A DNA stretch of 64,000 nt from an uncultured Granulosicoccus sp. (GTDB lineage: Bacteria; Pseudomonadota; Gammaproteobacteria; Granulosicoccales; Granulosicoccaceae), in the NCBI GenBank assembly GCA_937991945.1, contig CALKLO010000015.1, forward strand, positions 1-64,000. Reading direction: 5' to 3'. The notes beneath the pieces were generated by a model. The model was not told where the DNA came from, searched no databases, and was given only the letters and a program-made list of their open reading frames with translations. Position numbers and translations under genes: made by a program. Of this stretch, positions 1-64,000 are shown in pieces. How positions within the stretch are numbered: the stretch's first letter is position 1; every line of letters starts with the position of its first letter.

Positions 1-678
1 TCAGCGACTCTTGAAACGGTATCTACAAAAGAGATGCTGCGTATAGAGCAAGAATCCATAGAATGGATGCAGCAGAACACACCTAATATCGCAACGGTGC
101 CGTCAGGGCCTACCATTATGTTCTCGCATATTGGTATGAGAAATATCATTAGCATGCTGTCCGGTACGGGCATCGCACTAGTGCTTATTTCTCTGATCTT
201 AGTGGTTGCTCTGCGCTCAGTAAAATTTGGGGCCGTCAGTTTAATTCCTAATATTGCACCCGCGCTTATGGCCTTTGGTGTGTGGAGCATACTCGTCGGG
301 GAGGTCGGCTTAGCGGTATCAGTCGTTGTTGCCATGACGCTGGGCATCGTGGTCGATGACACCATTCACTTTCTCAGTAAGTACTTGAGAGCCCGTCGTG
401 AACGTGGCATGAACGCTGAAGATGCTATTCGCTACGCGTTCAATACAGTAGGTGTTGCATTGACCGTGACAACTGTTGTGTTGGTGGCAGGCTTCATGGT
501 TATTGCGCAATCTAACTTCCAAGTGAATTCGCAAATGGGGCTGTTGACAGCTATCACCATAGCGATTGCCCTGATTGTCGATTTTCTCTTCCTACCCGCA
601 CTATTGTTGTTGGTCGATGGGGATAAGAAACCAGAAGAACAAGCTGCTGCACCTGCGTCCGCGCCTCAGGGCGCATAG
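1..678 (+). CDS. RND/MMPL-family exporter, C-terminal part (cut by window start)
   Basis: The reading frame is open from base 1, so the gene begins upstream and only its last 225 residues are visible. They show the end of a periplasmic loop followed by about five hydrophobic helices. The segment DDTIHFLSKYLRARRERG is typical of the second transmembrane half of hydrophobe/amphiphile RND transporters of the MMPL type. The tail is a short cytoplasmic stretch rich in Ala, Glu and Pro. It lies 38 bases upstream of a LolA-like gene and an outer-membrane barrel gene on the same strand, which suggests an envelope lipid or hydrophobic-compound export operon. The family call is firm; the substrate is unknown. 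Confidence 0.85.
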   Translation, partial: SATLETVSTKEMLRIEQESIEWMQQNTPNIATVPSGPTIMFSHIGMRNIISMLSGTGIALVLISLILVVALRSVKFGAVSLIPNIAPALMAFGVWSILVGEVGLAVSVVVAMTLGIVVDDTIHFLSKYLRARRERGMNAEDAIRYAFNTVGVALTVTTVVLVAGFMVIAQSNFQVNSQMGLLTAITIAIALIVDFLFLPALLLLVDGDKKPEEQAAAPASAPQGA

Positions 679-716
679 GTGCAGGCTTCTACACAAATAC
701 TATTAAGGAGACCATT

Positions 717-1520
717 ATGAATATTCGTTCGGACAACATGCGACGTCAGTTGGCTGTACTCGTTGCAGGGGCATTGTTTGCCACTGTCTCAATGGCGCAA
801 ACACCTGAAGAGCGTGGGCTAGAAATAGCAACCGCAGTACAGGCGCAAGACGATGGTTTTGTTGACTCTGAGTCGGCTATGACCATGACCTTGATTAATC
901 GCTCGGGTAAGAAAAGCACACGGCGCATGCGCTCACGTGTGTTAGAAGTACAAAATGATGGTGACAAGAGTATGTCCATCTTTGACGAACCTGCCGATGT
1001 AAAAGGCACAGCCAGCTTGACGCATTCTCACGCGACAGATGCTGATGAGCAGTGGTTGTATTTGCCAGCGCTGAAGCGCGTCAAGCGTATTTCTTCAAAG
1101 AATAAGTCTGGGCCGTTTATGGGCAGTGAGTTTGCATTCGAAGATATCAGCTCGCAAGAAGTCGACAAATACACCTACCGTTATCTAGGTGATGATGAGT
1201 TTGAAGGTCGTGCGGTACACAAAATTGAAGCGATACCCGCGTACAAGCACTCAGGCTATACACGACTCATTAACTGGATTGATCAAGAGCGAATGGTGGC
1301 GGTTAAGGTTGAGTACTTCGATAGAAAAGACTCACCCCTTAAAACCCTAGAAATTGATGAGTACGAGCGTCACATGGATCAATTCTGGCGCGCAGGCCGT
1401 ATGCACATGCAAAATGAGCAAACGGGTAAAAGCACTATCCTTGAGTGGTCTGACTATAAATTTCAAACCGGACTCACTGACAAGGATTTTGATAGCAAGG
1501 CACTAAAGCGGGTCCGATAG
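717..1520 (+). CDS. LolA-like outer membrane lipoprotein-sorting protein
   Basis: The product has 267 residues, with an N-terminal signal peptide (hydrophobic stretch at about 11-26, likely cleavage after VSMA). AAGGAG lies 8 bases before the ATG. The body resembles the LolA-like proteins annotated as outer membrane lipoprotein-sorting protein, with the family's WLYLPALKRVKRI and GPFMGSEFAFEDI stretches. These periplasmic proteins have a half-barrel that can hold a lipid and often sit beside MMPL transporters, as here. The stop codon abuts the next gene's start, so the three genes are probably co-transcribed. It is not the housekeeping LolA; its cargo is unknown. Confidence 0.8.
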   Translation: MNIRSDNMRRQLAVLVAGALFATVSMAQTPEERGLEIATAVQAQDDGFVDSESAMTMTLINRSGKKSTRRMRSRVLEVQNDGDKSMSIFDEPADVKGTASLTHSHATDADEQWLYLPALKRVKRISSKNKSGPFMGSEFAFEDISSQEVDKYTYRYLGDDEFEGRAVHKIEAIPAYKHSGYTRLINWIDQERMVAVKVEYFDRKDSPLKTLEIDEYERHMDQFWRAGRMHMQNEQTGKSTILEWSDYKFQTGLTDKDFDSKALKRVR

Positions 1521-2716
1521 TGATGTGGATGCACGCCTTATCAGTGCCATTGGTGGTGCTCACGGCAATGGCTGTGAGCACCAGCGCTTACGCTGAAGTG
1601 GAGACCCGCGGTAACGTGGCTCTCCAGCTACAAGCATTTCCTAGCGATTCTCAGCACCAAGCCACCCAGGACAGTAACGTGTCCATGTCGACTGAGATTG
1701 AGCTGTACTCATCGGTAGGGGAGAACGGCTCATTCACAGCAACGCCGTTTATACGCATTGATCAAAACGATAGAGAGCGCAGTCGTATTGATATGCGCGA
1801 GTTTTTATACTCACACTACAGCGATGACTGGGAGCTCAACGTAGGCTTGGGCAAAGTGTTTTGGGGAGTCGCTGAATCCACTAACCTGGTTGATGTCATT
1901 AACCAAACAGACCTAGTCGAAAACGATGGGTCCTCAGCAAAGTTAGGCCAACCCATGGTTAACTTGCTGCTATTAAAAGACTGGGGCGATATCGATTTGT
2001 ATGTGCTGCCTGGGTTTCGTGAGCGCTCTTTCCCAGGCATTGGAGGAAGACCCAGACCCGCAGTAGTCATTGATACAGACAACGCCCTGTTCGAGTCCGG
2101 TGAGCGTGAGAAGCATATTGATGTTGCTGCACGCGTTAGCACGGCCTTTGACGAATGGGATGTCGGCGCACATGTGTTCCACGGTACCTCTCGCGACCCA
2201 TTGTTTCGTTTTAACCCGGCGAGTAGCTCGGTGGTTCCTTTCTACTATCAGCACACGCAAGTGGGTGTTGATGTCCAAGCCACGTTGGAAAGCTGGTTAC
2301 TCAAAACCGAACTGGTCTATCGTACGGGTGATGAAATTGAAGATCACGCTGCATTAGTGTCAGGCTTTGAATACAGCTTTTACGACATTCGCGAATCGGG
2401 CGCTGACCTAGGCATCGTCACTGAGTGGATGTACGACGAGCGGGGCGAGGAGTCTAACCAAGCGTTCCAGAATGACGTATTAATTGGCCTACGACTAGCC
2501 CTGAACGACGAACAATCGCTAGAGGGATTACTCGGAGTCATTACCGATCTAGACGAGGGTGGTCAATTAATTACACTGGAAGGAAGCCGACGCTTTGGCA
2601 GTAGTATCAAGGCCCGTGTACAGATGACCATTTTTCAAAGCGTAGAGAATGACTCTGCATTCTCTGGATTTGATGATGAGGACAACTTGCAGGTAGAGCT
2701 GTCGTACTTTTTCTAG
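1520..2716 (+). CDS. Predicted outer-membrane beta-barrel protein (DUF1302-like)
   Basis: This is a 398-residue protein if read from the GTG overlapping the upstream stop, or 397 from the ATG at 1523, which I prefer. It has a signal peptide ending near SAYA and then alternating polar/hydrophobic segments typical of beta strands. The last residues, ELSYFF, end in phenylalanine, the classical C-terminal signature of outer-membrane barrels. It is the third gene after an RND/MMPL exporter and a LolA-like protein, so it may complete a trans-envelope route. Assignment to a numbered family is by general appearance only. No binding or catalytic motif is visible. Confidence 0.65.
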   Translation: MMWMHALSVPLVVLTAMAVSTSAYAEVETRGNVALQLQAFPSDSQHQATQDSNVSMSTEIELYSSVGENGSFTATPFIRIDQNDRERSRIDMREFLYSHYSDDWELNVGLGKVFWGVAESTNLVDVINQTDLVENDGSSAKLGQPMVNLLLLKDWGDIDLYVLPGFRERSFPGIGGRPRPAVVIDTDNALFESGEREKHIDVAARVSTAFDEWDVGAHVFHGTSRDPLFRFNPASSSVVPFYYQHTQVGVDVQATLESWLLKTELVYRTGDEIEDHAALVSGFEYSFYDIRESGADLGIVTEWMYDERGEESNQAFQNDVLIGLRLALNDEQSLEGLLGVITDLDEGGQLITLEGSRRFGSSIKARVQMTIFQSVENDSAFSGFDDEDNLQVELSYFF

Positions 2717-2829
2717 TGGGTTTAAGTCTACTGGAGAAATATTGTAGAGGCGATAGGGAGCAATATTAACCGGCGGTATATTCGCTCAATCTGAACTGAG
2801 TTTCTACCAAAATATGAAATTGTATAGAT

Positions 2830-5373
2830 TTAGGTTAACGTCAATATAGCTTCTAAATCGTATGGTTTTTCAAGAGTTATACAGTTATCAATTAGATTAA
2901 ATGGTGGATTAGACAGCTCAGAAATTCGCCCCGATGTCACAATGATTTGTTCTGCTAAGTGTTCGCGAAAACAGAGTGTTGCTAACTCCCAACCCGTCTG
3001 CCCGGCACCTAAATGTATATCGGTAAAAAGCAATGAGAAGGGGGAGCCGTCTATCAGAAGGCGACGGGCCTCTTCATAACTATCAGCTTGTGTTACTTCA
3101 AAACCAGCTGTTTGGAGTATCTTCACTGCATTGTCTAAAGTGCTAACGTCATTTTCAACCACCAATACAGATCTTTTAATTGCTGTCCATTTCTTCGGTT
3201 TGACTGCTAGTTCTGGTGTGATTTCGTTTGAATGTTGCAAAGACAAAGTGACCGTTGTTCCAACACCGACAGCACTATCGATTTGCATGTCTCCACCAGA
3301 CTGTTTAATAAAACCGTATACAATGCTTAAACCTAGGCCTGTGCCGCTACTGCCTCTGCGTGTGGAATAAAACGGCTCTACGGCCCGAATAACTGTCTCT
3401 GTATTCATCCCGCAGCCGTTGTCTTTCACATGAATAAGTAATAAATCATTGACTGACTGTTCGATGATTACACTTATTTCCCCGTTTCCCTCTATAGCAT
3501 GTGCGCTGTTCATACACAGATTCAACAAAGAGCTCTCTAGTTGCAACGGATCAATATACGTGATGAGGCGTTCATTGCTATTAACGATAGTTAACTCAAT
3601 TCGATTTCCAAGACTGAGCGAAATTAGTTCACTGACGCCATTTACTAAATCGTTTACTTCAACATGTTTAGGATTTAATCTCTGTTTTTTTGCAAATGCG
3701 AGCAGGCGATGGGTTAATGAGTTTCCCATGTCGACGGCATCCTCGATTCTTTCAACTGCAAGACGATGCTCTGACTCATTATGTCGCCGTGAAAGCACGG
3801 AGGGCAATGTCGCTTTGACAGCGCTGAGAACGTTATTAACATCATGCGCTACCTCACCTGTCAGCTGTCCAAGGCTTTCCAGCCGTTGAAAATGCTGCAA
3901 TCGCTCTTCCACACGACGTCGCTCAGTAGTATCAGAAAATAGCCATACTGAGCCACCATCAGGCAATGTGCTGATGCGTATTTCAAGGACATGACCTAAG
4001 GAGTTTTGAAGCTCCTTATAGTTTGAATTATGAATATTTCGATGTGAGTTTACTAATTCTGTGGTTACGGCGTTAACCTTGTTAGACAAATTACATCCAA
4101 TGGTTGCCTCTGATTCATTTCCAAAATGGGCAAGCAATTGATTTAACCTAGGGTTGAAGGCAAGCAATTCTCCGTCTGTGTTTGTTATAGCCACACCGTC
4201 GGTGATGTTGTTGAATGTGGACTCTAACAGAGCAGTTTTTTGGATGAGTTCTGTATGTAATATGTTGTGTTCTATTGCGTTTGCATGAAACACATTAAAT
4301 GCGCTTTGAAGTGCACCTAATTCGTCATTCCGACCTATTTCATCAGAGAGACTAATGGTCAAGTCCCCATCTGCCAAGCCGCTCATTGTGTTTGTGATTT
4401 TATTCAAACGCCTAATGACGGAACCTGAAATATAAAATGCAGAGACCAACGACAGTACAATGCTCCCAATTCCAAATAGGGCTACAAGAATTTTCGCATC
4501 TTGAATATTGGCGGTAGTCTCTGTTCGGCGCCGTGCAATCTCAGATTCTGATTTTTCAATAAGGCTGAGTATCTGAAAATTAAGATCATTGGCCTTAGCA
4601 CTAATGTTGCTTAGCAATCTGCGGGCAGAGACGTTGTGTTGCAATACTTTAAACCGTAACTTAAAGAGGCCCTGAGGCCCTTGTGCCAGTGAGTAGGCTT
4701 CGTTAACAGTACTCCAGATAAGTGCCGGACTATTTTTATAGATCGCTGTTGATGTCGATTCTAAGAAGCTTCGCTGGTATTCTCCAAGACTAAGAAGGCT
4801 GCTTGCATTAGATGCTGTTACTAGTATGTGTACAGCTAATTGTGCTTGACGAGCAGCATCTATCTGCTCTTCAGGTAAATTATCAGCTATAACGTTTACG
4901 AGCCTTTTATCCATCATAGATAGCTGTGCAAGGTGCACGCGAGTGTTGTCATCGTGGTCTGATAACACCCTGGATTGATCTATAAGTGCCTCTATTAACT
5001 CGCGCATTTCAGCAAGTGTTGAATGTATATTGGACGAGTAATCTATACCTGCATCTATAGTTACCTCTTGTAGTTTCCACGATTCGATCGTCTTATCAAT
5101 TGAGCTCAGTAGTTTGTTGCCTTCAGATTGCACCAAATACGAAGAGCTTTGATTAAGCAGGTAGGGTGCTGCGGTTGTAAATAGCGCACTTTGCTTAGTT
5201 AACTCATGTGATCGATTGACTTCATACAAAGTCGTATTATGGAGTTCTTCAAGTATTGTATTTGAGCGTGATAACCAATACCAAGATGATATTCCGATAA
5301 TAAGCGTTGAAAATGCTAGCGCCGCAACAGCAAGTAAAAGGCGAAACTTGATAGTGAATGAATGTAGCGACAT
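2830..5373 (-). CDS. Hybrid sensor histidine kinase (periplasmic sensor-HAMP-PAS-HK-REC)
   Basis: The 847-residue protein has a first membrane helix at about 11-33, a long, largely helical periplasmic region to about 290, and a second helix at about 294-316. HAMP (about 317-370) and PAS (about 385-485) domains follow. The phosphoacceptor is H510 in VAHDVNN, the HDxNN subtype. N (about 618-627), G1 DNGCGM (651-656) and G2 GTGLGLS (677-683) boxes are present. A receiver domain runs from about 735 to 847 with D785 and K836. There is no HPt domain, unlike TorS. It lies 17 bases downstream of its partner response regulator, and the pair diverges from an AfuABC-like importer. Sensing a sugar phosphate in the periplasm is an inference from that neighbourhood. 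Confidence 0.9.
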   Translation of the reverse strand: MSLHSFTIKFRLLLAVAALAFSTLIIGISSWYWLSRSNTILEELHNTTLYEVNRSHELTKQSALFTTAAPYLLNQSSSYLVQSEGNKLLSSIDKTIESWKLQEVTIDAGIDYSSNIHSTLAEMRELIEALIDQSRVLSDHDDNTRVHLAQLSMMDKRLVNVIADNLPEEQIDAARQAQLAVHILVTASNASSLLSLGEYQRSFLESTSTAIYKNSPALIWSTVNEAYSLAQGPQGLFKLRFKVLQHNVSARRLLSNISAKANDLNFQILSLIEKSESEIARRRTETTANIQDAKILVALFGIGSIVLSLVSAFYISGSVIRRLNKITNTMSGLADGDLTISLSDEIGRNDELGALQSAFNVFHANAIEHNILHTELIQKTALLESTFNNITDGVAITNTDGELLAFNPRLNQLLAHFGNESEATIGCNLSNKVNAVTTELVNSHRNIHNSNYKELQNSLGHVLEIRISTLPDGGSVWLFSDTTERRRVEERLQHFQRLESLGQLTGEVAHDVNNVLSAVKATLPSVLSRRHNESEHRLAVERIEDAVDMGNSLTHRLLAFAKKQRLNPKHVEVNDLVNGVSELISLSLGNRIELTIVNSNERLITYIDPLQLESSLLNLCMNSAHAIEGNGEISVIIEQSVNDLLLIHVKDNGCGMNTETVIRAVEPFYSTRRGSSGTGLGLSIVYGFIKQSGGDMQIDSAVGVGTTVTLSLQHSNEITPELAVKPKKWTAIKRSVLVVENDVSTLDNAVKILQTAGFEVTQADSYEEARRLLIDGSPFSLLFTDIHLGAGQTGWELATLCFREHLAEQIIVTSGRISELSNPPFNLIDNCITLEKPYDLEAILTLT

Positions 5374-5390
5374 TTCGTTAGAAGCAAAAA

Positions 5391-6122
5391 CTATATTTTT
5401 GCGATAAGTGGCGATAGCACAAAGATATACCCTTTGCCTCGGCGAGTCTGTATGTGAATTGGTTTTGACGGTGCGACTTCTATTTTGCCTCTAAGCCGCA
5501 ATATCATCACATCAACTGTTCGGTCGACATACTGCAAAAGATCACTTCCGAGGTGGGTTAGTAATTCTGTTCGATCAATAACACGATCATGATGAGTGAC
5601 GAGATATTCCAGTAACCTGAACTCTGCATTGGTGAGTGATATTTCTCTCTCTTGCTTATCAAGTAAAAGCCTTTGTTCGAAATTTACTGTAAAATTTCCA
5701 AAGCGAATTGTTTGAATGTTTTCAACAGTGGCGTTGGATTTTGCTTGAGTAACTTGATTTCGGCGCTGAAGAGCGCGAATGCGAGCAATCAATTCCCGAG
5801 GATTGAACGGTTTAGAAACGAAGTCGTCTGCACCAGACTCTAGTCCTATTGCTTTATCTATTTCATCGCCTACGCCGCTTAACATAATGACTGGCGTTTG
5901 ATTAGTTTGATATATTTCTCGCGCTATATCTAAGCCGCTTTCATTGACTAATCGAAGATCGATTAGATAAAGATCAAAATTCGGACCTCGATGGTTATGA
6001 AGTTCATCACGGTTAGAAAACGTGTGTGGCTCGTATCCATGCTCGCGTAACAAACTCGCTAATGCCGTGCGAACTAACGGATCATCATCGATAACAGCAA
6101 TGTGTTGTACGTTGGTAGACAC
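5391..6122 (-). CDS. OmpR-family response regulator
   Basis: The 243-residue regulator has a receiver domain at 1-115 (acidic pocket IDDD, phosphoacceptor D55 in LYLIDLRL, K104 in SKPF) and a winged-helix DNA-binding domain at about 140-238 ending in TRRGKGYIF. It resembles TorR/OmpR-type regulators. The start is GTG at 6122; an in-frame stop lies six codons upstream and no ATG is available, so GTG is effectively forced. It is the first gene of a two-gene operon with the hybrid kinase downstream. The 310-base divergent region it shares with the afuA-like gene is the obvious place for its binding sites. Confidence 0.92.
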   Translation of the reverse strand: MSTNVQHIAVIDDDPLVRTALASLLREHGYEPHTFSNRDELHNHRGPNFDLYLIDLRLVNESGLDIAREIYQTNQTPVIMLSGVGDEIDKAIGLESGADDFVSKPFNPRELIARIRALQRRNQVTQAKSNATVENIQTIRFGNFTVNFEQRLLLDKQEREISLTNAEFRLLEYLVTHHDRVIDRTELLTHLGSDLLQYVDRTVDVMILRLRGKIEVAPSKPIHIQTRRGKGYIFVLSPLIAKI

Positions 6123-6432
6123 TGGAGTAAATCCACATTAGAAATGGACGGGAGACCCGTTTGATATTGACAGTATCGCAGATGCCTTGTTGATACCAAA
6201 GCTAAATCAAGGAATGAGATGTGAACACACCGTTCATTGTCGTTATCGAATAAATAAAATTGTAATATTTGTAACAAATAAAATATAACGAGTGAAATAC
6301 GGAGAATTTTGTTAAAAACGAAATATTTCTGTCATTCTGTAAATGGCTATCGACAACATCGGTGACTCATAATTTCTCTGGTGCATTGAACACACACCAA
6401 CAATGCATACAACAATAATTCTGGAGGAATAT
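6123..6432. promoter_or_regulatory. Divergent control region between the two-component system and the AfuABC-like operon
   Basis: This 310-base, AT-rich stretch has no credible gene. It contains a perfect 15-base palindrome at 6266-6280 and two adjacent 8-base near-repeats TTCTGTCA/TTCTGTAA at 6327-6342. A strong ribosome binding site CTGGAGGAA lies at 6421-6429 before the ATG at 6433. I could not place a convincing sigma-70 promoter by eye. Because the regulator and importer genes diverge from here, it probably holds both promoters and the regulator's sites. Confidence 0.55.
6266..6280. promoter_or_regulatory. Perfect 15-base palindrome TATTTGT-A-ACAAATA
   Basis: The sequence TATTTGTAACAAATA is a perfect 7-1-7 inverted repeat inside the divergent control region. 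This form suits a dimeric regulator. The region is AT-rich, so chance is not excluded, and OmpR-type regulators usually prefer direct repeats. Confidence 0.35.
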
Positions 6433-7458
6433 ATGAAAAAACGTACAGCACTTGGAATCACTCTGTTTGGGTTAGCAGTTCACAGTCAGGCGGTATTTGC
6501 TGCCGAGGAACTGAATGTTGTTTGTAGCGCTGAACAGTCATGGTGCGATCTTATGGTTGCAGGTTTTGAAGAGCAAACTGGCGTCGAAGTAGCCATGGTG
6601 CGAAAGAGTACTGGAGAGGCGTTGGCGCAAGTTAGAGCGGAATCGAAAAATCCTAAAATTGATGTGTGGTGGGGTGGTACAGGTGATCCGCATCTTATTG
6701 CTGCTTCGGAAGGTTTAACCCAAGCTTCAGGTGTGGATACAACTGATCTACTGGGCTGGTCTGTGAATCTGTCCAACATCTCTGATGGAAAAACAGTAGG
6801 GATATATGCCGGAGCGCTGGGTCTTGCGTATAACAGCGAGCTGCTTTCGGAGAAAAATATGAAAGCCCCGGCCTGTTGGAAAGATTTGGTTGACGTTCAA
6901 TATGCTGGGGAGATTCAAGTTGCAAACCCAAATAGCTCGGGTACCGCTTATACGGAGCTCGCTACGTTTGTACAATTGTTTGGTGAAGATGAAGCCTTTT
7001 CCCTACTGGCTGATATAGGCAAAAATGTTAATCAATATACTAAATCTGGTTCTGCTCCTAGTAAAGCTGCGGGTCGTGGTGAGACTGCTATCTCAATAGG
7101 TTTCATGCACGACATGGTGAAGCTGGCGTCGAGCGGTTTCCCATTAGTGATTGTCGCCCCGTGTGAGGGTACTGGTTATGAAGTTGGTGCTGTAAGCATT
7201 ATCGACAAAGCAAAAAACTTGGAGTCAGCCAAGAAGTGGGTACAGTATTCATTAGACCCTGCCACACAGTCACGTTCGGTAGAGGTAGGAGCGTATCAAG
7301 TTCCTTCAAACAGTAAGTCGACAGTTGCACCGGAGTCTCCTGATCTCGCTACGATCAAACTGATTGATTATGATTTTGCGACTTACGGCTCTACAGATAC
7401 GCGCGAACGCTTACTGAGTAGGTGGGATGCAGACGTAAAGAACGCACCTAAGAACTAG
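6433..7458 (+). CDS. afuA: AfuA-like periplasmic substrate-binding protein (probable sugar-phosphate binder)
   Basis: I place the start at the ATG at 6433, 3 bases after GGAGGAAT, rather than an upstream in-frame ATG at 6403, because translation from 6433 begins exactly at a signal peptide (MKKRTALG to VFA/AEEL). The 341-residue product is a Fe(III)/spermidine-type binding protein. Diagnostic stretches are RKSTGEAL, WWGGTGD, NPNSSGTAY and, in the C-terminal lobe, FMHD (H226, D227) and CEGTGYE (E250). As I recall, AfuA of Actinobacillus uses H205, D206 and E229 to hold hexose phosphates; the 24-residue His-to-Glu spacing is the same here. Gly/Ser/Thr-rich loops could hold phosphate. It is followed by a hairpin and then a fused permease, ATPase and HAD phosphatase. 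Iron binding is less likely, as the usual paired tyrosines are not evident. Confidence 0.8.
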   Translation: MKKRTALGITLFGLAVHSQAVFAAEELNVVCSAEQSWCDLMVAGFEEQTGVEVAMVRKSTGEALAQVRAESKNPKIDVWWGGTGDPHLIAASEGLTQASGVDTTDLLGWSVNLSNISDGKTVGIYAGALGLAYNSELLSEKNMKAPACWKDLVDVQYAGEIQVANPNSSGTAYTELATFVQLFGEDEAFSLLADIGKNVNQYTKSGSAPSKAAGRGETAISIGFMHDMVKLASSGFPLVIVAPCEGTGYEVGAVSIIDKAKNLESAKKWVQYSLDPATQSRSVEVGAYQVPSNSKSTVAPESPDLATIKLIDYDFATYGSTDTRERLLSRWDADVKNAPKN

Positions 7459-7470
7459 TCCTTGTCGTTT

Positions 7471-7500
7471 TATGGCACTGTGCTTTCGCACGGTGCCATA
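7471..7500 (+). terminator. Intergenic hairpin after the afuA-like gene
   Basis: TATGGCACTGTGC and GCACGGTGCCATA form a 13-base-pair stem (one G-U pair) with a TTTC loop. It starts 13 bases after the binding-protein stop and lies before the permease gene. No T-run follows, so it is more likely a 3'-end stabilising or processing element than a full terminator. Confidence 0.7.
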
Positions 7501-7538
7501 GGGTCGTTTGCCTCAACTGTTGCACTTGTCGGACTATC

Positions 7539-9749
7539 ATGAAGAATAAAAGCTTGCTGTGGCTTCTCTTTGGAGCTACTGGTGCCTGCCTATTACCTTG
7601 GTATGCACTAGAGGACGGATTCTGGGCATTCACCTGGATAAGAAGCCTGAGTGATCCAGAGTACCCGTCAGCCCTTGTGTTGATTCTTGAACAATCTCAT
7701 TGGTGGTTAATGCCACCATTAGTAGCCTTAGTTGCAGGTTTTATCGCAATCATGTTACCCATGGGGCGTAAGGGCCTGTCTCGTATGCTCATAGCGGTGA
7801 GTTTATTGGGTTCGTTTTTCGTTATCGTTCAAGGGTTTGCGATTGGTCTAAATGAACCTAAAATATTTCTCTCACTGTTAGAAGGTAGTTCAGCAGCTAA
7901 TGGGCAGCCGGGTCTTGGCGTGGGCGCGATAATGCTGATTGCCTCATTCTTGTATTTGCTAACTATCGGAATTGCTGGTCTTAAAAAGGGCACGGCCGAT
8001 ATATTTATAATTGGACTCATTGGCACCATAATCACGTTAGTCGGTGTATTTGTATTTTTTCCTATTGCACATGTGTTGATCACTGCATTTGAAACAGCTG
8101 ATGGAGGATACGGTGCATCCAGATTCTTCAGTCGATATTTTTCAGGTGAGGTTTGGGGGCTGAATTGCCTTGTTGGTGACGGCGTATGTGGTCCTGCAAT
8201 TAACTCGGTGTTTCTTGCGACCATGACGGGCGTGGGTACCACCTTGCTAGGGCTAACGTTCGCCCTAATAGCTACTAGAACTCGTTTCCGAGCAAAGCGC
8301 CTGTTACGAATATTAACTGTGCTGCCCATTATCACGCCGCCTTTCGTTATAGGGCTGGCATTGATCCTACTGTTTGGTCGTGCAGGTGTTGTAACAGAGT
8401 GGTCTTACGCGTTATTTGATATTGAAAAATCCAGATGGCTCTATGGGTTTACCGGTGTCTACCTATCTCAATTATTGTCGTTCACGCCAATAGCCTTTTT
8501 GGTCATGATTGGTGTGGTGGAAGGTGTTAGTCCTTCAATGGAGGAGGCGTCGCAAACTATGCGTGCCACTCAATGGCAGACTTTTACGCAGGTGTCTCTG
8601 CCTCTAATGCGTCCTGGATTAGCCAATGCATTCTTGCTTGGATTTATTGAAAGTTTGGCTGATTTTGGTAACCCGTTGGTTCTCGGAGGAGACTTCTCTG
8701 TGTTGTCGACGGAGATCTACTTTGCAATTGTTGGTGCCGTGGCTGATACATCCAGAGCAGCCGTGCTGGGAATGGTTCTATTGACATTAACCATTACAGC
8801 ATTTTTGTTTCAACGCTGGTGGCTTGGGAAAAAATCGTATGCAACGGTGACCGGAAAAGCTGATTCAGGACAAAACAGTGGGCTTAATTCTGGTTTGAAA
8901 TGGGCGTGTTATTTAGTCGCTATACCCTGGGCGGTCTTTACAGCAATTGTATATTGCATGATTGTGTATGGTAGCTTTGTCAAACTGTGGGGTTACGACA
9001 ATTCCTTTACGTTAGAGCATTACATAAGTACGTTTGGCGTAAAAACTGAAGGTGGTCTTCGCTTTGTCGGTTCGGCATGGGACAGCTATATCACTACGTT
9101 GCAAATAGCATCAATCGCAGCACCTTTAACAGCGTTACTAGGGTTGTTAACAGCTTATGTGCTAGTTCGACAAAGATTTGCTGGAAAGGATCTCTTCGAG
9201 TTCAGTACGATGTTGAGTTTTGCGATTCCGGGTACGGTGGTTGGTATTAGCTACATTTTGGCATTCAATGTCCCACCCATCGAGCTTACGGGTACTGGAA
9301 TTATTTTAATTATTGCGTTCATGTTTAGAAACATGCCCGTAGGTGTTCGTGGTGGTATAGCGGCAATGTCGCAGCTTGATAAAAGTCTAGATGAGGCGTC
9401 GATAACACTAGGTGCTAATAGTTTCACTACGCTAAGGCGAGTTATTGCACCGCTCTTGGGACCTGCAATTCTTGCAGCGCTTATATACAGTTTCGTGCGA
9501 GCCATTACATCCGTCAGTGCTGTTATTTTTCTTGTGAGTGCAAAGCACAATATGGCGACGTCATTCATTGTCGGTAGAGTTGAGAATGGAGAATTCGGCA
9601 TTGCAATAGCTTATTCAACCGTTCTCATTATCACTATGCTGGCAGCTATCCTGTTGCTCCAGTTAATAGTCGGTAAACGCAAGTTGCGTAAAGACACACG
9701 CGTACAGAACACGGAAAATAAAACCCGATTAGTACAAGCAAACATATAG
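7539..9749 (+). CDS. afuB: AfuB-like ABC permease, two permease domains in one chain
   Basis: The 736-residue integral membrane protein carries an N-terminal region of about 170 residues with four or five helices, then two binding-protein-dependent permease domains. Their EAA loops are visible as EEASQTMRATQWQTF...LPLMRPG and DEASITLGANSFTTL...APLLGPA. The fused FbpB/AfuB layout means one chain can form the whole channel. A periplasmic loop before the first domain contains two cysteines (LNCLVGDGVCG). It is co-directional with the binding protein upstream and the ATPase 15 bases downstream. Local GC is low compared with genes outside the islet. Confidence 0.88.
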   Translation: MKNKSLLWLLFGATGACLLPWYALEDGFWAFTWIRSLSDPEYPSALVLILEQSHWWLMPPLVALVAGFIAIMLPMGRKGLSRMLIAVSLLGSFFVIVQGFAIGLNEPKIFLSLLEGSSAANGQPGLGVGAIMLIASFLYLLTIGIAGLKKGTADIFIIGLIGTIITLVGVFVFFPIAHVLITAFETADGGYGASRFFSRYFSGEVWGLNCLVGDGVCGPAINSVFLATMTGVGTTLLGLTFALIATRTRFRAKRLLRILTVLPIITPPFVIGLALILLFGRAGVVTEWSYALFDIEKSRWLYGFTGVYLSQLLSFTPIAFLVMIGVVEGVSPSMEEASQTMRATQWQTFTQVSLPLMRPGLANAFLLGFIESLADFGNPLVLGGDFSVLSTEIYFAIVGAVADTSRAAVLGMVLLTLTITAFLFQRWWLGKKSYATVTGKADSGQNSGLNSGLKWACYLVAIPWAVFTAIVYCMIVYGSFVKLWGYDNSFTLEHYISTFGVKTEGGLRFVGSAWDSYITTLQIASIAAPLTALLGLLTAYVLVRQRFAGKDLFEFSTMLSFAIPGTVVGISYILAFNVPPIELTGTGIILIIAFMFRNMPVGVRGGIAAMSQLDKSLDEASITLGANSFTTLRRVIAPLLGPAILAALIYSFVRAITSVSAVIFLVSAKHNMATSFIVGRVENGEFGIAIAYSTVLIITMLAAILLLQLIVGKRKLRKDTRVQNTENKTRLVQANI

Positions 9750-9764
9750 CACAGGACCGAAACC

Positions 9765-10826
9765 ATGAATACGAAATCAGCGAGCGTAAAGCTCGATAAC
9801 GTGACAAAGAATTATGGAGCGGTCACAGCTGTTATCAATCTAACATTAGCCATTAAGGCCGGAGAGCTCGTTACTTTACTAGGTCCGAGTGGTTGTGGAA
9901 AAACCACCATGCTACGTATGATCGCGGGGCTTGAAGAAGTCACAAGCGGAAGTATTCAATTCAACGATCTCGATGTGACGGACCAGTCTGCAACTTACAG
10001 AAACGTGGCTATGGTGTTTCAATCGTATGCATTATTCCCGCATATGTCGGTGCTTGATAATGTGTCCTATGGGCTATCTGTATCAGGGTTCGAGAAAAAG
10101 AAAATTAAAGCGAAAGCCCTTGCTGGATTAGCCATGGTTGGATTAACGGGGTATGAGAGCAGGATGCCAAGTGAGTTATCCGGGGGCCAACAACAACGGG
10201 TTGCGGTTGCTCGTGCTGTTGTACTGGAGCCTGAAGTGTTACTGTTTGATGAGCCGCTATCAAACCTTGATGCCAAGCTTCGCCGCCATGTGCGTGAAGA
10301 GATTCGGCAGATACAACAAGAACTAGGGCTCACGGCAGTGTATGTAACTCACGATCAAGAAGAAGCTATGGCCGTATCAGATAAAATCGTTGTTATGCAA
10401 CGTGGCGAGATAGCGCAGGCCGGATCCCCGTCTGATCTATATCAATCGCCTGAGTCAGCATTTATTGCTGATTTTATTGGCGATGCGAATGTAATTCCCT
10501 GTACGACGGTCTCCACTGATAAGAATACTGCGGTTATCTCGGTTGATGGAGTTTTGATAAATTCAACAGCAGCAAAGACTATTTCAACGCCTTTGAATTT
10601 GGTTGTTCATCCACAAAATATCCGTGTTTCCAATGAAGAGAGCACGACATCATTGGCGGGAAAAATTCAGCACGCCGCTTTTTTAGGGAGTCACATTGAG
10701 TACGAAGTTAAAACTGAGGTTGCCACGTTGTTTGTAATAGACAATCAAATGCAATCGAGATATCAGAAAGATGATTCTGTGTTTGCACATTTGCCTAAAA
10801 ATAAAACCTCACTAGTGCCTGCATAA
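9765..10826 (+). CDS. afuC: AfuC-like ABC transporter ATP-binding protein
   Basis: The 353-residue ATPase has Walker A GPSGCGKT (40-47), Q-loop Q86, signature LSGGQQQR (138-145), Walker B VLLFDEP (158-164) and switch H196. About 110 C-terminal residues resemble the TOBE regulatory fold of FbpC/PotA-type ATPases. It lies directly after the fused permease and before a HAD phosphatase, so it powers that importer. The family name alone would allow iron or polyamine; the AfuA-like binding protein and the phosphatase favour sugar phosphate. Confidence 0.88.
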   Translation: MNTKSASVKLDNVTKNYGAVTAVINLTLAIKAGELVTLLGPSGCGKTTMLRMIAGLEEVTSGSIQFNDLDVTDQSATYRNVAMVFQSYALFPHMSVLDNVSYGLSVSGFEKKKIKAKALAGLAMVGLTGYESRMPSELSGGQQQRVAVARAVVLEPEVLLFDEPLSNLDAKLRRHVREEIRQIQQELGLTAVYVTHDQEEAMAVSDKIVVMQRGEIAQAGSPSDLYQSPESAFIADFIGDANVIPCTTVSTDKNTAVISVDGVLINSTAAKTISTPLNLVVHPQNIRVSNEESTTSLAGKIQHAAFLGSHIEYEVKTEVATLFVIDNQMQSRYQKDDSVFAHLPKNKTSLVPA

Positions 10827-10858
10827 CCGCCAACATCGGTGAAATATAGACTATTCAA

Positions 10859-11464
10859 ATGGTAAAATATGACATTGGCAACTATTCGTTCAAAGCAATA
10901 ATATTTGATTGCGATGGCACGTTAGTTAATAGCGCGCCGTTACATTATTCTGCTTTTAAAGTGGCACTTGAAAAGCAGGGCGCCGTTTTAACTTATGCAT
11001 GGTATATGGACAGGCTAGGCCTATCACGACAGGGGTTAATAGCCGACTATTGTGTTGCAAATTCTACGGTTTTAGATATACCTCGCGCTATTGCGGAGAG
11101 CGAGGCTCAGTTTCTGAATAGGGCGGGGGAGTTATCGGAAATACCTGAAGTGATGGATATCGCCAGAAATCACTTTCGTAAAATACCCATGGCGGTGGCC
11201 TCCAGCGGCCAAAGACTCAGCGTTGAACAGTCACTTGAGAGTATAAATGCTTTGCATCTGTTCGATTTTGTACTGTGTTCAGATGACGTCTCAGCTTGCA
11301 AGCCAGATCCAGAGATTTATTTTGCGGCGGCGCAAAAAATACAGGTAAAAATATCAGAGTGCCTTGTCTTTGAAGATACCCATGAAGGTCTTGAATCAGC
11401 CACCTTAGCTGGCGCAAAGGCTGTCGATGTGCGCACGTTTGCGTCCATTTACGATAACAACTGA
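10859..11464 (+). CDS. HAD-superfamily sugar-phosphate phosphatase, YqaB-like
   Basis: The 201-residue HAD enzyme of the beta-phosphoglucomutase-like subgroup shows motif I FDCDGTLVNS (nucleophile D17, acid D19), motif II in VASSG, motif III KPDPEIY and motif IV FEDTHEGLESA. The overall run and the ending AVDVRTF closely resemble E. coli YqaB, a fructose-1-phosphatase. A helical cap occupies about residues 25-85. It is the last gene of the importer operon, 32 bases after the ATPase. Its likely job is to dephosphorylate the imported sugar phosphate, or to limit its build-up. A mutase role is possible for the subgroup. Confidence 0.82.
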   Translation: MVKYDIGNYSFKAIIFDCDGTLVNSAPLHYSAFKVALEKQGAVLTYAWYMDRLGLSRQGLIADYCVANSTVLDIPRAIAESEAQFLNRAGELSEIPEVMDIARNHFRKIPMAVASSGQRLSVEQSLESINALHLFDFVLCSDDVSACKPDPEIYFAAAQKIQVKISECLVFEDTHEGLESATLAGAKAVDVRTFASIYDNN

Positions 11465-11574
11465 AATATGGATATCGTCGTAATCAGTGCCCTCTTTGTC
11501 TAGAGAGCGCTATATGTTTGTTAGCTAAAACTGGCACACATTCGAAAAATACATGTTGTCGTAAGATGCACTGC

Positions 11575-12312
11575 TTAGCGCATCTTAAAACCTTGATCAT
11601 CCAAGAAACCGCGCATGTGAGGACGTGATTCCTTACCCACCAGTTTCTTCATTTCATCGGTCCACTGACTCACTTTGGTGCCGCCAGTTCGCGTCTGGTA
11701 GTAATGCCCTAGGCGTTCGTTGTAGTCGTCAAAGTGTGCATCTTGCTGGGCATCGGAGTAGGTGTCCTGCATAAGCACAGCGTCTACTGATAAGCGTGGT
11801 TTGATATCTGGGTCTTGTGCTGGGTGGCCTAGGCATAAGCCGAAGACAGGGTAGACCTGCTCAGGTAAGCCCAGTAGCTCAGATACCTTGGCAGGGTTGT
11901 TGCGCAAACCACCGATATAGCAAATGCCTAAGCCTAAAGATTCGGCAGCTATGACGGCGTTTTGCGCAGCAAGGCCAACATCAACGGTGGCAATTAAAAA
12001 GTGCTCTGTCATGCCTTGTTCAAAGTCGCCGCCTGCACGTGCACAGGCTGCGCCACTTCGGCGTAAGTCTGCACACCACACCATAAAAACTCCGGCTTCA
12101 GTAACCCACGTTTGTCCACCGGCAAGCTCTGCCATGCTTTCCCGCGTGGCCATGCTGTTCACTTGTATAACGGTGACCGCTTGAACATTACTAGAGGTAG
12201 CTGCCGCCTGACCCGCCGACACAATTTCTCGTACCTGTTCGTCGGTTACCGCTTCGTCCGTAAATTTACGAATAGAGCGATGTGACTTGAGGAGTTCGAT
12301 AGTTGCATTCAT
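11575..12312 (-). CDS. nfsA: Oxygen-insensitive NADPH nitroreductase NfsA
   Basis: The 245-residue FMN enzyme matches NfsA nearly end to end: IELLKSHRSIRKFTDE at the N terminus, AAESLGLGICYIGGLRNN in the middle, PVFGLCLGHPAQDPDIKPRL, and KESRPHMRGFLDDQGF at the end. It reduces nitroaromatics and quinones with NADPH in the cytoplasm. It lies downstream of an aldehyde dehydrogenase on the same strand with a 59-base gap and may be co-transcribed. The start is ATG at 12312. GC here is back to that of the wider window, which marks the right edge of the low-GC islet. Confidence 0.93.
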   Translation of the reverse strand: MNATIELLKSHRSIRKFTDEAVTDEQVREIVSAGQAAATSSNVQAVTVIQVNSMATRESMAELAGGQTWVTEAGVFMVWCADLRRSGAACARAGGDFEQGMTEHFLIATVDVGLAAQNAVIAAESLGLGICYIGGLRNNPAKVSELLGLPEQVYPVFGLCLGHPAQDPDIKPRLSVDAVLMQDTYSDAQQDAHFDDYNERLGHYYQTRTGGTKVSQWTDEMKKLVGKESRPHMRGFLDDQGFKMR

Positions 12313-12371
12313 TGATTTTACGTTTTCCGTAGTGGCAAGGTGGTGTTCAGGCGGCAGTTTGGGTGGTGCGA

Positions 12372-13814
12372 CTAAGCGTCGCTATTCCAACCACCAACCG
12401 CTTTAACTTCCAAGAATTCGTCCATACCCCAGTTGCCACCTTCGCGACCATTACCCGATTGCTTGTAGCCGCCAAATGGTGATGCAGAGGAGCGAGCCAG
12501 ACCATTCATATCGACCATACCTGAACGCAACTGTCGGGCAACACGATTAGCTTTTGCGCCATCTTCAGTTTGCACGTAGTTGGTTAGACCGTAGTCTGTG
12601 TCGTTAGCAATTTGAATTGCTTCTTCTTCGGTGTCGAATGGCATCATGGAGAGTACCGGTCCAAAGATTTCTTCACGCATAACAATCATGTCGTTGTTAC
12701 AGTCGGCAAAGATAGTCGGGCGAACGAAGTAGCCACTGTCCATGCCTTCAGGCCGACCCAAGCCACCAGCAACAAGCGTTGCTTTGTCTTCTTCAATGCC
12801 TTTCTTGATAAGACCTTGCACCTTGTCGAACTGCATTTGACTAACCAAGGGGCCAATGTGAGAACCACTTTCAGAAGCCAAATTAACAGCGGTATTGTCA
12901 GCCTGTGTTTTAGCTTGTTGAACAGCTTCGTCATAGCGCGAACGTTCTACCAACATACGGGTAGGTGCGTTACACGATTGTCCTGTGTTGTTAAAGCAAC
13001 GAGCAACGCCTTTAGCGACTGCATCGGCAGGTGCGTCAGCGAATACAATGTTGGCACCTTTGCCGCCTAGCTCAAGTGAAACGCGCTTGAGTGTGTCAGC
13101 AGCGTTTTTAGAGATAGCAATGCCCGCACGTGAAGAACCCGTGAAAGAGATCATGGCAACATCGGTGTGGCCTGAAAGCGCTGTACCAACACCTGGGCCA
13201 TCGCCGTTAAGTAAATTGAACACACCAGCGGGAACGCCTGCTTCGTGAAGAATGTCGGCGAACAACATGCCAGACAGTGGTGAGAGTTCTGATGGCTTTA
13301 GTACCATGGTGCAGCCGGTTGCCAATGCAGGCATGACCTTCAGCGCAATTTGGTTCATGGGCCAGTTCCACGGAGTGATCAGACCGCAAACACCGATAGG
13401 CTCGTACAGGATTCTATCGTTAGGTGTGTTGGGGCGTAGCTCTCTATCAAACTCAAAGGCCTCTAAGGTTTTGATGAATGAATTGATGTGGTAAGAACCT
13501 GTACCCGATTGAGCAGCCTTGGACATATCAATGGGAGCACCCATCTCGTCACTAATAGCGTGAGCCATGTCTTCTGAACGCGCTGTGTACACTTCCAGAA
13601 TGCGTTTCATTAAGTCGAGTCGTTCGGCTTTGCTAGACAAAGACCAGCTTAGGAACGCTTGCTTAGCTGCTGCCACGGCGGCATTGGTATCTGCTGTGCC
13701 ACCCAACGATATAGTGGCGCAAACCGCTTCTGTCGATGGGTTGATAACGTCTAAATCGGCACCATCGATAGGGTCAACCCAAGCGCCGTTAATGTAAAAC
13801 TGCTTCGTGTTCAT
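12372..13814 (-). CDS. NAD(P)-dependent aldehyde dehydrogenase
   Basis: I start translation at the ATG at 13814 (MNTKQFYINGAW, 480 residues), because the 20 residues possible upstream do not look like family sequence. Key features are PWNWP (N150), SFTGSSRAG in the Rossmann fold, the base E248 in LELGGKG, the nucleophile C281 in NTGQSC, and EEIFGPVLS. It oxidises an aldehyde to the acid in the cytoplasm. The family (class of betaine, succinate-semialdehyde and related dehydrogenases) does not fix the substrate. Its neighbours nfsA and a PLP enzyme give no clear pathway. Confidence 0.9.
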   Translation of the reverse strand: MNTKQFYINGAWVDPIDGADLDVINPSTEAVCATISLGGTADTNAAVAAAKQAFLSWSLSSKAERLDLMKRILEVYTARSEDMAHAISDEMGAPIDMSKAAQSGTGSYHINSFIKTLEAFEFDRELRPNTPNDRILYEPIGVCGLITPWNWPMNQIALKVMPALATGCTMVLKPSELSPLSGMLFADILHEAGVPAGVFNLLNGDGPGVGTALSGHTDVAMISFTGSSRAGIAISKNAADTLKRVSLELGGKGANIVFADAPADAVAKGVARCFNNTGQSCNAPTRMLVERSRYDEAVQQAKTQADNTAVNLASESGSHIGPLVSQMQFDKVQGLIKKGIEEDKATLVAGGLGRPEGMDSGYFVRPTIFADCNNDMIVMREEIFGPVLSMMPFDTEEEAIQIANDTDYGLTNYVQTEDGAKANRVARQLRSGMVDMNGLARSSASPFGGYKQSGNGREGGNWGMDEFLEVKAVGGWNSDA

Positions 13815-14022
13815 TTGCCGTTGCTCAACGTGATGTGGAGTGATGATCGGATACTCGCCGTTGGCGGGTGCCACCCAATCTATGGGCGCATTGTCTCAAA
13901 GCTTGCGAGGACAATGGGCCGTAAACGCCAGAAAAAGTCACTTACGCGTCAAAGAGTATTCCGAATGCGGCAATTGTTTGCCTAATTGGGCAAGCGGGGC
14001 ACCGTGCTCAGATGTTTTGAGC

Positions 14023-15183
14023 TTACTCCATGGCTCTGGCTAGTGCCTGTTCCAAGTCGTAGATCAAATCGTCAGCGTCTTCAATTCCGATGGATAAACG
14101 AAGCAATCGAGGGTGGACGGGAAACCCTTCCCCAGAAACTGTTTTACGATGCTCAATAAGGCTCTCGACACCGCCTAATGAGGTGGCGGGGTAGAAAAGT
14201 TCGCAAAATCGGGCGACATCAATGGCGGTTTGCTCGCTTCCTTTAACGAGTATGGACAGCATGCCGCCAAATTGGCCGTTGGTTTGGCGATTGGCAATAT
14301 CGTGCCCAGGGTGTGAGGCCAAACCTGGGTACATCACAGTTTCAATATGGCGGTGCCCTTCAAAATGCTTGGCAATAGCCATGGCATTGGCCGAGCACTT
14401 TTCCACACGAAGAAACAAGGTGCGCATGCCGCGAATTAGCAGCCAGGCATCGAAGGAGTGCAGCACCGTGCCCTGCAATTTACGGATAGTGGCAATGTCA
14501 TCCCACGTTTTGCCGGTGTCGTTTACTGACAGCACGCCAGCTGTGACATCGGAGTGTCCGTTTAAATATTTGGTGGCTGAATGAAAGGATATATCGGCAC
14601 CAAGATCTAAAGCTTTGGTCATGCTTGGTGGCGTGCCGGTGCAATCTGTGATGAGCTTTGCGCCAGCTGTGTGGGCAATTTCAGCTGCTTTGGCAATATC
14701 GGTGACTTCCCAGTTTGGGTTGTTAGGCGTCTCCACCCAAACCAAGTGGGGGTCGCAAGCCTTTACGGCATCGGCTAACGATTGCATATCGCCCGCATCG
14801 TAGTAGCTCACCGTGATACGACGGTTTGCCGCGTAATTCTGAATTTGCTGCAGCACCCCGTGGTACATGACTTTGGGCGCAACCACGTGAGCATCGGTCG
14901 GTAGGTTTTCTATCACCGCCGTACACGCGGACATACCAGAGGAGAACAGCAGAGACTCTTTGGCGCCCTCTAGTGTTGCAATGATATTTTCGGCTTGAGC
15001 GGTGGTTTGGCTGCCATCGCGGCGGTACCAATAGGGTTGTCGTACTTCGTAGTTTTCATCACGCGCATAGGTTGCAGCGGGCTGAATGGACGGCACAACG
15101 GCTCCCGTTTCTGCTTCAAGAGAATGCAGCGCCTGAGAAATCAGGGTAACCAGCGACGGTTGGCGATTGCTCTTTTCCGACAT
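14023..15183 (-). CDS. Cystathionine gamma-synthase/lyase-family PLP enzyme
   Basis: The 386-residue protein is a Cys/Met-metabolism PLP-dependent enzyme. The PLP lysine is in SATKYLNGHSD; LFSSGMSA, WVETPNNP and TDCTGTPP are the cofactor-contact stretches, and SLGGVESLIEHRKT is the family C-terminal motif. Possible reactions include cystathionine gamma-synthase, beta- or gamma-lyase, or methionine gamma-lyase; sequence by eye does not decide. Asp replaces the more usual Asn/Thr just before the cysteine in TDCTGTPP. It is transcribed alone, away from a TPR gene. Confidence 0.88.
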   Translation of the reverse strand: MSEKSNRQPSLVTLISQALHSLEAETGAVVPSIQPAATYARDENYEVRQPYWYRRDGSQTTAQAENIIATLEGAKESLLFSSGMSACTAVIENLPTDAHVVAPKVMYHGVLQQIQNYAANRRITVSYYDAGDMQSLADAVKACDPHLVWVETPNNPNWEVTDIAKAAEIAHTAGAKLITDCTGTPPSMTKALDLGADISFHSATKYLNGHSDVTAGVLSVNDTGKTWDDIATIRKLQGTVLHSFDAWLLIRGMRTLFLRVEKCSANAMAIAKHFEGHRHIETVMYPGLASHPGHDIANRQTNGQFGGMLSILVKGSEQTAIDVARFCELFYPATSLGGVESLIEHRKTVSGEGFPVHPRLLRLSIGIEDADDLIYDLEQALARAME

Positions 15184-15341
15184 GCGTTAAAAATCCTGTT
15201 AAATAGTTAGCGAAAGAAAGAGTGCCCTTGGGCGCTGTATGGATTCGATATTACACTGCTACGTAATTAGTGAACTGCCGATGATTTGCAGGTGGCTATA
15301 TTGCGGTATTATTTTCGGTAACCTTTCGGAGCACGCCCGCT

Positions 15342-16667
15342 ATGAATGACACATCAACACTAGATGCCCAGGCACTGTGCGCGAAAGGTATCGCCAAAAG
15401 CGTGCGCTGCCACGCCGATGCAATGGACTATATCGACAATGCCATTGCCACCGACCAAAGCGACCCGCATGCACGTTTAGTGAAAGCGTGGATGCTGCAT
15501 GGCGGCAGGGAGTCCACGGTGGCTGAAGAGGTGTCGCAATTAATCGGCGATGTTGAAGAGCGGCTTACCTCAAATGAAGGCTATGACGCGCAATTGCTGG
15601 CAGCGTTAAAACTCTCCAGACAAGGCAGAAGTAGTGAAAGTGCCACAGCACTTGAAACCATGCTCATTGAATCTCCCACCGATCTATACATTCATAAAGT
15701 GGTGCAAGACGAAATATTCTGGCTAGGTAAATCTTCATGGATGCGTGACATAACCGAGCAAGCAGCACCGCATTGGCAAACCGACTCTGGCGACTCCAGC
15801 GACTATGGTCAGTTTTTATCGTACCGAGCCTTTGCTAACGAAGAAGCCGGTTTCTATGACGATGCTGAACGGTTTGCAAGAATGGCTGTAGAAATTAACC
15901 CAGGCGATATCTGGGGTACTCATGCGTTAGCGCATACGCTACTCATGAAAGGTGAGATGCACCGAGGCATCGACTGCCTAGAAACCCTGAGTGTAAATTG
16001 GGGGCACGCCAACCAAATGAAGCATCACCTGTGGTGGCACATGTGTTTGTTCTTACTAGAGACTGGCGAGCACGACAAAATTTTAAGTTTGCTCAGCACT
16101 GAAATTAGAAATCCAGAGTCATCTTTAGTACAAGCCTCTCCCGCAGCGCCCATTGATATACAAAACTACGCATCGCTATTACTCCGACTAGAGCTATACG
16201 GTGTCAACGTATCGGAGCATTGGCATACGCTTGCAGAGGTTTGTGCAGCCCGCGTTAATAACCATGGCAACGCGTTCGGTAACTTGCACGACATGATGGT
16301 TCTTAGTGCTACTGGGCAGTTTGATAAAGCCGATGAGCTTATTCGTAGTATGAAAACTAGCTACGCCGATAACGTCGGTGATGTGGCCTTAGCTTATAAC
16401 GCTATTGGCATACCGGTGTGTGAAGCATTAATGGCGCACAGGCGTTTAGACTACAACCGTATTATTGAGTTAATCGGTGGGGTAAGGCACAACCTGAGTT
16501 TGATAGGCGGTAGCCATGCTCAACGAGATGTGTTTTATCACTTGTTGGTCCATGCTGCTGAGAAAGCAAACCGACCTGATTTACGCAGTATTTACATCCG
16601 TGACATAGAGCGCATCGGCTTTTGCGATGTACCAGAGCGAGCCGCCTATCAGCCTGTGGCTCATTGA
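15342..16667 (+). CDS. TTC38-like tetratricopeptide repeat protein
   Basis: The 441-residue soluble protein has no signal peptide and is helical throughout. The central block WGTHALAHTLLMKG, followed by HHLWWHMCLFLLETGEHDK, matches the TTC38 family of TPR proteins found in bacteria and animals. TPR-like helix pairs are visible around 140-230 and 320-360. The family has no settled biochemical role. It lies between a PLP enzyme and an isopenicillin-N-synthase-like oxygenase, both on the opposite strand, so operon context is lacking. Confidence 0.75.
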   Translation: MNDTSTLDAQALCAKGIAKSVRCHADAMDYIDNAIATDQSDPHARLVKAWMLHGGRESTVAEEVSQLIGDVEERLTSNEGYDAQLLAALKLSRQGRSSESATALETMLIESPTDLYIHKVVQDEIFWLGKSSWMRDITEQAAPHWQTDSGDSSDYGQFLSYRAFANEEAGFYDDAERFARMAVEINPGDIWGTHALAHTLLMKGEMHRGIDCLETLSVNWGHANQMKHHLWWHMCLFLLETGEHDKILSLLSTEIRNPESSLVQASPAAPIDIQNYASLLLRLELYGVNVSEHWHTLAEVCAARVNNHGNAFGNLHDMMVLSATGQFDKADELIRSMKTSYADNVGDVALAYNAIGIPVCEALMAHRRLDYNRIIELIGGVRHNLSLIGGSHAQRDVFYHLLVHAAEKANRPDLRSIYIRDIERIGFCDVPERAAYQPVAH

Positions 16668-16687
16668 TGTATGAATAATGTAAACGG

Positions 16688-17704
16688 CTATTGAAGCTCT
16701 GACATATCAACATCGGCATAGTGTGCTGCTGTGACATCAGGGTGAGACCGTAAACGGGTTTTAAGTGTGTTGACACCAAAGGTTGAAAATACCTTGTTGT
16801 CCGGGTTGGTGTCTTGTGTGCCTGCTGCTTTGTCAGCCAGTGAGGCAGGTAGCTCGACAGGTTCGAAGCGTGCATCAAGCCTTGGGTTTAAAAAGTAGGC
16901 AACCGATATGCGTTGCTTGCCAGCAGGCGGGCTAACGACCTGATGCTTGGTGGCGCGTAAGTAGCCGTTGGTAGCGCTTTGCATCATCTCACCCAAATTA
17001 ACCACAAACGCACCTGGCATAGAGACAACGTCTATCAGTTTGTTTTCACTTAACACCTGTAAACCGGGTATGTCGTCTTGCATGATGAACGTGATGATTC
17101 CCGAGTCGTTATGCAAACCCAGCCCTTGGCCACTGCCACCCTCCTCAGGCTGAGAAGGATAACGAATAATTTTGACGCGCACATACGGGTCGGGTGTCAT
17201 ACGATCATCAAAGTAATCGGGTTGTTGCCCTATACCTGTGGCAATGGCTTGCATTAACGCCATGCCCACGGGGTGCATGTTATCCATCCATGTCATGACG
17301 GTATCTGACATATGCGGCAAACTGTCGGGCCATTGGTTGGGGCCACGTAGTCTGAGCCACGGTGGGTCATTAGGGGTGAGGGTGAGGGCGGGTTCTTCTG
17401 GGCCTACATCGATTTGATCGCGCCAATCGACTTTGCCGTTAGTTCTTTCATTCGATAACAGCGTGTAGCCGCGAAAATGCGCAGAGTTTTCAACCGCGAT
17501 TGCTTTGCGCTCATCCAGTGGTAGCTCGAAAAACTCGTTGGCAACCGCTTGTGTCTGTTTGCAGAGTTGCTCATCGACACCATGCCCTATGAGGTAGAAA
17601 AACCCTGGACCGTGACAGGTATTGCGCAGTTGCTCGACAAACTGCTGCCCTTTGTCACTGTTAGGGTTGGCAAGGTAGTCAGAGATATCAAGAACAGGCA
17701 GCAT
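16688..17704 (-). CDS. Isopenicillin N synthase-family 2-oxoglutarate/Fe(II) oxygenase
   Basis: The 338-residue protein has an N-terminal DIOX_N domain (GFFYLIGHGVDE at about 35-46) and a jelly-roll oxygenase domain. The iron ligands are H198 and D200 in LHNDSG and H254 in TKHQVV. The R265-I-S267 motif in QRISVAYF fits 2-oxoglutarate binding. This family hydroxylates or desaturates small molecules; bacterial members outside antibiotic clusters mostly have unknown substrates. No biosynthetic cluster surrounds it, so beta-lactam synthesis is not implied. The start is ATG at 17704. Confidence 0.88.
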   Translation of the reverse strand: MLPVLDISDYLANPNSDKGQQFVEQLRNTCHGPGFFYLIGHGVDEQLCKQTQAVANEFFELPLDERKAIAVENSAHFRGYTLLSNERTNGKVDWRDQIDVGPEEPALTLTPNDPPWLRLRGPNQWPDSLPHMSDTVMTWMDNMHPVGMALMQAIATGIGQQPDYFDDRMTPDPYVRVKIIRYPSQPEEGGSGQGLGLHNDSGIITFIMQDDIPGLQVLSENKLIDVVSMPGAFVVNLGEMMQSATNGYLRATKHQVVSPPAGKQRISVAYFLNPRLDARFEPVELPASLADKAAGTQDTNPDNKVFSTFGVNTLKTRLRSHPDVTAAHYADVDMSELQ

Positions 17705-17887
17705 TACACATTGACTCTATGTTTACAGCGATACGTGGTTGCAGCCAGTGTGTTCGCTTGTTTAAATACCGTCTGACAATACCAGAGATTATTGAGTATC
17801 GTCCGCTATTTTGGATGACGTGAGTCTGATGCAACGTCATCAAAACATCTGGTAGTATCGATCGTATTGAATACTATCTAGGCTTTT

Positions 17888-18934
17888 ATGATGGGTGAAA
17901 ACGTTCGATTGATCATTGTTGGAGTGGGGCTGGTTGGTAAGCGTCACGTAGCTGCAATTGGTCAGGTTTCTGGTGTTGAGTTAATGGCTGTTGTAGACAC
18001 CTCGCCACAATCAAAAGAGTACGCTCGCACGCACGGCGTTACTCATATCGAATCGTTAGCGCTTGCACTGGAATCACTCAAGCCTGATGGGGTCATACTC
18101 TCAACGCCTACACCCATGCACATAGACCAAGCATCGTTGTGTGTAGAGCACGGTGTCCCCGTATTAGTTGAAAAACCATTGGCAACCTCAGCCGATGACG
18201 CTGAAAAACTTGTTAGTTTTGCACAAAAAGCTAACGTGCCTTTGCTTGTCGGCCATCATCGTCGGCACAACCCATTAATCAAGCAAGCGTGGCAACTTAT
18301 ACAGGATGGTGAAGTGGGTGATATACGCGCCGTGCATGCACAGTGTTGGTTTTACAAACCTGATCACTACTTTGAAGAAGCCCCGTGGCGAGGTCAGTTA
18401 GGAGCAGGGCCTATCTCGGTCAACTTGGTTCATGACATTGACCTCATTCGATACCTCTGTGGTGAAGTGGTTGCAGTGTCTGCGCATGTTGCGGCATCCA
18501 CACGCGGCTTTGAAAATGAAGAAGTCGCTGCAGCCGTACTAACCTTTGCTAATGGTGCTATCGGTACCATAACGGTTTCTGACGGTATCGTATCGCCTTG
18601 GAGTTGGGAGCTGACCTCCCAGGAATACCCTATCTATCCTGTGACCAATCAAAGCTGTTATCACATTGGTGGTTCTCACGGTTCCTTGTCTATTCCTGAC
18701 TTGACGTTGTGGAATCAACATGGAAAACAAGATTGGTGGGAGGCTATTAGTGCGACCTCTATGCCGCAAGAATCATCCGACCCCTTGGTCAATCAAATTG
18801 ATCACTTTCGCCGAGTTATTAAGGGTTACGAGCTGCCTTTAGTGTCTGGAGAAGAAGGTCTCAAAACGTTAAGAGTTCTCGAAGCCATTGAGAATTCTGG
18901 CAGGCGTGGCGTGACTATTGATGTGATCGCTTAG
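17888..18934 (+). CDS. Gfo/Idh/MocA-family NAD(P)-dependent oxidoreductase
   Basis: The 348-residue enzyme has an N-terminal Rossmann fold (IIVGVGLVGKRH) and the family catalytic lysine in VEKPLATS. The C-terminal alpha/beta domain contains NLVHDIDLIRYLCG. Members oxidise or reduce sugars, inositols and their derivatives in the cytoplasm. Two ATG codons lie at 17888 and 17891; either could start. The upstream region has an inverted pair TAGTAT/ATACTA at 17853-17876. It lies about 0.8 kb before a carbohydrate ABC importer with msrA between, so a role on that sugar is possible but unproven. Confidence 0.88.
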   Translation: MMGENVRLIIVGVGLVGKRHVAAIGQVSGVELMAVVDTSPQSKEYARTHGVTHIESLALALESLKPDGVILSTPTPMHIDQASLCVEHGVPVLVEKPLATSADDAEKLVSFAQKANVPLLVGHHRRHNPLIKQAWQLIQDGEVGDIRAVHAQCWFYKPDHYFEEAPWRGQLGAGPISVNLVHDIDLIRYLCGEVVAVSAHVAASTRGFENEEVAAAVLTFANGAIGTITVSDGIVSPWSWELTSQEYPIYPVTNQSCYHIGGSHGSLSIPDLTLWNQHGKQDWWEAISATSMPQESSDPLVNQIDHFRRVIKGYELPLVSGEEGLKTLRVLEAIENSGRRGVTIDVIA

Positions 18935-18953
18935 CTCGTTGACAAACCAGTAA

Positions 18954-18987
18954 CCCCGTAAAACACGACCCGTTCGGGTTTACGGGG
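18954..18987. terminator. Strong inverted repeat after the Gfo/Idh gene
   Basis: CCCCGTAAA (18954-18962) and TTTACGGGG (18979-18987) form a perfect 9-base-pair outer stem. An alternative inner stem ACCCG/CGGGT is also possible. No T-run follows on either strand, so it is terminator-like rather than a textbook terminator. Confidence 0.6.
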
Positions 18988-19059
18988 TAAAGGTGGAACT
19001 TAAAGCGCCCCACAAAGCTCTTAAGCGCTATCAATAGCCTCATTAGATAAGGTATCTCT

Positions 19060-19650
19060 ATGAAAGCAACACTGCTAAGTATTTTACTGACCATGGGTGC
19101 CATTACGACAGGCACTGCTCATGCTGACAAAGTGGTGTTTGCAGGCGGCTGCTTCTGGTGCATGGAAAAAGACTTTGAATCCCTTGAAGGGGTCAGTGAT
19201 GTGGTTTCAGGTTTTACGGGCGGTACTGCTCTAAACCCTACTTACAGAGGAGACCACACGGGTCACTACGAAGCCGTAGAAATCACCTATGACCCGACAG
19301 TGCTCACCTATCAAGACCTACTCGATCACTTCTGGGTTAACGTCGACCCCTTCGATGCAAGAGGGCAGTTTTGCGATAAAGGGCCAAGCTACCTCAGTGC
19401 TATTTTTGTTGAGTCTGATGAACAACGAGAGCTTGCAGAAAAAACACGCCTACAAGTTGTTGAGCAGTTCCCCGGACAAAATGTGGTAACACCCATTTTG
19501 CCACTAGAGACATTTCACCCCATTGCTGGAAACGAAATTCATCACCAAGATTTTTATAAGAAAAGCCCAATTCGGTATAAAGCGTATCGATATAGCTGCG
19601 GACGTGATCGACGTCTAAAAGCAATATGGGGTGATGCTGCGACTGTTTAA
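19060..19650 (+). CDS. msrA: Peptide methionine sulfoxide reductase MsrA, exported form
   Basis: The 196-residue protein carries a signal peptide (about residues 1-22, ending TAHA) before the catalytic block GGCFWCMEKDFE, whose first cysteine attacks methionine S-sulfoxide. HFWVNVDPFDARGQFCDKG and FHPIAGNEIHHQDFY are family stretches. Further cysteines, in QFCDKG and in the C-terminal YSCGRD, could resolve the disulfide. It probably repairs oxidised periplasmic proteins. No msrB or msrQ neighbour is present. It lies upstream of the binding protein of a sugar importer but probably has its own promoter. Confidence 0.92.
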   Translation: MKATLLSILLTMGAITTGTAHADKVVFAGGCFWCMEKDFESLEGVSDVVSGFTGGTALNPTYRGDHTGHYEAVEITYDPTVLTYQDLLDHFWVNVDPFDARGQFCDKGPSYLSAIFVESDEQRELAEKTRLQVVEQFPGQNVVTPILPLETFHPIAGNEIHHQDFYKKSPIRYKAYRYSCGRDRRLKAIWGDAATV

Positions 19651-19775
19651 GCGTAACAGGGTCCCAATCTGACCCCTCACAGGGGTATTGAAATCAAGCA
19701 TTGCATTCGTATTCAAAATTTGTAATTGTATGCTCAGGTTACCCGTCTTTTTTTCGACATCTTGAGGAAGGAATA

Positions 19776-21014
19776 ATGAAAACCTTAGTAAAAGGCACTC
19801 TTGTCGGTGCCATGATGATCAGTGGTTCGTCCGCTGTTTATGCGGGCTGTGGCATTTCAGAAGGCCGCGTCAGCATCGTCGGTAACGAATTCCCAGCTAT
19901 CCAGACTGTGGCTGCTGCCGCTGCATCTTGTGCAGGTGATGGCGTCGAAGTGGCGTCCAATCTCACCGCTGACCACCAAAAAATCAATGTTGCGGGTATG
20001 CAAGGCAACCCCGCTGAATACACCTCAGCAATCATTGCCAATTCATCCATCGTTGCTCTCATGAACGAAGATGTCATCCGCCCATTGGACGATTTAATTG
20101 CTGAACATGGTCAAGATATTCCAAAGAACCAGCTAATCACTGTTAATGGCAAGGTCATGGCAGTTGCTTTTATGGCAAATGCTCAGCATTTGGCGTATCG
20201 CCAAGATGTTCTCGCTGAACTCAACATCGAGCCTCCTACCAGTTACGAAGACATGCTAACTGCTGCAGAAGCAGTACGCGCTGCGGGCAAATCTGAGTAC
20301 CCATTAGGCGGTGCATACAAGGCAGGTTGGAACCTAGCTCAAGAATTCGTCAACATGTACATCGGACATGGTGGTGAGTTTTATCAGCCAGGATCGGCTG
20401 TGCCATCCATCAACAATGAGCAAGGTGTTGCTGCTCTAGAAATGATGAAAAGCCTAAGCGCATACATGAACCCTGATTACCTAACGCATGATTCCAACGG
20501 CACTAATGCTGAAATGGAAGCAGGCAATGTCATCATGATGAACATGTGGGGATCACGTATCGGTAGCCTACAAGACGACGAAGGTGCACCACCTGAAATC
20601 GCGTCCAACATTGTTGTTGGTGGCCCGTTAATGGTTGGTGATTCAGGCAGCCCTGCAACAACACTGTGGTGGGACGGTTGGACTGTCGCTAAGAATATTT
20701 CTGACGAAGATGCTGTCGCCACTTTCCTAGCCATGAAAAACGGCGTTAGCCCATCCATTCTTAATGAAGAGACTATGGGTGAAGCGGTTTGGATGATCGA
20801 AGGTTACGAGCCTGCTCCTGTAAACCAAGGCGTATTTGCCTCTATCGCTGCAGGTTCTACGGCTTATCCTATGCTGCCTTACCACGGGCTAATGCACACA
20901 GCATTGGGTAACGAAATTGCTGACTTTTTAACAGGCAAAGAAGACGCAGCTAAGACGTTGTCTGATGCTGAAGCAGCTTACACAACGGCTGCTACTGAGA
21001 AAGGTTTCCTGTAA
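19776..21014 (+). CDS. Carbohydrate ABC importer, periplasmic binding protein
   Basis: I place the start at the ATG at 19776, preceded by GAGGAAGGAAT, because it begins a signal peptide (MKTLVKGTLVGAMM to VYA); the in-frame ATG at 19701 gives a poor leader. The mature protein (412 residues with leader) is a MalE/UgpB-type extracellular binding protein: PTSYEDMLTAAEAVRAAG, a Trp-rich LWWDGWTVAKN segment and a periodic C terminus. Two cysteines, one at the start of the mature chain and one about 30 residues on, may form a disulfide. It is followed by a terminator-like hairpin and then two permeases and an ATPase. The sugar cannot be read from the sequence. Confidence 0.85.
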   Translation: MKTLVKGTLVGAMMISGSSAVYAGCGISEGRVSIVGNEFPAIQTVAAAAASCAGDGVEVASNLTADHQKINVAGMQGNPAEYTSAIIANSSIVALMNEDVIRPLDDLIAEHGQDIPKNQLITVNGKVMAVAFMANAQHLAYRQDVLAELNIEPPTSYEDMLTAAEAVRAAGKSEYPLGGAYKAGWNLAQEFVNMYIGHGGEFYQPGSAVPSINNEQGVAALEMMKSLSAYMNPDYLTHDSNGTNAEMEAGNVIMMNMWGSRIGSLQDDEGAPPEIASNIVVGGPLMVGDSGSPATTLWWDGWTVAKNISDEDAVATFLAMKNGVSPSILNEETMGEAVWMIEGYEPAPVNQGVFASIAAGSTAYPMLPYHGLMHTALGNEIADFLTGKEDAAKTLSDAEAAYTTAATEKGFL

Positions 21015-21053
21015 GTTAAATTACTCGAATAACTGTGTTCTTGTGTACCAAAA

Positions 21054-21099
21054 CCTCCAGCGTAAAACAGATGAACCTGTCTTTACGTTGGGGGTTTTT
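21054..21099 (+). terminator. Rho-independent terminator/attenuator between binding protein and permeases
   Basis: The 5' arm 21054-21070 pairs with 21077-21094 (17 pairs, two G-U, one bulged C) around a six-base loop, followed by TTTTT at 21095-21099. It should stop part of the transcription after the binding-protein gene, so that protein outnumbers the membrane components. Confidence 0.85.
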
Positions 21100-21122
21100 A
21101 TTATTGGATTAGCCGGTCTTTC

Positions 21123-22151
21123 ATGAAACATAAGACGTTTTTTTGGTTCGTCCTTCCTACATCGTTGGCAATGTTGTTGTTTATCGCTTTGCCGATTGTG
21201 TCAGTTGTCATGCAGTCCGTTTACGCACCGCATGAGCAAGTGGTTATAGAAGTCGATAACTGCGACATTTTTGGCTGTACGAAATCAACCATGGTTGATC
21301 AAGAGGCTACCGGTAAACTGCGTGACGCCGAACCGCTAGGCCGCTTCGTTGGCACTGACATCTATGTCAATCGTAGCCATTTGGCTATTACCGAAATAAG
21401 TTTGGCGTGGCAGAACTCCGCTGGAATGGGGGAGTTCCTTTCAGAAGTTATGAACCTGCCGTTTTACCGGGCACTGGCATTTACGCTGACCTATACCTTT
21501 GTGGTGACGCCATTGGTACTCATTCTGGGCTTTATGATTGCTGTGGCGGTTAATAGCATCCCCAGTGTGTTGCGTGGCCCAACCATATTCTTATCATTAC
21601 TCCCCATGATTATCACGCCATTAATTGGCTCGTTAATCTTGTTTTGGATGATCGATTCTCGCGGCATTATCGGTACGCTTATTCAATACCTTGCGGGCGA
21701 TCCTAGCTTGTCTATGAAGGCGTCAACGCCCCTCACGTGGGTCATGCTGATGGTGTATGGCGTTTGGCATTCAGCACCATTCGCCTTTGTTGTCTACTAC
21801 GCGGGTTTGCAGAGTGTGCCTAAGGATACGCTGGAGTCTGCCATGATCGATGGGGCATCGCGTTGGCAGCAAATACGCTATGTCATCATTCCGCACTTGG
21901 TCCCACTGACCACCTTTATTGCCTTGATGCAGCTCATGGATAACTTCCGTGTGTTTGAGCCTATCGTTAGTTTTAATGCATCGGCCCATGCAACGTCCTT
22001 GTCGTATTTTATCTATGACGATCTAGGGGGTGAAACCCGATTGTTATCCTCCGCTGCGGCAACATCTGTTCTAACAATAGTCGGTGTGGCTGTGCTGCTG
22101 ACGCCTGTGCTTATTCGCACGTGGCGCGATTTTGGGAGGAGTAAAACATGA
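21123..22151 (+). CDS. Carbohydrate ABC importer permease 1 (MalF/UgpA type)
   Basis: The 342-residue permease has about six helices and an EAA loop (ESAMIDGASRWQQIRYVIIP). Between helix 1 and the rest lies a periplasmic insertion of roughly 65 residues containing NCDIFGC, two cysteines five apart, which is unusual for small permeases of this class. The gene overlaps the next permease by four bases (ATGA), indicating translational coupling. The upstream terminator-like hairpin probably lowers its expression relative to the binding protein. Confidence 0.87.
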   Translation: MKHKTFFWFVLPTSLAMLLFIALPIVSVVMQSVYAPHEQVVIEVDNCDIFGCTKSTMVDQEATGKLRDAEPLGRFVGTDIYVNRSHLAITEISLAWQNSAGMGEFLSEVMNLPFYRALAFTLTYTFVVTPLVLILGFMIAVAVNSIPSVLRGPTIFLSLLPMIITPLIGSLILFWMIDSRGIIGTLIQYLAGDPSLSMKASTPLTWVMLMVYGVWHSAPFAFVVYYAGLQSVPKDTLESAMIDGASRWQQIRYVIIPHLVPLTTFIALMQLMDNFRVFEPIVSFNASAHATSLSYFIYDDLGGETRLLSSAAATSVLTIVGVAVLLTPVLIRTWRDFGRSKT

Positions 22152-23032
22152 GTACTTCAGTCGCGGAACGCCGCTCTCCCTTACTTAAACTGTTCGCCTG
22201 GTCGTTCCTTCTCTTGTGGCTTGTACTGGCAGCCTTTCCATTTTTGTGGACCTTCTGGGGTTCGTTCAAAGTAGAAGGGGATTTTTTCTCAAAGGCCGAT
22301 TGGATGTGGGCCATTATCGGGCATTTGACCGAAGCGGAAACAGGCAGCACGTTTACCGGTGCCGGTTACGAGGGCGCTTGGATTCAGGAAGAATTCTGGA
22401 AGTCCGCACTAAACACGCTCATTGTTGTGGTGTGTGTCGTGACAATATCCTTAACCATTGGCACCTTGGCGGGGTACGCACTGAGTCGCTCGACGTTTAA
22501 CTATGCGTTTTGGTTGCTCATCATCGCGTTAATATTTAGAGCCATGCCTCCCATTACCTTAGTGTCGGGGTACCTACTGCCGTTTTACGAATGGAATTTA
22601 TGGGGCAAGCTGCCCACGGCCATTATTGTATTGGTTGCCATCAATCAGCCCTTTACGCTTTGGATGCTGACATCCTTTTTCAAAAACATTCCTAAGGATC
22701 TCGACGAGAGCGCCATGGTCGATGGCTGTACGCACTTCCAAGCGTTTCGTCATGTAATCATCCCTGTCATGTGGCCGGGAGTTATTACCACCGGGCTGTT
22801 TTCACTGTTGTTGGCGTATAACGATTTTGCTGTAACAGCTATGATTTTGTCCAAAGAGAATCAAACCATGGTGCCTAAAATAGCGAGCTTTTTGGGTACT
22901 ACGCAGACCAAGGGTAACGTCATGTTTGCAGTGGCGTCGGTGGTCTCAGTAACAGCGCCGCTTTTCGTACTGGTGATGTTTTTCCAACGCCAGATAGTCA
23001 GTGGACTAACGGCAGGCGCGGTAAAAGGATAA
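22148..23032 (+). CDS. Carbohydrate ABC importer permease 2 (MalG/UgpE type)
   Basis: The 294-residue inner-membrane protein has six predicted helices, an EAA loop (DESAMVDGCTHFQAFRHVIIP) and the MalG-like ending RQIVSGLTAGAVKG. It starts in the ATGA overlap with permease 1 and ends five bases before the ATPase gene. The pair should form the translocation channel. A soluble loop after helix 1 (about 45-80) is longer than in minimal family members. Confidence 0.88.
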   Translation: MSTSVAERRSPLLKLFAWSFLLLWLVLAAFPFLWTFWGSFKVEGDFFSKADWMWAIIGHLTEAETGSTFTGAGYEGAWIQEEFWKSALNTLIVVVCVVTISLTIGTLAGYALSRSTFNYAFWLLIIALIFRAMPPITLVSGYLLPFYEWNLWGKLPTAIIVLVAINQPFTLWMLTSFFKNIPKDLDESAMVDGCTHFQAFRHVIIPVMWPGVITTGLFSLLLAYNDFAVTAMILSKENQTMVPKIASFLGTTQTKGNVMFAVASVVSVTAPLFVLVMFFQRQIVSGLTAGAVKG

Positions 23033-23037
23033 GTTCA

Positions 23038-24087
23038 ATGGCCAGTATTACACTCAAAAATATTAATAAGCGCTGGGGCTCGTTTGTCGGTGTCAAAGAT
23101 TTCAACCTAGAAATTGCTGACAAAGAATTCCTGGTTTTACTTGGACCATCGGGTTGTGGAAAAACAACCACCATGCGCATGATCGCAGGCCTAGAAGATG
23201 TCACTGAAGGTGAGATTTTTATTGGGGATAGAAAGGTAAACAACCTTGAGCCCAAAGATCGAGATATCGCTATGGTATTTCAGTCGTACGGTTTGTATCC
23301 CAATATGAGTGTGTGGGAAAACATACGATTCCCATTAAAAATTCGGAACGTCGATCCGGCTACACATCAAGAGCGCGTTCAGCGTGCTGTGGACATGGTT
23401 GAGCTACAAGACTTTGTCGATCGCCGCCCAGCTGCGTTATCAGGTGGACAACGACAACGTGTTGCGTTGGCACGAGCCATAGTGCGTGAGCCGACTGTTT
23501 TCTTAATGGACGAGCCATTGTCCAATTTGGATGCCAAGCTGCGGGTATCAACGCGTGCTCAAATTAAGAATCTACAACACGAATTACAGACAACCACTAT
23601 TTACGTAACGCACGATCAAATTGAGGCCATGACCCTAGCGGATAGAGTGGTTGTCATGAATCAAGGTGTTGTCCAGCAAGTGGGTACGCCTCGCGTTATT
23701 TATGACAAGCCTGCGAATACATTTGTAGCAGGGTTTATGGGAACACCTGCCATGAATCTTATCGATGGTGAAATACTCAACGGTGTATTCAGCGCTGAAA
23801 ATATCCAAATTCCAGGTCTCGATACTCAGCTCAGTGGCGCTGTCACACTAGGCTTTAGAGCAGAAGATGCCAGCCTAAGTGACGAGAAATCTGAGCTAAA
23901 CGCGCCAGTTTATTCTATGGAGCTACTCGGCGAGGCCTCTATGGTTACCGTCAAAGCTGGCGGTGCTATTGTGGCTGTAAAGGCTGATAAAGACTACACC
24001 GCGAACATAGGTGATGGAGTGCATGCCTCCATACCTGCGTCTATCTGTCATTTGTTTGATAAGGCAACGGGTGAGAGACGCGAGTAG
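23038..24087 (+). CDS. Carbohydrate ABC importer ATP-binding protein (MalK/UgpC/MsmK type)
   Basis: The 349-residue ATPase shows Walker A GPSGCGKT (36-43), Q82, signature LSGGQRQR (134-141), Walker B VFLMDEP (154-160) and H192. Residues from about 235 form TOBE-like OB folds. It ends the operon, 14 bases from a convergent membrane-protein gene. It is distinct from the MalK-like ATPase of the second sugar operon at 43375, so each importer carries its own motor. Confidence 0.9.
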   Translation: MASITLKNINKRWGSFVGVKDFNLEIADKEFLVLLGPSGCGKTTTMRMIAGLEDVTEGEIFIGDRKVNNLEPKDRDIAMVFQSYGLYPNMSVWENIRFPLKIRNVDPATHQERVQRAVDMVELQDFVDRRPAALSGGQRQRVALARAIVREPTVFLMDEPLSNLDAKLRVSTRAQIKNLQHELQTTTIYVTHDQIEAMTLADRVVVMNQGVVQQVGTPRVIYDKPANTFVAGFMGTPAMNLIDGEILNGVFSAENIQIPGLDTQLSGAVTLGFRAEDASLSDEKSELNAPVYSMELLGEASMVTVKAGGAIVAVKADKDYTANIGDGVHASIPASICHLFDKATGERRE

Positions 24088-24100
24088 TATTTTTCTATGC

Positions 24101-25402
24101 CTACGACAACCACGTTAAGAGTGCCATGAGTCCTATGGCAACAAAGTACATAGGTACTACGTACGGCCAATTTTGAACAGCGCCTTGCCATGCTGAGATG
24201 CCGTAGCGTCCTTGGAATATCAGATGAGTGCCGGACAAGGGGCTAGCGGCATTTCCAAGCCCCCACGAAAATAGATACGTCATTGCTAACAGCTCAGGAT
24301 CCGGGTTAATAGGCAATAACAACGGCGTAAGCACCGAGATTTGTATCACTGGGTGAATGCCCGCTGCCGCCGTAACGATCATGGCCGCAAGCGTCAAGCA
24401 GGCAGCACTTAACGTGTATTCACTTAAGGTGATCTGAAAGTTGCTGGTCGCTAAATAAGCCGATAAACCTGTCGCCAAAACCCCTGCAGATAAAAACAAC
24501 AGTAGCTCGTTTGAGCTTCGTGGAAGACCCGTTGTAATATGGTTCTGCAGCGCACGCCCACCCTTGTTCAAGCCTAAGCGAAACAGCAATACACCGCTGG
24601 ACAGGAGCAGGGCAGAGAACGATATCACCACTAAGATAGGTAGCGAGGGCATCAGCGCCTGAGTCAGAACAACAGTGATGGTTAGTGCAACTGGTAGCCA
24701 TAGTTTGGAGGGTGCTAACGGGTAGCCTGCAAACTGATCGACCCGCTCTTTGTGTTTGTATAAGGCCACGACATGGGTGACGACAATAGTGATTAGTAGC
24801 AGCGGTAAACCTGTGAGCATGACGGCGGCTAGGCTGACATTATCAACTAACGTTAGGATTAGTGCGGTGCCGCCAAAATAGGGCGACCAACTGGAGCACG
24901 CACAAAACACACGCGTCATTGAACGGGCAGTGAATAGATCCACAGGCTGTTCTTCAGCCAGCCGGTCGCACATCATAATAGGTGCGGAAATATTAATAAC
25001 CGAACCAAAAAGACCCAAACTGATGAGTGTGTTGAGGTGCGCTTTTGGACCTCGAGGTAGTAGGCCTTTGGTGGGTTCTAAATCTAGCAGGAGTTTGAGA
25101 AAGCCCACCGACATAATCATGGTCAGCAACACGGTGTTGCGCGACAAGGCGTTAACTAAGCTGAATGAGCCACCTTGTGAATAGGCATATAAAAGCAGTA
25201 CAGCGCCGACGGTAAACAAGACGCCGACTTGTATTTTCGCGCTATTACGTAAATTAGGGAATAGTAAAACAGCGGCTAAGACGGCGACAATGCCGCAAGC
25301 TGCGTCTAGTAACAGTGTGATCGATTCAGATTGTTCGCTTCCGAATACACGAAGCAGAATCATGGCAAGCAGTAAGTAGCCTGCAATTGCTGAACGAGAC
25401 AA
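24101..25402 (-). CDS. Unrecognised multi-spanning membrane protein, probable transporter
   Basis: The 433-residue, strongly hydrophobic protein has about 11-12 predicted helices. Paired conserved-looking re-entrant-type segments are visible: GLFGSVINISAPIMMCD in the first half and WGLGNAASPLSGTHLIFQG in the second. This two-fold layout, with Gly/Pro/Ser-rich hairpins, resembles ion-transporter-superfamily carriers for organic anions, but I do not recognise the family. The start appears to be TTG at 25402 with a weak ribosome site; an internal ATG at codon 14 is an alternative. It converges with the sugar importer operon and follows an RRM gene. No soluble partner is seen. Confidence 0.6.
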   Translation of the reverse strand: MSRSAIAGYLLLAMILLRVFGSEQSESITLLLDAACGIVAVLAAVLLFPNLRNSAKIQVGVLFTVGAVLLLYAYSQGGSFSLVNALSRNTVLLTMIMSVGFLKLLLDLEPTKGLLPRGPKAHLNTLISLGLFGSVINISAPIMMCDRLAEEQPVDLFTARSMTRVFCACSSWSPYFGGTALILTLVDNVSLAAVMLTGLPLLLITIVVTHVVALYKHKERVDQFAGYPLAPSKLWLPVALTITVVLTQALMPSLPILVVISFSALLLSSGVLLFRLGLNKGGRALQNHITTGLPRSSNELLLFLSAGVLATGLSAYLATSNFQITLSEYTLSAACLTLAAMIVTAAAGIHPVIQISVLTPLLLPINPDPELLAMTYLFSWGLGNAASPLSGTHLIFQGRYGISAWQGAVQNWPYVVPMYFVAIGLMALLTWLS

Positions 25403-25434
25403 GAAGCCAGTCTGGCGGGGTGTTCGAAACGTTT

Positions 25435-25671
25435 TTACTCGGCCTTTTTAACTCGGATGGTCGTGCCGGATACGGTGGAGCCGTTAATGGTTTTCATGGC
25501 AGCTTTTGCCTCACCGACTTTGGGCATTTCAACAAAGCCGAACCCTTTTGATACGCCAGTATTCGCATCCATGACAATCGCACAGGATTGCACACCGCCA
25601 TGAGCTTCAAATAGCTTTCGTAAGTCGTCTTCGCTCAGATCTCGGGCAAGGTTGCGAATAAGCAGTTTCAT
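25435..25671 (-). CDS. RRM-domain RNA-binding protein
   Basis: The 78-residue protein is a single RNA recognition motif. RNP2 is LLIRNLA near the N terminus and RNP1 is KGFGFVEM in the middle. The C-terminal basic tail RVKKAE is short. Such stand-alone bacterial RRM proteins bind RNA and are often cold-responsive or abundant. The gene lies 32 bases before the membrane-protein gene on the same strand and could be read with it. Confidence 0.9.
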   Translation of the reverse strand: MKLLIRNLARDLSEDDLRKLFEAHGGVQSCAIVMDANTGVSKGFGFVEMPKVGEAKAAMKTINGSTVSGTTIRVKKAE

Positions 25672-25716
25672 GGCAGGTGGTTCGTCTCGGGGGTGCCTGC
25701 GCAGTGTATCTGATGT

Positions 25717-26331
25717 TTACCCCGGCTGCTCCTCTGTAGGTAACAGTTTGCCGCCAAGTTCTGTGACTTTGAGGCTCAACGCTGATAGGTCTGACTCGGG
25801 CACAGCAAGCTCCAATAGAACGCTATCAGTGAAGGTTTTCTCGACAATACTGATGTCGGTGCTGCGTAGCCAATGCTCTAGTGTGTCCAGTTGTGAGTAA
25901 GACAGGGCGACTTGCCTAGCTTGACGAATAAACTGAATACGAGTGTCGAGTTCCTTGAGAGCCGAACTGACCGATTGAGTATAGGCGCGCACCAGCCCAC
26001 CAGCGCCCAGCTTTATGCCGCCGAAGAATCGGGTGACGACAACAACCGTATTGCCCAAATCTGAGTGCAACAGTACGTTGAGCATGGGCTTTCCGGCAGT
26101 CCCTTTGGGTTCGCCGTCATCGCTTTGATCTTGATGGTAAATATCGGTGGGTGCAGCTGCCACCATGGCCCAGCAGTGATGGTTGGCATCTGGGAATTCT
26201 TGCCGAACCGACTCAATAGCGAGTTTGCCAGTCTTCTTGTCAGTGACAGGAATGATGGTCGTGATGAAGCGACTACGCTTGATCTCAAGCTCAAAGCGTT
26301 GTTGTGTTGAAGGCACAAGAAATCGATCCAT
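25717..26331 (-). CDS. yigZ: YigZ/IMPACT family protein
   Basis: I start at the ATG at 26331 (MDRFLVPSTQQ, 204 residues), because the upstream extension of the frame is not family-like and would run into the divergent sulfatase gene; an ATG at 26340 is also possible. The N-terminal UPF0029 domain shows EIKRSRFITTI, DDGEPKGTAGKPML and VVTRFFGGIKLGAGGL, all hallmarks. A small C-terminal domain follows. The molecular role of YigZ is not settled; eukaryotic IMPACT acts on translational control. It is divergent from the sulfatase gene over about 80 bases. Confidence 0.9.
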   Translation of the reverse strand: MDRFLVPSTQQRFELEIKRSRFITTIIPVTDKKTGKLAIESVRQEFPDANHHCWAMVAAAPTDIYHQDQSDDGEPKGTAGKPMLNVLLHSDLGNTVVVVTRFFGGIKLGAGGLVRAYTQSVSSALKELDTRIQFIRQARQVALSYSQLDTLEHWLRSTDISIVEKTFTDSVLLELAVPESDLSALSLKVTELGGKLLPTEEQPG

Positions 26332-26411
26332 AAAGGCCATGGTACGTGCAAAGCATTGAATTGAGTAGGCTGCCGCTCTCGTGGCACAATGAAGTAGGTT
26401 GAATAGGGACA

Positions 26412-27980
26412 ATGCGTATGACTGATCGCCCAAATTTTCTATACATCATGACCGATCAACATCGTGCTGATGGGTTAGGGTGCTATGGGCATCCGGTTGT
26501 GCGTACACCCAACATCGATGCTATTGCCAAGACCGGTACGCGTTTTGAGCAGTTCTTTGTGGCAACCCCGGTATGCATGCCTAATCGCGCAAGCTTTATG
26601 ACTGGCCGTTATCCGAGTACACACGGGCTGCGATACAACGGATGCCTATTGTCAGAGAATGCGAATACGTTTGTTGATGTTCTAAAGGCGGGTGGGTATC
26701 GAACCGCCAGTATCGGCAAGAGCCATTTGCAGCCCATGACCGATGTCGCACCGTTTGCCACAGATGCTTTTGAAACAGGCCCTGTTAAAGAGGCGTGGAA
26801 AGAGGACAGTGCACGTTACGATAACGAGCAACCCGCCCAATACGATGCACAGGGGCGCTATCAATTTCCCACTCCGTACTATGGGTATGAACACATAGAC
26901 ATGGTGACGGGCCATGGCGATAGGGCGGGTGGACATTACCAGCAGTGGTTTCGTGAGCGCCATGAAAACTGGGAAGAACTCACTGACCGAAAAAACCAAC
27001 TTGAGCATAACTACTCCTGCCCTCAGGCGTTTCGCACACCCATCCCTGAAGACAGCTACCCAACCGCATTTATAAGAGACAGAGCAAAAGAGTATTTACG
27101 AGATTCCGCCAGCGAAGCTGCGCCGTTTTTCTCCTTTGTCTCGTTTCCTGATCCGCACCATCCGTTTAACCCACCGGGTAAGTATTGGGATATGTATAGC
27201 CCTGATGATTTTGATGTACCGCTTCGCTACTCAGATCATAAGAATCCACCACCGCCGTTGGTCGATGCTAAAGCGCGTTTTGATACTGGCGAGCTGCCAA
27301 AGATTCCTCAAATTGCTTTCATGGCAAACGATCAACATATCCGTGAGGCCATGGCTCTGACTGCTGGTATGACGACCATGATCGATGATGCGGTGGGAGA
27401 AATTATTGAGGTCTTAAAGGAGACCGGTCAGTACGAGAACACGGTCATTATATTTAATTCAGATCACGGTGATTTTTTAGGTGATTACAATTTGTTGCTC
27501 AAAGGCGCCTGGCCTAAGGATGCGATAACACGCGTGCCCATGATTTGGTCAGACCCTAAAGATAGGGCAGCTGCAGTGTCCCAATCGTTAGTATCCACCG
27601 TAGACATTGCTCCAACGTTGTTAGAGCGCGCGGGGATAAAACCCTACTTCGGCATGCAAGGTCGCAGCTTTATGCCGTGCCTTGAGGGTAAGGAAGGCCC
27701 AAGAGATTCCCTTCTCATCGAATTTAATGATGGCGGTAAGCGTATGGGGTTTGATACGCCTGCCAGAGTTCGGGTGTTAGTCAACAATGATTGGCACTTG
27801 GCGGTGTACAAAGGCGAATCGTGGGGTGAGCTGTACGACCGAGTGAACGATCCGCAGCATGTCAATAACCTCTGGGACAGTACCGATCATGCAGCCATTA
27901 AAGCCTCATTGGTGTTAGAGCTAGCCCACCAATTAATTGCACAAATGGATGAGAGCCCGCGTTCAACCTTATTGGCGTAA
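26412..27980 (+). CDS. Type I sulfatase / alkaline-phosphatase-superfamily hydrolase
   Basis: The 522-residue enzyme has the maturation motif C55-M-P-N-R59 followed by ASFMTGRYPSTHG, in which the cysteine would be converted to formylglycine. Metal ligands are visible at MTDQHRADG near the N terminus and NSDHGDFLGDY in the C-terminal half. No signal peptide is present, suggesting a cytoplasmic enzyme on an imported sulfate (or phosphonate) ester. A strong terminator overlaps its 3' end. No formylglycine-generating enzyme or anaerobic maturase is in the window. The substrate is not readable from sequence; starts at 26412 and 26418 are equivalent. Confidence 0.88.
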   Translation: MRMTDRPNFLYIMTDQHRADGLGCYGHPVVRTPNIDAIAKTGTRFEQFFVATPVCMPNRASFMTGRYPSTHGLRYNGCLLSENANTFVDVLKAGGYRTASIGKSHLQPMTDVAPFATDAFETGPVKEAWKEDSARYDNEQPAQYDAQGRYQFPTPYYGYEHIDMVTGHGDRAGGHYQQWFRERHENWEELTDRKNQLEHNYSCPQAFRTPIPEDSYPTAFIRDRAKEYLRDSASEAAPFFSFVSFPDPHHPFNPPGKYWDMYSPDDFDVPLRYSDHKNPPPPLVDAKARFDTGELPKIPQIAFMANDQHIREAMALTAGMTTMIDDAVGEIIEVLKETGQYENTVIIFNSDHGDFLGDYNLLLKGAWPKDAITRVPMIWSDPKDRAAAVSQSLVSTVDIAPTLLERAGIKPYFGMQGRSFMPCLEGKEGPRDSLLIEFNDGGKRMGFDTPARVRVLVNNDWHLAVYKGESWGELYDRVNDPQHVNNLWDSTDHAAIKASLVLELAHQLIAQMDESPRSTLLA

Positions 27981-28002
27981 CCGGCTCTCATCGTTTTTTT
28001 TT
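27948..28002 (+). terminator. Rho-independent terminator of the sulfatase gene, left arm inside the CDS
   Basis: GATGAGAGCC (27948-27957) pairs perfectly with GGCTCTCATC (27983-27992), followed by a run of nine T (27994-28002). The loop of 25 bases includes the stop codon at 27978-27980, so ribosomes reaching the stop should affect folding. Confidence 0.85.
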
Positions 28003-28018
28003 GCGTGTGGCTGAGCTG

Positions 28019-28570
28019 TTAACTCAGTAGTTTAAGCTGTACGCGTAGAGCTGAAGCTATTGCAGGGTCTGTTAATTGTGCGGTGTCTTTATCGAAAACA
28101 TCGTTAAAACTGCCTATCGCTAAACTACCGTGAATGTCTGCACCGAAATAAGGAGCTGCCTCTAAAGCTGTTTTCATAACGCCGGCACCACCGTTTTTAC
28201 CAGGGGATGTTGAAAGTACAACAGTGGGCTTCTCTTGGAATACTTTCATGCTGATACGCGAACACCAATCGAATATATTTTTAAACGCTGAGGTGTAAGA
28301 ACCGTTGTATTCCGCGTAAGAGATGAGCAGTACATCGGCTTGCCCAATGGCTTCATAGAATGCCGTGGCTTGCTCAGGAATGCCGCTCTCAGCTTCGCGA
28401 TCAACACTGTAAATAGGCATCTCGAAATCGTTGAGATCCAATACGGTCACCTGGGCGTCGGTGTTAATTTCATCTTTTAAAACGTGAGCGGCGTGTGTCA
28501 CCAGCATCTTGTTGATGGATGAGCGGCTGTTGCTGGCGGCAAATGCAAGAATATTAGTGGTGTTGGACAT
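28019..28570 (-). CDS. NADPH-dependent FMN reductase-family flavoprotein
   Basis: The 183-residue flavodoxin-like protein begins with ILAFAASNSRSSINKML, the FMN phosphate loop, and contains LLISYAEYNGSYTSAFKNIFDW, which matches the NAD(P)H-dependent FMN reductase family motif PEYNxSxPxxLKNxIDW. It reduces FMN or quinones in the cytoplasm. It is divergently transcribed from a LysR regulator 100 bases away, the usual arrangement of a regulator with its target. Confidence 0.88.
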   Translation of the reverse strand: MSNTTNILAFAASNSRSSINKMLVTHAAHVLKDEINTDAQVTVLDLNDFEMPIYSVDREAESGIPEQATAFYEAIGQADVLLISYAEYNGSYTSAFKNIFDWCSRISMKVFQEKPTVVLSTSPGKNGGAGVMKTALEAAPYFGADIHGSLAIGSFNDVFDKDTAQLTDPAIASALRVQLKLLS

Positions 28571-28637
28571 GATGAAGTCTTCTCAGGGCTAGCGCTCAGT
28601 ATAAAACGTCGCCATACTCAGTGCTACATCAGAGCAG

Positions 28638-28652
28638 CGCGCTATATGCGCG
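28638..28652. promoter_or_regulatory. Inverted repeat CGCGC-TATAT-GCGCG in the FMN reductase/lysR divergent region
   Basis: A 5-5-5 inverted repeat lies 18 bases before the LysR start codon, and a palindrome ATGTACAT follows at 28657-28664. The position suits an autoregulatory site for the LysR-type protein, but there is no match to a known box. Confidence 0.35.
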
Positions 28653-28670
28653 AATAATGTACATATACGC

Positions 28671-29543
28671 ATGGATAAATGGACGGAGTTAAGAACCGCC
28701 TATCAAGTGGCCAAGCTGGGTACGGTGAGTGCAGCAGCCGATGCCATGGGCTTACACCGCGCAACGGTGAACCGGCACATCGATGCGTTGGAAGCTGAGC
28801 TGGGTGCGCGCGTTTTTTTGCGACACGCAAAAGGGTATGCCCTAACTGAATTGGGGGAGGAGGTACTTAGAACGGCTCAAAAGACTGAAGAACTCATCGA
28901 TGGTCTTGTCAGCAGAGCACACGTCAATAAAGCGCATATTGAAGGCGACATTAAAATCACCACACTGGCCGCATTCTCTCGGCTGCTAATGCGGCCTATC
29001 GCGGACTTTCGGCTTCATAACCCTGGCTGCCGAGTCATTGTGTCGGTGACTGAGGATCTAGAAAAACTTGAACACGGTGAGGCGCATGTTGCATTGCGAG
29101 CGGGTAGTAAGCCCTCTCATCCGGACTACATTGTTCAGTTGTTTAAGCAAGTGTCATTTAACTTGTATGCGCATGACACCTATGTGTCGCGCTATGGTTT
29201 GCCTCGAGGTGTGGAGGGCTTAGAGCGGCACCAGTTCGTTCTCCCCTCAGCCAACAAGGGGCCACAGTTGTTCAATAAATGGATAGAAGAGCACGTAGCC
29301 CCTCAGCAGATTGCACTGAGTACTAGCGATATGCAGGTTAAGTTTGAGGCAATAGCCAAAGGCTTAGGTTTGGGATTTTTAAGTGATGTTGATGTGACAG
29401 AGCACAGTGGTTTTCATCCTGTTTTGCCGGTCAACAAGGCCTGGTCGGCGTCGTTGTGGCTAGTCACTCATGTCGATGTACACCGAACAGCGAAGGTGCA
29501 GGCGTTGCTGCGTTGCCTAAAAAAAAGTGGGGGAGATTCTTAG
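28671..29543 (+). CDS. LysR-family transcriptional regulator
   Basis: The 290-residue protein has an N-terminal winged helix (VSAAADAMGLHRATVNRHIDALEAELG, with residues about 18-45 forming the HTH) and a periplasmic-binding-protein-like effector domain from about 90. It diverges from an FMN reductase gene and overlaps the end of an imelysin gene on the other strand by four bases. Its likely target is the FMN reductase gene, by position. The effector is unknown. Confidence 0.92.
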   Translation: MDKWTELRTAYQVAKLGTVSAAADAMGLHRATVNRHIDALEAELGARVFLRHAKGYALTELGEEVLRTAQKTEELIDGLVSRAHVNKAHIEGDIKITTLAAFSRLLMRPIADFRLHNPGCRVIVSVTEDLEKLEHGEAHVALRAGSKPSHPDYIVQLFKQVSFNLYAHDTYVSRYGLPRGVEGLERHQFVLPSANKGPQLFNKWIEEHVAPQQIALSTSDMQVKFEAIAKGLGLGFLSDVDVTEHSGFHPVLPVNKAWSASLWLVTHVDVHRTAKVQALLRCLKKSGGDS

Positions 29544-30664
29544 TCGCCGTCTTCGCTGTTAAATCCGGCGTGCACGCCAAGTTCTGTGGCAAGTCGTTCA
29601 GAGATAGTTGCGTGAAGAGCGTTCAACCCGCTGAATAGAGCTTTGAGAAGATTGTTAGCCTCATCAGTGAACGTATCTTGTGAGGTTGTTAATACCTCCA
29701 GCGCCATCAGTTTTTTGACATGCCCTAACGCTACGTTAAATTCAAAAGCCAGCTCGTTTTCTAGCGTGGTTGTGGACGCTAAGCCATTGGTAACTACGAG
29801 CGCTTCCAATGACATCAGGTTGCCTTGGATATTGACTAGGGTGTTGTCACTTTTCCAAAACGGTGCTTTTCTAATCGTTGGATTTAAGTTTTGTGTCTCG
29901 TCCAGTAACACGCTGAGCTTACGAACACGTAAAAATTCTAGCCCGACAGACAACTGCGTCATGACACTGCGAAGTACCTCTTCTGAGTTTCGGTAAAGTG
30001 GATCCGCTTTGGATGGGTGCAGGAGTCTGTTCTGAATGCCAACGGAATCTAACCAGGCATCGTTTATATCGGTTGCCAACTCGGTGATGTTGGCAGCAAC
30101 CGCACTCGCTACTGCGCAGCGCGAGTTTTCATTGAACGATAGCGTGAGCTCGCTTTGTGCCGCCTTGTCGAATAACAAGCGTTCTAATGCGGGTAGGCCT
30201 TGAACCGCTACGCTCTTTTGAGAAATGGTGAGTAGGGCAGTACTTTTATTGTTAGCCTCGTTAAGCCATTTACGTAGCTGTCTTTCTCCTGCGTTGCGCG
30301 TATCGGGCCAGTAGAATAGTTTGTTGTAGCGATTATTGGTAAGCATCGGCCCTAAGCGATGAAGCTCAATCAGTGAGAAGGCATTGACCGTAGCGCTAAA
30401 TGCCTTACGCGATGCCTCAAGTTGCAACACCGCATGTGTTTCGCACAGACTTTCTACAGATTGACTCAGCGCTGAGGCGACGTTGGCGAAGTCTTTGAAT
30501 GCAGGTTGATAGATATCGTATACGAGGTTTTTGGCAATGTCCTTTACACGTTTATCTTCGTTTGCAAAGGCTGACGTTGTGGTCCCGACTGCTACCAACA
30601 CTAACGCTAAGTAAGTACGCTTATAAAATGGCATAGTGCTGGTTTGATAGTGAAGATAGGTCAT
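29540..30664 (-). CDS. Imelysin-family periplasmic protein, short type
   Basis: The 374-residue protein starts at an ATG that overlaps the TGA of the di-haem gene (ATGA), supporting the 30664 start even though the signal peptide proper begins about ten residues in (MPFYKRTYLALVLVAV). It is helical. Where classical imelysins have GxHxxE, this one has GLPALERLLF, so the histidine is replaced by proline, as in the second imelysin of such operons. Imelysins are thought to act in iron homeostasis in the periplasm rather than as peptidases. It is the third gene of an imelysin/DUF1111/imelysin operon. Confidence 0.82.
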   Translation of the reverse strand: MTYLHYQTSTMPFYKRTYLALVLVAVGTTTSAFANEDKRVKDIAKNLVYDIYQPAFKDFANVASALSQSVESLCETHAVLQLEASRKAFSATVNAFSLIELHRLGPMLTNNRYNKLFYWPDTRNAGERQLRKWLNEANNKSTALLTISQKSVAVQGLPALERLLFDKAAQSELTLSFNENSRCAVASAVAANITELATDINDAWLDSVGIQNRLLHPSKADPLYRNSEEVLRSVMTQLSVGLEFLRVRKLSVLLDETQNLNPTIRKAPFWKSDNTLVNIQGNLMSLEALVVTNGLASTTTLENELAFEFNVALGHVKKLMALEVLTTSQDTFTDEANNLLKALFSGLNALHATISERLATELGVHAGFNSEDGD

Positions 30665-32163
30665 AGCGACTCTAGAAAACTAACTAAAGCGTCGCGCTCA
30701 ATAGCAGACATAGCTTTAACATAATTGGCTGATGCTTCGGCTTCACCACCGTGCCATAGCGTAGCCTCAAGTAGCGTTGAAGCTCGGCCATCGTGTAAAA
30801 AACTGGTACGAGGATTAACCGTTTGTGCCAAGCCAATTCCCCATAGGGGAGCGGTACGCCATTCACGCCCGGTAGCCTCTCCTTCGCCAGCGTTGTCAGC
30901 CAGTGCTTCACCCATGTCATGCAGTAGTAAATCTGTATACGGCCATATCAATTGAAATTGATGTTCGGGTTGTGCAGCCTCTTTGCTTGTGACGTGTTTG
31001 GGTGTATGGCAAGCGATGCAGTTGGCCTCATAAAATAAAGACTTACCCTTCAAGACGTTTTCAGCGTTCATTGTTCGTCGTACAGGGACTGCAAGATTTT
31101 CAGAGTAAAAGCTGACCAACTCTAAAATTTCATCGCTTACCTCGTAGTCACTTAGGTGCTGTTGTACGCCATCGGCTAGGTTGTCACAGACGCTTTGGGC
31201 TTTTGTACAATCACCATTAGGGTGGTTAAACAGTGATGAGGACAGTCCCATGTCGGTAACAAAGGCATGAGCTGTTTGCACGCGAATACTGGCGGCGGCG
31301 GCTTTAAGTCCAAAGCGTCCCATGCTTTTGGTGCCGTCTGAATTTAGTTGCCAGTTGGCTCTACCGGAAATACCGTCATTGTTTGCATCGTCTGGATCTT
31401 CGTAGGCGAGGATATGACGCTCATCAATGGCTTGCAGTAATCCCAGTCCAGGCATTGAAGGCGCTAGACGTGGTGATATCACTGTGTCTTCATGCAAGGG
31501 GCCGTAAGCTAAATCGATAAGATGATAGCTAGGCTGGTGTAGTGTTTCTAGAGTACCGTCGTCTAATTCAAGTTCAATAGGTGTGGTATCAATGCGCACC
31601 AGTGCCTCAGCTTGTATTCCCGGTACTGCAGAGGTTTGTAGTTGTGCACCATAGACGGGGTCAGCATTCCATTGATCGCCTTGTTTGTTTTTAAGCTGTA
31701 AAAGAAACGATGCCGTTTTTTCAGATTGCATAGGGCGTTGCCCTCGGCCATCTTTTATATGACAAGATTGGCAAGCGCGTGCGTTGTAAAAGGGTCCTAT
31801 GCCGTCAGAGGCTAAGGTCGATGATGGTGACGACACCCATAGTTTGTTAAAAAGGGCATTGCCTATTTTAAAATTCTGCAGACCTTCAAAATCGAGTGTT
31901 TGTGTGTGTTGAGAGTAGGCGTTTCTGTCTGCTGATTTTTTTGATGAACCCGCGCCGCCTTGCAGCAGTTCGAATTTTTCTGCTGTAGAAAAATCTGTGG
32001 TGGGCTGGAGCACATCGCGCACGCGATCATTATCAGACCATAGGGAGGTTGGTAAACTGCCTGTGGGCGTAACAGTGGCTAACTCACTCGCATTACTATG
32101 AATCACCGGACTACTCAGTAGTCCGGTGAGCGCTATAGCGCCGAGACGTGTTGTTTTCTTCAT
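30661..32163 (-). CDS. Di-haem oxidoreductase family protein (DUF1111)
   Basis: The 500-residue exported protein (signal peptide to about residue 25) has two haem c motifs: C131-Q-S-C-H135 and CIACH about 395 residues in. The end shows the family block PLWGIGLAQ and SFLHDGRASTLLEA. Members are called thiol oxidoreductase or di-haem oxidoreductase; they resemble MauG-like cytochrome peroxidases. It sits between two imelysins, with an ATGA overlap to the downstream one and a 39-base gap to the upstream one. An electron-transfer or redox role in periplasmic iron handling is inferred from this context. Confidence 0.88.
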   Translation of the reverse strand: MKKTTRLGAIALTGLLSSPVIHSNASELATVTPTGSLPTSLWSDNDRVRDVLQPTTDFSTAEKFELLQGGAGSSKKSADRNAYSQHTQTLDFEGLQNFKIGNALFNKLWVSSPSSTLASDGIGPFYNARACQSCHIKDGRGQRPMQSEKTASFLLQLKNKQGDQWNADPVYGAQLQTSAVPGIQAEALVRIDTTPIELELDDGTLETLHQPSYHLIDLAYGPLHEDTVISPRLAPSMPGLGLLQAIDERHILAYEDPDDANNDGISGRANWQLNSDGTKSMGRFGLKAAAASIRVQTAHAFVTDMGLSSSLFNHPNGDCTKAQSVCDNLADGVQQHLSDYEVSDEILELVSFYSENLAVPVRRTMNAENVLKGKSLFYEANCIACHTPKHVTSKEAAQPEHQFQLIWPYTDLLLHDMGEALADNAGEGEATGREWRTAPLWGIGLAQTVNPRTSFLHDGRASTLLEATLWHGGEAEASANYVKAMSAIERDALVSFLESL

Positions 32164-32202
32164 AGTGTGTCTAGGCGCTTTACTGGCGAGCTGTTATCGA
32201 TG

Positions 32203-33477
32203 TTATTGAAATACGTCAGTTGGGTTATCTAGGCTGTCTGAACCTTCTATGGCAACCCCTTCTAAATTCAGAGCAACAACTGCTCTTTCTATTCCACTGG
32301 TTTGTTTTACCAAGGCATCAATGGCTGTTTGTACTAATGCATTACCTTCGGTATCACCCTCGGCAATAAGTTGATCGTAAGCTTTCCCATTTTTCTGACT
32401 TTCATAGACTGAATCTAAAGCCATAACGCTGGCTGCAATATCAACCATGAGTTCTTTTGACAAGTCTGCGTCAACGTTTTCTACAAGAGAGACCAAGCTG
32501 GGGCCGGTTACTATGCTGCCGTCTGTACGAGTGTAGCTTCCTAGAAGAACATTCTGAATGCCCAGTCCGTCGTAGTAGTGTGATGCCGCAGTGTTGTCTG
32601 CAAAACAGTCATGCTCTTCTTCGGGGTCATGCAGCATTAAACCGAGTTGCATGCGTTCGCCGGCAAGCTCGCCATAGCTTAATGAGCCCATACCGGTCAG
32701 CATTGCGCTTAATGCACTGTCCACACCGTTGTTGGCTAATGTTGCGCGAGCCTCTCCAGTGGTTGACCAAGCAGATGTCATGTCTTCAAGATCACTAATT
32801 AGTAAGTCGGTTGCTGCTAGTAAATATTGTGCGCGGCGATCACAGTTTGCGTTGGTGCAGTCTTGTGTCAGGTAATCCGTATGAGGACGATTGCCTGCAC
32901 CGGCACCACCGTTGTTGAGATCTTGTCCCCACAGTAAAAATTCAATAGCATGGTAGCCCGTCGCAACATTGGATTCTATTCCGCCTGCTTCGTGTAGTTC
33001 GCTAAGCAGGGTAGGGGTGATCGTTGATGCATCGATGCTTTGGCCATTAATGCTCAGTTGTGCATTGGCAATAACGTTTGCCGTGTACAAACCGTTTTCT
33101 TCCGACTCAGAGCCGTAGCTGCTGTCCACGTAATCAATGAGGCCTTCATCCAACGGCCAAGCGTTTACCTTGCCTTCCCAATCGTCAACGATGGCGTTAC
33201 CAAATCGATAGACCTCTGTTTGTTGATAAGGCACACGGGCCAAAATCCAAGCAGCGCGTGCATCACTTAATGAGTCGGCTGAAGGTTCATCTAAAAACTC
33301 AACGATAGATGTTCGTAACGTTTTGGCTGTTGTGAGTGAGTCCTCATAGGCTGCGGCAGCAATATTGGAATACGTATCAACAACTGCCGCTGGGTCGACT
33401 GTTGCAGCCTGCGAAGAGGTGGCGTAGGCCAAGTAAGTCAAGCAGGTGCCGGCTGTGAGCAAAATAGGGATCCGCAT
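32203..33477 (-). CDS. Imelysin-family protein (IrpA-like)
   Basis: The 424-residue exported protein has a signal peptide (MRIPILLTAGTCLTYLAYATSSQAA) and the canonical imelysin motif in TGYHAIEFLLWGQDLN. It also has paired cysteines in QDCTNANCDRRAQYL, as in iron-regulated protein A. It is the first gene of the operon, so it follows the promoter region that contains a candidate Fur box at 33511-33525. Role: periplasmic iron-related protein; binding itself is not shown by sequence. Confidence 0.88.
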   Translation of the reverse strand: MRIPILLTAGTCLTYLAYATSSQAATVDPAAVVDTYSNIAAAAYEDSLTTAKTLRTSIVEFLDEPSADSLSDARAAWILARVPYQQTEVYRFGNAIVDDWEGKVNAWPLDEGLIDYVDSSYGSESEENGLYTANVIANAQLSINGQSIDASTITPTLLSELHEAGGIESNVATGYHAIEFLLWGQDLNNGGAGAGNRPHTDYLTQDCTNANCDRRAQYLLAATDLLISDLEDMTSAWSTTGEARATLANNGVDSALSAMLTGMGSLSYGELAGERMQLGLMLHDPEEEHDCFADNTAASHYYDGLGIQNVLLGSYTRTDGSIVTGPSLVSLVENVDADLSKELMVDIAASVMALDSVYESQKNGKAYDQLIAEGDTEGNALVQTAIDALVKQTSGIERAVVALNLEGVAIEGSDSLDNPTDVFQ

Positions 33478-33510
33478 AAGTAACCTCGTAAACAGTAATG
33501 TAAAAAGAAA

Positions 33511-33525
33511 TGAGAATGATTCGTG
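33511..33525. promoter_or_regulatory. Candidate Fur box upstream of the imelysin operon
   Basis: TGAGAATGATTCGTG compares with the 7-1-7 Fur form TGATAATNATTATCA: six of seven in the left half and three of seven in the right half. Against the 19-base consensus I count 11 matches. It lies 33 bases upstream of the imelysin start, in the divergent region with the ankyrin gene. Confidence 0.5.
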
Positions 33526-33641
33526 TTAAGTATTATAATATTATATCCGACTAAATAGCTAGGGTATTAGGCAGCTCGTTACATGCCAGCTGTGTATGCC
33601 TTCAAATTTAAGAGAAATAGTAATAAATACAGGGAGATACG

Positions 33642-34088
33642 ATGATTGATATAACGAAGCATCAAGCTAAATGGGAAGCGCCTGAGAAAAAATTGATTAC
33701 AGCGGCGGCGTTAGGAGACAGTGATCTTGTCCGACATTACCTAGATACAGGCCTGCCAGCAGATGCTGCGCCCAGTGGGAAGCCCAGTTCTCTGTGTTAT
33801 GCGGTGTTGGGTAACAATTCAGATTTAGCCTGGTTTCTATTACGCCATCAGGCAGACGTTAACTTTAAGGATGGCCTAGGCAACACGCCGTGTATCTACG
33901 CCTGCCTATCGGGTAGTGCAGACTGTCTAGAGCTACTTTTGCGATGGGGAGCTGACATCAAGCTGACCAACCATCAACAAAAGTGTGCGGAAAATTACTG
34001 CCGCGGGTGTGAGGTTTACAAAATTATCAAAGGTGCAAGCCTTGATAACGATGAGCCTGCGATTAACCTGACGCCATTGCTAAACTAG
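33642..34088 (+). CDS. Small ankyrin-repeat protein
   Basis: The 148-residue protein has no signal peptide and carries about three ankyrin repeats. Recognisable units are KLITAAALGDSDLVRHYLDTG, SSLCYAVLGNNSDLAWFLL and GNTPCIYACLSGSADCLELLLRWGADI (quoted here in shortened family form). Five cysteines are scattered in the second half. GGGAG lies before the ATG. It diverges from the imelysin operon and is followed four bases later by a DUF1513 gene. Ankyrin proteins beside periplasmic redox proteins occur elsewhere (for example with catalases), but its partner is unknown. Confidence 0.82.
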   Translation: MIDITKHQAKWEAPEKKLITAAALGDSDLVRHYLDTGLPADAAPSGKPSSLCYAVLGNNSDLAWFLLRHQADVNFKDGLGNTPCIYACLSGSADCLELLLRWGADIKLTNHQQKCAENYCRGCEVYKIIKGASLDNDEPAINLTPLLN

Positions 34089-34092
34089 CGTT

Positions 34093-35271
34093 ATGGATTT
34101 AAGAAGAAGACATTATCTGGCGTCTGTGTTGCCGTTAAGTGCCGCATTGCTGTGGCCCAGCGCATCGCCAGCAGGGCAAAAAGCTAACGACGCTGAGCGG
34201 GCAAGTTATATCGCTGCTCGTAAGCGCGGGGAAGACGATTTCGAAGCGGTGTTGTTGGATGATTTAGCTCAACCACTAAAGCGAATTGCGTTGCCGGGTC
34301 GTGCCCATGGTGCAGCAGCTTTTTCTAAAAAAGGATTGGTTGTGATGTTTGCTCGTAGGCCGGGCCGCTACATGTGTTGTATCAACACGCAGTCTAATGC
34401 TGAGCCCATTTTTATTAGCCCACCCGAAGGCCGACATTTTTACGGGCATGGTGCTTATTCAGTAAGCGGTAATTTATTATTTACTACAGAAAATGACTAC
34501 GATGGCGAGCGTGGAATCATAGGCTTGTACGATGTCACGCAAGGGTATCGTCGGGTTGGTGAATGGTTGAGTCATGGGCTTGGCCCACACGATATTAAGG
34601 TGATTCCTGAGTTGCAACTAGTGGTAGTTGCAAACGGTGGGATAAAAACTCATCCAAGCACGGGTAGAGATAAACTCAATATCTCAAACATGCAGCCATC
34701 AATTTGCTTATTAGATATGCGAACTGGTCAGTTAGTGGCTAAACACGTGTTGCCCGAGCGACAGCATCAGCTCTCTCTTCGCCATATAGAATTTACCTGC
34801 AGCGGTAACATCTGGTTTGCGGGGCAGTATGAAGGCACTACGGATACTATCGAGTCGTTGGCAGGTTGGTTTAATGTAAGCGCTGCGGTGGCAAGTTTTA
34901 AAAATGGGATGTCACGATCAGATGTGTTTTTGTTACCGATGTCTGCAGACTTAGTCAAAGCGGCAAAAGGGTATTTTTCATCAATAGCCGTTAACAAAAA
35001 CAGCGTTGTTTTAAGTGCCGCGAGGGGGAACTTAGCCATTCGCGTAGACGAGGCGCGTGGGCAAATACTCGAACAAATATCAATGTTGGATTGCAGTGGT
35101 GTCGCAACAGGTAGCGTTGATACCAACCATTGCGAAACAAACGAAAACCCAGAAGATGAGCCTTATCTAATAAGTAGTGGAACAGGGGAGATGCGTTTCA
35201 TCCCCGAGAACCCTGAGCGCCCACCTGTCTGGCAAGGCGCTCAATGGGATAATCATTTGTATCGTGTTTAG
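34093..35271 (+). CDS. DUF1513 protein, predicted exported beta-propeller
   Basis: The 392-residue protein starts with LRRRHYLASVLPLSAALL, a plausible twin-arginine-type leader. The body is typical DUF1513: RAHGAAAFSKKGLVVMFARRPG, YGHGAYSVSGNLLFTTEND and GLGPHDIKV, repeated in a way that suggests propeller blades. DUF1513 genes commonly accompany imelysin/di-haem operons, and this one is divergent from one here. Function unknown; a periplasmic iron-linked role is an inference from context. Confidence 0.85.
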   Translation: MDLRRRHYLASVLPLSAALLWPSASPAGQKANDAERASYIAARKRGEDDFEAVLLDDLAQPLKRIALPGRAHGAAAFSKKGLVVMFARRPGRYMCCINTQSNAEPIFISPPEGRHFYGHGAYSVSGNLLFTTENDYDGERGIIGLYDVTQGYRRVGEWLSHGLGPHDIKVIPELQLVVVANGGIKTHPSTGRDKLNISNMQPSICLLDMRTGQLVAKHVLPERQHQLSLRHIEFTCSGNIWFAGQYEGTTDTIESLAGWFNVSAAVASFKNGMSRSDVFLLPMSADLVKAAKGYFSSIAVNKNSVVLSAARGNLAIRVDEARGQILEQISMLDCSGVATGSVDTNHCETNENPEDEPYLISSGTGEMRFIPENPERPPVWQGAQWDNHLYRV

Positions 35272-35298
35272 TGCTATCTATAAAGACAAATTAACGAC

Positions 35299-36243
35299 TT
35301 ACAAATTCGTATCTATTCGATAACCTGCACGTGGAAAATGCACACAGACTGTGCCCACTTCATCAGTGGTTCTATCGACAGCGATAGTGTCGGCATCGGC
35401 CATTCTCACCGTACCTTCTACGGGTTGTTCTCCACCGTTTACATCAGGATGTACGGTAACTCTATCTCCAACACTTAACCCTTGAGGCTCATGTTCGGCA
35501 ACGCCTAATGTGGTGACAGGTTGTGAAGACAATGCGCATTCAATGGCTGCTTCTGCACTCATGGCGCTCGATGTACCGTGACCCAGTGCATTAACGTTGC
35601 TTTCCCAACGGACTAGGTCTGGGAATTCTGCAAGCATGGTAGGGCCGCCGTTCCAACGGCCGCGTACAAACCAAACCACATGATACAACTGCGCATCAAT
35701 GGCTGCAGGCGATGCGCCGAGTAGAAAGTCCCGGCCGTCACCCAGTTGTTCGTTTAGCCATTTAAGTGGGGCGCGCAGTTGTGCCACTAAATGCGGCAGC
35801 TGTGCATTGGCAGTTCGTAAGCCTTCAGCCCAGTTCTCACCCATATAGAGTCGGCCACGATCTTCGGCAAAATCTGCTGGGAGTGCATCGCCTGCAGAGC
35901 CAAGTACGATTTTCACGGCCAGATCAAACAAGGCACCATCAGTCCATCGGCTTAGACACCACATTAAGCCTGCGTCTTTTGTTGGCATAAAGGTTGGGGA
36001 GGGGAAGCGTCTGTCTAACTCGCGAATAATGCATTGGCTATCGCAATAAATATCAGAGCCGATCTGCATGACCGGTGTTCGACGATAGCCACCCGTTAGT
36101 GCCGTTAATAATGGCTTGGGCGGGATACGTGGTATTTCAACATCACGCCAAGCTAGGCCCTTGATACCAAAAGCAACTCTCACTTTCTCCGCTACCGGTG
36201 ACTGCGGGTAGTTGTGGAAAATAATATCGGAAGATGAATTCAT
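35299..36243 (-). CDS. Glutathione S-transferase-family protein with C-terminal extension
   Basis: The 314-residue protein begins with a thioredoxin-like GST domain (HNYPQSPVAEKVRVAFGIKGL at about 10-30, TPVMQIG around 56, then CDSQCIIREL). A helical GST C-terminal domain continues to about 225. The last roughly 75 residues (GLSVGDRVTVHPDVNGGE onward) are beta-rich and not part of a normal GST, which ends near 220-230. It lies 14 bases downstream of an FMN-dependent hydroxy-acid dehydrogenase on the same strand and is likely co-transcribed. Substrate unknown. Confidence 0.83.
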   Translation of the reverse strand: MNSSSDIIFHNYPQSPVAEKVRVAFGIKGLAWRDVEIPRIPPKPLLTALTGGYRRTPVMQIGSDIYCDSQCIIRELDRRFPSPTFMPTKDAGLMWCLSRWTDGALFDLAVKIVLGSAGDALPADFAEDRGRLYMGENWAEGLRTANAQLPHLVAQLRAPLKWLNEQLGDGRDFLLGASPAAIDAQLYHVVWFVRGRWNGGPTMLAEFPDLVRWESNVNALGHGTSSAMSAEAAIECALSSQPVTTLGVAEHEPQGLSVGDRVTVHPDVNGGEQPVEGTVRMADADTIAVDRTTDEVGTVCVHFPRAGYRIDTNL

Positions 36244-36257
36244 AGGGGGTCCTTGAG

Positions 36258-37415
36258 CTACTGCCAGCTGCCTTCAAAGTCTTTTGGAATCATTAAAATG
36301 TCGCGATCTAAATCGTTAACATTTTTTCGACCACACAGCGCCATGGAAACATCCAGCTCTTTGTGGATGATCTCTAAAGCGCGGGTAACACCTTTCTCAC
36401 CCATAGCCCCTAAGCCATAAATGTAAGCACGGCCAATAAATACGCCGGTTGCGCCCATAGCCAGTGCTTTGAGAACGTCCTGACCAGAACGAATACCGCT
36501 GTCTAGGTGCACTTCTATTTGATCACCTACCGCCTCTAATATAGAAGGCAGCATACGAATAGAACTCAAGCAGCCATCGAGCTGTCGTCCGCCGTGGTTG
36601 GAGACGACGATAGCGTCGGCGCCGACTTCTAGTGCACGTTTAGCATCTTCAACATCCAGAATGCCCTTGAGTATGACTTTGCCGCCCCAAATTTGCTTGA
36701 TACGAGCGACTTTGTCCCAATCGAGAGTGGGGTCAAACTGATCGCCAATCCAGGTCATCATCTCAGATGGGTCACCGTCAATATGCCCAACTATGTTGCC
36801 TAAGTTACGACGTTTGGCACCTAACATTTCTATGCCCCAACGCCACTTTGTCATCAAGTTGGCAACCGTTGAGGGCGTTAGCTTAGGAGGCGCAGACAAT
36901 CCGTTTTTTAAGTCCTTATGACGTTGCCCAACAATTTGTAAATCAAGCGTTATGACCAGGGCAGAGCAGTTGGCATCTTTGGCACGCTGAATAAGTCGGA
37001 ACAGAAAGTCTTCGTCACGCATGGTGTACAGCTGAAACCAAAAAGGTTTGGTCGTTGCGGCTGCAACCTCCTCGATAGAGTTGACAGACATTGTGGTCAA
37101 CGTGAACGGGACGTTAAATTTTTCAGCAGCTCTTGCCGCCTTGATTTCTCCGTCTGCCGATTGCATGCCGGTCATGCCCACGGGCGCTAACGCCACTGGC
37201 ATGGCAACATCTTGTCCGATCATTTTTGAGGCAGTGCTTCGGCCCGACATATCGACGGCGACGCGTTGTCGTAAGTACAGCTGATCAAAATCGCTGCTGT
37301 TTTCGCGAAACGTTTGCTCGGTCCAGCTACCCGATTCCGCATAGTCATAAAACATACGCGGTACACGACGTTTGTAAATGGGTTTGAAATCTTCAATGCA
37401 GGTGATGACAGTCAC
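36258..37415 (-). CDS. FMN-dependent alpha-hydroxy-acid dehydrogenase (LldD-like)
   Basis: The 385-residue TIM-barrel flavoenzyme shows the family active-site block VVSNHGGRQLDG with catalytic H274 and R277, ALAPVGMTGM in the FMN site, KGILDVEDA, and the phosphate loop GVFIGRAYIYG. L-lactate dehydrogenase is the best-known member, but glycolate or other 2-hydroxy acids are possible. The start is GTG at 37415. It shares a transcript with the GST-like gene and diverges from the proX-like gene. Confidence 0.88.
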   Translation of the reverse strand: MTVITCIEDFKPIYKRRVPRMFYDYAESGSWTEQTFRENSSDFDQLYLRQRVAVDMSGRSTASKMIGQDVAMPVALAPVGMTGMQSADGEIKAARAAEKFNVPFTLTTMSVNSIEEVAAATTKPFWFQLYTMRDEDFLFRLIQRAKDANCSALVITLDLQIVGQRHKDLKNGLSAPPKLTPSTVANLMTKWRWGIEMLGAKRRNLGNIVGHIDGDPSEMMTWIGDQFDPTLDWDKVARIKQIWGGKVILKGILDVEDAKRALEVGADAIVVSNHGGRQLDGCLSSIRMLPSILEAVGDQIEVHLDSGIRSGQDVLKALAMGATGVFIGRAYIYGLGAMGEKGVTRALEIIHKELDVSMALCGRKNVNDLDRDILMIPKDFEGSWQ

Positions 37416-37563
37416 GGTTGATCGGTTTCCACTGGTTGGGCTGAAATGCCGTGTTGCTCAGTATATTACAGCCCAGCGAGCCACGAAATCGTTTGATCAT
37501 GAATACCCTGCACTTTGATTCGTTTAATACCCTAATCAGATACCCGCATTAGCCATAAGGTCT

Positions 37564-37577
37564 TCATAACGTTATGA
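37564..37577. promoter_or_regulatory. Perfect 14-base palindrome upstream of the proX-like gene
   Basis: TCATAACGTTATGA is a perfect inverted repeat, 36 bases before the TTG start. Its place in the divergent region makes it a candidate operator for the betaine importer or for the hydroxy-acid dehydrogenase. I know no exact match to a named regulator. Confidence 0.4.
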
Positions 37578-37613
37578 TTGACGACGAAGGTCTAAACTCT
37601 TGGAGAAATACTT

Positions 37614-38588
37614 TTGCAAATCAAACACTTAAAAAAATCGATTGGAGCGCTCGCGCTGCTAGCTGCGTTTTCAGGCAACTCTCAAGCTGCTGACTGCGGT
37701 GAAGTATCCATCACGGAAATGGATTGGGATTCGGCGCGAGTTGTTACAGCGGTTGCTAAGTTCTTAATGGAGCAGGGCTACGGTTGTTCTGTGACTGCTG
37801 TGCCCTCAGCGTCTACGCCTGCACTAGCCTCACTGGCTGAAACTGGCAAGCCAGATATCCTGACGGAAGTCTGGACGAATGGCGCACCTGCCTATAACGG
37901 CCTAGTCGAGTCTGGCAAAATTGAACCCCTCACCGAAGTTCTCTCTGACGGTGGTGTAGAAGCTTGGTGGGTTCCTACCTACCTCGTTGAAAAGCATCCT
38001 GAACTGGCCACATTAGAAGGTGTACTGGCTAACCCTGAGTTGGTTGGCGGACGTTTTCATAACTGCCCAGTCGGTTGGACGTGTCAGGTCATCAACACCA
38101 ATATGGCAAAAGCCTCGTTTGGTGAGAGCGGCATGGAAGACTTCATTCATGGTTCGGGTGAGACGCTTGCTGCCAGCATCGGTGCTGCCTTTGAAAACCA
38201 AGAGCCTTGGTTCGGTTACTACTGGGCGCCAACTTCTATTCTGGGTAAGTACCCTATGACTCAGGTAGACATTGGACCTCATGATGCAGCCACACACGAG
38301 TGCAACAGTTTGGAAGATTGTGCAACGCCTAAGGCTGCTGCATACCCTAAGAGTATCGTGACAACAGTCGTGTCAGATACGTTTGCCGCTGGAAACCCGG
38401 ACGTGACTGACATGATGCGTAACTTGTCGTTCACCAACGCTCAGATGGGTGAGTTGTTGGCATGGAAAGAAGACAACAACGCATCAGCCGATGAAGCGGC
38501 TGTTCAATTCCTAACTAGCTACAAAGAAGTATGGCCTAACTGGTTAGGTGATGATGCTAAAGCTAAGCTATCTGCTTTAACTCAGTAG
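37614..38588 (+). CDS. proX: Glycine betaine/quaternary-amine ABC importer, binding protein (ProX/OpuAC family)
   Basis: The 324-residue product starts at TTG: an in-frame stop at 37593 leaves no ATG, and GGAGA lies seven bases ahead. A signal peptide ends at SQAA. The mature chain has the OpuAC/ProX signature, with EMDWDSARVVTAVAKFLMEQ, PDILTEVW and aromatic-rich GYYWAPT, which could provide the Trp/Tyr cage for a quaternary ammonium group. Cysteine pairs (NCPVGWTC; CNSLEDC) suggest disulfides. It heads an operon with a permease and a CBS-type ATPase. Betaine, choline or a related compound is likely; carnitine cannot be excluded. Confidence 0.85.
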   Translation: MQIKHLKKSIGALALLAAFSGNSQAADCGEVSITEMDWDSARVVTAVAKFLMEQGYGCSVTAVPSASTPALASLAETGKPDILTEVWTNGAPAYNGLVESGKIEPLTEVLSDGGVEAWWVPTYLVEKHPELATLEGVLANPELVGGRFHNCPVGWTCQVINTNMAKASFGESGMEDFIHGSGETLAASIGAAFENQEPWFGYYWAPTSILGKYPMTQVDIGPHDAATHECNSLEDCATPKAAAYPKSIVTTVVSDTFAAGNPDVTDMMRNLSFTNAQMGELLAWKEDNNASADEAAVQFLTSYKEVWPNWLGDDAKAKLSALTQ

Positions 38589-38624
38589 TCTTTGGGTCTT
38601 ACGTTTTTTTTATTGAGTCATACA

Positions 38625-38657
38625 GGCGGTGAACTTCACGGTGTTCGCCGCCTTTTC
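38625..38657 (+). terminator. Terminator-like hairpin after the proX-like gene
   Basis: GGCGGTGAAC (38625-38634) pairs with GTTCGCCGCC (38643-38652) over ten pairs including one G-U, with an eight-base loop and TTTTC directly after. It sits between the binding-protein and permease genes, so it should give partial termination and protect the upstream mRNA end. Confidence 0.78.
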
Positions 38658-38673
38658 TATTGAGGGTGTGTAA

Positions 38674-39705
38674 TTGGCTGCTTATGACTGGTTCTTCGAT
38701 ACGGTAGGTTTACGCGAGTGGTGTAACGCTACGAAGTCAGAAGGCACAATGAGCATGGCGGATTTACTCGCTAAAGCCAATGGCGGTGCTGCTGAAACGA
38801 GTTGGTGGGAAGTACCGTTTCCATCACTGGACACACTCAACAAATCGTGTGAAGCGGTCATACGCACACGCGATTTTACAGCGTCAATTGAACAAGCGTT
38901 TCTCGGTGTTAAGGACAAAATGAAAGTAGTCCTCGACCCACTAACGCAACCGCTTAGCTGGATGCTCGACGGGGCCTTGTCTCTGTTTGTAGGTACACCC
39001 TGGTGGTTGCTCATTGCATTGATGTTAATGCTTACGTACTACGCCTCGCGTAATGTACTGGTGACCATATTTGTCGCGTTCTCCTTCTTCTTGTTAGCGT
39101 TTATCGATCACTACACGTATGCGGTGCAAACGCTATCTATCATATTCGTGTGTACGATATTAAGCGTACTCATGGGGGTGCCCATAGGCATTGCCATGTC
39201 CAAAAGTAATACCTTTCAACGGTTCACCATTCCCATATTGGATATGTTGCAAACCTTGCCATCGTTTGTTTATCTAATACCGCTTATATTCTTATTCAGC
39301 GTTACCGAGTCTAAGTTGTATGGCATAGCGATCATCATGTACGCCATAGTGCCGGTGGTACGCCTTACCGATCTTGGAATACGCTTAGTGGACAAAGATG
39401 TTATTGAAGCTGCCAATGCGTTTGGCATGACCTCCCGTCAGAAACTATTTGGCGTAGAGATACCCTTAGCGTTGCCCAACATTATGGCTGGAATTAATCA
39501 GACCATCATGATGGCGCTGGCCATGGTCGTTATCGCCTCTCTTGTCTCTGCTCCAGGCTTAGGCACACTGGTATTGCGGGGCATTCGTAACCTTGAGTTA
39601 GGGGTCGGCCTGGTCTCAGGGTTCGCTATCGTATTACTCGCCGTTGTGCTGGACCGAGTCAGTAAGGCCTCCTTGGCAAGAATCAACGCGGCCCAAAGCC
39701 ACTAA
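38674..39705 (+). CDS. proW: Glycine betaine/quaternary-amine ABC permease (ProW family)
   Basis: The 343-residue permease starts at TTG at 38674 after GAGGGTG; an internal ATG at 38749 preceded by AGAAGG is a real alternative and would remove 25 residues. A hydrophilic N-terminal region of about 95 residues precedes six or seven helices. The ProW landmarks LDMLQTLPSFVYLIP, YAIVPVVRLTDLGIR and ALPNIMAGINQTIMMALAMVVIAS (family form) are clear. It follows a hairpin after proX and precedes the ATPase by 15 bases. Confidence 0.87.
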   Translation: MAAYDWFFDTVGLREWCNATKSEGTMSMADLLAKANGGAAETSWWEVPFPSLDTLNKSCEAVIRTRDFTASIEQAFLGVKDKMKVVLDPLTQPLSWMLDGALSLFVGTPWWLLIALMLMLTYYASRNVLVTIFVAFSFFLLAFIDHYTYAVQTLSIIFVCTILSVLMGVPIGIAMSKSNTFQRFTIPILDMLQTLPSFVYLIPLIFLFSVTESKLYGIAIIMYAIVPVVRLTDLGIRLVDKDVIEAANAFGMTSRQKLFGVEIPLALPNIMAGINQTIMMALAMVVIASLVSAPGLGTLVLRGIRNLELGVGLVSGFAIVLLAVVLDRVSKASLARINAAQSH

Positions 39706-39720
39706 TAGGAATGTAAAGAC

Positions 39721-40806
39721 GTGGCTTCAGATTACACATTAAACAAAGCATCGGTACCTGCCAAGGTTGTTATTAAAGATCTATACAAGATCTTCGGTAC
39801 CAACCCAAAGATGGGGCTGCAGCACGTCAGAAATGGCGTTAACAAAACTGACCTACTTGACCAATACGGGCAAGTACTTGGCCTACGCGACATCAATGTC
39901 GAGATGGGCGAGGGGCAGATCACCGTCATCATGGGATTATCCGGTTCAGGAAAATCCACACTCATTCGGCATTTAAATCGACTCATAGAACCCACCGCCG
40001 GTGAAATTCTTGTCGACGGTGTCGATGTCATGAGTTACTCAAAGTCACAACTACGCGAGCTACGTCAGTCGCAAATGTCCATGGTATTTCAAAAGTTTGC
40101 ATTACTACCGCACCGCAGTGTGTTGGTAAACGCAGGCATGGCTATGCGCATTCGTGGTGAAGAGGAAGACGCTATTAACGCAGAAGCCTATAAATGGCTA
40201 GAACGCGTCGGACTTAAAGGTGTTGAAAACCAATACCCTCATCAGTTGTCTGGCGGCATGCAGCAACGAGTCGGTATCGCGCGTGCCTTGACCTCTAATG
40301 CGCCCATCATGTTGATGGATGAAGCCTTTTCAGCCTTAGATCCGCTGATTAGAACTGACATGCAAAACCTACTATTAGAGCTGCAGAAGGATCTACACAA
40401 GACCATAGTATTCATCACCCATGATTTAGATGAAGCATTGAAAATTGCAGATCACCTCGTCATTTTGAAGGATGGTCATACTGTTCAACAAGGCGAGCCA
40501 CAAGACATACTGCTTAACCCTTGTGATCCTTACATAGAAGATTTTGTGGGTGATATCAATAGAGCGCGAGTATTGCGGGCACGCTCTATCATGCTGCCGC
40601 TTAGCGGTGAATTACCGTCAGATACCCAAGGCCAGGTTGATCATGACGACACACTGGAGAGCATCATTGCGCGTTCGGGTGGTGATATATCCCACGGTTT
40701 TATCGTGACTAAAGAGGGGACGCCTGTCGGTACGATTGATATGACGGCTGTGCTCAAAGCATTGGTGCCGCGCATTTCCACCGACACCGGTGTCAGAAAT
40801 TACTAA
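39721..40806 (+). CDS. proV: Glycine betaine/quaternary-amine ABC ATPase (ProV family)
   Basis: The 361-residue ATPase starts at GTG and shows Walker A GLSGSGKS (72-79), signature LSGGMQQR (176-183), Walker B IMLMDEAFSALDP and the ITHDLDEAL switch region. The MGLSGSGKST and MVFQKFALLPHRSV stretches are typical of ProV/OpuAA. The C-terminal part ends with a CBS-like segment (FIVTKEGTPVGTIDMTAVLK), which in OpuA senses ionic strength. It ends the operon, converging on a flavoprotein gene. Confidence 0.9.
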   Translation: MASDYTLNKASVPAKVVIKDLYKIFGTNPKMGLQHVRNGVNKTDLLDQYGQVLGLRDINVEMGEGQITVIMGLSGSGKSTLIRHLNRLIEPTAGEILVDGVDVMSYSKSQLRELRQSQMSMVFQKFALLPHRSVLVNAGMAMRIRGEEEDAINAEAYKWLERVGLKGVENQYPHQLSGGMQQRVGIARALTSNAPIMLMDEAFSALDPLIRTDMQNLLLELQKDLHKTIVFITHDLDEALKIADHLVILKDGHTVQQGEPQDILLNPCDPYIEDFVGDINRARVLRARSIMLPLSGELPSDTQGQVDHDDTLESIIARSGGDISHGFIVTKEGTPVGTIDMTAVLKALVPRISTDTGVRNY

Positions 40807-40832
40807 ATAGGGCGCTCATACCACATGAACCA

Positions 40833-42194
40833 TTAGGGATTTTTACGAGCGGCTCGTGTGTATTCTATTTTGTCTTTCCACGCATACAAAGAAACGGCTG
40901 CTGGCAGAAACCACGGTTTACCTGTGTATAAAGGCTTTGTAGGAAATGGAAGGTTATCAAGTGCAGTCGCGCCGTCAGGGTTGCCAATAATTTTCTGGCC
41001 CGCTCGCATCCCCAAATAGCTGGACATGGACACACCTGAGCCGCAAAACCCCATGGCATAGTGAAGGCCATTGTGGACACCGGTATGAGGCATTTCGTCG
41101 AAGGTATAGGCAACGGTGCCAGTCCAAGAATGCGAAATTCGAGTGTCACGTAGCTGTGGAAATATGCGGCTCATTTGGTGATGCAACCGTGGCCCGCTCA
41201 CCATCGGGTTTGTTTCATTGGCAGAGACACGCCCACCAAACAAAACACGTTTTCTATCAGGGGATGCTCGATAGTAGTAAATCACTTTGCAACTATCGCT
41301 AGCGACTCTGTGACTGGGAAAAAGCTCATCCATCAGTTCGCTAGGTAGTGCCTCTGTAGCTATGACGTAACTGCCGATGGGTATAACGCGCCGTTGAAAC
41401 CACGGTGTCAGGTTAGTGGTATAGCCATTGGTTGCAATCATGACATCGCGAGCTTTTATGATGCCGTTTAACGTTTGAATGGAGAATTGACCATCACCGG
41501 TTTGGTTGTGCCGAATGATGGAGGTAGCAGGGCAGTGCGGCACAAAAGTAACGCCTAAGCTGAGTGCTTTTTTAACTAAGCCCTGATGGTATTTAGACGC
41601 ATGAATAGCCGCGTGCTTTGGGAATACAACGCCACCGTAATAGGCATCACTGCCTAACTCTGTTCGTTGATCACTGCGTGGCACGCTATAGGCTTCTTCA
41701 AAACCTTCTTCTCGGTTTAGTTGCTCAGCCTCTCGTGATATTGCCTCGTAGTGAAAGGGTGTATGTGCTGCGTGATACAGTCCATTACGTTCGAAGTGAC
41801 AATCAATGGCTTCGTTTTGGACATAGGCTTCGATCCAATTGAGGGCGTTCACCCCTTCTTGACGAATAGCCTTAGCTTTTACCATTCCTAATTTTCGGGC
41901 AAGTTGTTTAGCGCTAGGTTTTATACTCGTGTTGATTTGCCCACCATTGCGAGAACTACACCCTTGCCCAATATCGCCGCTGTCGATGACCACGGTTGCA
42001 CGCCCTGCGGCAGCAGTTTGAATGGCTGTGTGCAAGCCTGTGTACCCAGACCCTATAACGACGACATCTGCTGAGGGCGGTAGCACGGCGTTGGGCACGG
42101 TAAAGTCGAGGACATCGTCTAGCCAATATGACGCGTTTTTAAAGTCGTCTGTGTACAGTGAGTCTGAGGGTGTTGAACGTTGCCCGATATTCAA
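40833..42194 (-). CDS. FAD-dependent amine/amino-acid oxidoreductase (PuuB/DadA family)
   Basis: The 453-residue flavoprotein has the N-terminal dinucleotide fold VVVIGSGYTGLHTAIQTAAAG and the family stretch CSSRNGGQINTSI. The FAD C-terminal half includes YHYAMGFCGSGVSMSSYLG in near-family form. It starts at TTG at 42194 with AGGAAGGA seven bases upstream. PuuB oxidises gamma-glutamylputrescine, and relatives oxidise sarcosine or D-amino acids. Lying beside a betaine importer makes an N-methylated amine a reasonable guess, but no more than that. Confidence 0.83.
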   Translation of the reverse strand: MNIGQRSTPSDSLYTDDFKNASYWLDDVLDFTVPNAVLPPSADVVVIGSGYTGLHTAIQTAAAGRATVVIDSGDIGQGCSSRNGGQINTSIKPSAKQLARKLGMVKAKAIRQEGVNALNWIEAYVQNEAIDCHFERNGLYHAAHTPFHYEAISREAEQLNREEGFEEAYSVPRSDQRTELGSDAYYGGVVFPKHAAIHASKYHQGLVKKALSLGVTFVPHCPATSIIRHNQTGDGQFSIQTLNGIIKARDVMIATNGYTTNLTPWFQRRVIPIGSYVIATEALPSELMDELFPSHRVASDSCKVIYYYRASPDRKRVLFGGRVSANETNPMVSGPRLHHQMSRIFPQLRDTRISHSWTGTVAYTFDEMPHTGVHNGLHYAMGFCGSGVSMSSYLGMRAGQKIIGNPDGATALDNLPFPTKPLYTGKPWFLPAAVSLYAWKDKIEYTRAARKNP

Positions 42195-42358
42195 AAGCGT
42201 GTCCTTCCTGAGGTCTGAGAGGGTAGCTGGTTCGCGCTACAGTATTACATTCAGTGTCATGGCAGCGCTAGGGGCTTTTAGAATTGGCTTAAACTGTTCT
42301 TCATCTGACATAATTGACACGTAAAAGACCTTTATTAAAAGTACATTAGAGGAACGAC

Positions 42359-43045
42359 ATGCCTGCATACGCTATTGCACTGCCACCTGTTGTCACACTA
42401 CCGGTGGCTGGTTCGTCTGCCGTTTTTCCCGTTAGACGGGTCTATTGCATTGGCCGGAACTATGCAGCGCATGCCATTGAAATGGGGCACGACCCTGATA
42501 GAGAGGCGCCATTTTTCTTTCAAAAAAACCCTAACAACTTAGATGCATCAGGTGAGTTTGTTTACCCTGAAAAATCGACGGACGTACACCATGAAGTTGA
42601 GATGGCGGTTATGCTCCAATCAGGTGGCTGTAATATCCCTGTGTCTAAGGCGTTGAGTCACGTTTTCGGCTATGCCTTGTCATTGGATATGACGCGGCGT
42701 GATTTGCAAGGTGAGCAGAAAAAATTAGGTAGGCCCTGGGAAATCGGAAAAGCCTTCGAACGATCAGCACCTGTCGGTCCCATACACACGGTTGAACAAG
42801 TCGGGCATTTGGCGCAAGGCCGTATTGAGTTGTCCATCAATGGTGCGTTGAAGCAACAGGGCGATCTAAACCAAATGATTTGGAAAGTCCCTGAGATGAT
42901 CTCCTACCTGTCTGATTATTTCAAACTTGCGGCAGGGGATGTCATTCTGTCCGGCACCCCTGCAGGTGTAGGGCCCGTTGTAAAGGGTGATGTTATGGAT
43001 ATTGCTCTGGATGGACTGGGCGCTATGACAATTCCGGTCACGTAG
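42359..43045 (+). CDS. Fumarylacetoacetate hydrolase-family protein
   Basis: The 228-residue cytoplasmic enzyme is the size of fumarylpyruvate hydrolases. It shows RVYCIGRNYAAHAIEMG, FFFQKNPNNL, the metal-site HHEVEMAVML, the MTRRDLQ loop and the closing GDVILSGTPAGVGPV. It hydrolyses or decarboxylates a 2,4-diketo acid using Mg or Mn. It stands alone between the flavoprotein gene (divergent) and the second sugar operon, so no ring-cleavage pathway is visible to define its substrate. Confidence 0.9.
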   Translation: MPAYAIALPPVVTLPVAGSSAVFPVRRVYCIGRNYAAHAIEMGHDPDREAPFFFQKNPNNLDASGEFVYPEKSTDVHHEVEMAVMLQSGGCNIPVSKALSHVFGYALSLDMTRRDLQGEQKKLGRPWEIGKAFERSAPVGPIHTVEQVGHLAQGRIELSINGALKQQGDLNQMIWKVPEMISYLSDYFKLAAGDVILSGTPAGVGPVVKGDVMDIALDGLGAMTIPVT

Positions 43046-43255
43046 CTTGCGTGGCTTTCGTAGCTCACGTGGTTCGATAAGTTACGAGCGGGTTCGTGCA
43101 AAAATATTTCTTGTGCGTGGCGTTACTCACTATAAATGCTCGAAATAGCTTAGCTACGGGGCTAGCACGCCAGTTTTAGCTGCGAAAAATGAGCTCAATT
43201 GTCTAAAAAATAGGCTTTTGCGTGGGCACTAGCTGAAATTTCTTTAAAAAACTAC

Positions 43256-43283
43256 TTGCACAAAATACAGTGCGATGTATTAT
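43256..43283 (+). promoter_or_regulatory. Sigma-70-type promoter of the second sugar ABC operon
   Basis: TTGCAC at 43256-43261 and TATTAT at 43278-43283 are separated by 16 bases. Expected transcription start is about 43290, immediately before the operator palindrome. Confidence 0.65.
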
Positions 43284-43295
43284 TGAAACCAGTAG

Positions 43296-43311
43296 ATGTT
43301 ACCGGTAACAT
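43296..43311. promoter_or_regulatory. GntR-type LacI-family operator
   Basis: ATGTTACCGGTAACAT is a perfect 16-base palindrome. It equals the operator form known for gluconate repressors GntR/IdnR of the LacI family. It overlaps the predicted transcription start, the right place for a repressor. The regulator encoded at 49060 has GntR-like sequence. Confidence 0.85.
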
Positions 43312-43374
43312 TTATGCAGCGAACCGATTGCTCTTTTCTCGAAAGGGCGTCCACAACTGACTTGCGATAAAGTT

Positions 43375-44466
43375 ATGCCGAAAATCAAGCTCGAAAACCT
43401 GTCTAAGCGCTACGGCAACTTTGAAGTGCTGCATGGTGTTGACCTTGAAATGGCCGATGCCGAATTTACGGTGTTGGTCGGACCATCGGGGTGCGGAAAA
43501 TCAACCACGCTGAGAATGATTGCGGGTCTGGAGACGGTGTCAGGCGGGGAGATCTATATAGATGATCGCCCAGTTAGCCAACTAGAACCTAAAGATCGCG
43601 ACCTAGCCATGGTGTTTCAGGACTACGCGTTATACCCGCACATGAATGTTGCCAAGAACATGTCGTTTGCATTGCGTTTGGAAAAACGACCAAAGGATGA
43701 AATCAACAAAAAGATCAACGAGGTCGCTGAGATTTTAGGGCTGACTGATTTTCTTCATCGCAAACCTGCTGAACTGTCCGGCGGACAGCGACAGCGTGTT
43801 GCCATGGGACGTGCGCTAACTCGTGATAGCTCTACGTTTCTTTTTGACGAGCCTTTATCAAACCTTGACGCAAAGCTACGTACGCAAATGCGTGCAGAGC
43901 TGGCATTGATGCGTCAACGTGTACACAAAAATATGATTTACGTGACACACGATCAGATAGAAGCCATGACGCTTGCTGATCGCATCGTGGTTATGGATGC
44001 AGGGCGCATTCAGCAGCAGGGCACCCCCGAGGAGCTTTTCAAAAAACCGGTGAATAAGTTTGTTGCAGGCTTTTTGGGTTCCCCACCTATGAACTTTCTT
44101 AAAGCAAGCGTTGTGCAAGCCGGCGACAAGTTATACCTAGAAGGGGAAGGGTTCCGCTTGTTATGCGATGCGCTGACGCAATCTCGAATCGCTTCACTGA
44201 GTGGTTCGAGTGTTGACATTGGTATACGCCCATCAGATTTACTGTTCGATCCGAGTGCCTCATCTGACAACGCTATAGACATCAATGTAGTGGTGTCGGA
44301 ATACGTGGGTGCTCAATCTGTACTTATCGGAGATTGCAGCGGCCAGAAAGTCATGGTCGAGTTGAAATCCGATACGCCGATTGCCTTAGGCGAAAAACTG
44401 AGGTTTAGAGTCGAAAGCTCAGAATTACATTTGTTTGACACGAGTAGCGAACTAGCCATTAGCTAG
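43375..44466 (+). CDS. Sugar ABC importer ATP-binding protein (MalK/UgpC type)
   Basis: The 363-residue ATPase shows Walker A GPSGCGKS (36-43), Q82, signature LSGGQRQR (134-141), Walker B FLFDEP (155-160) and H192. It is followed by TOBE-type OB folds from about 240. It is the first gene of the operon, ahead of the binding protein, the reverse of the order in the other three importers of this window. The upstream promoter and operator place the whole operon under a LacI-type repressor. Confidence 0.9.
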   Translation: MPKIKLENLSKRYGNFEVLHGVDLEMADAEFTVLVGPSGCGKSTTLRMIAGLETVSGGEIYIDDRPVSQLEPKDRDLAMVFQDYALYPHMNVAKNMSFALRLEKRPKDEINKKINEVAEILGLTDFLHRKPAELSGGQRQRVAMGRALTRDSSTFLFDEPLSNLDAKLRTQMRAELALMRQRVHKNMIYVTHDQIEAMTLADRIVVMDAGRIQQQGTPEELFKKPVNKFVAGFLGSPPMNFLKASVVQAGDKLYLEGEGFRLLCDALTQSRIASLSGSSVDIGIRPSDLLFDPSASSDNAIDINVVVSEYVGAQSVLIGDCSGQKVMVELKSDTPIALGEKLRFRVESSELHLFDTSSELAIS

Positions 44467-44505
44467 CAAACGCTCGTTATTTTGTTGTTTCAATAGGAGG
44501 AGTAC

Positions 44506-45834
44506 ATGCTCAGTATCACCAAAACGCTGCGTACTGCAGCGGCGGCATCAGTACTGATTGCGGGCCATGCCATGGCTGGACCGTATGATGACTACGCCGG
44601 ACAAACGTTAGTAGTAAATTTCCCGGCACACCCGCACTACGATGCGGTACGAAAAATATTGCCTGAGTTCACTAAAGAGACCGGTATTGAAGTTGAAGTT
44701 GATCAACTGCCTTACTTGAAAATGCGTGAGCGCCAGACACTTGAGTTAGGTCAAGACGAAGGCGATTATGACTTAATCGCCTATGTTGTTTTTTCGAAAG
44801 CTGATTACGTTTATGCGGATCAACTAGAGAATTTAGCGCGTTACTTCATGAACCCTAAGTTAGCTGATCCTTCATACGATGCAGACGACTTAATTGACGG
44901 TTACGTTTACAACATCGGCTTTGCCGGTGGTAATAAAGGTTACCTACAAGGCAAGACCGGTTCTTTATTCGGTATTCCTTACGGCTCTGAGACATCTGTC
45001 TTAGGCTACCGAAAAGATATCTTCGAAAAGCATGGCCTAGAGGTTCCTGAAACTTACGAGCAAATGTTAGACATTGCTTGCAAGATTCCTGAGCTAGAGC
45101 CTGGAATGGGCGGTTTAAGTTCTCGTGCAGCATCTGGTCACCACGCTAGCCACGCATTCTTATTACACTTAGCACCTATGGGTGGACGAGTGTTTGATGA
45201 TAACTGGAACCCTACTGTAAACAACGAAGCTGGCTTCAAGGCAGCAACGGCTCTGAAAACAATCGTTGATTGTGGTCCAGAAGGCGCTGCAAGTTTTGGT
45301 TTTGGTGAAGCTCTGGGTTCATTCCTAGCAGGCGACACAGCCATGTTCCTCGATACTACTGTAGTTGCAGGTCAGATCGATGATCCTAAGAAATCTAAAG
45401 TGGTTGGAAAAGTAGGCTGGGCAATGCATCCAATGGATGTACGTCGCGGCAGCCAAACGGGTGGCTTCGGAATTGGTATTCCAAAGAATGCAGAGAACAA
45501 AGAAGCTGCTTTCTTGCTGATGCAATGGTTAACGTCTAAAGCAGGCGACAAGCTAGTTGCGATGGCTGGTGGAAATCCTTCACGTTTCTCTACACACAAC
45601 GATGCAGAGGTGAATGCTAAATTCCCACACATGGCAACGTTTGGAGAAGCTCTGAAGCATGCTGATCCAGATTGGCGTCCAATCATCCCTGTCTGGGGCA
45701 AGATCAACGCTGATCTAGGAACGACTCTGTCTAAAGTACTCACTGAAGACTTAGACATTCAAGAAGCACTGGATGGCGTTGCAGCTCGCGCCCAAGTAGT
45801 TATGGAAGAAGCAGGTTATTACACCTGGAAGTAA
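44506..45834 (+). CDS. Sugar ABC importer, periplasmic binding protein
   Basis: The 442-residue protein begins after a very strong ribosome site (GGAGGAG) and has a signal peptide ending near AMA. Family-1 sugar-binding-protein landmarks include FTKETGIEVEVDQLPY, PYGSETSVLGYRKDIFEKHG and AGDTAMFLDTTVVAG. Codons look favourable for high expression. A hairpin follows at once. The sugar is unknown; a GntR-like regulator and a lactonase in the same cluster suggest an aldose, aldonate or related acid. Confidence 0.87.
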   Translation: MLSITKTLRTAAAASVLIAGHAMAGPYDDYAGQTLVVNFPAHPHYDAVRKILPEFTKETGIEVEVDQLPYLKMRERQTLELGQDEGDYDLIAYVVFSKADYVYADQLENLARYFMNPKLADPSYDADDLIDGYVYNIGFAGGNKGYLQGKTGSLFGIPYGSETSVLGYRKDIFEKHGLEVPETYEQMLDIACKIPELEPGMGGLSSRAASGHHASHAFLLHLAPMGGRVFDDNWNPTVNNEAGFKAATALKTIVDCGPEGAASFGFGEALGSFLAGDTAMFLDTTVVAGQIDDPKKSKVVGKVGWAMHPMDVRRGSQTGGFGIGIPKNAENKEAAFLLMQWLTSKAGDKLVAMAGGNPSRFSTHNDAEVNAKFPHMATFGEALKHADPDWRPIIPVWGKINADLGTTLSKVLTEDLDIQEALDGVAARAQVVMEEAGYYTWK

Positions 45835-45845
45835 TTGTCGTTAGG

Positions 45846-45877
45846 ACGCGTTACCGGTTTAACCACCGGTAGCGCGT
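45846..45877 (+). terminator. Intergenic hairpin after the second sugar-binding-protein gene
   Basis: ACGCGTTACCGGT (45846-45858) pairs with ACCGGTAGCGCGT (45865-45877) over 13 pairs, one G-U, around a six-base loop. No T-run follows, only a C-rich stretch. A stabilising or processing role is more likely than full termination. Confidence 0.7.
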
Positions 45878-45906
45878 TCATCCCCCCCTAATCCATTACT
45901 AGAGAA

Positions 45907-46830
45907 TTGAATCTTGCCATGAGAGCAACGAACTTCAATCGTCTCACTCCTTATCTGTTCTTAGCACCTGCATTAGTCATTATGGTGTTAGCGCTGTTGT
46001 ATCCATTGGGGTACATGGTGTACGGCAGCTTTCGAGATTGGGATCCAAGCCAGTCGTTAGGAGAGTCCGAGTTCACGGGCTTAGCTAACTACGTGACTTT
46101 ATGGAACGACGCTAACTTTCGTGAAAGTGTTGGCGTGACACTAAAGTTTGCGGTGTCTGTTGTCAGTGTAGAGATGCTGCTAGGTGTTGGCTTGGCATTA
46201 CTACTCGACAGAAACTTACGTGGCATGTCTATTCTGCGCACACTGTTTATTTTGCCAATGATGATCGCACCGGTCGTTGTGGGATTGGTCTGGCGCTATA
46301 TGTATCACCCAACTGTTGGGGTGTTTAATCGCACGCTAAAGTCAGTGGGTTTGGAATCCGTAGATTGGCTAGGGCAGCACGCATTGCTCTCCGTCATCAT
46401 TGCCGATATCTGGCAATGGACACCGTTCATTTTTATTCTATCGCTTGCCGCGTTGCAATCATTGCCTCGCTCAGCGCTGGAAGCTGCTCGCATCGATGGT
46501 GCGACTGGGTGGCAGCAAATTATTTATATCAAGTTACCCCTGATGATGCCGGTATTGATCGTTACCGGACTGTTGCGACTAATCGATGCCTTTAAAGTTC
46601 TGGAAGTCATCTTGGTTATGACAGAAGGCGGCCCTGGTTTATCGACTGAAATATTGGCTTTGCGAATCTCTAGAACTGCAACAGAGTTTCGTGAGCTGGG
46701 CGTGGCAGCCGCTATGTCCAACTACCTGTTAATCCTGCTTATGCTGCTCACTCTATTCATGCTGGCTTATAACCGCTGGCAAGAGTATCGGGCTGCCAAA
46801 GCGCAACGAATTATGGAAGGGGGCGTGTAA
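45907..46830 (+). CDS. Sugar ABC importer permease 1
   Basis: The 307-residue permease has six helices and an EAA loop (LEAARIDGATGWQQIIYIKLP). The start is either TTG at 45907 or ATG at 45919; the second gives 303 residues beginning MRATNFNRLTPYLFLAPAL, which fits the family better. It lies between the hairpin after the binding-protein gene and permease 2, whose ATG overlaps this gene's TAA by one base. Confidence 0.88.
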   Translation: MNLAMRATNFNRLTPYLFLAPALVIMVLALLYPLGYMVYGSFRDWDPSQSLGESEFTGLANYVTLWNDANFRESVGVTLKFAVSVVSVEMLLGVGLALLLDRNLRGMSILRTLFILPMMIAPVVVGLVWRYMYHPTVGVFNRTLKSVGLESVDWLGQHALLSVIIADIWQWTPFIFILSLAALQSLPRSALEAARIDGATGWQQIIYIKLPLMMPVLIVTGLLRLIDAFKVLEVILVMTEGGPGLSTEILALRISRTATEFRELGVAAAMSNYLLILLMLLTLFMLAYNRWQEYRAAKAQRIMEGGV

Positions 46831-47774
46831 TGGCCGGGCCAATAGAAGACTCAAAAGCTCAGCATCCAGCGTTCTATGCGATCGTCGTTATGCTCATCAT
46901 TATGGCGGTGGGGCCTATCGTCTTGATGTTCGTAAACTCGTTCAAGCTCGATGTTGATATTATTTCCGGTACGAGTGGGTTGTTGTTTTTACCCACGATT
47001 CAAAACTATGAAACTGCACTGTGCGACATACTACCTTACGAACTAGAACACCTCGATTTTTGCGGTTTGAAGTTCGGAGGTGCATTCATCAACTCGTTGA
47101 TCATAGCCCTAGTGTCTACTGTTCTGACATTGGTCATTGGGTGCATGGCGGCGTATGCGCTAGTGCGTTTCCGGTTCATGGGAAGAGACACGGCTTCAGG
47201 CACAACATTAATGGTTCGAATGGTGCCGCCAGCAGTTCTGTTGGTACCAGTATTCGGTTTATGGAACAACGAGTTCTGTATTTCCAAAAGTAGTTGGTTG
47301 GGTGAAATCATTCGAGATAACTTCGGTGGTAGAGGCGATGTCTGCTTGGCCGGAACGCACTCGGGCATCATTTTGATTTACGTCGCCATGAACCTGCCTT
47401 TCGTTATCTGGATACTGCAAAGTTTTATTGTTCAAGTGCCTCGTCAGTTAGAAGAAGCTGCACGTATGGATGGTGCGGGACCCTTCCAAGTGTTTTTTAA
47501 GGTGGTGCTTCCGTTAATAAAGCCTGGGCTTGCAGCGGCTGCAATCTTTACGTTCCGAATCGCTTGGAACGAATACCTCCTAGCATCAGCGTTGTCAGAC
47601 AGAGATACCAAGACGGTTCCAATTCTTATTGTTAACAACATGTCTGAATTTAACGTGGAGTGGGGCGTCATCATGGCAACAGGAATGCTGCTAGCTATAC
47701 CGCCAATTATTTTTACGTTATTCGCTTCGCGTCAAATCATTACGGGTATGACGGCAGGAGCTGTGAAAGGCTAA
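46830..47774 (+). CDS. Sugar ABC importer permease 2
   Basis: The 314-residue permease has six helices, an EAA loop (LEEAARMDGAGPFQVFFKVVLP) and the family ending RQIITGMTAGAVKG. Two periplasmic loops are longer than usual and carry cysteine pairs: one after helix 1 (CDILPYELEHLDFCG) and one between central helices (FCISKSSW ... GDVCLAG). It is translationally coupled to permease 1 by a TAATG overlap. Confidence 0.88.
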   Translation: MAGPIEDSKAQHPAFYAIVVMLIIMAVGPIVLMFVNSFKLDVDIISGTSGLLFLPTIQNYETALCDILPYELEHLDFCGLKFGGAFINSLIIALVSTVLTLVIGCMAAYALVRFRFMGRDTASGTTLMVRMVPPAVLLVPVFGLWNNEFCISKSSWLGEIIRDNFGGRGDVCLAGTHSGIILIYVAMNLPFVIWILQSFIVQVPRQLEEAARMDGAGPFQVFFKVVLPLIKPGLAAAAIFTFRIAWNEYLLASALSDRDTKTVPILIVNNMSEFNVEWGVIMATGMLLAIPPIIFTLFASRQIITGMTAGAVKG

Positions 47775-47837
47775 GCGCTTTTCACCCGGTAATTTTTAGT
47801 TTCAATATTCATTAGTCCTATATTCTCGGAGAGTATT

Positions 47838-48980
47838 TTGAGTTCAACATCCATAGCATTGGACACTAGTTATAACCTGCTAGTCGGTACCTATACGGAT
47901 CTAGATGCACTAGCTCATCAGCCCTATGCACCTACATCAGGTCAAGGCATATATGGCTTAACGCTCACTAAAGATGGACAGTTAGTTGAGCGAGAAATAT
48001 TGGATGCTCTGAACCCTGCGGTACTCATACCGCATTCAAATGGAACCATGATGTACGCCATTGTTGAAACCATACAAAACAACGGGGAAGTGCTTCAGTA
48101 CAACATCGCTGATGATTCCTCTATGACACTGGCTGGCTCATTTGAGGCCTCTGGCAAATCAACCTGCTACATTGCAATATCGCCTAACAAAGACGTGGCT
48201 ATCGTCATTAATTATTGGGACGCCATTGTCGATGTACTAGAGGTCGATGAAGCTGGCAGACTTGGGAATGTTATACAAAGTTTTAAGCAGTTCTACCGTC
48301 CTGAAGATCAATGGCGTCAAGTGGCGACTCGCGAAGATCATTGGACCAACAGACAAGTAGGGCCTCACGCACATTGCGCGCACTTCTGGAAAGAATGGGT
48401 GTTCATCCCTGACTTGGGTGAGAATGCTGTCTTTCAATACCGCTACGACCCCGTTAAAAAGCAGCTAGAGCCTGACACTCACATCGAATTTGAAGCAGGT
48501 TCAGGCCCGCGCCATATGGCGATGCATCCAACGCTGGATATCTGTTATGTATCCAATGAGTTGTTTAATACCGTGTGTGTTGCACAGCTGGACAGCTCGG
48601 AGCCTGAGGTCTCAAAACCTCGCCTAATACCTATTCAATACGCATCCACGTTAGAGGATCGTGAGCAAGTCTCATACGTCTCAGAAATTAAGTTATCCCC
48701 TGATGCGCGTTTTCTTTACGTGTCAAATCGAGGTGACAATTCTCTAGCGATCTTCAAGGTGCTTGATGATGGTCAGTTAGAGCGTATTGATTTGGTTGCT
48801 ACAGAAGGCAAATTTCCTAGACATTTTTCAATTACTCCCTGTGGAAAAGCCGTTATAGTCGCCAACCAAGACTCCTCAAAGCTATCTTTATTTAGTCGAG
48901 ATGTTGAGTCGGGACGTATTGCGGCTACTGGTGAGGTTTACGAAATTCCGGCGCCCAACTACATACGATTCTTTGGTTAA
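47838..48980 (+). CDS. Lactonase family protein (seven-bladed beta-propeller, 6-phosphogluconolactonase type)
   Basis: The 380-residue protein belongs to the lactonase/Pgl propeller family: LLVGTYTDL at the start, GPHAHCAHFWKEWVFIPDLGEN, GSGPRHMAMHPTLDICYVSNE, LYVSNRGDNSLAIFKV and GKFPRHFSITPCG. It starts at TTG at 47838 after GGAGAG. No signal peptide is seen, so it acts in the cytoplasm. It is the last structural gene of the operon, suggesting that the imported or first-formed sugar product is a lactone. Confidence 0.86.
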   Translation: MSSTSIALDTSYNLLVGTYTDLDALAHQPYAPTSGQGIYGLTLTKDGQLVEREILDALNPAVLIPHSNGTMMYAIVETIQNNGEVLQYNIADDSSMTLAGSFEASGKSTCYIAISPNKDVAIVINYWDAIVDVLEVDEAGRLGNVIQSFKQFYRPEDQWRQVATREDHWTNRQVGPHAHCAHFWKEWVFIPDLGENAVFQYRYDPVKKQLEPDTHIEFEAGSGPRHMAMHPTLDICYVSNELFNTVCVAQLDSSEPEVSKPRLIPIQYASTLEDREQVSYVSEIKLSPDARFLYVSNRGDNSLAIFKVLDDGQLERIDLVATEGKFPRHFSITPCGKAVIVANQDSSKLSLFSRDVESGRIAATGEVYEIPAPNYIRFFG

Positions 48981-49059
48981 TCCGGAAGTGATGCCGTAGA
49001 TCTTTGTTGCTAAGCAGAATGCGGCTACACTGGACGGTATATGACTGAAAAGCAGCACA

Positions 49060-50103
49060 ATGAATCGTAAGGACAAGCCTAGCCTGGTCACGATGGAAGA
49101 AGTGGCCAAGGCTGCTGGCGTATCGCGCATGACGGTATCGCGAGCGCTTCGTAAAGATGGGGCTGTGTCCGCGAGCACACGAGAGCGTGTTCTCAAAATC
49201 GTTAATAAGATGAACTACGTGCCCGATCAAATGGCCGGTAGTTTATCGACAAAAAAATCTGGCTTTGTTGCCACGTTAATACCGTCATTGAATAACGTGC
49301 ACTACGCCAAGATGCTTCAGGCGCTCACAGAATCAATAGAAACGACGGGTCTACAAGTGTTGTTGGGCCATACCGATTATTCCATGAGTCGGGAAGAGGA
49401 GCTCGTTGAGAGCATGCTCAAAAGGCGTCCTGAGGCTATTGCTCTTCCGTACGATGGCCATACAGCAAGAACCATCAAGCTGCTCAAGCAGGCACAAATT
49501 CCGGTTGTTGAGTTATGGGAGTTACCGCCGAAGCCTATTGGCTATACGGTGGGGTTCTCCAATGAGCAAGCTTCCTATGAAATGACAGAGCGTCTCATTA
49601 AGCTGGGTTATCGCCACATAGCGTTCTTGTGCGAAACCAACGATGAATGGACGCGAGGCTCGGCACGACGTTTGGGTTTCACTCGGGCTATGGAAGACGC
49701 TGGCCTATCGGCGCATAGAATGATTCGCTATGGCAATCCGCCTATGTCCATCAAAGATGGCTACGATGTCGGCAAAAATCTGCATCAGTACTTTCCTGAT
49801 ATCGATTGTATTTTTTGCGTATCTGACTCACCGGCGTTTGGGGTGCTTACCGCTCTGCGCGAAAAAGGTATTCAAGTGCCCACCGATGTTGGCGTGGCAG
49901 GCTTTGGTAATTTTGAAGTGTCTCGTTACTCAATACCGTCCATTAGCACGGTGAAAGTCGACCCTGCAGAGGTGGGTAGAGTGGCTGCTGAGTTGGTGGT
50001 GCGGCTACTCAGTGACGAACAAACTGATAAAGCCATTGCCAAAAAATACCCAGTGAGCGTGACGTTTAGCATGCGCGATAGTACAGGCGCGCGATCTGAC
50101 TAG
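49060..50103 (+). CDS. LacI-family repressor, GntR-like
   Basis: The 347-residue regulator has the LacI HTH (MEEVAKAAGVSRMTVSRALR at about 9-28), the hinge helix around 55-62, and a ribose-binding-protein-like effector domain. Stretches such as PVVELWELPPKPIGYTVGF and RHIAFLCETNDEWT follow E. coli GntR closely. It lies 79 bases after the lactonase gene on the same strand. The perfect GntR operator at 43296 upstream of the transporter operon is its likely target. The effector is probably a sugar acid or its phosphate. Confidence 0.9.
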   Translation: MNRKDKPSLVTMEEVAKAAGVSRMTVSRALRKDGAVSASTRERVLKIVNKMNYVPDQMAGSLSTKKSGFVATLIPSLNNVHYAKMLQALTESIETTGLQVLLGHTDYSMSREEELVESMLKRRPEAIALPYDGHTARTIKLLKQAQIPVVELWELPPKPIGYTVGFSNEQASYEMTERLIKLGYRHIAFLCETNDEWTRGSARRLGFTRAMEDAGLSAHRMIRYGNPPMSIKDGYDVGKNLHQYFPDIDCIFCVSDSPAFGVLTALREKGIQVPTDVGVAGFGNFEVSRYSIPSISTVKVDPAEVGRVAAELVVRLLSDEQTDKAIAKKYPVSVTFSMRDSTGARSD

Positions 50104-50312
50104 TCAGCTCTGTGACGGTAAGAATGCTCGCAGGTGGGAGCTTCGAAGAAAATAATTTAGCCCATGGAATAAAATTCAGCACTTAGGTGTTGCTCTAATT
50201 GCATGATTTAATTGAAATAATAATTCATTTCAACATGAACTAAGCGTAATATCTAGAGTCAATGTATCGGGTGTTGTACTTTTTCAGCCCACTAATTCAG
50301 AGGATTTTTCGC

Positions 50313-51146
50313 ATGTTCAGAACGTTTCAGTTAAACAAAATTGCCACAGGCACAGCAGTCGCTGGGCTCATGTTAGTTATGGCTGGTTGCAGTAGCAGCA
50401 GTAATGACACAGTCGAAGAGGTCGCAGAAGGCACGAATATAGTGTCGTTTGCCATCGAGGCGAATAGCGCTCAAGAGATTCCAGCTAACGCATCGACTGC
50501 GGTTGCCACGGGTGAATTAACACTCGATCAAACGACAGGCGCGTTAAGCGGCTCATTAACACCCGATGGTGTTGATGCCATCGCGGCTCACATCCATGAA
50601 GCGGTAGCCGGATCTAATGGCGACGTTATTATCGCGTTGGAAATTACTGAGGCCGGTATTGTTGTTCCTGAGGGAACTGTACTCGCAGCCGATCAAATGG
50701 AAAGCATGTTGCGCGGCGATTACTACGTCAACATTCATTCCGATGCGTACCCTGGCGGCGAAATCAGAGATCAAATCACCGCAAGCAACATCGACGTCAT
50801 TCTCGTGAACTTGTCTGGCGACAATGAAGTGCCTGCAGTCACCTCAGCTGGCACAGGTACAGGGTATGTGACACTGAATACGACATCAGGTGAGATCCAA
50901 GTCAGAGTACGAACGTCCGGCATTATTACGCCAACGGCCTCTCACATCCACACGGGTGCCGCTACAGAAAATGGCGCAGTCATCTTAGCGTTGGTACAGG
51001 ATGAAGCTGAAGTCGGAAACTTTGCAGCTGAACTATCAACTCTCGATGCCGATGGTCTCGCCAGCATGTTGGCAGACGGTACTTATATCAATGTGCATTC
51101 TGCAGAGAACACCGGTGGTGAGCTGCGCGGTCAAGTGGTGCGCTAG
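50313..51146 (+). CDS. CHRD-domain lipoprotein with two CHRD repeats
   Basis: I start at the ATG at 50313, which gives a lipoprotein signal with lipobox VMAGC followed by a Ser-rich linker; the frame opens earlier at 50262. Two CHRD domains follow, each with the pair HIHEA/HIHTG and a closing VNIHSDAYPGGEIRDQI or VNVHSAENTGGELRGQV. CHRD domains are named from chordin; bacterial ones are surface proteins without settled function. It is transcribed alone and ends in a perfect terminator. Confidence 0.85.
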   Translation: MFRTFQLNKIATGTAVAGLMLVMAGCSSSSNDTVEEVAEGTNIVSFAIEANSAQEIPANASTAVATGELTLDQTTGALSGSLTPDGVDAIAAHIHEAVAGSNGDVIIALEITEAGIVVPEGTVLAADQMESMLRGDYYVNIHSDAYPGGEIRDQITASNIDVILVNLSGDNEVPAVTSAGTGTGYVTLNTTSGEIQVRVRTSGIITPTASHIHTGAATENGAVILALVQDEAEVGNFAAELSTLDADGLASMLADGTYINVHSAENTGGELRGQVVR

Positions 51147-51173
51147 TTGTTAATTAGTTAGCTTGTTTAGTCT

Positions 51174-51209
51174 AAAAAGCGGGTCAATAAACGTATTGAC
51201 CCGCTTTTT
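51174..51209. terminator. Strong terminator after the CHRD gene
   Basis: AAAAAGCGGGTCAATA and TATTGACCCGCTTTTT form a perfect 16-base-pair stem with an AACG loop. The T-run closes the right arm, and the A-run on the left makes it usable from both strands. Confidence 0.92.
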
Positions 51210-51277
51210 CGTTTTCCGCGCCAGTTCGATTGTCCTACAATGACCGCTTCGGCATTTGCCCCCGACAACGGTCATGA

Positions 51278-53308
<2,031 letters not shown>

Positions 53309-53393
53309 TATCTGAGAAGAGTAAAGCGGTAAGGCTGTTCTCGCTATTGCGAGAGGCCGTGATTTCTAGCAAATTAGTAGCGTTTAATAAAAT

Positions 53394-53427
53394 ACGGAAA
53401 GTAGCGCATTGCACTACTTTCCGTTTT
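53394..53427. terminator. Bidirectional terminator between fadH and the YHYH gene
   Basis: ACGGAAAGTAG (53394-53404) pairs with CTACTTTCCGT (53414-53424), with two more inner pairs. TTTT follows on the + strand and a T-rich stretch on the - strand, as expected between convergent genes. Confidence 0.85.
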
Positions 53428-53460
53428 CGAACTAACGCATTACTTTAATAAAATTACAGA

Positions 53461-55107
53461 CTACGCGCCACCAGGAGGGCCACCGCCAGGTCCGCCAGTA
53501 GTTGTTTCTGCTTCAGCACTACCAAAGGTTGGATTTGGTGTGCCAGAGATACATCTGATAACCCAAGGGAAGGTGTTAGTCACGTAGTAACCATATTGAC
53601 CATCAATGGTCATACCGTTGCACGAATCTAAATCACCTGCATTAGTGAATTCCCAATCATCGACATACTCACCATCATAGTCGCCGCCTGGGTTGGTATC
53701 ACTACGTTCGCCGCGTGAGCCATCTTTCAAGCTATAGCCAGACAATGCTTGACGCACAGCGCCTGTGTCGTTGTCATAAAAGTAGCTTCCGAAGATAGGA
53801 AAGCCATCAGCTGCGAAACCAATGACAGGAGAGCCTTCGCTACCTGGGTTGTCATCGAACATCGCTTCTGGTCCACCGTGGTAATGGTAGAGCCCACCCG
53901 GTTGAGTGTGTGCGTTGTGCAAATCAGCACCGAATTTTGCTTCAGTGCCTAGTGGGTCAAGTAACCATGCATCGGCAGTCGAGCAACCGAAGCCTGTGTT
54001 TCCGTCTTCACCCGCATCAGCACTAGTAGGGCGGTAGCAGCCTGCTGAGATGATATCTAAGCGCACGCCGTTTAGGAAAATACCGTTTTTCAATGTTGTT
54101 GAAATTGGCGTAGGCTCGTCTGCAATAGCAGGCGTACGAGTAATTGTGGATACTGTATCGGTAGCTGAAATCGTTGCCCCTTCAGCGCCGCCAGCGAATG
54201 CTGCTGTGTCGTCATTGAAGTCGTGGTTTGGTACAGAGTTGGATGTAATGGTGCATTCAGTGTCAGTAGCGGTAACGACTACATCTGCATCAAACGTTAT
54301 GCTGTTTTGAATGTCGACAGGGCTTGCATCATACGTATTAACGTAGTCGGCACAGTCAGCACTTCGAGCGGTGAATATTGCGTCATAAATATCAATGATG
54401 TCAGACGAGGTTTCTGTTCCGTCAGTGCTGTCAGTGTCATCACCGCTATCCGTTTCGTCAGCGTCGTCAGTTTCGTCATCAGGAATTACAACGGGGTCAA
54501 CACCGCCGCTAGTTGCTACCATGATAGACGTTGCGTTTGAGCGGCTGCCGTCAGCGCTAACTGCTACAACACTGAAATCGTAAGTGTCGTCAGCAGTTAA
54601 AGAGCTGTCATAGAAACTTGTACCGCTATTGGCATCGACCAATTCGCCGTTACGGAAAATCTCATAGCTGAGTACTTGTGTGGATACGCGATCCCAAAAT
54701 AACTCAATAGCACTTTGTGAGTACACGGCAGCACTCAAGCTTGTTGGTGCAGCTAGCGTTGCTGACACTTCAGATGAGCGCGTTTGGAAAGATGTTGATG
54801 CAACTGTAGAGCGGTTACCTTCATTATCAATAGCGATAACGGTATAGACATAGTCAGTCGCAGGGGATAGTGACGAGTCAAAGTAGCTAAGCGCGTCAAT
54901 CATTTCGATTAATGTGTCGTTACGGCGAATTTCATACGCTACGACAATACCGTCATCGCTAGAACGGTCCCAAAATATTTCTGCTGCAGTGCTAGAGTAA
55001 ACAGCCGAATTTAAATTGGCCGGTTGATCTGGATCAGCGGCAAACGCTGGCTGCACTGTCAACGCGACAATGGGCAGCACAATGCTCAAAGGATAGGTAG
55101 CTTTCAT
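53461..55107 (-). CDS. Secreted YHYH-domain protein with two fibronectin type III domains
   Basis: The 548-residue exported protein has a signal peptide (to about AFAAD) and two fibronectin type III-like repeats (about 25-110 and 115-200) that share the same SAVYS ... ELFWDR pattern. An acidic Asp/Thr/Ser linker lies at about 205-240. A C-terminal YHYH domain has GGLYHYHGGPEAMF and GFAADGFPIFGSY. It ends in a Gly/Pro-rich tail. Low-complexity linkers of this kind are common in secreted calcium-rich-surface proteins. The function of YHYH proteins is unknown. Confidence 0.85.
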   Translation of the reverse strand: MKATYPLSIVLPIVALTVQPAFAADPDQPANLNSAVYSSTAAEIFWDRSSDDGIVVAYEIRRNDTLIEMIDALSYFDSSLSPATDYVYTVIAIDNEGNRSTVASTSFQTRSSEVSATLAAPTSLSAAVYSQSAIELFWDRVSTQVLSYEIFRNGELVDANSGTSFYDSSLTADDTYDFSVVAVSADGSRSNATSIMVATSGGVDPVVIPDDETDDADETDSGDDTDSTDGTETSSDIIDIYDAIFTARSADCADYVNTYDASPVDIQNSITFDADVVVTATDTECTITSNSVPNHDFNDDTAAFAGGAEGATISATDTVSTITRTPAIADEPTPISTTLKNGIFLNGVRLDIISAGCYRPTSADAGEDGNTGFGCSTADAWLLDPLGTEAKFGADLHNAHTQPGGLYHYHGGPEAMFDDNPGSEGSPVIGFAADGFPIFGSYFYDNDTGAVRQALSGYSLKDGSRGERSDTNPGGDYDGEYVDDWEFTNAGDLDSCNGMTIDGQYGYYVTNTFPWVIRCISGTPNPTFGSAEAETTTGGPGGGPPGGA

Positions 55108-55534
55108 ATAATGTCTATTCAGTCTCTGTTGTAGTCACAACCGCTTCATGCGATATGCGCACCACGGTAACCATCAAATGTGCAAAGTTTGTGGTTATTT
55201 GAGTTTGTCTCTTGTTTTTTTTAAGACTGAGTATTTCGTTTGGTAAGAACGAAAAAAGTCACGTTACTGTTGAGTAAATAACGTTCGAAACCAAGTAGTC
55301 AGATTATGTCTTTACGAATGCTGCACCCATCATTGCGTCTTGACCTTTCGTCCACAAATTGCCTTGCCGATAGGGTCAGAGGCTGAAGTGGTGAGATCCG
55401 ATAGGGTGGGCGCCACGTCGCGGCGATTTTACACTTTGGGGGAAACCTACAAGAGCTCTCTGGCGTGATGGAATTGACAATCAGGGGTATCTCCCGTAAT
55501 TTTCGGTAACGAATTTGAAAAACTTGGAGATAAC
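55108..55534. promoter_or_regulatory. Divergent control region between the YHYH and MBL-fold genes
   Basis: The 427 bases contain no credible gene. A 10-base direct repeat CCGATAGGGT occurs at 55367-55376 and 55398-55407, a start-to-start distance of 31 bases (about three helix turns). The MBL-fold gene's ribosome site TTGGAGA lies at the right end. Nothing else stands out. Confidence 0.5.
55367..55407 (+). repeat. Paired 10-base direct repeats CCGATAGGGT
   Basis: Two exact copies (55367-55376, 55398-55407) lie on the same face of the helix, 128-168 bases upstream of the MBL-fold gene. They could be sites for an OmpR-type or other activator. Confidence 0.35.
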
Positions 55535-56587
55535 GTGAAAAGAGCCTGTCAGCTTTCAGCCGTTGCTATTCTGTTTACGAGTTCAATGCAGCTTCAAGCT
55601 GCGCCTTGTCTTCAAGTGACGTTAACCGGTACGCAAGGCGGCCCACCTGTTTTTAATGGTCAGGCAGGCTCAGGCACGTTGGTGCAATACGGCGATGATG
55701 AGAGCAACTGCAGCGCTGTCAATTTGCAGTTTGATACGGGCAGGGGTACCACTCAGCAGTTGTCTAAAGCGAAATCCCCTGTTGGAAAGCTGCAGGCGAT
55801 ATTCTTAACGCATATGCATTCAGACCACACAGAAGGTCTTGCCGATATGATGCAGTTGCGTTGGCATTTTGGTTCCGGTGGACCTAAGGTCGATTTAGTA
55901 TGTAGTGCCGATGCAGAATCACCGGCAGGTCATGTGTTGAGTTGTCAAAAGCTCGCCAAGCATGTGGGTGATGCGTTTATCGAATCTGGCGAAATGGCAC
56001 AGCGGCTGGCTGAGAACAAAAAGCGTCTACCTGGCGGTCCCGCAGATTTAATCAATGTAGTTGCCTTTCAACCCAGTGCAGAATCTACTCAAGTCTGGGC
56101 ATCCGGTGATGTGGTTGTCACAGCCATTGGCTCACGACACATTCCAGGACATGCCTCTTACCGAGTAGATACTCCTGCAGGCTCTGTTGTTATAGGTGGT
56201 GATGCTGGCAACGATAAGCCCAAGCCGCCTCGTGACACGTCAACATCAGCACAGGTAGAAAAGCTAGCCATGGGGGCTGATATCGTTGTGCATTCAACTA
56301 TTCATCCTGTTATGGGACCAGATCAAAACAGCGGTTTTCCGCCGCCAATCTATTTTCGTCAAAGTACAGCAACTGACCTTGGAGCAATGGCTAAGCGCAC
56401 CGGTTCAAAGCATCTTATGTTGACGCATTTGATTCCGCCATTAGGGGCTAAGAACCAAGGGCCTTACCCGATTCCAGGTGGCGCTCTGACCGAGGCAAGC
56501 TACACAGATGCTGTTGTAGCAGGCGGTTTTGAGGGGAATGTTATTGTGGGCACTGACTTGGTCAGCTTACGATTGCCTGCGCAATAA
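55535..56587 (+). CDS. Exported metallo-beta-lactamase-fold hydrolase
   Basis: The 350-residue protein starts at GTG at 55535 and has a signal peptide ending LQAA. The metal-binding block THMHSDHTEGLADMM gives the HxHxDH motif; further ligands are in GGDAGND and the C-terminal LTHLIPP. The layout is of the ribonuclease Z/arylsulfatase-type branch of the superfamily, but exported. Cysteines near the start (APCLQVTL, ESNCSAVNL) may form a disulfide. It converges on a two-component system. Substrate unknown. Confidence 0.85.
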   Translation: MKRACQLSAVAILFTSSMQLQAAPCLQVTLTGTQGGPPVFNGQAGSGTLVQYGDDESNCSAVNLQFDTGRGTTQQLSKAKSPVGKLQAIFLTHMHSDHTEGLADMMQLRWHFGSGGPKVDLVCSADAESPAGHVLSCQKLAKHVGDAFIESGEMAQRLAENKKRLPGGPADLINVVAFQPSAESTQVWASGDVVVTAIGSRHIPGHASYRVDTPAGSVVIGGDAGNDKPKPPRDTSTSAQVEKLAMGADIVVHSTIHPVMGPDQNSGFPPPIYFRQSTATDLGAMAKRTGSKHLMLTHLIPPLGAKNQGPYPIPGGALTEASYTDAVVAGGFEGNVIVGTDLVSLRLPAQ

Positions 56588-56602
56588 ACTGTCAATGTTG
56601 TT

Positions 56603-56625
56603 AGTCAGTCCTTTTAGGGCTGACT
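56603..56625. terminator. Hairpin between the MBL-fold gene and the response regulator gene
   Basis: AGTCAGTCCT and AGGGCTGACT form a ten-base-pair stem with one G-U and a TTT loop, between convergent genes. No T-run follows on the + strand. Confidence 0.5.
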
Positions 56626-56639
56626 GAGAACAGGAGCCG

Positions 56640-57329
56640 TTAAGCGTCAGTTACGAAGTTCGGGTCGATACGATAACCCAAGCCTCTGACCGTTTCTATG
56701 AAAGGCTCTGAGTCTTTACCTAGCTTCTTTCGTAGCCTGCCGATGTAGACATCAACAACATTAGTTTGGGGGTCAACATGGGCTCCCCAAACGTTGTTCA
56801 ATATACGTTCTCGAGAAAACAGTTTCTCAGGCTTGTGCATGAGAAGCTCTAGTATCGATAGCTCTTTTGCAGTTAACGCGATATTTTCACCATTGACACT
56901 GACTGTCTTAGAGTCAGTATTCATGATGACATCGGATAGCTTGAGTATCGAGCTCACGGTTGCATCGCTTTGGTTGCGACGACAAACGGTTTCAATTCTG
57001 GCCAGCAGTTCGTCTATGTCGAACGGTTTAGTCATGTAATCATCAGCGCCCATTTTGAGGCCTCGGATGATGTCCTCAATACTATCCATGGCCGTAAGCA
57101 TAATGATAGGGATATTAATTTTACGGAAGCGGATCTCCTGACAGGCATCGATCCCTGAGATTCCGGGAAGCATCAAATCTAGCAAGATGATGTCAAAGTC
57201 ACCATTTTTCACCAGTGCAACGGCATCTTCTCCGTTGTCGACTCGAGTGCATACATGGCTTTCGGCGTTGAGGGCGCGAGTTAGAAAATCAGCTATTCGA
57301 TCATCGTCCTCAACAACCAATATTCTCAT
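56640..57329 (-). CDS. OmpR-family response regulator
   Basis: The 229-residue regulator has a receiver domain (acidic VVEDDD, phosphoacceptor D51 in ILLDLMLPG, lysine in TKPFDIDEL) and a winged-helix domain ending TVRGLGYRI. It overlaps the sensor kinase gene by four bases (ATGA), so translation is coupled. It is not close in sequence to the 5391 regulator, so the two systems are not recent copies. Targets may include the neighbouring MBL, YHYH or carbonic anhydrase genes. Confidence 0.93.
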   Translation of the reverse strand: MRILVVEDDDRIADFLTRALNAESHVCTRVDNGEDAVALVKNGDFDIILLDLMLPGISGIDACQEIRFRKINIPIIMLTAMDSIEDIIRGLKMGADDYMTKPFDIDELLARIETVCRRNQSDATVSSILKLSDVIMNTDSKTVSVNGENIALTAKELSILELLMHKPEKLFSRERILNNVWGAHVDPQTNVVDVYIGRLRKKLGKDSEPFIETVRGLGYRIDPNFVTDA

Positions 57330-58930
57330 TTGAAAATTTTCATGTCAGTATCGAGGGGCAATGTAACCGTGGCGGTAGTACCTTCATCGTCTTTACCTTT
57401 CAAGCTGATTGTACCTCCATGCGCATCAATAATTGCTTTTGCTACGGGTAATCCCAAGCCAGTACCACTGACCTTACCAGAGCCTTCATTGCCGCGATAG
57501 AATCTTGAGAACACTTCGCTCGCCTCATTGTACTTCAGGCCTATGCCGGTGTCTCTAACCTCCAATATGACATGCTCATCCAACGCGTATACGACCACAG
57601 AAACTACCGAGTTGGGATACGAGTAGCGAACGGCGTTGTCGAGCAAAATAGTGACAACCTGCTTAATGCGATCGGCATCGATTTTGGCGACGACTTCGTG
57701 ATCGGGTAGGTTCTGAATTATCTCAATATTACGTTCTTGCGCAATGACCTTGAAGTCATGGCATGTATCACTAACCAATGGTGCGAAAGATACAGCTCGT
57801 TTGTGTATCGGCGCTTTACCGTCTTCCGTTCTTGCGACAAAAAGAAGATCTTGAAGCAGACGCGTCGTGTGCACTGTTTGCTCTTTTATACGACGCAAAG
57901 CACTAGTATATTGATCGGACGTTTTCGCATTTCCTCGCAAGCTGACGTCTGCTTCGCCTTGTATGATCGTTAGTGGCGTGCGTAGCTCGTGGCTTATATC
58001 AGCCAGAAACTGTTTGCGGGTTTCACTGATTGCGGCTAGTTTTCCGTTGCTCTGTCGCAGCTCAAACGTTCGTGACTGAATAATGGTTTCTAAGTTTTCT
58101 TGAGTGTTTTTTTCACGATCTCTTTGGCTCTCCACCTCAGAAGCCATTTTGTTTAGCGCATTGGCAAGTCCTGCGAATTCTTCCTCAACGTTGTTGGATA
58201 CGCGATGTGAGAAGCTTCCGCTTTGGTAGGCGTCGGTTGCAACTTCAAACTCTTTGAGGTTTCTAGAGAGGGCGCGCCAAGTGCTAAATAGTAAGAGGTT
58301 ACCGAAAATAACGAAACAAAAGAATACGACGGATAAGAGTCGTATTAAAACGGTATTTAATTCTTGAGCAACGACTTGGGATTCGCGTACTTCTCGAAGC
58401 TCCTCTGCCAGCGCTTCATCAATGAGTCGAATGAAATGTCCTTCCACTGAATGACTGCGAAGTTTGTTCAATGCAGCTGCAGCATCTGTGAGTTGGTTGT
58501 CTTGCACCGTCACTCGTACTCGCTCACTGCCGCGTATAATTTCTTCAGCTAGCAGCTCAATTTTGTTGAAGTGTTCCAACTCGGCGGCTTCATTAACGTC
58601 GCCCACATGACTGAGCTCTGCTGCAATACTTTCGCGAACATCACGCAATGCCGCCCTAAGGGCTTTTTTGTTGCGGTAACGTTCTTGTAAATTAATTAAC
58701 GTGCCTTCCTCGACGATGGTTCCGAGGGCACTGAGTTTTCTGTAGGTGTGATCGGAGACGGCGCGATAACTGGAATAAACGTGTTGTGCTCTTGCACTGC
58801 GCTCATTATAGAAATTGTATTTCTGGGCGGTGTAGAGCAGTGCTAAGGAAGCGAGTATTACAAAGGCAAAAAGTATGGAGCCTGTAATGACTAACCTGCG
58901 TTTCAGGCTGTAGTTTTCAAACCTGAGCAT
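57326..58930 (-). CDS. Membrane sensor histidine kinase
   Basis: I start at the ATG at 58930 (MLRFENYSLKRRL, AGGTGG upstream), giving 534 residues; the frame is open farther but the extension is not kinase-like. Helix 1 at about 13-33 and helix 2 at about 200-222 flank a helical periplasmic sensor of about 165 residues. HAMP follows, then HisKA with DISHELRTPL, and HATPase with LDNAVRY, DTGIGL and GTGLGLP. It phosphorylates the downstream OmpR-type regulator. Signal unknown. Confidence 0.92.
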   Translation of the reverse strand: MLRFENYSLKRRLVITGSILFAFVILASLALLYTAQKYNFYNERSARAQHVYSSYRAVSDHTYRKLSALGTIVEEGTLINLQERYRNKKALRAALRDVRESIAAELSHVGDVNEAAELEHFNKIELLAEEIIRGSERVRVTVQDNQLTDAAAALNKLRSHSVEGHFIRLIDEALAEELREVRESQVVAQELNTVLIRLLSVVFFCFVIFGNLLLFSTWRALSRNLKEFEVATDAYQSGSFSHRVSNNVEEEFAGLANALNKMASEVESQRDREKNTQENLETIIQSRTFELRQSNGKLAAISETRKQFLADISHELRTPLTIIQGEADVSLRGNAKTSDQYTSALRRIKEQTVHTTRLLQDLLFVARTEDGKAPIHKRAVSFAPLVSDTCHDFKVIAQERNIEIIQNLPDHEVVAKIDADRIKQVVTILLDNAVRYSYPNSVVSVVVYALDEHVILEVRDTGIGLKYNEASEVFSRFYRGNEGSGKVSGTGLGLPVAKAIIDAHGGTISLKGKDDEGTTATVTLPLDTDMKIFK

Positions 58931-59073
58931 GTGTCCACCTGTGTAAAACGCGTTAATCAGTTTTCTATCAACACAATTGTTCAAATTATGGGCAATTAGT
59001 GCAAAATATTGCCTCGCGACTCCTTCTCGAGGCAAGAATCAAACTGCCGTACTTTTCTTATAGTTATTCAGTT

Positions 59074-59097
59074 TACCGGCAGACGAGCCTGCCGGTA
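59074..59097 (-). terminator. Hairpin between the carbonic anhydrase and sensor kinase genes
   Basis: TACCGGCAG and CTGCCGGTA form a perfect nine-base-pair stem with a six-base loop, just after the carbonic anhydrase stop on the - strand. No T-run follows in that direction, so termination may be partial. Confidence 0.55.
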
Positions 59098-59111
59098 TCT
59101 AGTACCAGAGT

Positions 59112-59981
59112 TTATTTTGAAATGGGTGATAGTAGTTCTGGGTTAGTCACCAAGTTGCGCACGCCGTGAGCATGGTTCTCGTCGAATACGTTGCCTTCAA
59201 ACCACTTAGCGACAGTCGAGATGTCAACTTTTGCAATTTCGGGTCTTACGCTCCAACTAACTTGCAAAGGTGAACCTACTTCATTGTACGAAGGACCAGT
59301 CGTGGAACCTGCGTATTGAACCGCTGTACCTGTATTATTTGGGATGTTTAGTGCTTGGATCTTGCCATCAACTTCACCAATCTCCGTTAGCGTGGCGAAA
59401 TCAAGCGCATCGGCGTCGTTGACCACAACATAGACTTGAGTTTCTACGCGTAGCTGAGGGTTCATAATAGACTCGCTCAAGCAGGCGCCTAGAGTAGGTC
59501 CTGGTGTCACTTGTGCCGAAGAGTGCACATAATGAACTTCGATAGTGTCGCCTGGCTGGAGTAAGCCTTTGTCACCAGCACCGACAACCATCGGAACCGC
59601 AGTTAATTCAGCAGCGGTTAGTTCGCCGCTGTACTCAAAACCCGTTTTATAGCCTGCACCGTTGCCGTTGCCCGCAAATGAGGTGAATTGTCCGCCTTTG
59701 TGTTCTGCGCCTTCGTGCATATGGATATTGCACAGGTTCATGTCCGTGTAAGCAGGTGCTGCTTCGAACACGAGTTCGTTGTTGCCAGCCATGTTGTCGA
59801 TATCACGTGGTGACTGTGGACCGAAACCTGCGCCGTCAGTACTTGTCGCCAGAGCAGCGCGTTGTGCTGCAATGACATCATCTTCAACTTGGTTGGCGCT
59901 GTCAGAGGCTGCAACAACTAATCCACCGATCATTGTCATGCCGATAGCACAACCCAAAGTTTTAACGTTTAAACGATTCAT
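59112..59981 (-). CDS. Delta-class carbonic anhydrase, exported
   Basis: The 289-residue protein has a signal peptide (to about AASDSA) and the block C84-N-I-H87-M-H89-E-G-A-E-H94-K, which I recognise from bacterial proteins named delta-class carbonic anhydrase and, in outline, from the diatom enzyme. The histidines are the probable zinc ligands. It would interconvert carbon dioxide and bicarbonate in the periplasm. The C-terminal half contains VSWSVRPEIAKVDI and ENHAHGVRNLV. It is transcribed toward a two-component system, separated by a hairpin. The family call is less certain than for the enzymes around it. Confidence 0.72.
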   Translation of the reverse strand: MNRLNVKTLGCAIGMTMIGGLVVAASDSANQVEDDVIAAQRAALATSTDGAGFGPQSPRDIDNMAGNNELVFEAAPAYTDMNLCNIHMHEGAEHKGGQFTSFAGNGNGAGYKTGFEYSGELTAAELTAVPMVVGAGDKGLLQPGDTIEVHYVHSSAQVTPGPTLGACLSESIMNPQLRVETQVYVVVNDADALDFATLTEIGEVDGKIQALNIPNNTGTAVQYAGSTTGPSYNEVGSPLQVSWSVRPEIAKVDISTVAKWFEGNVFDENHAHGVRNLVTNPELLSPISK

Positions 59982-60317
59982 ATTTATCCCGACGAATTAA
60001 AAAAACATATACCCAAAATTAAACGATCTGCGTGGTGACACGCGTGTCGCTTTCGATGGGTAAATAGTATTCGGGCTAGCGTGAAAGGGTACTGTCAACA
60101 GGCTGAACGTTGGATAACACAAAGATGAATAGAGGTTAAACAGGAGGGAAAGTGCTTATTCCGGGTCGAATTTGCGAAGATTTAGGCAGGCTGATTAACG
60201 GGTTGAACTCACCGTTGTGCCTGCCGAGGCTTTCGATACAAGCTTGCCCTACAATCGCTGTGATTCTGGGAGCGCCGTTGGAGGGCGGGGCAAAGTGATT
60301 TTATATTTTGTCGCAGG
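59982..60317. other. Intergenic region upstream of the carbonic anhydrase and downstream of uxuB
   Basis: These 336 bases hold no credible gene. They should contain the carbonic anhydrase promoter (reading left) and the 3' end of the uxuB transcript. I found no clear terminator, operator palindrome or riboswitch here, and no copy of the GntR-type operator. Confidence 0.5.
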
Positions 60318-61745
60318 CTATTGCATTATTTCAACGCAGCCTTTCTCCACAGCATCTCTAAACGTCGTTGAGTCTGCCAATGTATCGCCAAAGACGTCCC
60401 GATACAGCAATAAACCTATATACGAGCCTGTGTCGATGGGTTCCAGTTGCTCTATACGATGGCGCAGCTCTGTTGCCAGTGGATCATGCAGTGCAAACGT
60501 GTAGTCGGCCTCGTTCCGAGACCCGATAAACAGTAACCAAGCTGAAACCACCTGTGACAACTTAGTGATGGGTTTGCCGTTTTCTAGAAGCTCGCGGATA
60601 GGCGCCAGAATTCGCTGAGGCAATTTCTGAGATCCGTCCATAGCGATTTGTGCTAAGGCATGGTTCAAATCAGGGTTTCGGAATCGTTCTAGTAAAGCCT
60701 CACAGTAGAGAGGTAGATCAATACCTTTTGGCATTACCAATGTTGTGGATACTTCCTCTTCCATCATCGACTTTACAAAAGAGGCAATATATTCATCGTC
60801 CATGGCCTCGGCCACGGTTGTGTGACCCCGCAATAAGCCTATATACGCGAGCGCGGAATGGCTGCCGTTTAACAGGCGCAATTTCATAGTCTCGAATAAG
60901 ACAACGTCATGGGTTAGTACGACACCTACTGCTTCAAAGTCAGGGCGGCCGGCACAGAAATTATCTTCTATGACCCATTGGCAGAAGCCTTCGCTAGCAA
61001 CAGGGCTGGTATCGTCAGCGCCCGTCATCTGTTTCACTAAGGCCGTCTCTGCTGAAGTTGTCGCCGGCACTATACGATCCACCATGGTGGACGGGAATGT
61101 CACATTCGATGTAATCCAGTCGGCAAGATCGGGATCTTGTAAGCGTGCCAGTTCAGTGACCACTTGTTGGGTGATGCTGCCATTGTGTGGCAAGTTGTCG
61201 CAGCTAAGAACGCTGAAGGGGCCAGCACCATTCAAGCGTCGCTTGTTTAAGGCGGCCACCAAAAAGCCAGGTGCTGAGCAAGGTTGTTCAGGGTTAGCTA
61301 AGTCATACTGAATATCAGCATGCTCAGTGTTTAGACGTCCGGTTGCTGGAGTGTGGCAATAGCCCTTTTCAGTGACGGTAAGAGATACGATACGCACATT
61401 GGGTTCTGCCATTTGCTCAATAAGAGCGGTCCCGTTATGCGCGGCGCAAAGTATGTGACTAATGCTGCCAATAACTCGAAAAGTAGGTTCGCCACCATCT
61501 TTAATGATTAAGGTGTAAAGACCATCCTGTGCATTCAGAGCGTCTGCGGTATGAGCCGTTCGAAGAGAGGCTCCAACAATCCCCCACGCATTGTCGCCAG
61601 CTAACAAGCTGTCAATGTAAACCGCCTGATGCGCGCGATGAAACGCTCCAGTGCCTAAATGAACAATACCGGTACTTACCGTTTTGCGATCATAGTCCGG
61701 CAGTTGCGCTTGTACGTCGCTCACGGACTGGTCAGACAATCTCAT
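60318..61745 (-). CDS. uxuB: Fructuronate reductase / mannitol dehydrogenase family
   Basis: The 475-residue polyol dehydrogenase-family enzyme begins its Rossmann fold with IVHLGTGAFHRAHQAVY and carries the family block KLRLLNGSHSALAYIG, where lysine is the catalytic base. DRIVPATTS is another landmark. Partnership with uxaC, which it overlaps by four bases (ATGA), points to D-fructuronate reduction to mannonate (UxuB); mannitol dehydrogenase is the alternative by family alone. No uxuA is in the window. Confidence 0.88.
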   Translation of the reverse strand: MRLSDQSVSDVQAQLPDYDRKTVSTGIVHLGTGAFHRAHQAVYIDSLLAGDNAWGIVGASLRTAHTADALNAQDGLYTLIIKDGGEPTFRVIGSISHILCAAHNGTALIEQMAEPNVRIVSLTVTEKGYCHTPATGRLNTEHADIQYDLANPEQPCSAPGFLVAALNKRRLNGAGPFSVLSCDNLPHNGSITQQVVTELARLQDPDLADWITSNVTFPSTMVDRIVPATTSAETALVKQMTGADDTSPVASEGFCQWVIEDNFCAGRPDFEAVGVVLTHDVVLFETMKLRLLNGSHSALAYIGLLRGHTTVAEAMDDEYIASFVKSMMEEEVSTTLVMPKGIDLPLYCEALLERFRNPDLNHALAQIAMDGSQKLPQRILAPIRELLENGKPITKLSQVVSAWLLFIGSRNEADYTFALHDPLATELRHRIEQLEPIDTGSYIGLLLYRDVFGDTLADSTTFRDAVEKGCVEIMQ

Positions 61746-63127
61746 AGTTTGTAGGCCTTTTTAGCGAGTGAATACGCAAGATCAATGGCAACATCTCGAG
61801 CATCGTCTTCGCTCATTATATGACGAGCAACCTTATCTGCCAAAAACGTACAGTCAACGCGCCTTGCGACGTCGTGACGGGCTGCAATTGATGGAAGTGC
61901 GCGAGTGTCGTCATTGAAGCCTACCGTATTATAAAAGCCGGCGGTTTCGGTCACCATTTCACGATAGCGCAGCATACCGGCTGGGCTGTCGAAGAACCAC
62001 CATGCTGGGCCCAATTTAATCGTTGGGTAAGCGCCCGCTAGAGGTGCGAGTTCACGACCATAACTGGTTTCATCCAATGTGAAGAGAATTAACGATAAGC
62101 GCGTGTCCATTCCAAATTTGTCCAATAATGGTTTGAGCGCATTGACGTAGGCGGTGGGTTGAGGGATATCAAAACCTTGGTCGGTCCCGAATGTTTCAAA
62201 CACCGTTGGACTATGGTTGCGATAAGAACCTGCGTGCAGTTGCATGACAAGTCCATCCTCGATGCTCATGGCCGCCATTTCGGTGAGCATTTGTGCTCTG
62301 AATTTCTCGCGATCGGATGGGCTGGACGTACCTGTTCTTATGATGTCAAAAAGCTTTTGGGCGTCTGCATTCGATAAATCCAGTGTTTGCGCAGTAGGGT
62401 GTCCGTGGTCAGTTGAAGTGGCCCCTAAGCTTGCGAAAAATGCTCGACGGTTTCTATGAGCATTGAGATAACCGATCCATGTTGTCGTGTCTTCACCACT
62501 GCACTGACCTAAGGCCTCTAGGTTTTGCAAAAAACCAGGGGCGTCAGGGTCAATGACTGAATCGGGCCGATAGGAGCTGATGACGCGCTTATCCCAGCCA
62601 CTTTGGTTAATGTGCTGGTGATGCTCTAACGTATCACAGGGGCCTTCAGTGGTTGTAATGAGCTCAATATTAAAACGCTCAACAATGGCTCTGGGGCGAA
62701 AGCTATCTTGAGCTATGCAGCTTGAAATATGCTCGTAATAGGTATCAGCAGTACTCGCACACAACGGTTTCGTTAGTCCGAATAAGGATGAAAACGTATG
62801 GTCTAGCCATAGCTGTGTAGGGGTGCCACGAAACAGATAATAGTGTTTTGCAAAGCATGTCCAGATAGCACGGTGATCCAGTTGACCCTGTGGATCTAGC
62901 ATATCGAGAACTTGAATACCCTGTGAGACGAGCATACGCCGCACGTAATGATCAGGCAGTATTAGCAGGGCTGTCGGGTCAGAGAAGTGGTTGTTATCTG
63001 CAAACCAAGCAGGGTCTGTATGACCGTGTGGGCAAATTAGCGGTAGCGTACCAACCTCGTTGTATAGCCGTCGTGCGATGGCCTTTTTTGAAGGATCTGT
63101 TGAGAATAGTCTGTCAGGATGCAGCAA
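61742..63127 (-). CDS. uxaC: Glucuronate isomerase UxaC
   Basis: The 461-residue enzyme of the amidohydrolase-like fold converts glucuronate to fructuronate (and galacturonate to tagaturonate). Landmarks are CPHGHTDPAWFADN, ITTTEGPCDTLEHHQ, RVISSYRPDSVIDPD in family form, LHAGSYRNHSP and the closing MVTETAGFYNTVGFNDDTRAL. It starts at TTG at 63127 and is coupled to uxuB. A Na/Pi cotransporter gene lies 23 bases upstream on the same strand. Confidence 0.93.
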   Translation of the reverse strand: MLHPDRLFSTDPSKKAIARRLYNEVGTLPLICPHGHTDPAWFADNNHFSDPTALLILPDHYVRRMLVSQGIQVLDMLDPQGQLDHRAIWTCFAKHYYLFRGTPTQLWLDHTFSSLFGLTKPLCASTADTYYEHISSCIAQDSFRPRAIVERFNIELITTTEGPCDTLEHHQHINQSGWDKRVISSYRPDSVIDPDAPGFLQNLEALGQCSGEDTTTWIGYLNAHRNRRAFFASLGATSTDHGHPTAQTLDLSNADAQKLFDIIRTGTSSPSDREKFRAQMLTEMAAMSIEDGLVMQLHAGSYRNHSPTVFETFGTDQGFDIPQPTAYVNALKPLLDKFGMDTRLSLILFTLDETSYGRELAPLAGAYPTIKLGPAWWFFDSPAGMLRYREMVTETAGFYNTVGFNDDTRALPSIAARHDVARRVDCTFLADKVARHIMSEDDARDVAIDLAYSLAKKAYKL

Positions 63128-63150
63128 AGTAATCTCTCTGTGGGCTGTGC

Positions 63151-64000
63151 TTATGATTGAGTGTTCATGACGAGTCTGTTGTCCAGTAGGTGACCATTGC
63201 GGGACAAAATCGGGTAAACAATTTCAGTGATTTTTGTATTCAATTCTTTGAATGCATATAGCGTTTCAAGATGAATATCACTGCTATCAAAACTATCGCC
63301 TTCACCATTACGAAGACGCTCGAAATGATGCTTGCGGCTACGACGTTGAAAATCGTGAATACCGTTCTCAGCTTCGACGACTGTTCTGGCAAGGGTAGTG
63401 TCGTCAGCGGCTAACGCACCAAAAGCTAGGGTCATATTTTCCATGACTTTTCTATTAAGCTCCGCTAGCTCATTCCAACCGTCATCGGAGAAATGTATGT
63501 GTTGCGCCTGTACTTTCTCTGCAAAAACGCCGAGTTTTGTAGTGATAATGCCTCCAGCCGCAACCAGATCAATGGCTGTGTCGAGTAGCTCCCTGAGTTC
63601 GTAGCGCTCTTGCTTGCTCATGTCTTCATAAGGCAAGTTGGCACTGTATTGGCGAATAGTGGCGAGTGCCGAGTTGAGTGTCTTATTGTTCTGACGGACC
63701 CGAGTATGTTCAGTGCTTGAGGGATGCTGATATAGCGTCAGGGCAGGGCGAGCCATGGTATTGACAAGTTGTGACATCCGCATTATTTCGCGGCGAATAT
63801 TCGCAAGCGCTAGGCCTGGAGTTTGCCCTACGGATGGTACAAGGCACGATTCAAGGTGCCATTGAGCTATGGGGTCTTCGGCAATGGTCGGGTCGGGCAT
63901 AAACACAAGTAACAAGGGTTCAAGCCTACCGATGAAAGGCAGAGTCAATAAAAGCAATGCATTGAAAGCAACGTGGGTTGCAATGAGTGTTTGGCCTGCC
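63151..64000 (-). CDS. Na+/phosphate cotransporter family protein, C-terminal part (cut by window end)
   Basis: The frame stays open through base 64000, so the N terminus is missing; about 282 residues are visible. The visible start is the last membrane region (GQTLIATHVAFNALLLLTLPF, slightly over family length), followed by a long soluble PhoU-like helical domain with IRREIMRMSQLVNTMA and LNTKITEIVYPIL. This is the layout of NptA-type Na/Pi cotransporters with a C-terminal PhoU domain. It is transcribed toward uxaC, and whether they share a transcript is not clear. Confidence 0.85.
   Translation of the reverse strand, partial: AGQTLIATHVAFNALLLLTLPFIGRLEPLLLVFMPDPTIAEDPIAQWHLESCLVPSVGQTPGLALANIRREIMRMSQLVNTMARPALTLYQHPSSTEHTRVRQNNKTLNSALATIRQYSANLPYEDMSKQERYELRELLDTAIDLVAAGGIITTKLGVFAEKVQAQHIHFSDDGWNELAELNRKVMENMTLAFGALAADDTTLARTVVEAENGIHDFQRRSRKHHFERLRNGEGDSFDSSDIHLETLYAFKELNTKITEIVYPILSRNGHLLDNRLVMNTQS

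Follow-up and report, generated by a model that had tools for sequence, protein, structure and literature searches.

An AfuA-type periplasmic binding protein of Granulosicoccus, probably serving sugar-phosphate import, encoded beside a divergent two-component system

Among the closest described systems is AfuA of Actinobacillus pleuropneumoniae (PDB 4R72-4R75). As stated in the available portion of its report (PMC4546632), His205, Asp206 and Glu229 form the contacts to the sugar and Ser37 and Thr150 those to the phosphate, and the substitutions H205A, D206A and E229A abolish the binding of glucose-6-phosphate (G6P). VcA0625 of Vibrio cholerae has a solved structure titled periplasmic G6P binding protein (PDB 8X1A), and a partial literature search found no paper in which VCA0625 and glucose-6-phosphate appear together. 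The pyridoxal-phosphate (PLP) binder P5PA (PDB 6WCE) is, according to the available portion of its authors' report (PMC8427247), found solely in Pasteurellaceae; that portion gives a membership threshold of over 65% identity and also supplies a list of 19 pocket contact positions in AfuA. HptA of Staphylococcus aureus, a further G6P binder, is named in the available portion of PMC13419708, and the PhnS2 proteins (NCBIfam model TIGR03261) are putative binders of 2-aminoethylphosphonate (2-AEP).

The window, a 64,000-nucleotide stretch of a contig from an uncultured Granulosicoccus sp., encodes on its forward strand, at positions 6433 to 7458, a class II periplasmic solute-binding protein of the AfuA type (341 amino acids plus stop), assigned from its open reading frame, sequence and fold. 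A GGAGGAA stands before the ATG at 6433, and there is an alternative in-frame ATG at 6403. A likely signal peptide was recognized by eye at approximately residues 1 to 24, and pLDDT is below 50 at residues 1 to 21 of the AlphaFold2 model. The model, built from the window protein and 45 relatives, has a mean pLDDT of 90.9, and its top fold match is apo AfuA (4r72; Z 43.2, rmsd 1.4, 315 residues), followed by liganded AfuA chains and VcA0625 (Z 36.5 to 37.1, rmsd 4.2 to 4.3). With an rmsd of 4.2 to liganded AfuA and 1.4 to apo AfuA, the model fits the open form. P5PA follows at Z 34.9, and ferric binders are lower.

With phmmer against the PDB, the best match is VcA0625 (8x1a, 266.6 bits), followed by AfuA (4r72, 262.6 bits) and P5PA (6wce, 214.6 bits), after which scores drop to 43.1 bits and lower. 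In sequence, the solved structures closest to the window protein thus comprise two G6P binders and one PLP binder; ferric binders trail by a wide margin in sequence and also rank lower in fold. VcA0625 is about 42% identical to the window protein and matches it at six of seven compared sites, with serine for threonine at the seventh. AfuA, at 41% identity, shares the fold, the phosphate loops, an equally spaced His/Asp/Glu triad and the afuABC gene order (PMC4546632, available portion). Sequence, model and gene order together suggest that the product is probably the periplasmic component of an ABC importer of the AfuABC type, with hexose or heptose phosphates of the G6P/F6P/S7P class as its substrates.

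The sequence-only reading had proposed that H226-D227 and E250 preserve the spacing of H205, D206 and E229 in AfuA. These residues are present as numbered, with 24 residues from His to Glu as in AfuA (205 to 229), and the AfuA residues and roles that it named agree with the available portion of PMC4546632. The correspondence is one of position as well as of spacing, as HMMER aligns the triad (codons at 7108 to 7113 for H226-D227 and 7180 to 7182 for E250, all on the forward strand, as are those below) to both 4r72 and 8x1a with no gap nearby; chain numbers in 4r72 are those of the paper plus 2. The Ser/Thr/Gly loops proposed as phosphate holders were likewise recovered, with T60-G61, T83, S169-G170-T171 and S205-G206 aligning with S37-G38, T60, S148-G149-T150 and S184-G185 of AfuA. 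The phosphate contacts S37 and T150 thus correspond to T60 (6610 to 6612) and T171 (6943 to 6945), again with no gap nearby in the HMMER alignment, and the ring contacts Y103 and Q269 to Y125 (6805 to 6807) and Q289 (7297 to 7299). All five mutagenised AfuA contacts are kept or conservatively changed, the one change (S37 to Thr) being a residue that also occurs in P5PA. At the 19 listed pocket positions (PMC8427247, available portion), 15 are identical, one is changed from serine to threonine and three differ (T11, G36 and I186 in AfuA; E34, S59 and S207 in the window protein). An HD-x22-E arrangement is uncommon: when the protein was shuffled after removal of residues 1 to 23, it turned up at any position in 149 of 20,000 shuffles.

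Conservation was counted in 88 distinct sequences, obtained by merging identical rows from 93; L081 to L085 were excluded as copies retrieved a second time, fragments or different proteins, with L085 not checked against L001. H226, E250 and T171 occur in all 88 and D227 in 87, although invariance by itself is no rarity among these sequences, applying in full to 87 of 341 columns. The T60 site holds threonine in 79 sequences and serine in 9. The sole relative without aspartate at the D227 site, L038, has glycine there and lies on a long branch of the tree. Four cysteines (C31, C38, C148 and C244) are invariant in the 88 sequences and present in AfuA and VcA0625. P5PA does not have the last two, one of which is located in the loop preceding E250, and a disulfide may brace that loop.

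The two ring-contact sites, Y103 and Q269 in AfuA numbering, read Y/Q in 40 sequences, H/N in 47 and Y/A in one, with neither Y/N nor H/Q observed. The H/N sequences form a subclade of 47 AfuA relatives that includes L008, L016 and L022. Repeated co-variation between Y/Q and H/N was considered and dropped, since one change suffices on a quick tree (support 73); the shift is therefore a single event in these rows and supplies no independent evidence.

Some names given to relatives in databases would make the window protein a ferric-iron binder of the FbpA type, a reading consistent with the shared fold, with the FbpA-type chains ranked further down in the fold comparisons (Z up to 31.8, as opposed to 43.2 for AfuA), and with plasmid records in which relatives or their permeases are called iron transporters. 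The protein is only 13 to 20% identical to ferric binders, however, as against 41% to AfuA, and nearly all relatives carry the sugar triad; AfuA, too, originally carried the name of an iron binder, which it was later shown not to be (PMC4546632, available portion). The searches gave no residue-level alignment to a ferric binder across the region of the iron-ligand tyrosine pair, and their sequence and fold scores favor AfuA. From these scores we regard iron as an extremely improbable ligand. The triad, the phosphate contacts and the nearest structures support the earlier choice of hexose phosphate in place of iron and make sugar phosphate a much better guess, and from sequence and model the system is very probably a sugar-phosphate pump rather than an iron pump.

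The best NCBIfam model for the protein is TIGR03261 (phnS2), which might suggest a binder of 2-AEP, but the score of 188.8 bits is far under the curated cutoff of 392.75. The residues point the same way. The H, D and E of the triad sites do not occur together in any of 14 more distant binding proteins taken from the window genome and related genomes: seven (L103 to L109, 30 to 34% identity) keep the phosphate loop NPNSSGT and have F, R and D at the triad sites, four (L110 to L113, 28 to 31% identity) have D, A and V, and three (L114 to L116) align poorly or have other residues. Two of the 14 were scored against PhnS2: L103, the one scored among L103 to L109, exceeds the cutoff with 506.8 bits, and L110 is under it with 163.1. 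L103, the relative that passes the cutoff, shares the fold and phosphate loop of the window protein but has F, R and D where the latter has H226, D227 and E250, and there is very little chance that 2-AEP is the ligand.

A pyridoxal-phosphate binder of the P5PA type is also highly improbable. P5PA is the third-best solved relative, resembles the window protein in fold and phosphate loop, and has counterparts of H226 and Y125, but its triad sites read H, A and A, in contrast to the D227 and E250 of the window protein, and two of the four conserved cysteines are absent from it. Identity between the two is 36%, below the threshold of the P5PA authors, who, in the available portion of PMC8427247, confine the protein to Pasteurellaceae. 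The absence of the triad from the distant binders and from P5PA, a sharper test than conservation among relatives, indicates that it characterizes a subfamily and does not simply come with the fold. It is not the sole way to bind G6P, as the S. aureus HptA family (6lki) has Q, D and N at the aligned positions.

Downstream of the binding-protein gene and on the same strand are genes for an AfuB-type fused permease (7539 to 9749; 736 amino acids, with two BPD_transp_1 stretches) and an AfuC-type ABC ATPase with a TOBE domain (9765 to 10826; 353 amino acids), and, 32 bases after afuC, for a HAD-IA phosphatase nearest to the beta-PGM/YqaB subfamily (10859 to 11464; 201 amino acids). Neighborhoods were surveyed at the best 80 of 276 relatives, which derive from Granulosicoccaceae and Alphaproteobacteria plus one contig filed under Acidimicrobiales; these loci are related and not independent, such that all locus figures are counts and not probabilities. 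The afuB gene adjoins afuA in all 80 loci, and afuC is present in 77. The recurrent unit consists of afuABC with a divergent two-component system and, often, a phosphatase gene; the kinase (probably TorS-like), OmpR-type regulator and phosphatase genes that adjoin afuABC in the window set it apart from the A. pleuropneumoniae system. No description of this arrangement of afuABC, kinase/regulator and phosphatase genes was found in the titles or abstract openings covered by a partial literature search.

The phosphatase displays, by eye, the DxDGT, Lys and ED motifs; it passes TIGR01509 (62.6 bits, cutoff 29.4) and scores 97.1 bits with TIGR02009, below the subfamily cutoff of 153.35. In 35 of the 59 loci with both flanks readable, a phosphatase gene directly follows afuC or the kinase gene: 28 match the HAD-IA enzyme of the window, six are HAD-IIB and one (L017) is another HAD-IA. 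The HAD-IIB genes, two of which were scored (L022 and L052; the others are L043, L053, L054 and L056), stand after afuC in place of the HAD-IA gene. In the other 24 loci, including the close relative L002, no phosphatase gene was found by tblastn with the window HAD protein and inspection by eye of open reading frames of at least 110 amino acids, a search that possibly missed other phosphatases.

Among the four plasmid regions examined, out of 408 matching records, a HAD phosphatase gene adjoins the kinase gene in two, and one region of the four is without annotation. In a Neorhizobium plasmid (L099), an inositol-monophosphatase-type gene follows afuC and a LacI regulator replaces the two-component system; nearby are genes for a phosphate:Na+ symporter, additional copies of afuB and afuC, and ugp genes. 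Two loci (L008 at 3944 to 4369 and L031 at 4112 to 4474) have, beside the kinase gene, a cupin resembling the C-terminal region of proteins in which mannose-1-phosphate guanylyltransferase is fused to mannose-6-phosphate isomerase.

For an importer of hexose or heptose phosphates, the phosphatase genes at 35 of the 59 loci count in favor and the 24 loci without one count against. G6P can enter glycolysis as it is, so a phosphatase beside the pump would be odd if plain G6P were the import. The pump may instead carry a different phosphorylated compound, such as another sugar phosphate or a polyol phosphate, bound through the same triad and made usable by the neighboring phosphatase. The three kinds of phosphatase genes found beside afuABC are consistent with this, as are the three pocket positions unlike AfuA and the joint Y/Q to H/N change in 47 relatives, which indicates that pockets in this family do change. 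Against it, the window protein retains all the residues at which substitution in AfuA abolishes the binding of G6P, as well as the AfuA-like tyrosine and glutamine, and we judge this alternative unlikely. For the preferred hexose/heptose phosphate class, the changes at E34, S59 and S207 mean that the exact sugar phosphate is not fixed by the pocket.

Divergent from afuA, on the reverse strand, are genes for an OmpR-type response regulator (5391 to 6122; 243 amino acids) and a hybrid histidine kinase (2830 to 5373; 847 amino acids) that comprises a periplasmic helical sensor, HAMP, PAS, HisKA, HATPase and receiver domains. The HisKA and receiver domains score under Pfam's cutoffs, and no HPt domain was detected in the kinase at E 0.001. 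The regulator gene is adjacent in 74 of 80 loci and absent from 5 of the 78 having enough upstream DNA; the kinase gene was found in 73 of 80. The kinase set retained 68 sequences after L007 and hits shorter than 600 residues were dropped.

The sensor, modelled from the window kinase and 56 relatives, forms a long helical bundle (pLDDT 84.3). TorS sensor domains rank first among its fold matches (3i9y, with Z 15.5 and an rmsd of 2.5 over 220 residues, at about 10% identity), followed by a designed bundle (Z 15.4) and by McpS and PilJ (Z 12.9 to 14.1), in a comparison for which the tool itself warns that helical models often reach Z 14 by chance. Foldseek returned no match at E 0.001 or better, and a profile search against PDB sequences returned only coiled-coil noise (best E 0.1). 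From the model, the sensor is likely, but not proved, to be TorS-like, and the pairing of a hybrid kinase with an OmpR-type regulator is a further resemblance to TorS/TorT/TorR. TorS reads the binding protein TorT, whereas McpS takes its ligand directly. TorT was not among the matches listed for the window AfuA in sequence and fold searches. Pfam assigns 4HB_MCP_1 to 16 and TarH to 34 of 57 sensor domains, with short N-terminal matches in that of the window. Across these 57 sensors, E198 and R201 are invariant and R240 is nearly so, residues that would suit direct anion binding too.

Alignment of the divergent intergenic regions points to a putative response-regulator site at 6260 to 6276 of the forward strand, TTGTAATATTTGTAACA, with the core GTAAYAnnnGWAAC. 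This 14-base core occurs in 22 of 74 divergent intergenic regions, which total 23,508 bases, and has two further matches in the remaining 1,113,842 bases. When the seven loci used for its derivation are excluded, the site remains in 15 of 67, some of which are near-copies (e.g., L011 to L014); base shuffles predict 0.045 hits, and a reversed control pattern has no match in these regions and three elsewhere. The strict site is missing in 52 of the 74 loci, 11 of which have a looser form; L086 and L088 fall outside the alignment owing to their orientation. Allowing at most one mismatch, the 17-base form has 6260 to 6276 as its sole match in the 3.83-Mb genome, but uniqueness is weak by itself because the reversed control also matches once. 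With two mismatches allowed, the number of matches in the window was equalled in 8 of 100 shuffles. A CATAAT at 6368 is conserved in several rows of the intergenic alignment and was seen only there. A promoter and terminator scan of 6050 to 11600 did not exceed shuffles (9 versus 10.3 and 4 versus 4.9, respectively).

Of 48 genomes from the order, five, the window genome included, encode binding proteins at least 80% identical to that of the window. The window genome contains a second afuABC (L094, contig C44) whose AfuA (9411 to 10520, reverse strand) is 56% identical and keeps the triad, and no TorS-like kinase match was found near it. The contig filed under an Acidimicrobiales genome (L005) carries a Granulosicoccaceae version of the locus, with 82% identity and a position beside L004 on the tree, and its placement in that genome is probably a binning error.

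In the mechanism that we propose, H226, D227 and E250 would hold the sugar, and T60, the S169-G170-T171 loop and S205 would hold the phosphate. The two lobes would close upon the ligand, which AfuB and AfuC would then import at the cost of ATP. The adjacent HAD phosphatase may remove the phosphate, and the divergent two-component system may switch the operon through the putative site at 6260 to 6276. We infer that AfuA could be an input to the kinase. A single sensing-and-feeding unit is then possible, if rather doubtful: loaded, closed AfuA would act both as scoop and as signal to the TorS-like kinase, the regulator would turn on afuABC at GTAAYAnnnGWAAC, and the phosphatase would free the sugar. 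If this were so, an input like that of TorT and TorS would have been built upon another class of binding protein.

Relatives of the window protein bear iron or 2-AEP names in databases, and the residue comparison shifts this protein to probable sugar-phosphate uptake. That step is not new, because the AfuA authors had already counted alphaproteobacterial homologues (121 alpha/beta hits in the available portion of PMC4546632). The fresher part is the neighborhood: the conserved kinase and regulator, the intergenic site that recurs among loci and the phosphatase gene offer a route to learning which compounds these cells detect and consume. The H/N pocket subclade, with its 47 members, provides a natural comparison of specificity.
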